From Bacteroidales bacterium (lineage in GTDB: Bacteria; Bacteroidota; Bacteroidia; Bacteroidales; JAADJA01), in assembly GCA_030596605.1 (NCBI GenBank), contig JAUVJI010000020.1, positions 1 to 42,090 on the forward strand: a stretch of DNA of 42,090 bases. The letters are read 5' to 3'. Shown in pieces: positions 1-42,090 of this stretch. Position 1 is the stretch's first letter. The number at the start of each line of letters is the position of its first letter. Below the pieces are notes generated by a model. That model ran no database searches and was not told the origin of the DNA. It was given only the letters and a program-made list of their open reading frames with translations. The position numbers and the translations under genes were made by a program.

Positions 1-105
1 AATATATATATGACAGATACTTAGGTATATACGGATTGTTGAAGGGCTATTAAACTTAGTTAGATTTACTTAAAAAATCGGATACACAAATTCACGTTTT
101 AAAAA
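1..105. other. Left-edge non-coding stretch
   Basis: All three forward frames contain stops here, so no gene can be carried in from the left with confidence. The frame starting at base 3 is open from the edge to a TAA at 51-53 and could be the last 16 codons of an upstream gene, but nothing in it is recognisable. In another frame, bases 81-113 read DTQIHVLKIDF before a TAG at 114. This resembles the segment that usually precedes the membrane helix in Bacteroidota anti-sigma proteins, so it may be an out-of-frame part of the next gene. Confidence 0.35.
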
Positions 106-801
106 TTGATTTTTAGAGGTTACCTTAAGAAAAGAGGGATATTCGTTTTGTACAAAACTCAATTAATTTATGGATTATCCCTTGCAGCTTCAATCATTAT
201 TTTGCTTGGGATCTATTTTGGTTTTCTGAAATCAAGTCAGCAGATCCTTACAACCGAAAGAGAACAACCTGTTTTGAGCAAAATTGAAATCATTCAGCCA
301 GAGATTAAGGAAACCGATATTGTTCTAACAGAAATTGAAATAAGAAATTTTTTTAGGTCAAACCTAACAGTTATCAATGAAAGCATTGGAGAAAACAGAA
401 TTGCTGATAACACTACCATGTTGACTGATTTGAAGCCGCATCAAACAGGATTAGTTAAAATTTCTGAAAATGAACTAACCATAGGAGATTATATTGAATC
501 ACGGGAAATTGAATCCCTGGCATTCAATGATGTTTACATAAATGAGATGGATAAAAGTGTAGAGGGAAAAAAGTCGTTTTTTAGAAGGTTTATTGTTGGA
601 ATAACAGGAGCGCTATTTAATACTGAAAATCCCACCAAAAAATCTTTCATTGAATATACTCTTGATGGTTATAATTTTATTTCCGATAGAGAGGTGACTT
701 TGGAGAAAGAAGTGGATGAAACAGGAAAAGTAGTTGCATATAATCTTAACGGCAATAAAATTAATCTTTCCCGATCAAAAAGAGGAGTTCAGGCAGAATA
801 G
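106..801 (+). CDS. Membrane-anchored protein, probable anti-sigma-factor-like remnant
   Basis: A 231-residue reading frame opens at a TTG (106). A second TTG at 148 has an AGAGGG ribosome-site-like stretch 10 bases upstream and is an equally good start. One membrane helix lies near the N-terminus (LIYGLSLAASIIILLGIYFG, about residues 21-40), followed by a ~190-residue, probably periplasmic part with no recognised fold. The pattern LKKRGIFVLYKT plus helix, and a C-terminus ending in LSRSK, resemble proteins encoded between ECF sigma factors and head-GIN proteins in Bacteroidota. The ~80-residue cytoplasmic sigma-binding part normally present is missing, so the gene may be 5'-truncated or frameshifted. 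The GIN-domain gene follows 74 bases downstream, which supports the family guess. Function is inferred from context only. Confidence 0.6.
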   Translation: MIFRGYLKKRGIFVLYKTQLIYGLSLAASIIILLGIYFGFLKSSQQILTTEREQPVLSKIEIIQPEIKETDIVLTEIEIRNFFRSNLTVINESIGENRIADNTTMLTDLKPHQTGLVKISENELTIGDYIESREIESLAFNDVYINEMDKSVEGKKSFFRRFIVGITGALFNTENPTKKSFIEYTLDGYNFISDREVTLEKEVDETGKVVAYNLNGNKINLSRSKRGVQAE

Positions 802-875
802 TATTTTCTGTAACTTTTCGTAATACCGATCCGTCCTACCGTAAATTAATTTGTTTAATTAGAAATATAATAACC

Positions 876-2453
876 ATGAAATTTAATAAACTATTAACGA
901 TCAGTTTGATTTTCGCATTTACTACAGGAGCGTATTCCGACATTTTTTCCCAGGAGAGAGGAAACAAAAATGTAATTATCGAAAAGCGGGAGTTGCCGGC
1001 TTTTAGAGGAATTGATGTAGGAGGCTCTTTAGATGTTTTTATCCTGCAGGGCGACACGCAGTCAGTAAAAATAGAAACAGATGAAAATTTCCAGAAGAAA
1101 GTTACTACATCAGTTACTGATGGTATCCTTGAAGTAACATCAAAAGGGATAAAAAGTCCGACCAAATTAAATGCTTACATTACTTTACCTGCCCTGACTT
1201 TATTAAAGGCACATGGTGCAACAGATGTAACCGGTGAAACTTTATTTGAGACAGATGAAATGGAGATTGTTGCAAGCGGAGCTTCTACTGTGAAGATGGA
1301 TATCGATGTTGAATATCTTGAATCGACAACTTCAGGAGCTGCTGATTTAACGCTTGCCGGAAGAGCTAAAGTGCATAAAGTAAAAGTAAGCGGTGCCGGC
1401 AGCCTGAAAGCCAAAGGACTGGTAACCGAAAAAGCTGCATATTCGGTTTCAGGGGCTGCCGATGCCTTCTTAAATGTCACCGGTGAACTTGAAGGCGAAT
1501 CATCAGGTGTTGCTGATATTCGATTTATTGGAGATCCAAAAATCAGTTTGATCACAAAAACTGATGACATTGAGTCAGGTTCATATTATTATTCCTATGA
1601 CTATTCTGATTCAACCAAGGTTAAAATCGGATCTTTGAGAATAGAAGTTTATGAGGGTGATGATTCTGTGAAGGTGATTGTTGGAAACAGGGTGTTGCAT
1701 GTTGATGCCGAGGGAAATGTAAAGATCAGAAGATGCAAGGTTAATAAGTTCAATGGACACTGGGCAGGTTTTGAAATGGGGATTAACGGCTATTTTAATC
1801 CTGATTTTAATATGAGTTTTCCCAAAGAAACTGAATATATGGATTTACGAATGACAAAATCATGGGCGGTACATATTAATTTCTTTGAACAAAATATAGC
1901 GTTAACCAAAAATCAAAAATGGGGCATCGTTACAGGGCTAGGAACAAACTGGAACAATTACCGATTTAGTAAAAATACACGGTTAAATGCAGATTCTTCA
2001 GAATTAACAGGCTATATTGATAAAGGAATTAGTATACGTAAAGTGAAACTTACTACCTGGTATTTCAATATTCCTTTATTATTTGAATTTCAAACCAATC
2101 GCTGGCATAAGAAAAATAGTTTTCATTTTGCTGCAGGTATGATTATGGCAGTGAGGCTCTCTTCATTCACAAAGAAATATTATGATGAGTGGAACAAAGA
2201 TTTCGAAATAACCAGATATGATCCTGAAACTGGTAAATACGAAGTTGAATATACAGCAACAAGTCCTGATTATTCTAAAGCATGGATACATGATGATTTT
2301 TATCTGAATCCGATAAAATGGGATGCAACAGTGAGGATCGGTTGGGGATTTATCAACCTGTTTGCCACTTACTCGGTGAATACCATGTTTAAAAAAGATA
2401 AAGGGCCTGAACTTTATCCCTGGACGGTGGGAATTACTTTTTTGAATTTCTAA
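876..2453 (+). CDS. Head-GIN (DUF2807) protein fused to an outer-membrane beta-barrel
   Basis: This is a 525-residue exported protein with a signal peptide (about 1-26, ending ...DIFSQ). Residues ~35-215 form a head-GIN/DUF2807 auto-transporter-adhesin-like domain. The start reads RELPAFRGIDVGGSLDVFI, and short rungs recur (SGAADLTL, SGAGSLKA, SGAADAFL), as expected for a right-handed parallel beta-helix. After a linker, residues ~295-525 change style to alternating aromatic/polar strands (WAGFEMGINGYFN, GIVTGLGTNWNNYRF, final ...WTVGITFLNF), as in PorT-like outer-membrane barrels. Most GIN proteins in this phylum are ~220-250 residues, so a C-terminal barrel is an extension. The likely location is the outer membrane with the beta-helix on one face. 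It follows the anti-sigma-like gene in the same direction and may share its transcript. The substrate or partner is unknown. Confidence 0.8.
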   Translation: MKFNKLLTISLIFAFTTGAYSDIFSQERGNKNVIIEKRELPAFRGIDVGGSLDVFILQGDTQSVKIETDENFQKKVTTSVTDGILEVTSKGIKSPTKLNAYITLPALTLLKAHGATDVTGETLFETDEMEIVASGASTVKMDIDVEYLESTTSGAADLTLAGRAKVHKVKVSGAGSLKAKGLVTEKAAYSVSGAADAFLNVTGELEGESSGVADIRFIGDPKISLITKTDDIESGSYYYSYDYSDSTKVKIGSLRIEVYEGDDSVKVIVGNRVLHVDAEGNVKIRRCKVNKFNGHWAGFEMGINGYFNPDFNMSFPKETEYMDLRMTKSWAVHINFFEQNIALTKNQKWGIVTGLGTNWNNYRFSKNTRLNADSSELTGYIDKGISIRKVKLTTWYFNIPLLFEFQTNRWHKKNSFHFAAGMIMAVRLSSFTKKYYDEWNKDFEITRYDPETGKYEVEYTATSPDYSKAWIHDDFYLNPIKWDATVRIGWGFINLFATYSVNTMFKKDKGPELYPWTVGITFLNF

Positions 2454-2562
2454 AAATACAGCATTAAAATCATAAGGATCAGTGTTCCATTTTAGAAATT
2501 TATTAAGACCCGATTGCCCTGCTAATTATCCTTTTTATCTTCTGTTGATCAATAACTTTTCG

Positions 2563-2570
2563 TAAATTTG
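2563..2570 (+). promoter_or_regulatory. Candidate -7 element (TAAATTTG) upstream of yebC
   Basis: TAAATTTG matches the Bacteroidota -7 consensus TAnnTTTG, 70 bases before the yebC start. A TTG at 2545-2547 could be the -33 element, but the 15-base spacing is shorter than the usual ~19, so this is a moderate call. Confidence 0.4.
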
Positions 2571-2640
2571 TACAGTTATTCAAAGTAAATAAAAGTCAAA
2601 AATCTTTGATCTAAGTACTAAAATTTAAATACTATAAAAT

Positions 2641-3381
2641 ATGTCCGGACACAGTAAATGGTCAACCATAAAAAGAAAAAAGGGCGCAGCGGATGCAAAA
2701 CGCTCCAAAGTTTTCTCAAAGATTATTAAAGATATTACAGTGGCTGTTAAAGAAAGTGGCCCTGATCCGGATGTAAATCCAAGATTGAGGATGGCCATTA
2801 CAAATGCAAAGGGAGTTAGCATGCCCAAGGATAATATTCAACGAGCCATTAGTAAAGGCTCGGATAAGGATGCTGCAAATTTTATTGAAATAACTTATGA
2901 AGGTTATCTTTCTAATGGTATTGCTGTATATATCGAATGTACTACAGATAATCAGCAAAGGACAGTGAGCAGTGTCAGATCTATCTTTAACAAATTTAGC
3001 GGCAATTTGGGTACAAATGGTTCATTGAGTTTTTTGTTTGAGCGCAAAGGGATTTTTACGGTTCCGAAAGGTGAACTGGATGCAGAAGAATTTGAATTGG
3101 AAATGATTGACGGAGGCGCTGAGGACATTGAAATGGAAGAAGGTTTTTTCAGCATTACAACAGCTATGGAAGACTTTGGCAATATGCAGAAAAAACTGGA
3201 AGAAATGGGCATAGAACCGGAGTCTGCCGAATTGCAAAGAATTCCGCATGAAACCGTTAAACTTGACGATGAAAGTGCAAAGAAAATCCTTAAAGTGATA
3301 GAAATGTTTGAAGATGACGATGATGTGCAGAAGGTTTTTCATAATCTTGAAATAACTGATGAATTGATGGAAGAGATGTAG
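2641..3381 (+). CDS. yebC: YebC/PmpR family protein (TACO1 family)
   Basis: The 246-residue protein starts MSGHSKWSTIKRKKGAADAK, the hallmark N-terminus of YebC/PmpR/TACO1. It continues with DPDVNPRLRMAITNAKGVSMPKDNIQRAI and a three-domain length typical of the family (about 240-250). It was long annotated as a DNA-binding transcriptional regulator. More recent work on family members links them to translation, helping ribosomes through difficult proline-rich stretches. The ATG start is clear from the conserved N-terminus. The C-terminus is acidic (FEDDDD...DELMEEM). It stands alone, with a promoter-like TAAATTTG upstream and no gene immediately downstream. It is cytoplasmic and a conserved housekeeping gene. 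Confidence 0.95.
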   Translation: MSGHSKWSTIKRKKGAADAKRSKVFSKIIKDITVAVKESGPDPDVNPRLRMAITNAKGVSMPKDNIQRAISKGSDKDAANFIEITYEGYLSNGIAVYIECTTDNQQRTVSSVRSIFNKFSGNLGTNGSLSFLFERKGIFTVPKGELDAEEFELEMIDGGAEDIEMEEGFFSITTAMEDFGNMQKKLEEMGIEPESAELQRIPHETVKLDDESAKKILKVIEMFEDDDDVQKVFHNLEITDELMEEM

Positions 3382-3494
3382 TTTGGTAGATGATCAGTAA
3401 TAAATTAAGGCATTTGGAAATAAGGAAGTGTTCGGTTGGCAACAGCTTCAAAAATTTATTAAAAAATAATTAATAGTAAGTACAGTAAAAATAT

Positions 3495-3510
3495 CCCGAT
3501 AGCTATCGGG
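3495..3510. repeat. 16-bp perfect palindrome CCCGATAGCTATCGGG
   Basis: CCCGATAGCTATCGGG is self-complementary over all 16 bases and lies 114 bases after the yebC stop and 54 bases before the lipoprotein start. On the + strand it is not followed by a T-run, so it is a poor terminator for yebC. On the - strand it is followed by ATATTTTT, but no minus gene ends here. It looks like a dispersed REP-type palindrome, perhaps marking the left side of the accessory block. Confidence 0.55.
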
Positions 3511-3563
3511 AGGCATAGGGAACTATTAGCTACAATTGTATGCTATTAAAAGACACCAAGACA

Positions 3564-4253
3564 ATGAAAAAATACATCTGGACATTGACGACACTGACAA
3601 TTCTTGCGACAAGCTGTGGCAACCAACAAGAAACCAACACGCTTGACACCTCTGACACTTCAGATGCCAATACCGGCTGGACAGAGGAGGCAAAATCAGG
3701 AATGTTAGAAGGCTGTATGGGCAACAAGCCATTAAAAGGAATGACCAACCAAGAAACAAAGGACTACTGCGACTGCATACTGACCAAGACAATAAAGGAA
3801 TACCCAAATCCTGACAATATAGAGGGTGATTTACCACCTAACTTTGTAAGAAATTCTGGCATCGAATGCCTAAAACAAACTGGACTTTGGGGCCGCTATA
3901 AAGAATTAAGTATTGAAATCGACAAGGAATTATTCTTTTCATCCATGACCAACTTTATTAAAGCATTTGAACTTGAACCATATGTTGAGACAGAGGAACA
4001 GGCGAAAGAATACTTGGGACTAATCAAAAACGGCATAGACATAGGCGTACAAATCAGTGACAACTTCCTACTCTCGACTCATCCTGAAATGAAAGAGATG
4101 TTCCGAGACAAGCTTATTAAAGGAGCGTCACTGATACACGAAGGATATTTGGAACAAGAGGACGTTATTGTATCGCTTGACAAAATAGAGGCAGGAGCGG
4201 ACTTGGTAAATCAATGGAGCGAATGGTGGAACGAGAAAAAAAACAAAATATAA
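3564..4253 (+). CDS. Hypothetical lipoprotein with CDC motif
   Basis: The likely start is the ATG at 3564, because it gives a clean signal peptide, MKKYIWTLTTLTILATSC, with the lipidated Cys at residue 18. The ATG-like start 24 bases upstream only adds MLLKDTKT. The mature part (229 residues in all) has Cys residues in GCMGNKP, DYCDCILTK and IECLKQ. The YCDCxLxK signature occurs in many small uncharacterised Bacteroidota lipoproteins. The rest is helical, with EQAKEYLGLIKNGIDIG-type segments. The codons look richer in GAC/AAC than in neighbouring genes, and the gene sits in the block between the palindrome and the toxin-antitoxin pair, which suggests acquired DNA. No function can be assigned. 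Confidence 0.7.
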   Translation: MKKYIWTLTTLTILATSCGNQQETNTLDTSDTSDANTGWTEEAKSGMLEGCMGNKPLKGMTNQETKDYCDCILTKTIKEYPNPDNIEGDLPPNFVRNSGIECLKQTGLWGRYKELSIEIDKELFFSSMTNFIKAFELEPYVETEEQAKEYLGLIKNGIDIGVQISDNFLLSTHPEMKEMFRDKLIKGASLIHEGYLEQEDVIVSLDKIEAGADLVNQWSEWWNEKKNKI

Positions 4254-4332
4254 CAGTGCACAACAAATGTATTTAAAAAGTTGCTGAAATAGCAGTATAA
4301 TCAAGCATTGTAGCCAGGTTTAACTTCATCGT

Positions 4333-4413
4333 AACTTGAAAATGAAGCGCTCCGAAATCGCCTACTTTTCATATACTTAAACTCAGACTGCCTAATAACT
4401 ATTGAAAAAGCAA
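4333..4413. repeat. Diverged flanking repeat, copy A
   Basis: This segment aligns by eye with 5154-5257 beyond the toxin gene. Shared blocks, in the same order, are TTGAAAATGAA, TTTCATAT, CAGA-TG-CTAAT, and CTATTGAA..AGCAA (with ACTATTGAA in this copy). Copy B is longer by insertions after TTTCATAT and after CTAAT. The two copies bracket the parD/parE pair in direct orientation. Confidence 0.5.
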
Positions 4414-4529
4414 TCATTTTGATAAAGCAGTAAAATGTATAGTTTTAGAAAACAGCTATTTAGAAAATTACAGATTGAGTACAAATAACAATATTCGGGG
4501 TTATTAGACAGACTGCCGTTGTAGATAAT

Positions 4530-4560
4530 TTTGCAGACATACCAATTATTGGTATATTTG
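4530..4560 (+). promoter_or_regulatory. parD/parE promoter with embedded operator palindrome
   Basis: TTTG (4530-4533) and TATATTTG (4553-4560) are separated by 19 bases, an excellent match to the Bacteroidota -33/-7 promoter (TTTG-N19-TAnnTTTG). Between and over the -7 lies an inverted repeat ATACCAA-TTA-TTGGTAT (4539-4555). A ribbon-helix-helix antitoxin dimer bound there would block RNA polymerase, so this is the expected site for autorepression. The antitoxin ATG is at 4578. Confidence 0.65.
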
Positions 4561-4577
4561 TAAAAAATATTAAAATC

Positions 4578-4820
4578 ATGGGAAAAAACACATCAATATT
4601 ATTGGGAAATCATTTTGAGAATTTCATAAACGGAGTAATTTCTTCAGGAAGATACAATTCAGTAAGTGAGGTCATTAGAACAGCACTTAGACTTTTAGAA
4701 ATAGAAGAACAGAAAACAATTGAGTTGAGAAAAGCACTTGAACTTGGAGAAAGCAGTAAGATTATTGAAGACTTTAATCCAAAAGACCATTTACAAGAAC
4801 TTCACAGAAAACACGTATGA
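4578..4820 (+). CDS. parD: Type II antitoxin, ParD/CC2985-like ribbon-helix-helix protein
   Basis: This 80-residue protein has the ParD pattern: a short N-terminal strand (NTSILLG), then two helices (FENFINGVISSGRYNSVSEVIRTALRLLE) making the ribbon-helix-helix DNA-binding fold, and a flexible acidic/charged C-terminal tail that would wrap the toxin (EQKTIELRKALELGESS...). GRYxSxSEVIRxALRLLE is the recognisable signature. The stop overlaps the toxin start (ATGA, 4817-4820), as is common for translationally coupled toxin-antitoxin pairs. An inverted repeat over the promoter just upstream is the likely autoregulatory operator. The symbol is a family-level assignment. Confidence 0.88.
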   Translation: MGKNTSILLGNHFENFINGVISSGRYNSVSEVIRTALRLLEIEEQKTIELRKALELGESSKIIEDFNPKDHLQELHRKHV

Positions 4821-5122
4821 AAATTCAATCATACAGAATAAGTGAGAAAGCTGTTGAAGACCTTGAATATATTTGGACTTATACACTTCAAAAATGGTCT
4901 ATTGAACAAGCAGATAGATATTACAATTTAATCATAAATGAAATTGAGTTCATCACCAAGAATTTTATGTCCGGAAAATCAATGGACCATATTAAAAATG
5001 GGTATAGAGTTACTATTGTCAAATCACATTTGATATTTTACAGAAAATCACAAGACAATCAAGTTGAGGTAATTAGAATTCTACATCAAAAAATGGATAT
5101 CGAGACTAGAATTAATGAATAA
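4817..5122 (+). CDS. parE: Type II toxin, RelE/ParE family
   Basis: This 101-residue protein starts with the typical ParE opening, YRISEKAVEDLEYIWTYTLQKWSIEQADRY. It continues with a second helix (YYNLIINEIEFI), then GYRVTIVKSHLIFYRKSQDN and VEVIRILHQKMD, the beta-sheet core seen in ParE and RelE toxins. ParE members typically poison DNA gyrase, whereas RelE members cleave mRNA on ribosomes. The pairing with a ParD-type antitoxin favours ParE, but the target cannot be read from sequence. It overlaps the antitoxin by 4 bases and looks full-length and intact. Confidence 0.87.
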   Translation: MKIQSYRISEKAVEDLEYIWTYTLQKWSIEQADRYYNLIINEIEFITKNFMSGKSMDHIKNGYRVTIVKSHLIFYRKSQDNQVEVIRILHQKMDIETRINE

Positions 5123-5153
5123 AAAACTACCCACAATAAATGAACATAGTGAT

Positions 5154-5257
5154 AATTTGAAAATGAATTGCTTCAAAATGTCCAAAATTTCATATTGCTA
5201 CCGTTAGAAACCACTAAATGCCAGATTGACTAATTGGTGAGCTATTGAATTCAGCAA
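5154..5257. repeat. Diverged flanking repeat, copy B
   Basis: This is the second copy of the element at 4333-4413, in the same orientation, just after the toxin stop. It contains CTACCGTTAGAAACCACTAA (5198-5217). A related string, CTATTAGCTACAATTGTATG, occurs at 3523-3542 before the lipoprotein gene, so a third partial copy may mark the left end of the block. Confidence 0.45.
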
Positions 5258-5266
5258 AGAACAAGA

Positions 5267-6751
5267 TTAACCCTTCTCCGATTTAATTATTTCAACGAAT
5301 TGTTTTACGCTTAGTAATCTTAAACCAACAGATAAAACTACCGAAGCAAACAGCATAATTACAAAATTGATTCTCCAGTCGAAAGGTAATTGTTTTGAAA
5401 ACCAGGTTATCAAAATTACCCCAACAACAAATACCAGTAATATAGTCATGAATTTGTAATTTTTTCTGAACTTGAATATTGTCAGAACTGCAATAGCCTG
5501 TAATATAGCCGTAACAAACTGAGCGGTTAAACTTGCATAAGCCGAGCCTATTGCCTGAAATTTCGGAATAAGCATTACATTTAAAACGATACTGATAACC
5601 ACTCCGGTAGCGGCAATAATATTTAGTGTTTTTAAACTTCCGTTAGCTGTTAAAAGTGTACCAAAAATATATACGCTGGATACAGCTACAAATCCGAACA
5701 TTAACAATCCGTAAACAATTGCCGATTGCTCTATTCTTTTTGAATATTCTATAGGGCTTTCATCACCATGAATCGGATATAACCAGCTCATTATTTCATG
5801 ATTAAAGAAAAATGAACCGATGGCTACAATAATGCTCACCGTAAACAATAAAGAAAATGATAGTTTTACCAGGTTTTCAACTGACTGTTTAAGTTTTATC
5901 ATTTTTGAAAACAATGGAAGAAGCAAAACGGCAAAAAGGAAAGCGATCATATTGGCAGCATCAAGCAAGCGGAAACCCTGAGCATAAACACCTGATTGCT
6001 GTTCGCCTGTATTTCCGGGTAAAAGTCTTTCTAAGAACACCGTATCTATCCTGTTATATTGTGCCATTAATAATATAAGCAGTGCAAAGGGGAAACTCTT
6101 TTTCAGGATCATAACCAGAAAAGGCCGGTTCCAGTTAAGTCGTTTGAAAGCCGCCTTGTTAATTACAATTGTGAGGGCAGTTAAGGCAGTTAATAAATAA
6201 GCAGCAGTTTGAGTATATACAAACCATTCAATCTTAAATTCGGAATCAGTTACATTTCCCCATAATAAAATACTGCAAAATAGTATCATCAACAGCCTGT
6301 CTAATACTGATAACACGCTCTCAGTTTTAAACATCAGCAAGCCGGAAATATTTGATCGAAGGTAAAGTACAAACGACAGTAAGAATTGGTTAAAAGCCAC
6401 CCAACCTAACATTTTAAACTGTGCAGTATCGTAGCCTATGATAAACCCAATTAAAAAAGTAACAATTACATAAATAAATAATAGGATTATTTTTAGTATC
6501 AGAATACTTGAAAAATGTTTGTTGAGCAACTGGCTGTTTTGGGCAATATTTCTATTGTTGAAATTTGTAATACCAAAATCGAGAAGGATATTAAAAAGGA
6601 AAGAAAAATTTAGTATTGAAAAATAAAACCCAAAATCCTCTGCACCTACCGCATTTTGTACCGAACGGTCGATCCCCAAAACCCAGAAAGGTTTTACCAT
6701 AAGGTTCAGAAATAATATCAATCCGAGGTTTGTCAGGAATTTTTTCTGCAT
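5267..6751 (-). CDS. Polysaccharide/oligosaccharide flippase (Wzx-like, MOP superfamily)
   Basis: A 494-residue integral membrane protein with about 14 hydrophobic helices, the usual size and topology of Wzx/RfbX flippases that move undecaprenyl-linked oligosaccharide across the inner membrane. The N-terminal LGIDRSVQNAVGAEDFGFYF followed by LLDFGITNFNNRNIAQN is the typical first-helix-pair region of the Bacteroidota members. It lies 8 bases downstream of the FkbM methyltransferase stop and is surely co-transcribed with it. With the divergent glycosyltransferase it forms part of a surface-glycan locus. The glycan itself is not identifiable. Repeat copy B ends 9 bases beyond its stop codon. 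Confidence 0.88.
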   Translation of the reverse strand: MQKKFLTNLGLILFLNLMVKPFWVLGIDRSVQNAVGAEDFGFYFSILNFSFLFNILLDFGITNFNNRNIAQNSQLLNKHFSSILILKIILLFIYVIVTFLIGFIIGYDTAQFKMLGWVAFNQFLLSFVLYLRSNISGLLMFKTESVLSVLDRLLMILFCSILLWGNVTDSEFKIEWFVYTQTAAYLLTALTALTIVINKAAFKRLNWNRPFLVMILKKSFPFALLILLMAQYNRIDTVFLERLLPGNTGEQQSGVYAQGFRLLDAANMIAFLFAVLLLPLFSKMIKLKQSVENLVKLSFSLLFTVSIIVAIGSFFFNHEIMSWLYPIHGDESPIEYSKRIEQSAIVYGLLMFGFVAVSSVYIFGTLLTANGSLKTLNIIAATGVVISIVLNVMLIPKFQAIGSAYASLTAQFVTAILQAIAVLTIFKFRKNYKFMTILLVFVVGVILITWFSKQLPFDWRINFVIMLFASVVLSVGLRLLSVKQFVEIIKSEKG

Positions 6752-6759
6752 GTTCGTTT

Positions 6760-7506
6760 TTAAGCTGTTACTTTCGGGATAAAAAGGAAATTCTGAGTTT
6801 TATACTCAGAAGAATTAAAATCTGTAAGTTTTTTATTGTTTAACACTTTTATATCGTATCCCAATTCTTGAATTAATTGAAAGCAATTTTTCCTGTTTTG
6901 ATTCTCCCAAAGCTCTGTATAAATTATTGGTTTGTGCTTTTTAAGAAGTTTCTTCCCGCCTTCGAGAACAAAGTACTCAAAATTTTCAACATCCATTTTT
7001 ATTGCCCCAATTTCAAAGTCCGGTTTTTGAAATTCTTCTATCTCATCCAATCTTTGAACTTTTACTTTAAATTTTTCACCTTCATTTAATTCATCAATAG
7101 TTTCATGAACCACATGGCTTAGTCCCTGCATCTTAACTGATTTCACCACCGGCATTACCATTTCAATTGTTCCGGATTCATTGCCAAGGGCTATTTCAAA
7201 CACTTTAACATTATTCAGATGAAAAAACCGGATGATCCGTTGCAATGCTTTGAGATTATTTGGAATGGGCTCAAAGGAATAGATGGTGGATGTCCTGAAT
7301 CTTTTGGCCAGATGCACCGTCATGATACCGATATTAGCGCCGATATCAAGAACTGCAGTATTTTTTGGTACAAGCTTTAAAAAGTATAAAAAATCACCTT
7401 CATTTTTATTCCATCGCAACGTGTAAATTGTAAAGCGTGAAAAAATAAAAAGGTAATTATCAAATCCCAGCAGTGCCTGTAACAATTTTTTTATCAAGGA
7501 CTTCAT
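6760..7506 (-). CDS. FkbM family methyltransferase
   Basis: The product is a 248-residue SAM-dependent methyltransferase of the FkbM family, probably O-methylating a glycan or sugar. Motif I is VLDIGANIGIMTVHLA (about residues 51-66). The family signature IKMDVENFEYFVLEGGKKLL follows, then IIYTELWENQ. The start at 7506 (MKSLIKK) is chosen because a longer frame beginning with TTG at 7530 would start inside a promoter element (TAACTTTG, 7535-7528), so those codons are probably not transcribed. It is the first gene of a two-gene operon with the flippase and is divergent from the GT4-like gene. N-terminal hydrophobic residues (LLQALLGFDNYLFIFSRF) may give membrane association. Confidence 0.85.
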   Translation of the reverse strand: MKSLIKKLLQALLGFDNYLFIFSRFTIYTLRWNKNEGDFLYFLKLVPKNTAVLDIGANIGIMTVHLAKRFRTSTIYSFEPIPNNLKALQRIIRFFHLNNVKVFEIALGNESGTIEMVMPVVKSVKMQGLSHVVHETIDELNEGEKFKVKVQRLDEIEEFQKPDFEIGAIKMDVENFEYFVLEGGKKLLKKHKPIIYTELWENQNRKNCFQLIQELGYDIKVLNNKKLTDFNSSEYKTQNFLFIPKVTA

Positions 7507-7527
7507 TAAAAATTCTGATATTTGCTG

Positions 7528-7535
7528 CAAAGTTA
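7528..7535 (-). promoter_or_regulatory. Candidate -7 element for the fkbM-flippase operon
   Basis: Read on the minus strand this is TAACTTTG, a full match to TAnnTTTG, about 22 bases before the ATG at 7506. No clear TTTG lies at the -33 position. It decides the start of the methyltransferase gene. Confidence 0.5.
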
Positions 7536-7553
7536 TAGGAATTATTGATTTTG

Positions 7554-7588
7554 GAATGCAGAATATAGAATACTGAATACTGAATTCT
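7554..7588. repeat. Heptanucleotide tandem array, 5 units of GAATACT type
   Basis: Five 7-bp units lie head to tail: GAATGCA, GAATATA, GAATACT, GAATACT, GAATTCT. The array ends 7 bases before the glycosyltransferase ATG, in the divergent promoter region. Changes in copy number would alter promoter or leader spacing without touching the coding sequence. Confidence 0.7.
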
Positions 7589-7595
7589 CATTAAA

Positions 7596-8717
7596 ATGAA
7601 AATTGCAGTAAATACACGTCTCCTCCTCAAAGACAAACTCGAAGGCATCGGGTGGTTTACCTATGAGACTTTTAAACGAATTACTCAGCAACATCCTGAA
7701 CACGAATTTTATTTTTTGTTCGACCGTAAGTTTGATGATTTCTTTATTTTTTCTGATAATATTACCCCCATTGTAATTCCTCCGCAGGCCAGGCACCCGG
7801 CTTTGTTTTATTTGTGGTTCGAGCATTCTATACCCCGTACACTCAAAAAAATAAATGCCGATGTGTTTATTTCACCTGATGGTTATTTATCTCTTGCAAC
7901 AAAGGCCAGGTCGCTGGTAGTTATGCACGATTTGAACTTTGAGCATTACCCGGAAGATGTTCCATTTTTGGTCCGCAAGCATTATCGGTATTATTTCCCA
8001 AAGTATGCTCATAAAGCTGAACGGATAGCAACGGTTTCTGAATTTTCCAGGCAAGATATCGTTAAACAATACAAAGTGAATCCTGAAAAGATTGATGTTG
8101 TTTACAATGGAGCCAATGAAGGATTTGTTCCTCTTTCTGAAGATGAAAAAATTAAAGTCCGGGAAAAATATATGCAGGGCAATCCCTATTTTATTTTTGT
8201 AAGCGCTTTGCACCCGAGAAAAAACCTTGTCAACCTTTTCAAAGCTTTTGATGAATTCAAGGATAAAAAGTCTACCGATGTTAAATTGATGATCGTTGGA
8301 GAAAGAATGTGGTGGACCAACGAAATTAAAGCCGCTTATGAGAATATGAAATATAAGCAAGAAGTTCTTTTCTCTGGCCGGCTTGAATTCAATGAATTGC
8401 AGCGTGTGGTTGCTGCCGCTTTGGCACTGACATATGTTTCATATTTTGAAGGCTTTGGAATCCCAATAGTTGAAGCTTTTTATTCCTGTACGCCTGTAAT
8501 AACTTCCAATGTAACCTCCATGCCTGAAGTTGCCGGTGATGCAGCCCTGCTGGTTGACCCATTTTCGGTTGAATCAATTGCTGATGCTATGACGAAAATT
8601 TATTCTGATGTGGATTTAAGGAAATTAATGATAGAAAAAGGGACTAAGAGAGCTAAAGATTTTTCCTGGCAAAAATCAGCAGATAGGTTGTGGGGATCAA
8701 TTGAAAAAATTCTTTAA
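7596..8717 (+). CDS. Glycosyltransferase family 4-like
   Basis: A 373-residue GT-B glycosyltransferase. The N-terminal half includes MKIAVNTRLLLKDKLEGIGWFTYE, the donor-independent opening typical of WbaZ/mannosyltransferase-like GT4 enzymes. The C-terminal half has FVSALHPRKNL (the start of the donor domain), FSGRLEFNEL, and EGFGIPIVEAFYSCTPVITS (about 284-303), which is the conserved E-x7-E nucleotide-sugar-binding signature, followed by MPEVAGDAALLVDP. It transfers a sugar from a nucleotide donor to a glycan acceptor on the cytoplasmic face of the membrane. It is divergent from the fkbM-flippase operon and its stop overlaps the PAP2 stop by 4 bases tail-to-tail. Linkage and sugar are not predictable. 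Confidence 0.9.
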   Translation: MKIAVNTRLLLKDKLEGIGWFTYETFKRITQQHPEHEFYFLFDRKFDDFFIFSDNITPIVIPPQARHPALFYLWFEHSIPRTLKKINADVFISPDGYLSLATKARSLVVMHDLNFEHYPEDVPFLVRKHYRYYFPKYAHKAERIATVSEFSRQDIVKQYKVNPEKIDVVYNGANEGFVPLSEDEKIKVREKYMQGNPYFIFVSALHPRKNLVNLFKAFDEFKDKKSTDVKLMIVGERMWWTNEIKAAYENMKYKQEVLFSGRLEFNELQRVVAAALALTYVSYFEGFGIPIVEAFYSCTPVITSNVTSMPEVAGDAALLVDPFSVESIADAMTKIYSDVDLRKLMIEKGTKRAKDFSWQKSADRLWGSIEKIL

Positions 8718-9550
8718 TCTAAACGATAAGCAAACCTTATTCCATAACCACCTTTCAAGGCGGTAGGCCCAAGATCCAGTTTATTATTTTTTGTAAAATT
8801 AATCCTGCTTAAAGTAATTCCAATGGCTGTTCCCAGTGCCGCACCTGCAATCACATCCGTTGCCCAGTGTTTACCATCGTGTAACCGGGACAAACCAACT
8901 AATGTTGCTACCGAATAAGAAGTAATACCTACCCAAAGTTTGTCTCTATATCCCTGGGCCAATACTGAAGCCACAGCAAAAGCAGTAGTTGTATGCCCTG
9001 ATGGAAAAGATGTATAATCCATTGTAAAAGGATAAGGTCCCTGCCACATGTATGGATCAGGCGGTTCGTTATCCGATGGCCGGTGGCGGTGAAAAATGTG
9101 TTTGGATAATACCGCTGCTCCCCCACTTAACAGAAATGCTTTTAATCCTGTGAGTGCAACATTCTTGTGGTGGTTGTTTTTACCTGCTGAAAGATAGATA
9201 ATGCCGAGCAAAGGAATTGAATATAGACCAGTTCCCCATGGCTCAAGGACATATTTTGAAACTGTTTCTGTAGTCTCCGATTTGTTGCGTTGAAAGAAGT
9301 CATAGATTTCTTTATCGTAAACATAAGTTACAACTGAAGCCCCGAGAATACCTGCAAAAATTGACCATTCTTTTGCCCTCCATTTAATAGGGGAGACCAC
9401 GATCTTTTTCGTATCATGCCAGTAGGATGCAATGTATTTCTTGTTGAAACTTACTTTCTGTTCGGAAGTATCTTGCTGGCACCAAACGGTGTTGTTAAAT
9501 GATAGTATGATGAAACATATCAGGATTATATTTTTTAAATTTAACTTCAA
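8714..9550 (-). CDS. PAP2 superfamily membrane phosphatase
   Basis: A 278-residue protein with a signal peptide or first helix (NIILICFIILSFNNTVWCQQ) and the three PAP2 motifs: KHIFHRHRP (~155-163), FPSGH (~182), and SRLHDGKHWATD (~223-234), giving the catalytic His residues. PAP2 enzymes dephosphorylate lipid phosphates such as undecaprenyl pyrophosphate or phosphatidate at the periplasmic face. The nearby flippase and glycosyltransferases would fit recycling of the polyprenyl carrier, but that is inference. There is no ATG. The frame opens at a TTG (9550) two codons after an in-frame TGA, and this start sits inside a 7-bp tandem repeat. The stop overlaps the convergent GT4 gene by 4 bases. 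Confidence 0.86.
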   Translation of the reverse strand: MKLNLKNIILICFIILSFNNTVWCQQDTSEQKVSFNKKYIASYWHDTKKIVVSPIKWRAKEWSIFAGILGASVVTYVYDKEIYDFFQRNKSETTETVSKYVLEPWGTGLYSIPLLGIIYLSAGKNNHHKNVALTGLKAFLLSGGAAVLSKHIFHRHRPSDNEPPDPYMWQGPYPFTMDYTSFPSGHTTTAFAVASVLAQGYRDKLWVGITSYSVATLVGLSRLHDGKHWATDVIAGAALGTAIGITLSRINFTKNNKLDLGPTALKGGYGIRFAYRLD

Positions 9551-9570
9551 ACTTCAAACTTCGAACTTTA
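9543..9570. repeat. Heptanucleotide tandem array, 4 units of AACTTCA type
   Basis: The units are AACTTCA, AACTTCA, AACTTCG, AACTTTA. They span the mazG stop codon (TAA on the minus strand, 9570-9568) and the PAP2 TTG start. Seven is not a multiple of three, so slippage by a unit would change the frame and the start context of the PAP2 gene. Confidence 0.65.
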
Positions 9571-10350
9571 CAATTCCTTTTTTTTCGCTTCTTCCCAAAA
9601 AACATCCATTTCATCCAGGGTCATATCTTTAAGCGACCTTCCCATTTCAGTTGCTTTGCTTTCCAGGTGCTGGAATCGGTTAATAAACTTTTTGTTTGTA
9701 CGTTCAAGGGCATCTTCAGGATTCACATTTATGAACCGGGCATAGTTTACCAATGCAAACATTAAGTCGCCAAGTTCGTGCTCCATTTTGTCTTTATCCC
9801 TTCCTTCCTCAACTTCATACTTTAGTTCGTCTAATTCTTCTATCACCTTGTCCCACACCTGTTCAGGTTTTTCCCAATCGAATCCAACACCTTTTGCTTT
9901 TTCCTGTATGCGGTAAGCTTTTACCAGTGGAGGTAGGGCAATAGGAACCCCTGACAAAACAGATGTCCTGCCTTCTTTCAGTTTCAGTTTTTCCCAGTTA
10001 TCTTTAACTGTTCTGGCATCGTTTGCTTTTACATCGCTATATATATGGGGATGACGATAAACTAGTTTTTCATTGATATAAGTGAGTATATCCCCAATAT
10101 CAAACTCTTCTGACTCCGATCCGATTTTAGCATAGAATACCAGGTGCAGCATCAGGTCGCCCAGCTCTTTTTTTATGGAATCAATATCTTTATCCAGGAC
10201 AGCTTCCGATAATTCATAGGTTTCTTCAATAGTTAAGTGCCGAAGGCTCTCAAATGTTTGTTCTTTATCCCACGGACATTGTGCTCTTAATTCATCCATG
10301 ATCTCCAGTAGCTTTTTAAAAGCACTGAGTTTTTCATCCATGCTATTCAT
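9568..10350 (-). CDS. mazG: Nucleoside triphosphate pyrophosphohydrolase MazG
   Basis: A 260-residue protein with two MazG domains, the normal length for the cellular enzyme. It hydrolyses NTPs and dNTPs to the monophosphate plus pyrophosphate and helps clean the nucleotide pool. Domain 1 contains LRAQCPWDKEQTFESLRHLT and the metal-binding EETYELSEA...KKELGDLMLHLVF (ExxE...ExxD). Domain 2 has HELGDLMFALVNYARF and ends LEEMDVFWEEAKKKE-like. Starts at 10350 or three codons later at 10341 are both possible. It is upstream of the PAP2 gene on the same strand, separated by 17 bases. Confidence 0.93.
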   Translation of the reverse strand: MNSMDEKLSAFKKLLEIMDELRAQCPWDKEQTFESLRHLTIEETYELSEAVLDKDIDSIKKELGDLMLHLVFYAKIGSESEEFDIGDILTYINEKLVYRHPHIYSDVKANDARTVKDNWEKLKLKEGRTSVLSGVPIALPPLVKAYRIQEKAKGVGFDWEKPEQVWDKVIEELDELKYEVEEGRDKDKMEHELGDLMFALVNYARFINVNPEDALERTNKKFINRFQHLESKATEMGRSLKDMTLDEMDVFWEEAKKKEL

Positions 10351-10418
10351 TCAGTAAATTTTGTAATTGAAAAACTAAAAGTGTCAAAATTAAGAAAAAA
10401 CAAGGTGGTTAAATTATG

Positions 10419-13325
10419 CTATGATAAATCTAGGTTTTCAATGACTTTTAACAGTTCATTTGACTTAAATGGCTTGCTAATGTAATGATCCATGCCGGCA
10501 TTAAAAAGTCTTTGTTGTTCGCCCTCTTTAGAATGTGCAGTTACAGCAATAATATTTGATCTTTTTTTATTTTTGGTTCTTTCATAATTCCTGATCATTC
10601 GTGTTGCCTGAATGCCATCCATAATGGGCATTTGAATATCCATTAAGATAACATCATATCCATTTTTTTTATAGAGTTCAAGTCCTATTTTTCCGTTTTC
10701 AGCTACATCCGTATTATATCCTTCCTTAACAAGAATGTTCATTGTGAGTTGCTGATTTAAAACATTGTCTTCAACGATGAGTACTTTTAAATTCTTTTTT
10801 TCTGTTTTTTTGCCTGAATCCTTCTTCTCAGAAGATGTTTTATCATCGTTTGGATTGGTTAAACGCGCTGTAAACCAGAAATTTGATCCCTTTCCTACCG
10901 CAGAAGTTATCCCAATTTCACCTTCCATTAATTCAACAAGCTGCTTACAAATGGCCAATCCTAATCCGGTGCCTCCCTGTTTTCGCTGAACAGCAGCATG
11001 TGTCTGAGAAAATGGTTTAAATAATTTATTCTGGCTGTCTTTGGATATACCGATACCGGTGTCAATAACTTCAAATTTCATTAAACACGGGGTTGACTCA
11101 GGTCTGTCACCATTATATTTATTAATATCAACTCCCACTTTTATTGTAATACCACCCTCATCGGTAAATTTAATGGCATTATTGACAAGGTTAATAAGTA
11201 TTTGAGTTATTCTTGAAGGATCACCTATAATTATTTCGGGTATACTTGCGTCAACCTCTGATTTAAGGTAAAGTTTTCTCTGTTTAGTCTTAAGGTTATG
11301 GAGCGAAATAACTTCATCAACCAGTTGCCGGATATTGAATTCAATTGATTCGAGTATAACCTGACGAGCTTCAATTTTTGAGAAATCTAAAATCTCATTG
11401 ATGATATTTAATAAATTATTCCCGGAAGCATTAATAACATCCACATATTCATTTTGTTCTTTCGACAGTTTTGTCTCAGAGAGTACTTCGGTTATACCTA
11501 TTATACTGCTCATGTGATTTCGGATTTCATGGCTCATGCCGGCAAGAAACATGGATTTTGATTGAGTAGCCTCCTCGGCTTTTTCTTTTTCTTTTATCAA
11601 TTCCGTTTCATGGGTTTTTAGTTGGGTTATATCTTTAATCGTTCCAATATGAGCAGGTTTTCCAAGAAAATTGATTATTCCAACACTGATCATTAAATTG
11701 ACTGTTTCCCCTTTTTTGTTAATAATCCTGAATTCATAGGAAGGTGGAATATCTTCTCCTGCAAGTCTTCTTTCATAATTGGAAACGATCATATCCAGGT
11801 CATCAGGGTGAATGACCACTGTGTAATCCATGTCATAAATGTCATCTAATGAATACCCTGAAATTTTAAAGAAGCTATCATTTGCAAAACGGAATTTTTT
11901 ATCCTGTAATACAAAAATTCCATCCTGAATATTATTGATAAGGGATACATGCTTTTCTTCGCTTTCCTTTAATTCTGAAAGCGCCTTTTCTAAAAGGATT
12001 TTTTGTTCAGTAATTTTTGTGTTTTTTTCTTTTTGGATTTTTGTTGCAGTTTTATTTGCTTTTGATCGGGAGTAAAACACAAAAACCAGGGCGAGGATCA
12101 ACAAACTCAAACTGGTAACAATATAAATAATATATCTTTGGGTTTTAATTTGCAGGTTCTTTAGTTTGTTTTCTTTTGTGATGATTTGAAGTTGCTGGTC
12201 TTTATTTCTGAATGCATATTTAACTTCAACTTCAGCTATTTGCCTGCTGCTTTCCTCATTGTAGATCGAATCTTTAATATCTGTTGCTAACGTATGAAAC
12301 TCATAAGCTTTTTTGAAATTTCGTTTTTCATTATAGTAGTCTGAAACATCGTAATATATATCCATTAACAATCTGTTGGCCGAAATCTTTTCAGCAATTT
12401 TGCCAGCCTCGTAAAAGTATGAAATGGCTTTTTCATTATCCCCCATCATCAAATAAACACCCCCGATATTTCTAATTGTATTTGCTTCGGACCACAAATC
12501 TTCCTGCCCGATTTCCAGTTTTAAAGCTGAATTATAATATTCAAGGGCTTTTGAATATTCCTTCATATTGAAATAAACGGTTCCGAGATTATTCATGGAT
12601 GCCGACTGTATATCCGGATTACCATAATCAATACTTAACTGGTATGCTCTTTCATAATAGTAAAGGGCGCTATCGAGCTGGTTTAGTTCAGAAAAAGTGC
12701 TGCCCATATTATTGTATGTATCCAGTATTCCTTCCTTATTATTCTTTTCTTGATATATATTTAAGCACTTATTATAGAGGAGAAGCGCTTTGTGAAAATT
12801 ACCAAGATAATAATAAATATTACCCAGATTTAATGAGGTATTGGCTATTCCGATGTAATTGTTTTCCTGTTCTTCAATTTCAAGAGATCGCATGTAATAC
12901 TCAATGGCCATGTCATAATCACCCAAAACATTGTATATAAGCCCGATATTATTACATGCTTTAGCAATACCGCTAAGGTAATTACTGTTTTCGCTTAATT
13001 CGAGGGATTTAATATAGTATTCCAGAGCCAGTTTATATTGTTCCAGAAAATAATATCCATTAGCCATGCGATTCAAGGCCCTGGCCTTTTTTATTTCATC
13101 CGCATTTTCATATCCAAAATCAAATGCTTCTTTTGCAAAGTCAACACTTTTTAATGGATCGAAATACCAGTACTCTTTTGATATATTAAGCAATAGTTCA
13201 AACTTTTCATCACCTTCTACATAGTTAAGTTTTAGCTCAAGACTGTCAACTTGCGAAAAAGCACCTAGCCTACTTACTAAAAAGATGAGTAATAAAATAA
13301 TATTTATCAGTCGTTTATATTGCAT
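10419..13325 (-). CDS. TPR-PAS hybrid histidine kinase with receiver
   Basis: This 968-residue two-component sensor has the following layout: signal peptide (MQYKRLINIILLLIFLVSRLGAFSQ); about eight TPR repeats (to ~370) facing the periplasm; one membrane helix (YIIYIVTSLSLLILALVFVF, ~398-420); a coiled coil; a PAS domain (~457-565); HisKA with SHEIRNHM at ~598; HATPase with NLVNNAIKFT, DTGIGIS and GGTGLGLAI; and a receiver domain (~845-966) whose acceptor Asp is in LMDIQMPIMDG (~893). The H-box has His where Pro is normal (HEIRNP). The start at 13325 is an ATG with a TAAATTTG element 15 bases upstream; a longer TTG-initiated frame would begin upstream of the transcript. It is hybrid, so output goes through the receiver or a phosphorelay partner not in this window. 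Confidence 0.92.
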   Translation of the reverse strand: MQYKRLINIILLLIFLVSRLGAFSQVDSLELKLNYVEGDEKFELLLNISKEYWYFDPLKSVDFAKEAFDFGYENADEIKKARALNRMANGYYFLEQYKLALEYYIKSLELSENSNYLSGIAKACNNIGLIYNVLGDYDMAIEYYMRSLEIEEQENNYIGIANTSLNLGNIYYYLGNFHKALLLYNKCLNIYQEKNNKEGILDTYNNMGSTFSELNQLDSALYYYERAYQLSIDYGNPDIQSASMNNLGTVYFNMKEYSKALEYYNSALKLEIGQEDLWSEANTIRNIGGVYLMMGDNEKAISYFYEAGKIAEKISANRLLMDIYYDVSDYYNEKRNFKKAYEFHTLATDIKDSIYNEESSRQIAEVEVKYAFRNKDQQLQIITKENKLKNLQIKTQRYIIYIVTSLSLLILALVFVFYSRSKANKTATKIQKEKNTKITEQKILLEKALSELKESEEKHVSLINNIQDGIFVLQDKKFRFANDSFFKISGYSLDDIYDMDYTVVIHPDDLDMIVSNYERRLAGEDIPPSYEFRIINKKGETVNLMISVGIINFLGKPAHIGTIKDITQLKTHETELIKEKEKAEEATQSKSMFLAGMSHEIRNHMSSIIGITEVLSETKLSKEQNEYVDVINASGNNLLNIINEILDFSKIEARQVILESIEFNIRQLVDEVISLHNLKTKQRKLYLKSEVDASIPEIIIGDPSRITQILINLVNNAIKFTDEGGITIKVGVDINKYNGDRPESTPCLMKFEVIDTGIGISKDSQNKLFKPFSQTHAAVQRKQGGTGLGLAICKQLVELMEGEIGITSAVGKGSNFWFTARLTNPNDDKTSSEKKDSGKKTEKKNLKVLIVEDNVLNQQLTMNILVKEGYNTDVAENGKIGLELYKKNGYDVILMDIQMPIMDGIQATRMIRNYERTKNKKRSNIIAVTAHSKEGEQQRLFNAGMDHYISKPFKSNELLKVIENLDLS

Positions 13326-13339
13326 TTGTTTTGATCTAA

Positions 13340-13347
13340 CAAATTTA
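13340..13347 (-). promoter_or_regulatory. Candidate -7 element for the hybrid kinase
   Basis: The minus strand reads TAAATTTG, matching TAnnTTTG, 15 bases before the ATG at 13325. It supports the shorter start. No clear -33 motif was seen at the usual distance. Confidence 0.42.
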
Positions 13348-13429
13348 GTCAATTATAGTTTAATCTCTGGTTTATATTATTAAAAACAGTCATAATAAAT
13401 TATTAATTATTTTAAAAGGAAGAAATGAC

Positions 13430-14176
13430 TTAGAATAAAAATCTTTTAATTTCTTTTTTGAAAATTTCCCTTTTTAATTTACCTGGGAAAATTGGAATAA
13501 TTTCTCCGTTTTTATCACTGGTGATAAGGTTCCGGATCTTCTGGTATACAGTCTTGTGAGAAATTAAAGTATTTGGATTTATTTGGGGATTTTTAGCTAA
13601 ATATTCTTCCGTGGCTATCCTTCCCGGACAAACATTATTGATGGTAATATCAATGCCCTTTTTCTTTTTTAGGATGGCCAGTTCTTTTTTAAATGATTCT
13701 GTAAATAAATTTAATCCTGTTTTTGTTGGAGTGTATGTACAGCCGGTTTCAAAACCTCGGAATGAAGAGCTTGATGAAATGTTGATGATTTTTCCATTTC
13801 CTCTTTCCTTAAAATACGGATAACAATTTTTTACAATTAAAATTGATGCAACCAGGTTTACTGAAATGGTCTTTAATACTTCCTCATCAGTGTATTCATC
13901 AAAAAACCTGAAATCGAGAATTCCTGCATTATTTACAATGATTTCAATGTTGGGATGGTCGGTGAACAATTTTTTTACAAATTCACCAATATCTTTATTA
14001 TTAGATAAATCGTACTGATAATAGCTTGTTAGATTGTCTAATGCTTCCTGAGAGACTTCTTCCTTTTTGTATAAATCAGTTCCAATAACATCAAAGTTGT
14101 CTTTGTGAAATTCCCGGGCAAGTAATTTTCCCAATCCCTTTGTAGCACCGGTAAGCAGAATTTTTTTGTTTTTCAT
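13430..14176 (-). CDS. Short-chain dehydrogenase/reductase (classical SDR)
   Basis: A 248-residue classical SDR. The NAD(P) motif is TGATKGLG (9-16), then NNAG (~83-86), the catalytic Ser in NISSSSSFRG, and YTPTK (~149-153) as the YxxxK pair. It is the last gene of the sugar operon, 22 bases after GT2, so it probably reduces a keto-sugar or precursor, although classical SDRs are versatile. The C-terminus is basic (KLKREIFKKEIKRFLF), which may aid membrane association. The specific substrate is unknown. Confidence 0.85.
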   Translation of the reverse strand: MKNKKILLTGATKGLGKLLAREFHKDNFDVIGTDLYKKEEVSQEALDNLTSYYQYDLSNNKDIGEFVKKLFTDHPNIEIIVNNAGILDFRFFDEYTDEEVLKTISVNLVASILIVKNCYPYFKERGNGKIINISSSSSFRGFETGCTYTPTKTGLNLFTESFKKELAILKKKKGIDITINNVCPGRIATEEYLAKNPQINPNTLISHKTVYQKIRNLITSDKNGEIIPIFPGKLKREIFKKEIKRFLF

Positions 14177-14198
14177 AGAAGATATTTTGGTGTTATTA

Positions 14199-15149
14199 TT
14201 ATGACAATTTTTTGAATTGGCGGGAAATATAGTTTCTTGACAATATCGCAGAAAGGTATTCGGAGGCAGTGATTTTTTTCTTCAAGTATTTTTTGTGCCA
14301 GTTGATACACCCTTTATTGTTTTTGATTTTATTTTTGAAAAGGAAATATGCATAATCCAATCTTATCTTTTTATATAATTTTTTAAGGGAAGGGTCCAAA
14401 TGATAAAATTTTTCTAATTCCATCTCCTTTAAATAATAACCCGTTCTAAACCTATTGCTTATTAGGTTTGTGTAAGTTTCGTTATGCCGGCGAGTGTAGC
14501 TTAAAATATCATATACGAATCCAAGGTTTGAAATAGCAAGAATGTCATAGGCTAAGATTGTATCAATATGGTAAGTATTTGGTTGAAATATTTCAGGATA
14601 ATAGTTTAATTTTTTCAGTGTTTCATTCCTGTATAACAGTGTATTAATCGAACCAGTTATATCGAGAGTGTTTTGAAGTTGTCTGACTAATATTTTTTTA
14701 CCATCAAAATAATTACCATCAAAATAATCCAATCCGTCACATCTTACCCTTTGCCCATCTATTCTGTAAGAAGAACAAAAACCAACACTCGGATCCGCTT
14801 CTAAAATGGGAATCATCTTCTCTATAAATGCTGGGAAAAGCCAATCATCAGCGCAGACAATTTTAAAGTATTTAGCCTCTTTTGAAGACTTTTCGTAAGA
14901 GATATTCCAATTGGTGGTTTGATCAACGAAATCCTCATTTACGATTAATTTGAATCTTTTATCGCGATCTGCAAATTCCTGGGCTATGCTGTTTGTATCA
15001 TCTTTGCTCTGGTTGTCAATGATAACACATTCCCAATTTTCATATGTTTGGCTTAAAATACTATCTAAACATTCTTTCAGATACGGTCCGCCGTTATAAA
15101 CCGGAACGCCAATAGCAACAAGCGGTTTAGTTGAGTTAGAATCAGCCAT
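14199..15149 (-). CDS. Glycosyltransferase family 2
   Basis: A 316-residue GT-A enzyme. The N-terminus VAIGVPVYNGGPYLKECLDS, followed by ILSQTYENWECVIIDNQS, is the GT2 opening. VCADDW near residue 100 holds the DxD metal/nucleotide-sugar motif. An arginine-rich region follows (YTRRHNETY). It probably transfers the sugar made by the operon to the growing glycan on the cytoplasmic side. Short gaps on each side (22 bases) show operon membership. No clear membrane helix is present. Confidence 0.9.
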   Translation of the reverse strand: MADSNSTKPLVAIGVPVYNGGPYLKECLDSILSQTYENWECVIIDNQSKDDTNSIAQEFADRDKRFKLIVNEDFVDQTTNWNISYEKSSKEAKYFKIVCADDWLFPAFIEKMIPILEADPSVGFCSSYRIDGQRVRCDGLDYFDGNYFDGKKILVRQLQNTLDITGSINTLLYRNETLKKLNYYPEIFQPNTYHIDTILAYDILAISNLGFVYDILSYTRRHNETYTNLISNRFRTGYYLKEMELEKFYHLDPSLKKLYKKIRLDYAYFLFKNKIKNNKGCINWHKKYLKKKITASEYLSAILSRNYISRQFKKLS

Positions 15150-15171
15150 ATATCAAATAATTATTTGCTTA

Positions 15172-16344
15172 TTATAAACATAACAATTCCGGATCTACAC
15201 CCATATCATGTAACATCTTCCCAATTTCATCCTTATAAACGCCATTCATTATTATTACAACATCCGGTTTGAAATCAGCTAAGAATTCCGGTGATTTGTA
15301 TTGAATCCCAATTCCAGGTATGTAGTTTCCCGTCATGTGGGGATTAATGTCAACAACATGCTCAATTACACCAATGTCGTTAAAATTAGTCAAAAATCCA
15401 ACTGACTTAGAACCTCCTCCCCAAATTACAACTTTTTTCTTTTCCGATTTGTATTGGATAAGTTTGTCTCTCCAGTCACCCAATTGATGTGTGATTTTCT
15501 CAGTGAATATTTTGGTCAATTCTTTTAGCTCATCAACTGATTCTTCAAGCGGGTGAATTTTTTCAGAAATTTCATCTACCGGTTTCGCCTCAATAAAAAG
15601 ATATTGATCATCATATTCGATGTACATGTCCAAAACTTCGAATTTATTTTGTCTGAATAACCTGGCCAATGATCCGGAACTAAGGTATGTGCTATGTTCG
15701 TAAAAGATATCCCAAAAAGCCTGTATTTTTAAAATTCTAACAATGCTTGGAATTTCCATGAAAACAATAACATTGCTATTACCTTGAACAGAATCCCTGA
15801 TCGTTTTCAAAAAATTGCCAGTATCATGAATGTGCTCAAGTGTGTGCCGACAACAAATACAGTCAGCTTTCAGATCCCCATGTTTTTTTGAATAAAACTC
15901 CTTGATAAATCTTACTTTTTCGCTCTGTTTTGTTCTGCCGGGAACCCATGCCGGATCTATCCCGATCCCATTGTTGTTTCCAAGTTCAGATATGAGTGAA
16001 ATGAAATCTCCTTTTCCGCAGCCAATTTCAATGATATCCTTATTATATAAATCGTATCTGTCAATAAACTTTTGTGAAATACCTGTGAGAAATTTTACAA
16101 ATGTTGGTGAAAACCCTTGCTGGTCTTCATATCCTTTGGTATAATAGTCAATTGATGTGTCAAATGAAGAATTGAAAATAAAACCACAATTATCACAAAA
16201 AGCCAGGGGTATGTCTTTTTTTTCGACACTCATGGCTTCCTCATAACTTTGTACGGTTACAAGACTGTGGACGGGGGCGTTTTTTATGGTGTAAAAACCC
16301 TCAACTTTATTTGAAAAGCAGTTAGGACAAGTTGTATGCTTCAT
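15172..16344 (-). CDS. C-methyltransferase-like protein for a nucleotide sugar
   Basis: 390 residues with the three-part layout of sugar C-methyltransferases such as TylC3 and NovU. A zinc-binding N-terminal region has CPNC (Cys6, Cys9) and CDNCG (Cys50, Cys53). A SAM-binding fold has IIEIGCGKGDF (~104-114), then RHTLEHIHD. The C-terminal domain has VVIWGGGSKSVGFL (~303), the nucleotide-like fold of this family. It would methylate a ring carbon of a keto-sugar to give a branched sugar. Placement 10 bases after the RfbC-like epimerase supports that role. That it acts on a CDP-linked sugar is inferred from rfbF in the same operon. Confidence 0.86.
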   Translation of the reverse strand: MKHTTCPNCFSNKVEGFYTIKNAPVHSLVTVQSYEEAMSVEKKDIPLAFCDNCGFIFNSSFDTSIDYYTKGYEDQQGFSPTFVKFLTGISQKFIDRYDLYNKDIIEIGCGKGDFISLISELGNNNGIGIDPAWVPGRTKQSEKVRFIKEFYSKKHGDLKADCICCRHTLEHIHDTGNFLKTIRDSVQGNSNVIVFMEIPSIVRILKIQAFWDIFYEHSTYLSSGSLARLFRQNKFEVLDMYIEYDDQYLFIEAKPVDEISEKIHPLEESVDELKELTKIFTEKITHQLGDWRDKLIQYKSEKKKVVIWGGGSKSVGFLTNFNDIGVIEHVVDINPHMTGNYIPGIGIQYKSPEFLADFKPDVVIIMNGVYKDEIGKMLHDMGVDPELLCL

Positions 16345-16354
16345 ATCAAAAATC

Positions 16355-16897
16355 TTATTTTAAACCAGATAAGTCAAAGTCTGAGTGACTTTTATCCTTA
16401 TCCGAAATATTTATAATATCAACGGGCCATTTTATATTGATGGCCGGATCGTTCCAACGCATTCCTCTTTCAGCTCCGGGAGTATAAAATTGTGAAACCG
16501 GATAATAAACTTCGCAATTATCTACCAGGGAAACAAATCCATGGGCGAAATTTTCAGGAACATAAGCCATCTTATAATTATCCTCTGAAAGTTCGTTCCC
16601 AACCCATTGAAGAAATGTCGGAGAATCAGGACGTAAATCAACCATTACATCAAAAATCCTTCCTTTGGTACACCTGATAAATTTTGCTTCCTGGTAAGGA
16701 TCAGCCTGGAAATGCATTCCCCTGATCGTGCCTTTTTTTTTGGTAAAAGATGTATTGATCTGACAAATCTTTGTTTCTATCCCATGTGCTTCAAATTCCT
16801 GCTGACACCAAGCCCGGCCAAAAAAACCTCTTTCATCTTCCAGTTTTTTTATCTCAACAACAAAAGCTCCTTTTAACTTCGTTTCTGTAAATATCAT
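16355..16897 (-). CDS. dTDP-4-dehydrorhamnose 3,5-epimerase family protein
   Basis: A 180-residue RmlC-type cupin. The catalytic His is in RGMHFQ (His62). Other family residues are GRIFDVMVDLRPDSPTF, PENFAHGFVSL (His119), and the YYPVSQFY tyrosines (~131-138). It epimerises C3, C5 or both of a nucleotide-linked 4-keto sugar. The neighbours (rfbF upstream, C-methyltransferase downstream) suggest a CDP-linked substrate rather than dTDP, and no rmlA, rmlB or rmlD gene is in the window. The name rfbC would imply rhamnose, which is not supported here. Confidence 0.88.
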   Translation of the reverse strand: MIFTETKLKGAFVVEIKKLEDERGFFGRAWCQQEFEAHGIETKICQINTSFTKKKGTIRGMHFQADPYQEAKFIRCTKGRIFDVMVDLRPDSPTFLQWVGNELSEDNYKMAYVPENFAHGFVSLVDNCEVYYPVSQFYTPGAERGMRWNDPAINIKWPVDIINISDKDKSHSDFDLSGLK

Positions 16898-16908
16898 GTA
16901 GGATATTT

Positions 16909-17955
16909 TTATTTAATCCATTCCAGATTATTATTCAATAATTTTCTGCTTTGAAGTTCAGTCAATGTCTTTAATCTTATCAATTTCGAATCACGAAAAT
17001 TCGGATCATCAAAATTCATTTCAAGTAAATTTGAATGTACTTCTTCAACCGTTGATTTTAAATCATGGATAGGCTGATGGTTCGGCGCTAAACTTTTAAA
17101 AAGATCAAAGTTAACCCGGTAAGATCTTTTATCGGGAGTAGCATCTGTATTGACTGATACTTTAGTTCCTGGAATGATTTTGGCAACAACATCCGCAAGA
17201 GGTTTTATTTGGTTATTCCACTCGTTACTTCCAGAATTCACAGCTAAAAATTCTCCTCCATTTTCTGCTTTTCTGGTTGCACTCCATTCGATGGCCCTTG
17301 CCATATCTTTGGTATTGATCATAGGTCTCCATGGTGTACCATCACTTAAGATGACAATTTCTTTACAGACAATTGCACTTGCAACAAAATCATTTAATAC
17401 CAAATCTAATCTTAAGCGATTGCTGAACCCACACGCTGTTGCAAACCTATGACAAGTAATAGTGAAGTTACTGTCAGCTAATTCTGCCAATTCTTTTTCT
17501 GTAGCAATTTTCGAACGGGCATAAGCTGTCAATGGATTTAACTCGTCTTCTTCTTTTTTGGCAAATTCGCTGGCAATACCGTAAACACTGCAACTTGATG
17601 CATAAACAAAGTTCTTTACGCCAACTTGTTTAGCCTTTTTTGCCAGCTCCACAGCAGCTTTATAATTCACCTCCATAGTTATATCTTCATATTGTTTGCC
17701 CATGGGGTCGTTAGATATAGCTGCTAAATCAACTATAGCATCAGCTCCTTCCAGAATTTTTGGATCAACATTTCTTATATCTCCATAAATTTGCTGATCA
17801 AGGTAAACTTCGGGGAAATAATATGGATTGGTTAAGCAATGAGCAAAATAACCGATATCAAAACCGATTAATTCTACTTCCGGAAAAGAGTTTCTTAATT
17901 GTTTGACAACATTTGGACCTATATATCCCAGGTTACCGAAAATAATCACTTTCAT
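16909..17955 (-). CDS. NAD-dependent epimerase/dehydratase (extended SDR)
   Basis: 348 residues. The Rossmann motif is FGNLGYIG (GxxGxxG, about 8-14), VDLAAISNDP follows, and the catalytic set is YASSCSVYG (~118-126) with YARSK at ~146. The SSCSVYG segment is that of epimerases and reductases and lacks the Asp/Glu acid-base pair (TDE or similar) of sugar 4,6-dehydratases. It is therefore probably not the missing CDP-glucose 4,6-dehydratase. It sits between rfbF and the RfbC-like gene. A 70-base gap to rfbF is the largest in the operon. The likely role is reduction or epimerisation of a nucleotide sugar. Confidence 0.86.
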   Translation of the reverse strand: MKVIIFGNLGYIGPNVVKQLRNSFPEVELIGFDIGYFAHCLTNPYYFPEVYLDQQIYGDIRNVDPKILEGADAIVDLAAISNDPMGKQYEDITMEVNYKAAVELAKKAKQVGVKNFVYASSCSVYGIASEFAKKEEDELNPLTAYARSKIATEKELAELADSNFTITCHRFATACGFSNRLRLDLVLNDFVASAIVCKEIVILSDGTPWRPMINTKDMARAIEWSATRKAENGGEFLAVNSGSNEWNNQIKPLADVVAKIIPGTKVSVNTDATPDKRSYRVNFDLFKSLAPNHQPIHDLKSTVEEVHSNLLEMNFDDPNFRDSKLIRLKTLTELQSRKLLNNNLEWIK

Positions 17956-18025
17956 AAAAACGTAAATTATAAGAATAAACTGATATTAAACAATATGTGG
18001 TTAAAATTGGTTTTGTCAATTAATA

Positions 18026-18811
18026 TTAGTCCCATACTTTCCATGGGGCTTTACCTGAATTCCATAAATCATCCAGTAAATTTTTATCTCTTAAAGTATC
18101 CATAGGCTGCCAGAAGTCAGTAAATCGAAAAGCTGAAAGTTGACCTTCCGCTGCAAGCCTTTCCATTGGTCCTCTCTCAAAAACAGTGTCATCTCCATTT
18201 AAATAATCAAATACTTGAGGTTCCAAAACGAAAAAACCACCGTTAATCCAGGCTGTTTCATCCCCGTTTCCTTTGGGTTTTTCTTTAAAATATCGGATGG
18301 TAGAATCTCCAGGCGATAGGTTAAAAACACCAAATCTTCCATGTTGGCGAACGGAGATGAGGGTTCCTAATTTCCCTTCGTTCTTATGATGCATTAGAAT
18401 TTCATTAATATTAACGCTACTAACACCATCGCCATAAGTCATGCAAAAAGTTTCATCACCTATATAATCTTTGACCCGTTTGAGTCTTCCACCTGTCATT
18501 GTTAATTCTCCTGTATCAACCAAGGTAACTTTCCATGGTTCAGAATGCATTTCATGAACATTCATCTGGTTGTTTTTCATGTCAAACGTCACATCAGAGT
18601 TGTACAGAAAATAATTGGAAAAATACTCTTTGATCATATAGCCCTTATATCCGCAACAAATAATAAAATCATTCAAGCCATAATAAGAGTATATTTTCAT
18701 TATGTGCCAAAGTATTGGTTTTCCACCTATTTCAACCATGGGCTTTGGTTTGATTTGACTTTCTTCGCTTATGCGGGTACCGAACCCTCCGGCTAATATT
18801 ACTACTTTCAT
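18026..18811 (-). CDS. rfbF: Glucose-1-phosphate cytidylyltransferase
   Basis: 261 residues, starting [18 protein letters not shown]. Ten more upstream codons are open, but the nucleotidyltransferase motif must begin at this ATG (18811). The pattern GGFGTRI (~8-14), [25 protein letters not shown] and [12 protein letters not shown] is typical of RfbF/DdhA, which makes CDP-glucose from CTP and glucose-1-phosphate. It is the first gene of the operon. The usual partner CDP-glucose 4,6-dehydratase (RfbG) is not in this window. A 10-bp inverted repeat and a TATATTTG element lie 108-157 bases upstream. Confidence 0.92.
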
Positions 18812-19160
18812 ACTTAATGTAGGTGTATGTTTAAACAACAATATTATTTATCCACTTATATTGAAATTATTACAAAGATTTAATCTGGAATTTAAAGATT
18901 AATCATATAGCAAAATTTCAAATATAATGTTTTGATGAAGTAAACTTTTTATACAAAATTACTTCATCGTTTTAGTACGAGGAGATTGATTAAAGGTTCT
19001 ATTTATTAAAGGATTTCTCGAATAGAATTTTTGGATATGAATATTTTGATCTTTCAGCCGAATATCGGATTAAAATGTTGATGTTAATTATTAGTTTAAC
19101 AAATGATCTTTATTGTCTGATAGATCAAAAAAATGAATAAGTGAAAAGAGAAATAAACCA
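18812..19160. other. 349-bp gap between rfbF and proS
   Basis: No gene was seen in this AT-rich gap. It holds a -7-like element and a 10-bp inverted repeat (18919-18968) that could serve the rfbF operon. No hairpin followed by a T-run was found just downstream of proS on the minus strand. Confidence 0.5.
18919..18968 (-). promoter_or_regulatory. Candidate rfbF promoter with 10-bp inverted repeat
   Basis: On the minus strand TATATTTG (18926-18919) fits TAnnTTTG. Immediately upstream, GATGAAGTAA (18934-18943) and TTACTTCATC (18959-18968) form a perfect 10-bp inverted repeat with a 15-base spacer. It would overlie the -15 to -50 region, so it could be an operator, or a hairpin if transcribed. 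No TTTG at -33 was seen, and there is no T-run to make it a terminator. Confidence 0.35.
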
Positions 19161-20636
19161 TTAATACGCCTTCGCAAAAACAACCCTTTGTTTTGAAGGT
19201 TTGCCCGAAAATATGCACTTACCATCTTCTTTTTTGCCGTCTAAAGGAATAGTCCTGATTGTAGCTTTGGTTTCATCCTTAATTTTCTCTTCAGTTTCTG
19301 CTGTACCATCCCAATGTGCTAAGACAAATCCCCCCTTGTTTTCAATTACATCTTTGAATTCATCCCAGGTGTCAACTGCAAGTGTGTTATTTTCCCTGAA
19401 AGAAAGCGCCCTATGATATAATTTCTTTTGGATTTGCTCTAGCAAATGTTCAATCTTATTCTCAATATCTGCAATTTGAAGAATCTCCTTTTCAAGAGTA
19501 TCGCGTCTTGCAACTTCAACAGTGTTATTTTCTAGATCTCGTGGTCCGATTACTAATCTTACAGGTACCCCTTTGAATTCATATTCAGAAAATTTCCAGC
19601 CGGGCTTATAGGTATCCCTGTCGTCATATTTTACAGAAATTCCTTTTTCTTCGAGGGATTTTTTAATTTTTTGAGCAACTTCTGAAACTTGCTTAAGCTG
19701 TTCTTCTTTTCTATAAATAGGAACAATTACAACCTGTATAGGAGCAAGTTTAGGTGGTAATACCAAACCATGGTCATCAGAGTGAGCCATGATCAATGCC
19801 CCCATTAACCGGGTTGAAACTCCCCAGGAAGTTGCCCATACATATTCAAGTTTGTTTTCTTTTGAAAGAAATTTAACATCAAAAGCTTTGGCGAAATTTT
19901 GCCCTAAAAAATGGGACGTTCCGCATTGTAATGCTTTTCCGTCTTGCATCAAAGCTTCAATACAATATGTTTCAACTGCCCCTGCAAATCTTTCGTTTGG
20001 AGATTTTATTCCTTGCAAAACAGGTACCGCCATCCATTCTTCGGCGAATTTTGTATAAACATCCAGAATTTTTTCAGTTTCCTCAATGGCCTCTTCTTTT
20101 GTAGCATGAGCGGTATGTCCTTCTTGCCAAAGAAATTCAGTCGTTCTAAGAAATAACCTTGTACGCATTTCCCAACGTACAACATTAGCCCATTGGTTGA
20201 CTAAAACGGGCAAATCACGATAAGATTGAATCCATTTTTTATATGTGTCCCAAATAATAGTTTCAGAGGTTGGTCGTATAATTAATTCTTCTTCAAGTTT
20301 GGCATCCTCATCAACAACAACACCTTTTCCATCAGGCGAGTTTTTTAAACGATAATGAGTAACAACTGCACATTCTTTGGCAAATCCTTCAACATGGGCA
20401 GCTTCCTTACTGAAAAATGACTTTGGAATAAATAATGGAAAATAGGCATTAACATGTCCTGTGTCCTTAAACATCTTATCAAGAACGCTTTGCATCTTTT
20501 CCCAAATGGCATAACCATAAGGTTTTATCACCATGCATCCTCTAACTGCTGAGTTTTCAGCTAAATCTGCTTTTATTACCAGGTCATTGTACCATTGAGC
20601 ATAATTCTCCTCTCTCGTCTGAAAATCTTTCGCCAT
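19161..20636 (-). CDS. proS: Prolyl-tRNA synthetase (short, archaeal/eukaryote-like type)
   Basis: 491 residues, starting [20 protein letters not shown], the standard N-terminus of Bacteroidota ProRS. An extra 17 codons upstream begin with TTG and are rejected. Class II motifs are seen: [13 protein letters not shown]; motif 2, [27 protein letters not shown]; and motif 3, [17 protein letters not shown]. The anticodon-binding domain follows, and the C-terminus ends RVVFAKAY. It charges tRNA-Pro with proline. It lacks the editing insertion of the long bacterial type. It is divergent from the tyrosine-rich lipoprotein gene, with a TATTTTTG element at 20694-20687 as a possible -7. Confidence 0.97.
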
Positions 20637-20725
20637 GTCTAAATTGTGGTATAGTGTTTGTATATTTTTAAAGGCATTAAAACGCACAAAAATAAATAAA
20701 AATATAACCTATGGAGGGCTTAAAA

Positions 20726-22117
20726 ATGAAAACTTACTTTTTAATACCGGTTCTGGCCATCTTTATCCTGGCAGGTTGTTCTTCAACAAAATCAACTACA
20801 GAGTATGATGATGTTTATTTTTCAAAAACTTCGGAAAAGAATAAGGATAACATAGACACTCAAACTTCCGATCCTGATTATTACACCGAAAGTGAGTATG
20901 TCATTGAAGACTATGAATCCGGTGAATATGTTGCATATGAGGAGGAGGAGCCTTATTATTCAACAAGTGAAACAGTTGAAAATCCTGATGGCACAACTTA
21001 TATAACCAATAATTACTATGAAGGCTATGGCCAAGGTGATTATTATGATTACTCATATGCGTCAAGGATAAACAGGTTTTATAGTCCGTACATGGGTTAT
21101 AATTATTACTCCCCTTATTATTACGGTTCCTATTATAATCCGTGGTACTGGGATTACTATTGGTACAGGCCATCCTTATATTACAGCTATGGCTGGGGAT
21201 GGGGAGGATGTTACTACGGATATCCTTACAATAGCTACTGGTATGGTTATAACAATGGCTATTGGGATGGCTATTATGCTTCCAATTATTATTATGATTA
21301 CGGCTATAATACTTACTATTATGATCACCGCCCGTCACGAGGTGGATCAAATAGTCCATACAACGGGAGAAATGGATATAACCCACAAAGTACTACCAAT
21401 ACAAATTCTACGAATTATTTGGAACGTACAACACCACAATTGGCTAATATTACTTCTCCATCCCGATCCTCAACAAATACAGGATCAGGTACACCAGGAA
21501 GGTCAAGCACCAATGTAGTTAATAATAAAGGAGATGTAAATACAAAGCAAAGATATACTTATAAAAAGCCTGCTGCTTCTTCGAATGAAACAAAAAATCG
21601 TTATCAGCCGGGTCAGAGTATTGGAGAAAATAAACAAGCAAGGCCAACACAAAAATATAATAAGCCTTCTTCAAATACAAAACAGGAGACTGTAAGGAAC
21701 AATACACGGCCTTCGAATACCTCAGAAAGGAACACTCAAAAATATACTAAACCGCAGTCAAATTATAACAGAAGTTATAATAAACCGACTCAGTATAATA
21801 CTGATAGAAATAATAATCAGCCATCAAGATCATCTTCAAATAATTATTCTCAACCTTCACGGACGAATACAAAAAATTACTCACAACCTTCAAGGTCAGC
21901 GAAGAGTTATTCAGCGCCATCCAGGTCAGGAAATACCAAGAGTAGTTATACCGCTCCATCCAGATCAGGAAGCAGCAGGTCATATTCCTCGCCATCCAGT
22001 TCGGGAAGCAGTAGGTCTTATTCATCACCCTCACGTTCAAGTAGTAGTGGCGGAACGAGGTCATCCGGTGGATCGAGATCATCCGGTGGATCGTCAAGAG
22101 GCGGTGGCAGAAGGTAA
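20726..22117 (+). CDS. Tyrosine-rich lipoprotein with Ser/Arg/Gly-rich tail
   Basis: The start at 20726 is chosen because GGAGGG (20712-20717) lies 8 bases upstream and it gives a clean lipoprotein signal, MKTYFLIPVLAIFILAGC (Cys18). The protein has 463 residues. Residues ~20-85 are acidic. Residues ~88-208 are dominated by Tyr, Trp and Gly (GYNYYSPYYYGSYYNPWYWD). Residues ~210-330 are Asn/Ser/Thr-rich. The tail has ~11-12-residue repeats like APSRSG..SYSSPS, ending SSRGGGRR. The composition suggests a disordered or adhesive surface-associated protein. Bacteroidota genomes often label such genes vitellogenin-like, which has no functional meaning. It precedes a FadL-like porin. Confidence 0.85.
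   Translation: MKTYFLIPVLAIFILAGCSSTKSTTEYDDVYFSKTSEKNKDNIDTQTSDPDYYTESEYVIEDYESGEYVAYEEEEPYYSTSETVENPDGTTYITNNYYEGYGQGDYYDYSYASRINRFYSPYMGYNYYSPYYYGSYYNPWYWDYYWYRPSLYYSYGWGWGGCYYGYPYNSYWYGYNNGYWDGYYASNYYYDYGYNTYYYDHRPSRGGSNSPYNGRNGYNPQSTTNTNSTNYLERTTPQLANITSPSRSSTNTGSGTPGRSSTNVVNNKGDVNTKQRYTYKKPAASSNETKNRYQPGQSIGENKQARPTQKYNKPSSNTKQETVRNNTRPSNTSERNTQKYTKPQSNYNRSYNKPTQYNTDRNNNQPSRSSSNNYSQPSRTNTKNYSQPSRSAKSYSAPSRSGNTKSSYTAPSRSGSSRSYSSPSSSGSSRSYSSPSRSSSSGGTRSSGGSRSSGGSSRGGGRR
21930..22096 (+). repeat. Short tandem repeats in the lipoprotein tail
   Basis: The DNA encoding the C-terminal Ser/Arg/Gly tail has 33-36-base imperfect repeats (units beginning CATCCAGATCAGGAAGCAGC and close variants). 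An 18-base direct repeat ending in GGTGGATCGAGA/GGTGGATCGTCA lies near 22063-22096. All are multiples of three, so length changes would stay in frame. Confidence 0.55.
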
Positions 22118-22188
22118 GCAATTATCGTTTTATAATATAAGCTGGATCATTCATTTAGAAATTAAAAACTATAGCAAAAATTATTGTT

Positions 22189-23679
22189 ATGAAAAGGATA
22201 ACTATAACCATACTGATACTAATCTTCACAAGTTATTTTGGAATTTGTCAGAATGAAGTGGATGCCCTTCGTTATTCCAGAACTACCTTTGGGGGTACTG
22301 CAAGATACATGGCAATGAGCGGAGCTTTTAGTGCACTTGGTGCAGATTTTTCAACATTAAGCTCAAACCCGGCTGGTATCGGGCTGTACAAAAAATTTGA
22401 GTTTTCGTTTACACCTGCGTTTTTTAATGGAAATACCTCATCAGAGTATAATGGAACTTCCAGTAAAGATTCGCGGAACAATTTTAATTTTAGCAATGTT
22501 GGTCTTATAATTACTACTCCTACAGCAAAGAATAACAATTCAGTACTCAAAAATTTTCAATTCGGTATGGGAATGAACAGGATCAATAATTATAACAATA
22601 GAATGATAATTGAAGGTTATAACAGTGAGAATTCATTGATCGATACCTATGTTGAGTATGCCGATGGAGTCCATTATGAAGATATTGAAGATGATTTTGA
22701 TGGAGATTATTCATATGATTTGAATCCGGCCTGGAATACTTATATGATTGATACGATCCCAGGGATTGATGATCAATATATTGGTATAACTTCAGGAGAG
22801 GTTTGGCAAAGAAAAGAAGTGAATTCATGGGGATCAACAAATGAGCTCCTCTTTGCACTTGGAGCGAATCTAAATGATAGAGTATATATTGGAGGGTCTA
22901 TTGGAATTCCTTTTATCCGTTATCGAGAAGAAGTACGATATTATGAAGAGGATATTTTCGATAGTAATGATGACTTTACGCAACTACGAATTTCTGATAA
23001 ATTGGAAACCAATGGAACCGGATTTAATATTAAGTTCGGAGTGATTGTCAGGGCAACAAACTGGCTGCGTTTAGCAGGTGCAATCCATTCCCCTACATGG
23101 TATAGTGGTGTAAAAGACTACTGGTCGACAGAATTTTATAATGAAGCATATGGCACTGATTATTCGATTTATTATTCCTTTGGGCCAAATAAGTATAAAT
23201 TGGAAACTCCCTGGAGGGCTATCGGTGGTGTATCTTTTATAATTAAGAAGGTTGCTTTAATCAGCATAGATTATGAGTATGTTGATTTTGCAAATGCAAA
23301 GTATAGAAATTATGATTTCTACGGTTATAATTTCTCCGAAGAAAACAGAACTATTTCCAATTTATATACAAAGACTCATAATGTCAGGGTAGGAGGGGAG
23401 TACAAGTTGGGTTATTTTGCTTTCCGTGGTGGATTTGGTTATTATGGAAGTCCTTTTGCAAAGGATGAAAATGGAATTAGAATTAATGATGGAGAAAAAT
23501 TGTATTACACCGGAGGATTGGGTTACAGGGATAAGCATTTTTTCGCCGATATAGCCTATGTAAGATCACAAACTGAAGAAGACTATTATTTATATGGTAC
23601 CGAAGATATTGTTGTAAACCCTGCCAGAAACCGGCACATCACAAATAATTTTCTTTTAACAATAGGATTTAGGTTTTGA
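22189..23679 (+). CDS. OmpP1/FadL-family outer-membrane transport protein
   Basis: 496 residues with a signal peptide MKRITITILILIFTSYFGICQ. The region GTARYMAMSGAFSALGADFSTLSSNPAG is the conserved plug/NPAG segment of FadL/OmpP1-like barrels. The rest alternates short beta-strands, ending in ...NFLLTIGFRF with a terminal Phe as expected for barrel assembly. FadL relatives import hydrophobic compounds; in Bacteroidota this group is often called hemin receptor without proof. It lies 71 bases after the tyrosine-rich lipoprotein and is probably co-transcribed with it. A strong terminator follows. Confidence 0.9.
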   Translation: MKRITITILILIFTSYFGICQNEVDALRYSRTTFGGTARYMAMSGAFSALGADFSTLSSNPAGIGLYKKFEFSFTPAFFNGNTSSEYNGTSSKDSRNNFNFSNVGLIITTPTAKNNNSVLKNFQFGMGMNRINNYNNRMIIEGYNSENSLIDTYVEYADGVHYEDIEDDFDGDYSYDLNPAWNTYMIDTIPGIDDQYIGITSGEVWQRKEVNSWGSTNELLFALGANLNDRVYIGGSIGIPFIRYREEVRYYEEDIFDSNDDFTQLRISDKLETNGTGFNIKFGVIVRATNWLRLAGAIHSPTWYSGVKDYWSTEFYNEAYGTDYSIYYSFGPNKYKLETPWRAIGGVSFIIKKVALISIDYEYVDFANAKYRNYDFYGYNFSEENRTISNLYTKTHNVRVGGEYKLGYFAFRGGFGYYGSPFAKDENGIRINDGEKLYYTGGLGYRDKHFFADIAYVRSQTEEDYYLYGTEDIVVNPARNRHITNNFLLTIGFRF

Positions 23680-23688
23680 CGCAAAACA

Positions 23689-23723
23689 AAAGGCCGCCGG
23701 ATTCCGGCGGCCTTTCTTTTTTT
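23689..23723. terminator. Bidirectional intrinsic terminator
   Basis: AAAGGCCGCCGG (23689-23700), loop ATT, CCGGCGGCCTTT (23704-23715), then CTTTTTTT: a 12-bp GC-rich stem with a T-run for the + strand porin operon. On the minus strand the same stem is followed by TGTTTTGC, so it also closes the giant gene, whose stop is 13 bases away. Confidence 0.9.
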
Positions 23724-23727
23724 ACCA

Positions 23728-26700
23728 CTAGGGAACTTTTGTTCCCTCGCCATCATTCGGAACCCAAATATCATTCTTGTCTTTATTATCTACCTCTGCA
23801 TCCATATTATGGTCAGCAGGTAAATAACCCGTTGTTCCAGCGCTATTTGACCAAACAGTTTTATCGAGGTTATCAATAAATCCATCAGGCTTACTATCGC
23901 CGCCATACATACCATATATAACACTTCCAAGACTTTTCTGTCCATTCAGATATGCCTGCCCTGCAGGAGTTGTGAAATCATAACTGTACTGATTTATTCC
24001 AGAGGGCAATAAAGGATTAGCAGATAAAACTCCAAGATGATTTCTCTGCCAAATCACAACAAACAGGTTATACTGGTAAATCCCGTTTGTTTTTACTGGA
24101 CTTATACCATCTAAGCCAACTACTGATCCGTCATTTAAAATGAAAGCTGCTTGCTGGCTTGCCATAGTTGCTCCCGTTGCCGAAGAAGCTATTGTAGCAT
24201 CCCTGAATTCTACCATGACCCAATCTGTAATGCTTGTATTTGGTATAGAACTTACTGATTCAGAGCCGGTGTAATACCATATTGCAGAAGGATCGGAATT
24301 GTATGGCTGATATAATGGGATCAATCCCTGTGAGTTGAGAATTGTATTCATCGCCGTCCCATTATATGGACCCTCAAGGAATACCTTAAGATTTACATCC
24401 ACATCTCCTTCAATCCTAACTTCATGATCTTCTACTTCACCATCAGGCGCAACACCGGTGTATGATAATCCGGAAACTGTGCTGAAACGGAATCTGGCAA
24501 AAGTATTGCCCACAACAGCTGTGCCCGGGACTGATATAAACATCCAGTTACTACCTGTATTTATCCATTGATCATTAATTGCATGTTCATTGGCTTCGGT
24601 CCAATTGCCATTGCCATTGTAATCGATCCAGCAATTTAAATATCCCGGAACAGAGGCAACCACATCAAATGCTCCTCCTCCTCCTGAATATAATGCAAAT
24701 ACGACTGTAACCCCATCTTCATCGTCATTGCCATCATTATCATCTCCCAAAGCCAATGGATCTGGTTGTCCGTCAAGCTCTGCATCAATACTATTTCCAA
24801 GGAAAACTGTATAATCGATGATATGAGCAGCTCCGTTACTTCCCAATAAAGTAGGATAGGTTGGATCAGGAACATCGCCCAAATCCAATTCCGGAACGGA
24901 TTCAGAGGTAATAACAAATGCCATATCGCTAAATCTGTTATTTGTCCACGAAATCGTATTCCATACATTAGGAACTGGTACAACTTTATCGGTAGCACCA
25001 CATAGGATCGGAGTTGTACTTCTTCCGGCCTCTTGCCACCTCCAGTAAGCCGGATCAAGAGGATCGGTACAAAATGCTGTAATATCCAACCAATAGTGAT
25101 TTCCCTGTATCTGTGGGAATGGTTCTTCAAGAATATAATCGTATAGATAAATAGTACAGCCCTCGATATTAATGAGTCCGCTATTGTATTCGGTTAATGA
25201 ACTAAAAGGAATATCAATACCCCAGATTTCAGGATCTTGTGGTAAACAACCTGTGGGATCCAAAGCATGAATACTCAAATGGAAGTATTCAATTCCGGCT
25301 CCACGTCTCTCTACATTAAATACATCTAATTCATAATTACCCCACCAGTGTATATCAGTAACCCAGCCTCCATCACAAATCCAGTCATCAGCTAAAACAA
25401 TTTGCTCATAATAAAGTATGTCGTAATCATGCGCATGTAATCCAGGCAAACTAACATCAGGATATTGAGCCCATTTATTTGGTATTTCTTCAATATCTAC
25501 TTCATAATCTTCTACTTCTCCATTTGGTGCTAAACCTGTAAAAATTAATCCAGTAGCTGTACTAAATCTAAACCTCGAATAAGTTGTTCCAACGGTTGCT
25601 ACCAAGGGAACATTAAACGTAAATGTATTTGTACCAGCAGTTAAAGCAAGATCGGTTGCTATCTGTTCACCTGGATCTCCCCAGAATCCGTTTGCATTAA
25701 AATCTATCCATGCATTCAAATAACCATCAACAGAAACATAAACAGAAACATCTGAGGGCTGACCCTGAACAAGTGGAGGATTGAATGTTACACCATCTTC
25801 GTCATCATTACCATCATTGTCATCTCCCAAAGCATTTGGATCAGGTTGCCCATTTGTTTCAGGATCGACCGAACCTCCCATAAATGTTGTGCCGTCAATA
25901 ATATGTCTGGCACCATCATTAACCAGAAGAGTTGGATAGGGTGGATCATCTGCATCACCATAATCAAGTTCATCAAATTCCTGAGAGGTGATAATAAACG
26001 CCATATCAGAATACTTATGAGGTGGATTGGGTAACCATTGAATCGTAGACCAGGGTAGTACGCCCGGCTCCAATTTATCGGCAGCACCACATAAAATGGG
26101 AAAATAACTTCTCATAGATTCCTGCCATCTCCACATGGGCGGATTATTTGGATCAATAGAGAATACGGTTATATCAATCCAATACCTTGTTCCAAGTTCC
26201 TGATCAAACGGTTGTGGCAATATAAACTCATACAAATATATTGAACAACCTTCATTGTTAATTAACCCTGTGTTCAACTCAACCAGTGTAGAGAATGGAA
26301 TATCAAACCCCAAAATCTCAGGATCTAATGGCAGGCATAATCCGGTTGGATCATCAGCGTGAATACTTATATGGAAATGACCAATCCCGGCTCCCCTCAT
26401 TTCCTGGTTTAATGCATCCAGTTCATAATTGCCCCACCAATGGATGTCAGTAACCAGACCTCCATTACATAACCAATCATCAGCAATAACTATTCGTTCA
26501 ATACCGCCAGCTGCATTTACATAATCATGTGCATGTAAACCAGGTAGTGTGATATCAGGATACTGTGCCCATTTGTAATCTCCAAATTCAACAATGTCAA
26601 CTTCATAGTCCTCTACCTCACCATCAGGTGCGGGGCCATCAAATGATAATCCAGGTTGTGTGCTAAATCTAAACCGTGCATATGTAATAAGGCCTGCCAT

Positions 26701-29700
26701 AGCTGAGGTTGGTACCATAAAGTTAAGTGAATTATCCCCCGTTACAATAGGAATATCTACAAAGACATGTTCACCGGGATCAGCCCAGCTACCGTTACCA
26801 TCAAAGTCGATCCAACCGCTGAAAAACCCATTGTTAACAGAGGCATTTACTGTTATTTTACAAGGATTTCCAACTGCTAAGGGCCAATCAAATGTAACAC
26901 CGTCCTCATCGTCGTTGCCATCGTTATCATCTCCCAAAGCTTGTGGATCAGGTTGTCCGTCAGGCTCCGGATCGACACTTGCTCCGAGGAAAGTTATTCC
27001 ATCAATGACATGGCTTGCTCCATTGCTACCAACAAGAGTTGGATAGGGTGGATCATCAGCATCACCAAAGTCGAGTTCATCAGCAATTTCAACAGAAGTA
27101 ATAACAAATGCCATATCGCTATAACGGTATGGTTGTATTGAAGTCCAAATTATACTTTGCCATGGGGTTGTTGATGTCATAGTTGCAGACGGACAAAGCA
27201 CAGGAACAGTAGAACGGTCTGATTCCTGCCAACGCCATATGGCCGGATCAGTGGGATCATTAGAATATGCGCAGATATCGAGCCAATAGGTATTTCCTTC
27301 TATTTGGTCAAATGGGAAGTCCAGAAAATACTCATATTTGTAAATGATTCCACCTTCACTGTTAAATAGACCTGTATTTGTTTCATTAGTAGTTGAAAAT
27401 GGAACATCAATACCCCATATTTCAGGATCCAGAGGCAGGCAACCTGTCGGATCATTATTATGAATACTCAAGTGGAAGTAATTAATTCCACCTCCTAATG
27501 CTTCATAATTTCCCCACCAGTGAATGTCAGTAACCAATCCACCATTGCAAAGCCAATCATCAGCTAATATGATATAATCATAAATGTCTGGAGGTAATAT
27601 GTAATCATGACAATGTAATCCGGGTAATTCTTCACAGGGTTCTTGTATCCACTTGATATCAGGATCTTCAATAATTTCAACTTCATAGTCTTCAACCTCA
27701 CCATCAGTGGCAAGACCGGTATACGTTAATCCCTGTACAGTACTGAATCTAAACCGTGCATAAGTTGTTCCAAGGTTAGCATTTACAGGAACGAGATAGT
27801 TTAAACAAACAGTATAACCGAAGTGAATATATTCATCGGTAAATATTTGTTCTCCCGGATCAGCCCAGTCACCATCAGCATTAAAATCCATCCATCCTTG
27901 TAAATAACCAGGGACACTTGTAGTTACCGTAATCTGTGCAGGACTGCCCTGAATTATCTGATTAAATACAATACCATCTTCATCAGGCAAATTGTTGTTA
28001 TCATCGCCGAGAGCATTCGGATCGGGCTGTCCATCGGGCTCAGCATCGATCTGACCACCCAGGAAAGTGACTCCATCAATATTATGCCTTGCTCCATTGC
28101 TTGCTAACAATGTTGGATATGTCGGATCAGAAGCATCACCGAAATCAATTTCTGCCAATGGATTTTGTATTTTATCAAAAAGTACATCTCCGTTTATATC
28201 ATAAAGAGATGAAGTAAAGGCAATGTAAGCATGAGTATTGTCAACTATTAATCCGAGATATTCACCCATCCATATTCCGGAAGGTGTGTTGGGTGAAGGA
28301 GCACTCACATCATTTATTTGTATATTAGGTGTGAAACTATTACCTCCATCAGTACTCATGGCAATGTAAACATCCCAATTAAGATCAAGCAGGTCATTTC
28401 TGCGATCGTACCATGTTACGTCAATTGTACCGTTGGGTTTAATGTCTATCCATGGCATTACCTGATCATTGGGGGTAGCATCATCATTTACTTGTAAAGG
28501 AGCTGACCAATTCTGTCCACCATTAGTGGATCTAATAAAGAAGATATCTCCTTCATCCCCACCGGCGGCACTGGCTTCAGCATAAACAATGTAAACTTCC
28601 TGTGGGTTAGTTGGTGAAACATCAATAACTGCCGCGCCTTTTGCCAGGACATCACTACCACCATTTAGTCTTAATGGAGGTAAATTAACTGTCCTCACCA
28701 AAATATCTTGTGTTAACCATGTTGCACCTCCATCTGGTGAAAAATTCATATAAATTGTACCTACACCACCTGTCAGAACATTATAATCCATCCAGCAAAC
28801 GTAAATGGTTCCATCCGGTGCTACAGCCGGAACAGGCATGTTACCCATATTGTGAATATTTTCGTTGAGTATTATCTGGGAGCTCCAGGTAAGTCCTCCA
28901 TCCGTAGATGCTGAGAAATAGATATCACTTTCTAGTAATGGATTATTCCATCCACGGTCTTTAATCTCTACTATATAAAGATTGTTATAATATGGACTTG
29001 TTGGATTAATATCGCAGGTCATCTGACACCTGTCGTTAAACCTGTAGTTAGGATCGGGCGAACCTGTTGGTTTACCATCATAAGCGATAGTTACAGGTGC
29101 AGCCCAGGTAACTCCACCATCTGTTGACTTATGAACATACAGACCACTTTCCGGACCATTAGTCCAATCATAATCAGTAGAAATATGTGCAACATACAGG
29201 TTACCATTCCCATCAGCCGTTGCGGTCGGATCAAACATATCCTGATAAGGAATACCCAATGGATTCATTGGATAAGGGAGCTGCAATGGAGTCCATATTG
29301 CTCCACCATCTGTGCTATAACTAACACCAAGGCCCGGGCCACCGGGATATGGATTGTCGTTATAAGCAGCAAGCAAAACAGCCGGAATGCCGGGTTGAGT
29401 TCCGGGAACAAGGGCCATTGAAATCTCATTTTGTACAAAGGAGCCTGTTGGATCAGGATCAATAGGTATATCTCCTGTCTGGCCGCCAATATATACCCGG
29501 TAATCTTCCACTTCTCCGTCGGGTGCAAGTCCATCAAAAGGTATTCCCATTGCTGAAGAAAACCTGAACCTTGCATATGTGTTTCCATTGGTTGCACCTG
29601 CAGGAACCTGGAAGGTAAGGCTGTTCAATCCGGGATTTAATACCTGGTCCAGGAAAATTTGTTCATTTAACTCAGCCCAGGAGCCGTTTTGATTAAAATC

Positions 29701-32553
29701 CATCCATGCATTCAATACTCCAGTAACGGAAGCAAAAACATCAACCGTAGCCGGTTGACCGGGAATTAATGCAGATGTAAACGTAACTCCGTCCTCATCA
29801 TCGTTTGCCGGAGGATAAAATATATCATTATCATCACCTAGTGCCTGTGCATCGGGTTGACCATCAGGCTCGCCATCAATTGAATTTCCGAGATATATTT
29901 GCGGGATTATTACGTGATGAGCACCATTATTTATGCCCAGAGTCGGATAAGGACTGTCAGGTGCATCACCCCAGTCTATTTCTTCCTCTTGTTCAAGGAC
30001 AAGCAATAAATAATCTTCTGTTTCTCCATAATCAAAGAAACCTTCGCCGTTCCAATCCATACCAACAGGAGAATCTGTTATGGAGAATCTTACCCATACA
30101 TAACCCGGATTAGGCCCAATTGGTATTGTTGAGCCGGCAGCCATTAAAGCTGACAATGGGCCATCAAATGGATTGGGAATCACAAAATCTACCAATACAT
30201 GTTCGTTAACAGCATATCCCGGGCAATCTATAGAACCTGCCCATTGGCCATCCTGGTTCCAGTCAACTAATAAATTAACATAAGCTTGATCTCCGGTTGG
30301 TATTTGATTATGGATGTCAATATCAATATTTGCACCCCATGGTGCTTGCTGGCAGGTATAACCAAGCGGCATACCCATGAAACCGGTACACGGAACAACT
30401 GTTTCAGAGCCAACCGCTCCGGTAATCGTAAATGATTCAGGTATCATTAAGCCGGCATCTCCGTTGCCAAAACATTCATCCTGATTGTATTGGTTTGGAT
30501 TAAAGGCAGGACATACTCCTGCATTTCCATCCGGTTCTAAATCAGCTTGTGAACCAAACCAGGCACTTACATCGCTATGTTGTATCCAACCTGAAACAGG
30601 AACATTCATACAAGTAGGGAACATACCTAACATTCCGGTAGAAGGATATGCTAAAGCATCTTCCGGTGCATCGCCAAATTCAAATAAATCTCCTCCGTTG
30701 TCAGGTTGTGAGCATACATGATTGATAATGCCATCAGGAATTGTAAAGTTCCATCCTTCAACATCAATTGATATCCATTCAGGATTGTATTCAAGTATTT
30801 CATAAAAATATTGGTCAATGATAATGGGTCCGTTAATCGGGCCGTAAAATATTGGCGTTGACCGGACTATATAAAGGTCTTCCAATCCCGGATCACCGAA
30901 AACATCTTCAGGTAACGGTGGCCTACCGGGAACGCCCTGTTCTGACCAGGGTCCGGTTGACCAGTTAAAAACAATATTTGCATACGAATCCAGGCCTGGG
31001 TCTAAGCGGTCAATTGTAAATGAAACATTTATAGCCTTGGTACGCTCATATTCAAATGGATGATCGTAAAACCATATATTCCACCAATCGAAGTTAGGAT
31101 AATAATACCATTCACCATCATTATACCCCGAACCACCTCCTGCTACAAACACTCCGCCCGGGTCAAGCTCAACCCAAAAATCATCCTGGCGAAGCAGGTA
31201 TGGGTTAAGGTAAAGTTCACAGTCACCACCTGCAGATATTAACTCCATGGGTGTGGTGCTCGAAGGATTAAAGTCATTACCAATAGGTGAGTGTTCCCAA
31301 GGATAAGCTATTGAATTGGAGTATTGCAGTAAGCTGATTCCTCCAAGATCCCAAACCTCAGTATTATATGGAGGTGAAGTTTTAGTAAAAATAAGTCTTG
31401 GATAAACATATAACGGAGAATAATCGAATACACCTCCATTTGCATCATTTTTTATTATGCCCATATTCCCTGAAGGCTGAGGATATGTAGAGAGTGCCAA
31501 TTCAACATCCCACAATTCAGGATCCATTCCACCATTATACGTAACGGTTATAGGTGTGGTACTTACAAGGCTAAGTTCAACAATCTCTGTTTGAACCATA
31601 TCGGGTGAGGGATACGGTTCAGGAAGATTTGCCGGAGAGATTCTTTCAATAATGGCATCAGGATTAGGAAACTCTGTTGAACCGTGTGATTCTCCCTGTA
31701 AAAAAATGGCACCGTCAAAAGGATCAGACCCTGGGCCAAAAAAGTCGGAAGGGATAGGAGCAATTTCACCACCCGGTCCTCCCGGATGTACAGAAGATGC
31801 GGGACTTTCAGGGACAATCCAGAAGTCAGGGCCCGGATCAATAAGGTCGTTACCAACGGATGGAATCTCAAACCCTGTTGTGGCAGTTGTGGTTCCAGCT
31901 AATCCTTCAAGTATAGAACCCGGACAGCCTTCAAATTCAATCTGGTATGTAATATCGAAAAAACTATCAACTGCAAAATCACCGCTTGGTAATTGTGTTA
32001 AAGTTGTTTCTCCCGGGCTTGGCAACCCAAAATCACTACCTGCTATTATATGAAACGTACAAAAATCAGGATCCCCAAAAAGTTCTCCTTGTAAACGATA
32101 ATATTCTGCCGGAAATGCCTGAACCGGATCACCCGGATTGCGAGGGCCAGTGTGAATTTCTGAGAAAATTTCGACATACAATGTTCTGTTGAACCCTTCT
32201 AATTCTCCGGTGCCAATAACATCAAACACCATTGAACCTTTAAAACAATGAACATGTCCACCCAAAGACCCTCCAGGAATTTCACATATACTCGGTGGAA
32301 TTGGTAACGAACAAGGGCATGAACCATCACAGATAAAATCGGAATAGATACCGTGCAATTCGATGGTTGTTCCCGGAGGTAATCCTTCAATGATCATAAA
32401 AGGATCAACCGATTGGTACTGACAGCCTATCGGCGGAAGTGTAGCTGTGCCTGTTCCGTTATCAGGAATTACACAACTTTGTGCTTGAATGAAAGAAGAA
32501 GAAATCAATAAAACGAAAAGTGTTAAAAACGAAAAGCGGACATGTGGTTTCAT
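23728..32553 (-). CDS. Giant secreted GEVED/Asp-box propeller surface protein
   Basis: 2941 residues, uninterrupted. It has a signal peptide (~1-25, ...SSSFIQAQ) and an uncharacterised beta-rich region (~26-620). Six GEVED domains lie at ~623-848, 856-1018, 1467-1625, 1826-1983, 2192-2350 and 2554-2710, each with GD(A/V).DP.YPTL...GEVEDYEV and an inner DxNxNGxW-type turn. Between domains 2 and 3, six Asp-box motifs (STDGGxTW type, ~1084-1403) imply a six-bladed sialidase-like propeller. Between domains 3-4, 4-5 and 5-6 is a ~200-residue unit (ADDWxC..G.VTDIHWWGNYE...FHxSIH...YW.DI..W.RWQE..RS). The tail (~2720-2941) has an LEGPY domain, then two dockerin-like DxxxDxxxDNxD stretches ending EGTKVP. 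There is no T9SS tail. Adhesion or matrix binding is inferred. Confidence 0.9.
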   Translation of the reverse strand: MKPHVRFSFLTLFVLLISSSFIQAQSCVIPDNGTGTATLPPIGCQYQSVDPFMIIEGLPPGTTIELHGIYSDFICDGSCPCSLPIPPSICEIPGGSLGGHVHCFKGSMVFDVIGTGELEGFNRTLYVEIFSEIHTGPRNPGDPVQAFPAEYYRLQGELFGDPDFCTFHIIAGSDFGLPSPGETTLTQLPSGDFAVDSFFDITYQIEFEGCPGSILEGLAGTTTATTGFEIPSVGNDLIDPGPDFWIVPESPASSVHPGGPGGEIAPIPSDFFGPGSDPFDGAIFLQGESHGSTEFPNPDAIIERISPANLPEPYPSPDMVQTEIVELSLVSTTPITVTYNGGMDPELWDVELALSTYPQPSGNMGIIKNDANGGVFDYSPLYVYPRLIFTKTSPPYNTEVWDLGGISLLQYSNSIAYPWEHSPIGNDFNPSSTTPMELISAGGDCELYLNPYLLRQDDFWVELDPGGVFVAGGGSGYNDGEWYYYPNFDWWNIWFYDHPFEYERTKAINVSFTIDRLDPGLDSYANIVFNWSTGPWSEQGVPGRPPLPEDVFGDPGLEDLYIVRSTPIFYGPINGPIIIDQYFYEILEYNPEWISIDVEGWNFTIPDGIINHVCSQPDNGGDLFEFGDAPEDALAYPSTGMLGMFPTCMNVPVSGWIQHSDVSAWFGSQADLEPDGNAGVCPAFNPNQYNQDECFGNGDAGLMIPESFTITGAVGSETVVPCTGFMGMPLGYTCQQAPWGANIDIDIHNQIPTGDQAYVNLLVDWNQDGQWAGSIDCPGYAVNEHVLVDFVIPNPFDGPLSALMAAGSTIPIGPNPGYVWVRFSITDSPVGMDWNGEGFFDYGETEDYLLLVLEQEEEIDWGDAPDSPYPTLGINNGAHHVIIPQIYLGNSIDGEPDGQPDAQALGDDNDIFYPPANDDEDGVTFTSALIPGQPATVDVFASVTGVLNAWMDFNQNGSWAELNEQIFLDQVLNPGLNSLTFQVPAGATNGNTYARFRFSSAMGIPFDGLAPDGEVEDYRVYIGGQTGDIPIDPDPTGSFVQNEISMALVPGTQPGIPAVLLAAYNDNPYPGGPGLGVSYSTDGGAIWTPLQLPYPMNPLGIPYQDMFDPTATADGNGNLYVAHISTDYDWTNGPESGLYVHKSTDGGVTWAAPVTIAYDGKPTGSPDPNYRFNDRCQMTCDINPTSPYYNNLYIVEIKDRGWNNPLLESDIYFSASTDGGLTWSSQIILNENIHNMGNMPVPAVAPDGTIYVCWMDYNVLTGGVGTIYMNFSPDGGATWLTQDILVRTVNLPPLRLNGGSDVLAKGAAVIDVSPTNPQEVYIVYAEASAAGGDEGDIFFIRSTNGGQNWSAPLQVNDDATPNDQVMPWIDIKPNGTIDVTWYDRRNDLLDLNWDVYIAMSTDGGNSFTPNIQINDVSAPSPNTPSGIWMGEYLGLIVDNTHAYIAFTSSLYDINGDVLFDKIQNPLAEIDFGDASDPTYPTLLASNGARHNIDGVTFLGGQIDAEPDGQPDPNALGDDNNNLPDEDGIVFNQIIQGSPAQITVTTSVPGYLQGWMDFNADGDWADPGEQIFTDEYIHFGYTVCLNYLVPVNANLGTTYARFRFSTVQGLTYTGLATDGEVEDYEVEIIEDPDIKWIQEPCEELPGLHCHDYILPPDIYDYIILADDWLCNGGLVTDIHWWGNYEALGGGINYFHLSIHNNDPTGCLPLDPEIWGIDVPFSTTNETNTGLFNSEGGIIYKYEYFLDFPFDQIEGNTYWLDICAYSNDPTDPAIWRWQESDRSTVPVLCPSATMTSTTPWQSIIWTSIQPYRYSDMAFVITSVEIADELDFGDADDPPYPTLVGSNGASHVIDGITFLGASVDPEPDGQPDPQALGDDNDGNDDEDGVTFDWPLAVGNPCKITVNASVNNGFFSGWIDFDGNGSWADPGEHVFVDIPIVTGDNSLNFMVPTSAMAGLITYARFRFSTQPGLSFDGPAPDGEVEDYEVDIVEFGDYKWAQYPDITLPGLHAHDYVNAAGGIERIVIADDWLCNGGLVTDIHWWGNYELDALNQEMRGAGIGHFHISIHADDPTGLCLPLDPEILGFDIPFSTLVELNTGLINNEGCSIYLYEFILPQPFDQELGTRYWIDITVFSIDPNNPPMWRWQESMRSYFPILCGAADKLEPGVLPWSTIQWLPNPPHKYSDMAFIITSQEFDELDYGDADDPPYPTLLVNDGARHIIDGTTFMGGSVDPETNGQPDPNALGDDNDGNDDEDGVTFNPPLVQGQPSDVSVYVSVDGYLNAWIDFNANGFWGDPGEQIATDLALTAGTNTFTFNVPLVATVGTTYSRFRFSTATGLIFTGLAPNGEVEDYEVDIEEIPNKWAQYPDVSLPGLHAHDYDILYYEQIVLADDWICDGGWVTDIHWWGNYELDVFNVERRGAGIEYFHLSIHALDPTGCLPQDPEIWGIDIPFSSLTEYNSGLINIEGCTIYLYDYILEEPFPQIQGNHYWLDITAFCTDPLDPAYWRWQEAGRSTTPILCGATDKVVPVPNVWNTISWTNNRFSDMAFVITSESVPELDLGDVPDPTYPTLLGSNGAAHIIDYTVFLGNSIDAELDGQPDPLALGDDNDGNDDEDGVTVVFALYSGGGGAFDVVASVPGYLNCWIDYNGNGNWTEANEHAINDQWINTGSNWMFISVPGTAVVGNTFARFRFSTVSGLSYTGVAPDGEVEDHEVRIEGDVDVNLKVFLEGPYNGTAMNTILNSQGLIPLYQPYNSDPSAIWYYTGSESVSSIPNTSITDWVMVEFRDATIASSATGATMASQQAAFILNDGSVVGLDGISPVKTNGIYQYNLFVVIWQRNHLGVLSANPLLPSGINQYSYDFTTPAGQAYLNGQKSLGSVIYGMYGGDSKPDGFIDNLDKTVWSNSAGTTGYLPADHNMDAEVDNKDKNDIWVPNDGEGTKVP
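24419..27709. repeat. Three tandem ~1.09-kb units inside the giant gene
   Basis: The GEVEDYEV-encoding sites fall at about 24430, 25510, 26610 and 27690, a spacing of 1080-1100 bases. Each period encodes one GEVED domain plus one DDW/TDIHWWGNY domain. The proteins are very similar, while the DNA differs at many silent positions (for example in the GDDNDGNDDEDGVTF stretch), which points to an old duplication kept by selection. Confidence 0.8.
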
Positions 32554-32763
32554 GATGATTTGGTTTAGTTTTATTTATTTGTTTTTCACATTAGTCAGTG
32601 TCAGGGTTTTGGTACCACCTGATAAAATCAATCTACCTGAAATATAAAAGCTGCCAAGATATGAAAATTCAGGATGAATGTCAAGTTTTTTAAAATAAAA
32701 AATTCTGAAACTACTTAATAGTAAAACTAATTGAGAGATTGCGTTGAAGGTAATTGAAGCTTT

Positions 32764-34266
32764 TTACTTCCTGTTTTCAATCCTGTGAAGGCCGGCTTTG
32801 GCTTTTTGGTTAATGCTGTTTCTGTATTCTTTGTTTTCCATTGATTGAGCTTCTTCATAGTAGAATTCAGCATTTTCATAATCGCCTTTGTTTTCATAAA
32901 TTATACCAAGTTTCAAAGCGGAATTCGCTGCAAAATAATACTCGGATTCAGCGCCATTTTCAACAGTGTTTTTGTAGAAAGAAATACTGTTATCTACTTT
33001 GCCCCATTCGTGGTATATTCTGCCAATACGATAATAAAATTCTAGTGAATCTTTTGTGTTTCTCAGAAACCCGGTTTCCGTTTCACCGGTGATGGCTGAT
33101 AAGGCTTTTTCATAATAACCACCATCAAAAAGCAAGCGGGCTCTTAAAAGGTAAATGTTTGGCTCTTCTCCATTTTCAGCTTCCCGTTCAGCTTGTTCAT
33201 CAGCATCGGCAATTGAGTTGCCATATTGTTTAATTTTGTTTATGTATTCTGTGTATTTTTCTTTGTTACGGTTAACTAAGTAATACCATGCAATTTTCTG
33301 ATAGGCATCTTTGATATAATTGATTCCTTTATAATTATTAACGTATTTAAAAAGATAATTTACAGCATCATCATCAAGTCGGTGAAGTTTGGCCAACCCG
33401 GTCAGATAATCAAGGTAATAAAAGGGAAAATACTCTTCACCAGTCGGTTTAGATAGCAATAGCTCAATAGCTTCGTTGTTTAAACTATTATCCATATAAA
33501 TTCGTGAAATGGCGTAGATAGCCAGTGGATTTTGCATACTGCTGCTATCATCTTCGATCATTTTAATGTAATCGAGCGCCTTTTGCTTATTTGTCATCAG
33601 GTTCATTTGAATAAAGCTCAAATAAAACAAACATTCGGTTTTATACATGCTGTATTCTTTATTTGAGATTGATTCATTCAATACAGTCAAAATCTCACCA
33701 ACTCCCTGGTCAATGGTGCCTTCCACACCAACCAGTTTTTTTATCCAGTTATAATTATCGGGAACTGTCCCAATAAGCGTATGCAGTAATCCCAGGTTGA
33801 TAAGATTTGGCAAAAAATCGGAAAATTCTTCATTATTTGTTTCAAGTTGCCTGTAGGCTTTATTGATCTCAAAAGTTGCCGTAACATACTCTTTGAACTT
33901 GGTTCGGGCAAAAGCCCATTGGAGGTAAACCTGTGAAAGACAATAGCGGTAATAAGGAGAATTTTTATCGCCTTTTTTCAGTCTGGATATGATATCATCT
34001 TTCAGTTTGGAAAGTTTCTCAAATTCATCTTCTTCCTCGGCGATAAAAATGGTTAAGAAATAAATATAATTCTCAAGCATGTAAGGAATATTATTTTCAG
34101 GATTGGTCGATTTTTCCTTTTCGATCAGATTCTTCCCTTCATCAAATTTGAGGCTGATAATTGCCGAGTATGCATCTTTGCAGTTTTGGTTAAAATCATA
34201 ATGATATTGGCAGTAAGAAAAGTTAACTGCAATAATTAATATCAATATGAGTCCAACTCTGCGCAT
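32764..34266 (-). CDS. Secreted TPR-repeat protein
   Basis: 500 residues with a signal peptide (MRRVGLILILIIAVNFSYCQ). Helical TPR repeats run through most of the length. The clearest are near the C-terminus: LRARLLFDGGYYEKALSAI, YRIGRIYHEWGKVDNSISFY, and LKLGIIYENKGDYENAEFYY. The middle has LGLLHTLIGTVPDNYNWIKKLVGVEGTIDQG, a signature seen in uncharacterised Bacteroidota TPR proteins. It is probably a periplasmic scaffold. It stands alone between the giant gene and the zinc-ribbon operon, transcribed on the minus strand. No enzyme motif is visible. Confidence 0.85.
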   Translation of the reverse strand: MRRVGLILILIIAVNFSYCQYHYDFNQNCKDAYSAIISLKFDEGKNLIEKEKSTNPENNIPYMLENYIYFLTIFIAEEEDEFEKLSKLKDDIISRLKKGDKNSPYYRYCLSQVYLQWAFARTKFKEYVTATFEINKAYRQLETNNEEFSDFLPNLINLGLLHTLIGTVPDNYNWIKKLVGVEGTIDQGVGEILTVLNESISNKEYSMYKTECLFYLSFIQMNLMTNKQKALDYIKMIEDDSSSMQNPLAIYAISRIYMDNSLNNEAIELLLSKPTGEEYFPFYYLDYLTGLAKLHRLDDDAVNYLFKYVNNYKGINYIKDAYQKIAWYYLVNRNKEKYTEYINKIKQYGNSIADADEQAEREAENGEEPNIYLLRARLLFDGGYYEKALSAITGETETGFLRNTKDSLEFYYRIGRIYHEWGKVDNSISFYKNTVENGAESEYYFAANSALKLGIIYENKGDYENAEFYYEEAQSMENKEYRNSINQKAKAGLHRIENRK

Positions 34267-34299
34267 GATAAACGATATTGCTGTTTGTAAAAATAAAAA

Positions 34300-34329
34300 A
34301 AAGAGGGATATGTTTTCAAACCCCTCTTT
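34300..34329 (-). terminator. Intrinsic terminator of the nif3-zinc-ribbon operon
   Basis: On the minus strand AAAGAGGG and CCCTCTTT form an 8-bp stem around a 14-base loop, followed by a run of T's (TTTTTTATTTTTA). The stem begins 26 bases after the stop of the zinc-ribbon gene. Confidence 0.75.
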
Positions 34330-34354
34330 AATACGATAAGTTTTATATTTAGTT

Positions 34355-35317
34355 CTATTTTTTTACCAATTCCGAGATATTTTCATCCACCAAAATTCTG
34401 CCGCAGTATTCGCAAACAATAATTTTCTTATGCATCCGAATGTCTAATTGTGATTGAGGTGGGATTTTATTAAAACAGCCACCGCAAGCGTCGCGTTCTA
34501 CCATAACAACAGCAAGACCATTCCTTGCATTTTTACGGATTCGCTGGTAGGCAGTTAACAGCCTGTCTTCAATGTATTTTTGATTATCAGTTGAGCTTGT
34601 CAACAGATGGTTTTCTTCTTTTTCTGTATCTGCAACTATATCATTCAATTCAGCTTTTTTTATTTTCAGGTCAATTTTTCTTTCAGTCAGATCTGCATTT
34701 GAGTTATCTATTTCTTCTTTAATTGTTTCCAGTTTAAAATTGAACTCTTTTATTCTTTTTTCGCTTAATTGTATTTCAAGTGTCTGGAATTCTATTTCTT
34801 TTGAAAGTGAATCGTATTCCCTGTTATTTCTAACGTTCATCTGCTGTTTCTCATATTTTTTGATCATAGTCTCACTTTCCTTCATTGCATTTTCTTTATC
34901 GGAAATTTGAGATTTAAGCGAATCTGTTTCTTCCTTGTAATTATTTATCCTGGTTTCGAGTCCGGCAACTTCGTCTTCGAGATCCTGTACTTCCAAAGGT
35001 AATTCACCCCTGACAATTCTTATTTTGTCAATTTGTGAATCAACTTGTTGCAAAGAATAAAGTGCAATCAACTTCTGTTCAATGGTAATTTCCTCTTCAG
35101 TTTTTTCTATTGGTTTAACTTTGGGCTTATCTTCTACTTTTTCTTTAACTTTTTTAGTAACTTTGGCTTTGGGTTTTTTTTCCACTTTATTTTTTACCTT
35201 TTTCGTCGTTTTAGTTTTGGGTTTTACCTCCACTTTGGTTTTTGTTTTCTTCGCCGTTGTTGCCTTTGGTTTTTTATCCACTTTTTTCTCTACTTTTTCT
35301 TGCGCTTTTTTTGCCAT
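34355..35317 (-). CDS. CT398-like coiled-coil protein with C4 zinc ribbon and lysine-rich tail
   Basis: 320 residues. Residues 1-75 are a low-complexity Lys/Pro/Ala/Val tail with repeats such as KKPKAKVTKKVKEKVEDKPK, similar in style to histone H1-like bacterial proteins. Residues ~80-260 form a long coiled coil (LYSLQQVDSQIDKIRIVRG start). The C-terminus is a C4 zinc ribbon, CGGC (~278) and CEYCGRIL (~305). The coiled coil plus ribbon is the CT398/zf-RING_7 family, which regularly sits next to nif3. Here it starts 11 bases after the nif3 stop. The biochemical role is unsettled; nucleic-acid or protein binding is inferred. The basic tail is not usual for the family and may bind DNA or RNA. 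Confidence 0.87.
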   Translation of the reverse strand: MAKKAQEKVEKKVDKKPKATTAKKTKTKVEVKPKTKTTKKVKNKVEKKPKAKVTKKVKEKVEDKPKVKPIEKTEEEITIEQKLIALYSLQQVDSQIDKIRIVRGELPLEVQDLEDEVAGLETRINNYKEETDSLKSQISDKENAMKESETMIKKYEKQQMNVRNNREYDSLSKEIEFQTLEIQLSEKRIKEFNFKLETIKEEIDNSNADLTERKIDLKIKKAELNDIVADTEKEENHLLTSSTDNQKYIEDRLLTAYQRIRKNARNGLAVVMVERDACGGCFNKIPPQSQLDIRMHKKIIVCEYCGRILVDENISELVKK

Positions 35318-35328
35318 AATATCTTGAC

Positions 35329-36423
35329 TTATAAATAATTAACCGAGTTAGTATTCGTTTCCGAAATAAGGACTGCAAAATTAGAAAAATTTTCGTTTAA
35401 AACACTATAAATTAATTCTTTTGCAAATTGTTCACTTTCGTAATGACCGATATCAGCGATCATCATTTTATTTTCTGCTTCAAAAAAGTCATGGTATTTT
35501 ACATCTCCGGTAAGAAATATATCAGCTCCATTTCTTTTTGCATCGTTTATTAAAAAACTACCTGAACCTCCACAAACAGCTACTCTTTTTATTTTTCCAT
35601 TCAACAATTGTGAATGCTTAATACACCCTACACCAGTGATTTTTTTTATTTTATTCAAAAAGTCAATTTCGTCAACCTCTTTTTCTAATTCGCCTATCAT
35701 CCCGGCACCAACACGGCTAAATTCATTGCCAAGAAAATAAATGTCGTAAGCTACTTCTTCATAAGGATGTGCATCAAAAAGTGCATTCAAAATTGCTTTC
35801 TCTTTATAAATAGGATATATTGTTTCTAACCTAACTTCATTTTCATAATGCAATTTGCCCTTTTCACCAACAAACGGATTGGTATCTTCCGATCCTCGGA
35901 AAGAGCCGGTTCCGGGAGTGTTAAAGCTGCAGCTATCGTAATCACCAATATGCCCGGCTCCAGCATTGAATATAGCTTCCCGGACTTTTTCCGCATGATC
36001 CTCAGGGCAGAAGGTAACAAGCTTTCGCAGCAGTTCCTTTTTGGGAGAGAGAATTTTTGTATTCTTTAATCCTAATTTTTCGCAGAGTACAGCATTTACT
36101 CCGTTATCCACATTATCCAGGTTGGTATGGATGGCATAAATCGCAATGTCTCTTCTAATGGCAATTTCCACTATCCGTTCTGTGGCATTTCTGCCTGTAA
36201 TACTTTTCAGACCTTTGAAGATCAGCGGATGATGAGAGATAATAAGATCGCATTTTTTATCAATGGCTTCCTGTAATAATGCTTCCGTAACATCCAGTGT
36301 GATGATGACTTTTTTAATTTCACTTTGAGGATTACCTATCAGTAAACCGGTATTATCATATGATTCCTGTAAATACGGTGGCGCTAGATCTTCCAGTGGT
36401 TTTATAATATCTTTAATTTTCAT
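35329..36423 (-). CDS. Nif3-like dinuclear metal-centre protein (YbgI/YqfO family)
   Basis: 364 residues. Metal-binding residues are visible in IISHHPLIFKG (His64, His65), HTNLDNVDNGVN, and the C-terminal GHYESEQF. A central PII-like insertion (about 130-230, including AHPYEEVAYDIY) puts it in the long YqfO-type group. Family members are possible GTP cyclohydrolase/hydrolase-like enzymes, with no firm role. It is first in a two-gene operon with the zinc-ribbon protein. The ATG at 36423 is clear. TAACTTTG at 36453-36446 is a possible -7. Confidence 0.93.
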   Translation of the reverse strand: MKIKDIIKPLEDLAPPYLQESYDNTGLLIGNPQSEIKKVIITLDVTEALLQEAIDKKCDLIISHHPLIFKGLKSITGRNATERIVEIAIRRDIAIYAIHTNLDNVDNGVNAVLCEKLGLKNTKILSPKKELLRKLVTFCPEDHAEKVREAIFNAGAGHIGDYDSCSFNTPGTGSFRGSEDTNPFVGEKGKLHYENEVRLETIYPIYKEKAILNALFDAHPYEEVAYDIYFLGNEFSRVGAGMIGELEKEVDEIDFLNKIKKITGVGCIKHSQLLNGKIKRVAVCGGSGSFLINDAKRNGADIFLTGDVKYHDFFEAENKMMIADIGHYESEQFAKELIYSVLNENFSNFAVLISETNTNSVNYL

Positions 36424-36445
36424 GTATTACCTGTTTTTGAAGTGT

Positions 36446-36453
36446 CAAAGTTA
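36446..36453 (-). promoter_or_regulatory. Candidate -7 element for nif3
   Basis: The minus strand reads TAACTTTG, matching TAnnTTTG, 23 bases before the nif3 ATG. A TTTG (36473-36470) lies 16 bases upstream, a little closer than the usual 19. Confidence 0.45.
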
Positions 36454-36555
36454 GTTGAAAAATGCATTTCAAACCATTCCTGATCCGTGAAATCGAAATA
36501 TCAAATATTCGTTTTAAAAGAATAAACAAGGAGGCTATATTATACCAACATCTTT

Positions 36556-38709
36556 TCACAATTTGATCTTGATCATTTTTTTTGTCATTATTTCATTCCC
36601 CACCTTAACGCTGCATAGATAAATTCCTGTTGACATATCGGATAAATTCAGTACAAATTCATTTTGGCCAGATCGCTCATCATTAAATTGCCAGCTTTTA
36701 ATGCAACTACCGGCAGTATTGTAAATAGATATTTCAATTGATATGGGAGATGATAAATTCAAACGCAAAATAGCCTGATGATTTACAGGATTTGGAAAAA
36801 TATCAAAATTGCTGAATTTGTTTCCGGCTGACTCCTCTTTTTTATCTGACACCAGTATTGAATTATTCAGCAAAACAAGACCGTAATCATTCAATGAACA
36901 AACCAGTAAATCAGAATAATAGTCCATTTCATAAATTTCGAAGTTTACTTTTTCGGAATTTATTAATTGAATATCGTTGATATCGGAAATATCGAAGGTG
37001 AAGATTTCATTCCATTCCCTGTCTACTATAATCATCTTATCATCAACGATCAGTGGTTTAACCTTTATGTCCGAATTGGAGTTAGGTTTTAATGTTTCAA
37101 TTAATGCTGGAACGACAGGATTGGATACATCGAATAGATGAACTCCTTCATTCCTGTCAGAAACAACCAAAACTTCTTTGTGTATCAAAATTTTGACTGC
37201 ATTACCCTGTGTGTCAAATGAAGAAACAAATTGAGGAGTAGTAATATTTTCAATATCTATAACTTCTATTCCATCTTCACCCATTGATACATATGCCAGG
37301 TTTTCTGATACCTGGATATCAGTAATAATTGATTGGGTTTGGTATTTTGAAATGAGTGCTGGATTACTGAATTCCATTACATTGTAAATACTTAATGTAT
37401 CATAAGTTCCGACAAAAATGTGATTATCGGTTTGAAATACTGCAATTGACTGGAACGATAAATATGAATAATCAATTGTATAATTTATAACAGGGTTTTC
37501 GGGATTTGAAATATCAATCATAAATAATTCGGCCCAGGGATAATTGTTGCTTAAACATAATCTGTTATTATAAATAGATACACCTTCCGGAGATCCGTAG
37601 CCGAAATTGAAAGTATTTTCAAGTGTAGGATCCAGTACATTGGAAATATCTATTAAATCCAATCCAACAAAGCCATCTGCCAGAAATAAATAACTATTAT
37701 GAATATCAAATCCCTTTGCCTTTTTTATTGTTTGTAAAGAGCTGAAATAATAAGGATTATTATGGTCGCTTATGTCAATAATTTGAAGGCCAGAATAACC
37801 ATTGGCAATATAAGCAATGTCTCCGGTAGCCATAACCTGCTCACTTACACCAGGTGTATCATAATAGCCAAGTTCAATTAATTCGTTAGGATTTGTAATG
37901 TCTATAACTTTTATCCCCAAATAAGACTGGGTGATCAAGGCTTTATCACCATCAATATAAATTTTATAAATTGGTTTTTTTGTTGTTATAGTATCAGTTA
38001 TCACAGGGTTAAAGGGATCTGTGATATTTACGCCCCACATATTTCTACCATTTACAACATACGCATTTGAGCTGGCCACTGCAATGTCTCCTCCTGTACT
38101 TGAATTAGAGCCTGGTAATTCAAAGTTGGTAATAACAATTGGATTTTGAAGGTCCGAAAAATCTATTACCTGTAGTTTGGCGGGATAACCTGAAATTACA
38201 CCATAAATCAAATTATCCTTTAGGCAAATTCCATTCATATCTCCAGGAATATAACCCAGGGATTGCGGGGATTGTATATTGGAAATATCCAATATCCTGA
38301 ACTCAAAGTAATTGGCAATAAATGCCAGATTGCCTGAAATTTCAATATCGGCAGACATTCCATAATCCCACACTGACAGATAAACAGGATTCTCGGGAAC
38401 GGAGACATCAATTACATGAATGTAATTTTGACCAAGAACGAAAGCCAAAGTATCGGAAACAACAATTCTTCCCCGAACCCCGGGAACCAGATCAACGATA
38501 TTAAGACTTGCAACAAGCGTAGGATGTCCGGGATCGGAAACATCAATAATTTCAAAAAATCCGTAATAATTTACGGTATATACCAAGTCACCTTTTTTAT
38601 CAAGTGATACCATTCTATCCCACGAATTGTAATCCTCGATCTTAAAATATATACCGTAAGTTAAAGGAATTTGCAAAAACAGGATCAGGATCAAAATCAA
38701 ATTTTTCAT
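36556..38709 (-). CDS. LVIVD-repeat protein with T9SS C-terminal sorting domain
   Basis: 717 residues. It has a signal peptide (MKNLILILILFLQIPLTYG) followed by about 13 LVIVD-type repeats of ~43 residues (typical core IAYIANGYSGLQIIDISDHNNP), which should form a beta-propeller. The last ~80 residues are a type A T9SS sorting domain: FDIFPNPVNHQAILRLNLS, then ISIYNTAGSCIKSW, and ending VKVGNEIMTKKMIKIKL. So it is exported through the Por (type IX) machinery to the surface or medium. It is a single gene, divergent from lpxK. The ligand is unknown. Confidence 0.92.
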   Translation of the reverse strand: MKNLILILILFLQIPLTYGIYFKIEDYNSWDRMVSLDKKGDLVYTVNYYGFFEIIDVSDPGHPTLVASLNIVDLVPGVRGRIVVSDTLAFVLGQNYIHVIDVSVPENPVYLSVWDYGMSADIEISGNLAFIANYFEFRILDISNIQSPQSLGYIPGDMNGICLKDNLIYGVISGYPAKLQVIDFSDLQNPIVITNFELPGSNSSTGGDIAVASSNAYVVNGRNMWGVNITDPFNPVITDTITTKKPIYKIYIDGDKALITQSYLGIKVIDITNPNELIELGYYDTPGVSEQVMATGDIAYIANGYSGLQIIDISDHNNPYYFSSLQTIKKAKGFDIHNSYLFLADGFVGLDLIDISNVLDPTLENTFNFGYGSPEGVSIYNNRLCLSNNYPWAELFMIDISNPENPVINYTIDYSYLSFQSIAVFQTDNHIFVGTYDTLSIYNVMEFSNPALISKYQTQSIITDIQVSENLAYVSMGEDGIEVIDIENITTPQFVSSFDTQGNAVKILIHKEVLVVSDRNEGVHLFDVSNPVVPALIETLKPNSNSDIKVKPLIVDDKMIIVDREWNEIFTFDISDINDIQLINSEKVNFEIYEMDYYSDLLVCSLNDYGLVLLNNSILVSDKKEESAGNKFSNFDIFPNPVNHQAILRLNLSSPISIEISIYNTAGSCIKSWQFNDERSGQNEFVLNLSDMSTGIYLCSVKVGNEIMTKKMIKIKL

Positions 38710-38744
38710 AATGAATCATTTAAGGTTAAAAGAATTAACTATGA

Positions 38745-38752
38745 CAAATATA
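38745..38752 (-). promoter_or_regulatory. Candidate -7 element for the LVIVD protein
   Basis: The minus strand reads TATATTTG, matching TAnnTTTG, 36 bases before the ATG at 38709. No matching -33 element was identified. Confidence 0.42.
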
Positions 38753-38791
38753 CGATTTTTTTGGTTTTAAAACTATTCGTAATTTTACCAT

Positions 38792-39880
38792 GTGAACTTG
38801 TTACGTTTGATATTATTACCTGTTAGTTTATTGTATGGGATAATTGTGTGGTTCCGTAATAAAATGTTTGACTGGAAAATAATTCGTTCAAAATCTTTTG
38901 ATATCCCTATCATTTCCGTTGGCAATCTTTCCATGGGTGGAACCGGTAAATCACCACATGTAGAATATCTGGTCAATTTACTGAAAAACGAGTTTAAGAT
39001 TGCTACACTTAGCCGTGGTTACAAAAGGAAAACAAAAGGATTTATATTGGCCGGTGAGCAATCAAGTTCAATAGAAATTGGGGATGAGCCTTTTCAGTTT
39101 CAATTAAAATTTGATGAAGTTACAGTAGCTGTTGATGAGAAACGGGCAAGAGGAATAGCTCAAATTCGAAAGGAGATACCTGACACAGATGTGGTGATTC
39201 TCGATGATGCATTTCAGCACCGTTATGTAAAGCCGGGACTTTCTGTTTTACTCACCGACTTTCATAAACTTTATACAGGTGATTATCCTCTCCCAACCGG
39301 AACTTTGAGGGAATTCCGTTCTGGGGCAAAAAGAGCCGACATCATCGTTGTAACAAAAACCTACAAAACTTTATCTCCAATTACCAGGAAAAGGATCACA
39401 GATGAAATAAAACCTGGTCCCAACCAAAAACTTTACTTTTCTTACATTCAACATGGAAAATTCAGACAGGTTCCAGATCTAAAGTTTACACCGGATCCGA
39501 AAAGCAAATATTACAAAATTCTTTTGTTTGCCGGTATTGCTAATTCATATCCGCTTGAATTTTACTTAAAAAACCTTTGCGATGAGTTGGAAACGGTTAT
39601 ATTTCCTGATCATCATCAATATAAGGCAAAAGATATCAGCAGGATTATTGAAATATTTGATAATATTGTGACTCAAAATAAGATTATCGTCACCACCGAA
39701 AAAGATACCATGAGGTTGCAGAAACCGGAATTAATGAAAATATTCAGGAATTATCCGGTTTGTTATGTGCCGATTGAGATTGTTTTTCACAAAGATGACA
39801 AACAGAGATTTAATAAACAAATAATCGACTATGTTAAAAAAAATACAAGAAACAACAAAGTATATACAAAAGAAGATTGA
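38792..39880 (+). CDS. lpxK: Tetraacyldisaccharide 4'-kinase
   Basis: 362 residues. It phosphorylates the 4' position of the lipid A disaccharide precursor at the inner membrane. The N-terminal helix region LLRLILLPVSLLYGIIVWFRN and the Walker A in ISVGNLSMGGTGKSPHVEYL (~41-60) are diagnostic, with RGYKRKTKGF and DDAFQHRYVKP further on. The start is a GTG; an ATG two bases earlier is out of frame and immediately followed by TGA. The 3' end overlaps the purine nucleoside phosphorylase start by 50 bases in another frame. This gene order is common in Bacteroidota. Confidence 0.94.
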   Translation: MNLLRLILLPVSLLYGIIVWFRNKMFDWKIIRSKSFDIPIISVGNLSMGGTGKSPHVEYLVNLLKNEFKIATLSRGYKRKTKGFILAGEQSSSIEIGDEPFQFQLKFDEVTVAVDEKRARGIAQIRKEIPDTDVVILDDAFQHRYVKPGLSVLLTDFHKLYTGDYPLPTGTLREFRSGAKRADIIVVTKTYKTLSPITRKRITDEIKPGPNQKLYFSYIQHGKFRQVPDLKFTPDPKSKYYKILLFAGIANSYPLEFYLKNLCDELETVIFPDHHQYKAKDISRIIEIFDNIVTQNKIIVTTEKDTMRLQKPELMKIFRNYPVCYVPIEIVFHKDDKQRFNKQIIDYVKKNTRNNKVYTKED

Positions 39881-40649
39881 TTTTGAGCCTGTAATCGGGA
39901 TTGTTCTTGGAACAGGACTCGGTGGGCTGGTGAAAGAAATCAAGGCAGAAGCTACAATACCTTATAACGACATTCCGAATATCCCGGTATCAACGGTAAA
40001 AGGGCATGAAGGAAAATTGATTTTCGGTGAGCTTGGCGGAAAAAATGTGGTAGCCATGCAAGGACGTTTTCATTATTATGAAGGATACTCCATGCAGGAC
40101 CTTACCTTCCCGATAAGGGTGCTGAAATACCTTGGAATAAAATTGCTTATTCTATCCAATGCATCCGGTGGTGTTAATTCGGATTATGAGATTGGTGATT
40201 TGATGGTAATAAAGGATCATATCAATTTGATGGGTGATAATCCATTAATTGGCAAAAATGATAGCGGGCTGGGTCCCCGTTTTCCGGATATGAGTGAAAC
40301 CTATGATAAAAAAATTATCCGTCAATTCACCAAAATAGCACGGATACATAATATCCATTTCCAGGTAGGTGTTTATGCAGCTGTTACCGGGCCTACTTTT
40401 GAAACGCTGGCAGAGTACAAATATATCCGGATTCTTGGAGCAGATGCAGTTGGTATGTCAACGGTTCCTGAAGCAATTGTCGCCAGGCACATGTCATTGC
40501 CGGTATTTGCTGTTTCGGTGATTTCAGATTTAGGAGTGGAAGGCAAGATCGTTGAAATTTCACACGATGACGTGATTGATGCGGCAAGTTTGGTAGAACC
40601 CAAAATGACATTGGTAATTAAAGAGATGATCGAGAAATTAGATATTTGA
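39831..40649 (+). CDS. Purine nucleoside phosphorylase, class I
   Basis: 272 residues. It cleaves purine nucleosides with phosphate to the base and ribose-1-phosphate. Motifs are IGIVLGTGLGGL (23-34), VKGHEGKL (~57), MQGRFHYYEGYS, SNASGGVNSDYEIGDLMVI, GPTFETLAEY, and AVGMSTVPEAIVARH, the full class I set, followed by SVISDLG. It starts inside the end of lpxK (50-base overlap), which suggests translational coupling. It is convergent with the Haem_bd genes. It is housekeeping salvage and intact. Symbols such as punA or deoD are used variably, so none is given. Confidence 0.94.
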   Translation: MLKKIQETTKYIQKKIDFEPVIGIVLGTGLGGLVKEIKAEATIPYNDIPNIPVSTVKGHEGKLIFGELGGKNVVAMQGRFHYYEGYSMQDLTFPIRVLKYLGIKLLILSNASGGVNSDYEIGDLMVIKDHINLMGDNPLIGKNDSGLGPRFPDMSETYDKKIIRQFTKIARIHNIHFQVGVYAAVTGPTFETLAEYKYIRILGADAVGMSTVPEAIVARHMSLPVFAVSVISDLGVEGKIVEISHDDVIDAASLVEPKMTLVIKEMIEKLDI

Positions 40650-40676
40650 AATTAGATTATAATAAATCAGACATCT

Positions 40677-41141
40677 TTACTCTTCAAAAATTTTCTCTGC
40701 TAATTCTTCTGCCCAGTTAACAATCAATTCCCGTTCTTCATCTGACAGATTCGCTTCTGAGTGCATGGCAATATAAATTTGCATGGGCATAAATCCATCA
40801 CCAACCTCATCACTGATTTCACCAAGAATTTTCATTTTGTCCCTTTTCGAAAGTTCTCCCCATTTACCAAAATCAAGATTCTCGCGGCCAAATTTTACAT
40901 CCCTGGCAACCAACCAGGATACCGGTGCAACATAGGAATACCATGGATATTTTACAGATTGTGAATGACAGTCGAAGCAAGCATTTTTAAGTAATTTACC
41001 TACATCATCAGGTATTACTGCCAATTCGAAAATATCCTGCCCGGCAACTGGTTCATTTCCCGGCCTTCCCGAGGGTATAAATTGAATAATGACAAAAATC
41101 CCTAATAATAAGATCAGAAGAATTTTAATAATTTTTTTCAT
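40677..41141 (-). CDS. Haem_bd domain protein (periplasmic monoheme cytochrome-like)
   Basis: 154 residues, with an N-terminal anchor/signal KIIKILLILLLGIFVIIQF. The Haem_bd signature is VGKLLKNACFDCHSQSVKYPWYSYVAPVSW, giving a c-type heme CFDCH (Cys55, Cys58, His59). GFMPMQIYIAMH follows, with a Met that may be the second axial ligand. It is probably an envelope electron carrier or sensor. It lies 7 bases after a second Haem_bd gene and is co-transcribed. The redox partner is unknown. Confidence 0.88.
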   Translation of the reverse strand: MKKIIKILLILLLGIFVIIQFIPSGRPGNEPVAGQDIFELAVIPDDVGKLLKNACFDCHSQSVKYPWYSYVAPVSWLVARDVKFGRENLDFGKWGELSKRDKMKILGEISDEVGDGFMPMQIYIAMHSEANLSDEERELIVNWAEELAEKIFEE

Positions 41142-41148
41142 AAAAAGG

Positions 41149-41562
41149 TTATTTCATTAAGTCATCGGCAGTTTTATCCGCCCACTCCTTCAATCGTTTA
41201 ACTTCATCATCGGTCAGCGCTTTGTCAGGGTATTTAGAAAGGAATTTTTCAGGTGGCATCTCATTATTTTCCACAGTTTCAACTATTTCACCAAGCTTCC
41301 CGATTAGTTTTACTTTTGATAATTCGGTAAACTGGTCAAGCAGAAGTTTTTTCTTTGCTTTGTCGGATGTGGACTCTGAATTATGACAGCCGAAGCATGA
41401 TTTATCAAAGATCCTTTGAATATCATCGGGAATCGTAATTGTCTCTGCAGGGGGAACCTCTCCTGTAGAATTTGTGCTGAATGGTCCAAAAGCAGTTAAT
41501 AATAAAAATGTACCAGCCAATACTGGCAGCAAAATAAATAATCCGGATTTTCTCATTTTCAT
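41149..41562 (-). CDS. Second Haem_bd-like monoheme protein
   Basis: 137 residues, taking MKMRKSGLFILLPVLAGTF at 41562 as the start because it makes a good signal peptide. A frame 19 codons longer exists but puts charged residues ahead of it, and an ATG two codons later is also possible. The heme site is CFGCH (Cys56, Cys59, His60), followed by a helical part and NNEMPPEKFL, where the Met could be the sixth ligand. It is the first of the two Haem_bd genes and resembles the second in length, so the pair may have arisen by duplication. Confidence 0.82.
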   Translation of the reverse strand: MKMRKSGLFILLPVLAGTFLLLTAFGPFSTNSTGEVPPAETITIPDDIQRIFDKSCFGCHNSESTSDKAKKKLLLDQFTELSKVKLIGKLGEIVETVENNEMPPEKFLSKYPDKALTDDEVKRLKEWADKTADDLMK

Positions 41563-41636
41563 TTTTTTGATATTTAGATTTTTAACTACTAAAAACTCAT
41601 TTAAGCAGATTTTGTTCAATAAAATAATTATTGATG

Positions 41637-42090
41637 TTATTTAGTAAAATCAAGGATTTTTACCCTCCATTTTTTGTTGTCGATTTTACACCTGCGTGTT
41701 GTAAGTGGTGTTAGCGCTATGCCCGCAACTATCAGACTTCCGCTGATAATAAGTGTTTCTTTTGGAATGATTGGGCTATCATCATTAATTAATCCGTTTA
41801 CCGTACTAATTAATAAGTAAGGTCCGCCGCCGGCAAAAAATAAAGTTTGCAAAAAAGAAAACCCCCATCGTTTCTTATATATTAAAGCCATATCATTCAG
41901 GTAAATTTCATTGGCATAATCAATAATTATGCTACTATCTCTAATATAAGTGATGGTGCCTTTTATAATGGTATCCGATGAATGTGTTTTTATTTTGATT
42001 TGGTTGTTTTGGTAATATTTGTAATTTTTAATGGTGCCGGGTTTTTCCAGAATAAAAATATTTTGAGAAAATGAAATGCCAAAGAAAATA
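41637..42090 (-). CDS. Secreted Bacteroidota protein, 5' end cut off by the window edge
   Basis: The ATG at 41891 is not the start. The frame stays open upstream to the right edge and reads IFFGISFSQ (end of a signal peptide), then NIFILEKPGTIKNYKYYQNN and SSDTIIKGTITYIRDSSIIID, before the hydrophobic segment with FSFLQTLFFAGGGPYLLIS and a second helix near LIISGSLIVAGIAL. About 150 residues are visible. The mature N-terminal part resembles small secreted or membrane proteins common in this phylum, with two predicted membrane helices. It is upstream of the Haem_bd pair on the same strand. Function is unknown. Confidence 0.75.
   Translation of the reverse strand, partial: IFFGISFSQNIFILEKPGTIKNYKYYQNNQIKIKTHSSDTIIKGTITYIRDSSIIIDYANEIYLNDMALIYKKRWGFSFLQTLFFAGGGPYLLISTVNGLINDDSPIIPKETLIISGSLIVAGIALTPLTTRRCKIDNKKWRVKILDFTK

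Follow-up and report, generated by a model that had tools for sequence, protein, structure and literature searches.

A three-copy DUF7901 domain alternating with GEVED domains in a giant, putatively secreted protein of a Bacteroidales bacterium

Background

Fibrillar adhesins are one of the closest described settings for the protein analyzed here. In CshA, GEVED is reported to follow the fibronectin-binding NR2 domain invariably, as its downstream partner (PMC10952558). The CshA/CshB fibrillar adhesins resemble our locus in that a giant secreted protein carries another domain paired with GEVED (PMC10952558).

The window, that is, the whole 42,090-nucleotide stretch of Bacteroidales DNA that was analyzed, contains a giant ORF in which GEVED domains alternate with a repeated unit. 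We describe this ORF, the family to which its repeated unit belongs, and the roles that the unit might play.

Results and discussion

Architecture of the giant protein

A signal-like start of the giant protein is followed in order by about 620 residues, two GEVED domains, a BNR region, three GEVED-DUF7901 pairs, a last GEVED and a C-terminal module (Table 1). Pfam recognizes GEVED in six stretches (E 3.6e-74). The BNR/sialidase-like region contains six Asp-box-like strings, identified by eye, and is probably a beta-propeller.

Table 1. Features of the giant ORF and a neighboring match, in window coordinates
Feature	Position	Strand	Remarks
Giant ORF, 2941 aa	23728..32553	-	one ORF carrying all three DUF7901 copies
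N-terminal 620 aa	30694..32553	-	nothing matched in Pfam or NCBIfam at E of 1 or less
Divergent first GEVED domain	30004..30282	-	33.6 bits
GEVED ahead of BNR region	29494..29715	-	60.5 bits
BNR/sialidase-like region, about 450 aa	28084..29433	-	BNR_2, E 5.2e-8
GEVED immediately preceding DUF7901 copy 1	27679..27906	-	51.5 bits
DUF7901 copy 1, residues ~1633-1819	27097..27657	-	type I (tree); 99.6 bits, E 5.5e-28
GEVED immediately preceding DUF7901 copy 2	26599..26823	-	52.7 bits
DUF7901 copy 2, residues ~1994-2189	25987..26574	-	type I (tree); 117.5 bits, E 1.6e-33
GEVED immediately preceding DUF7901 copy 3	25498..25722	-	57 bits
DUF7901 copy 3, residues ~2360-2549	24907..25476	-	type I (tree); 99.6 bits, E 4.9e-28
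Last GEVED, downstream of DUF7901 copy 3	24418..24642	-	55.1 bits
C-terminal module, 210 aa	23731..24360	-	two dockerin-like loops (by eye), end GEGTKVP
Por_Secre_tail match in neighbor of giant ORF	36571-36801		

Judged by eye, the N-terminus resembles a signal peptide, and the protein is presumably secreted. Por_Secre_tail (PF18962), which served as the criterion for T9SS cargo, was not found in the giant protein. The source genome has at least 150 matches to this domain (150 of 309 candidates were scored), and a neighbor of the giant ORF carries one. The C-terminal module of the giant protein matches nothing in Pfam or NCBIfam. Within the source genome it has 36 matches, a number that counts the module itself and a few partial ones. 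Among 15 copies examined, 13 terminate the script-picked ORF, and two (L180 and L186) have further sequence after them. The module may be a sorting or anchoring tag.

Identity of the repeated unit

The original prediction described a separate domain of about 200 residues, without a known function, that recurs three times in one giant protein and alternates with GEVED. This description was borne out: profile placement agrees with the predicted limits to within a few residues, a GEVED domain immediately precedes each of the three copies, and the unit matches the Pfam entry DUF7901 (PF25470; three stretches, E 1.4e-87), to which no function is attached. The idea of a new family was therefore rejected. 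All three copies exceed the curated cut-off of PF25470 (24 bits), at 117.5, 99.6 and 99.6 bits, and they cover positions 2-205, 2-205 and 1-205 of the 205-position profile.

Each copy is about 190 residues long. Pairwise identity is 59-65%, with a mean column identity of 75%, and this likeness is far beyond chance. The predicted landmark strings are present in the predicted order in every copy, small variations aside: copy 2 reads FHISIH for FHLSIH, copy 1 reads DVPFS for DIPFS, and only copy 1 has an exact GNTYW (GTRYW in copy 2 and GNHYW in copy 3). Seven residues that follow WGNY in the other copies are missing from copy 1.

A literature search with the name DUF7901 found no paper. Searching solved structures by sequence gave no credible relative (three matches at E 0.23-0.45 and one at E 0.71 were read as chance), and NCBIfam has no match for the domain, its matches falling outside it. 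DUF7901 is an already catalogued family that is known by name only, with no function assigned in databases. The check proposed with the original prediction, for a characterized family with a known ligand, thus led to a Pfam match with neither ligand nor function; since DUF7901 also lacks a credible structural relative and a paper under its name, no such characterized family was found.

Distribution and domain partners

In a whole-genome draw from the phylum of the window, one of 296 genomes has DUF7901, namely the window's own. Its order has 10 of 295 (own included), nine above the curated cut-off and a tenth, G435, that looks unrelated, and its genus has 8 of 17 (own included), with one to five copies each and types I and II (see below) mixed. 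For the phylum of a genome titled Phycisphaerae, the count is 9 of 294, that genome included. The source assembly, which is 88% complete, holds no DUF7901 besides the three copies, also when searched at E up to 10 with a profile from alignment A3 (98 of 144 non-redundant scan domains plus the three window copies). Plasmid and phage records gave no match, and viral contigs gave no relative, none of their four pattern stretches encoding the domain.

When one genome per species was scanned by pattern, at least 119 stretches were found; because the scan required an [x]TDIHxWG string, this is a biased sample and not a census. Among the matches listed, 96 of 119 stretches encode DUF7901 (profile from A2). 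By record title, these 96 comprise, among the matches listed, 53 from Planctomycetota, eight unplaced, seven from Verrucomicrobiota, six from Bacteroidota, four each from Zixiibacteriota and Kiritimatiellota, two each from Eiseniibacteriota, Methanobacteriota, Cloacimonadota, Armatimonadota, Chloroflexota and Hydrogenedentota, and one each from Omnitrophota and Sumerlaeota. At least 13 named phyla with DUF7901 occur in the sample, two contigs titled as archaea included. Single odd placements, among them these two contigs, may be contamination, since most listed titles say MAG.

The original prediction pointed to similar strings in other secreted proteins, and DUF7901 does occur in such proteins, some with dockerin-like tails. 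Among the matches listed are 108 ORFs with DUF7901, of which 79 have a stop inside the locus; regular expressions count 25 of these 79 as ending PEP-CTERM-like and at least 16 as dockerin-like. Further dockerin-like tails were seen by eye in L049, L053, L086 and L094. In five short proteins scanned, Pfam PEP-CTERM scored above its cut-off once and weakly four times; tag aside, DUF7901 is the sole recognized domain of the short PEP-CTERM-like proteins. Eight longer ORFs that were scanned contain GEVED in five cases, LamG and HYR in L041, FlgD_ig in L043, IPTL-CTERM in L152 and a subtilase in L061.

In the window and related genomes (14 fetched regions), GEVED lies within about 30 residues upstream of all 32 DUF7901 domains that have at least 90 upstream residues; three more had too little. 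Loci L078, L117 and L096 share their contigs with L163, L202 and L204 and were therefore dropped from the GEVED counts, and the longer regions from the order draw represent part of the matches, with G388:C9, G388:C30, G562:C166, G503:C317 and G435 left out. In the wider scan, among the matches listed, 35 DUF7901 domains have an upstream GEVED, 82 have none and 43 have insufficient upstream sequence, as counted with a GEVED profile that has the window as its sole source and will overlook distant members. The GEVED-DUF7901 pairing is not general across the family.

Related giant proteins and copy history

Among genomes of the genus, G465, G588 and G590 have the propeller-like region of the window's protein, at 77, 85 and 72% identity along some 450 residues, as well as its C-terminal module. 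In G589, G594, G597 and G558, the module is present and a full propeller region was not found; three of these end at contig ends. The series of DUF7901 types is I-I-I in the window, I-I in G465, I-II-I-II-II in G588, II-I-I-II in G589 and I in G590; the partial proteins have I-I-II (G597), I-II (G594) and II (G558).

Type I copies are near-identical within G588, within G465 and within G562, and are thus probably recent duplicates. The three window copies sit apart in the type I tree, where many forks are weak. Recent tandem triplication was rejected as their sole history, given that copy 2 pairs with the copy of G590 (99/97). Copy 1 is nearest to copies of G588 and L117, and copy 3 to copies of L117 and G465, both joins being weak. 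Within the genus, the best matches of the window copies have 66-78% identity.

Clades and conserved residues

A FastTree tree of 188 domains, with local SH-like support, contains three main clades: type I (30 rows, support 98), type II (87 rows, 97) and type III (58 rows, 95). Several small deep groups fall outside them. Type I comprises the window copies, other Bacteroidota, five Planctomycetota loci, one Cloacimonadota locus, one unplaced bin and a deep Chloroflexota row.

Conservation was assessed in the domain numbering of copy 2, with 29, 87 and 47 rows for types I, II and III; the 47 type III rows are the inner part of the 58-row clade. Twenty positions reach at least 80% conservation in each of the three clades: Q5, P7, G13, A32, D33, D34, C37, T43, G49, F68, P83, F124, Q126, Y132, W133, W151, A165, D191, A193 and F194. 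Positions reaching this level in type I only include L14, H15, N50, Y51, E52, G62, C81, E100, N107, Y114, R150, Q152, E153, R156 and P160. These clade-specific residues cluster in two aromatic motifs, the WWGNY and WRWQE strings that the original prediction called near-invariant. Across the family they are not: position 50 in types II and III is mostly S in place of N (94 and 100%), and the second motif there is G-W-K-T (G 100 and 100%, K 97 and 94%, T 86 and 96%). WWGNY and WRWQE are therefore real, but largely as type I signatures, with only G49 and W151 among the 20 positions common to the three clades.

Covariation and fold

Mean-field covariation was computed from 188 sequences for 207 columns. 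The strongest pairs are H73-D135, G164-Y189, I31-M192 and S71-D135. Five column shuffles reach 1.27-1.60, and 12 pairs, H73-D135 and S71-D135 among them, exceed this, with the caveat that shuffling keeps the ancestry signal. Taken together with F68-V138 and A74-Y132, the two pairs at D135 suggest that a strand at 68-74 runs antiparallel to one at 132-138. Pairs between the N- and C-termini, and those of a second ladder that would join 72-76 to 85-89, are weaker and do not exceed the shuffled maximum. The main pairs persist without type I (158 rows), in part somewhat weaker. The link of N50 with R150, Q152 and E153 enters the top 40 pairs only with type I included, and so may reflect ancestry alone. 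The covariation fits an all-beta module, which DUF7901 probably is, without identifying a fold.

Possible roles of DUF7901

By analogy with the GEVED-paired NR2 domain of CshA (PMC10952558), DUF7901 could be a binding domain. The giant protein resembles fibrillar adhesins in carrying GEVED domains within a long multidomain chain, secreted as judged by eye from its N-terminus. We regard it as an even prospect that DUF7901 serves as a beta-rich binding module, exposed on a secreted protein and paired with GEVED in the manner of CshA adhesins. The protein would be exported and would stay at or near the cell surface, the GEVED-DUF7901 cassettes lying between the signal peptide and propeller-like region on one side and the recurring C-terminal module on the other. 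The DUF7901 array, spaced by GEVED, would then bind an extracellular partner (a polysaccharide, a protein or another cell) with avidity, and pockets of types I, II and III might give differing specificities. A ligand-binding face at the tryptophan motifs is plausible, although the conserved aromatics can also be explained by core packing.

A role as a structural spacer, in which DUF7901 would be a stable beta module that adds length to the protein but does not itself bind a partner, is rather unlikely, yet it would account for the regular alternation with GEVED and for a copy number that varies from one to five among genomes of one genus, as in stalk repeats. It would also suit the propeller-like regions of G465, G588 and G590, which are closer to the window's (72-85%) than the DUF7901 copies of the genus generally are (66-78% for the best matches of the three window copies). 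However, DUF7901 also stands alone, tag aside, in short proteins that have no stalk, its three clades retain distinct aromatic and charged motifs across phyla beyond what a spacer should need, and at least window copy 2 has a nearer relative in another species than in the adjacent copies. We consider it improbable that DUF7901 serves extracellular enzymes or polymer matrices as an accessory domain, holding substrate or exopolysaccharide instead of mediating adhesion. A Phycisphaerae protein, L061, joins a subtilase to six DUF7901 domains, dockerin-like tails recur in Planctomycetota, and PEP-CTERM proteins are linked with exopolysaccharide. Nevertheless, among 194 ORFs the subtilase region of L061 matched only L061 itself, and in 10 further Planctomycetota-type proteins Pfam found DUF7901 and no recognized partner.

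That DUF7901 is an enzyme with WWGNY and WRWQE as its catalytic face, the other option raised for these motifs, is very improbable. Type I does keep H46, E52, E100, R150, E153 and R156, H46 is fairly common in every type (83% in I, 74% in II and 94% in III), and D33 and D34 are family-wide. However, the remaining five of these type I residues are not common to types II and III, and tandem arrays of three to six copies per protein would be unusual for an enzyme. Little points to catalysis, because W, Y, F, G, P, Q, A and C, plus the Asp-Asp pair, make up most of the positions common to the three clades.

If the binding-module reading is extended to the family, DUF7901 might be an unrecognized adhesive or lectin-like family with three specificity clades, whose shuffled GEVED-DUF7901 cassettes make related Bacteroidota differ in the number and mix of binding types that their related giant surface proteins carry; we put this forward as a tentative possibility. 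An "unknown" that keeps recurring among the secreted proteins of uncultured bacteria has in any case become a testable set, with three clades, a minimal unit and clade-separating residues. Should DUF7901 bind, it would help to explain how uncultured groups attach to polymers or partners.

Comparison with known systems

The proprotein convertase P domain (PF01483) and DUF7901 are both modules of secreted proteins. Tried as a generic secreted beta-sandwich, the P domain differs from DUF7901 by profile: a profile-profile comparison with nine P-domain rows gave a probability of 0.1% at E 0.64, and homology was rejected.

Within PF25470, the window copies are full-length and share the common landmark order KWxQxPD, ADD[WF]xC, TDIHxWG, YWL, W and D[LM]AF. 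They differ in scoring 100-117 bits, whereas the best type II copies from the order and genus reach 171-175. Their clade has RWQE instead of GWKT, carries C81 and C163, both at 93% in type I, and begins with GLHAHD-like letters nearby.

With respect to CshA-like adhesins, CshA_NR2 has no Pfam match in the giant protein or among 101 DUF7901 domains. A CshA_NR2 search of 198 genomes of the phylum likewise gave no match, and its controls were equally silent, so that this search does not show absence. The giant protein has, by eye, no LPxTG end. The order of the paired domains also differs: in CshA, GEVED follows NR2 (PMC10952558), whereas here GEVED precedes DUF7901.

DUF7901 in other proteins

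At 532-6174 of L061, a locus from the pattern scan of one genome per species, a single Phycisphaerae protein combines a subtilase (Peptidase_S8, E 1.5e-37), six DUF7901 domains, of types III-I-III-unplaced-II-unplaced in order, and a dockerin-like tail. A DUF7901 match in a genome from the whole-genome draws (G601:C22:35244-35879) lies within an 11548-aa open frame, an exceptional protein length. The loci L099 and L073 contain DUF7901 too; the titles of their contigs name ANME-2c Methanosarcinales and Methanolinea, and by Pfam L099 carries GEVED as well. These domains may be archaeal, or else result from binning contamination.

Regions and neighbors of the giant gene

Features in and beside the giant gene
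Feature	Window position	Strand	Remark
BNR/sialidase-like region	28084-29433		
C-terminal module	23731-24360		210 residues; dockerin-like loops
Two adjoining ORFs	20711-23679	plus	

The BNR/sialidase-like region is 72-85% identical in three relatives within the genus. One adjoining ORF encodes a FadL-like outer membrane protein (PF03349 score just under the cut-off); the other (468 aa) has no Pfam match.

The C-terminal module, which has no match in Pfam or NCBIfam, recurs within its own genome, with 35 matches besides this one. It closes many large proteins there, and its terminal letters are mostly QVPE- or KVP-like. The module appears to be a second C-terminal tag alongside Por_Secre_tail (PF18962), the C-terminal domain of T9SS cargo.
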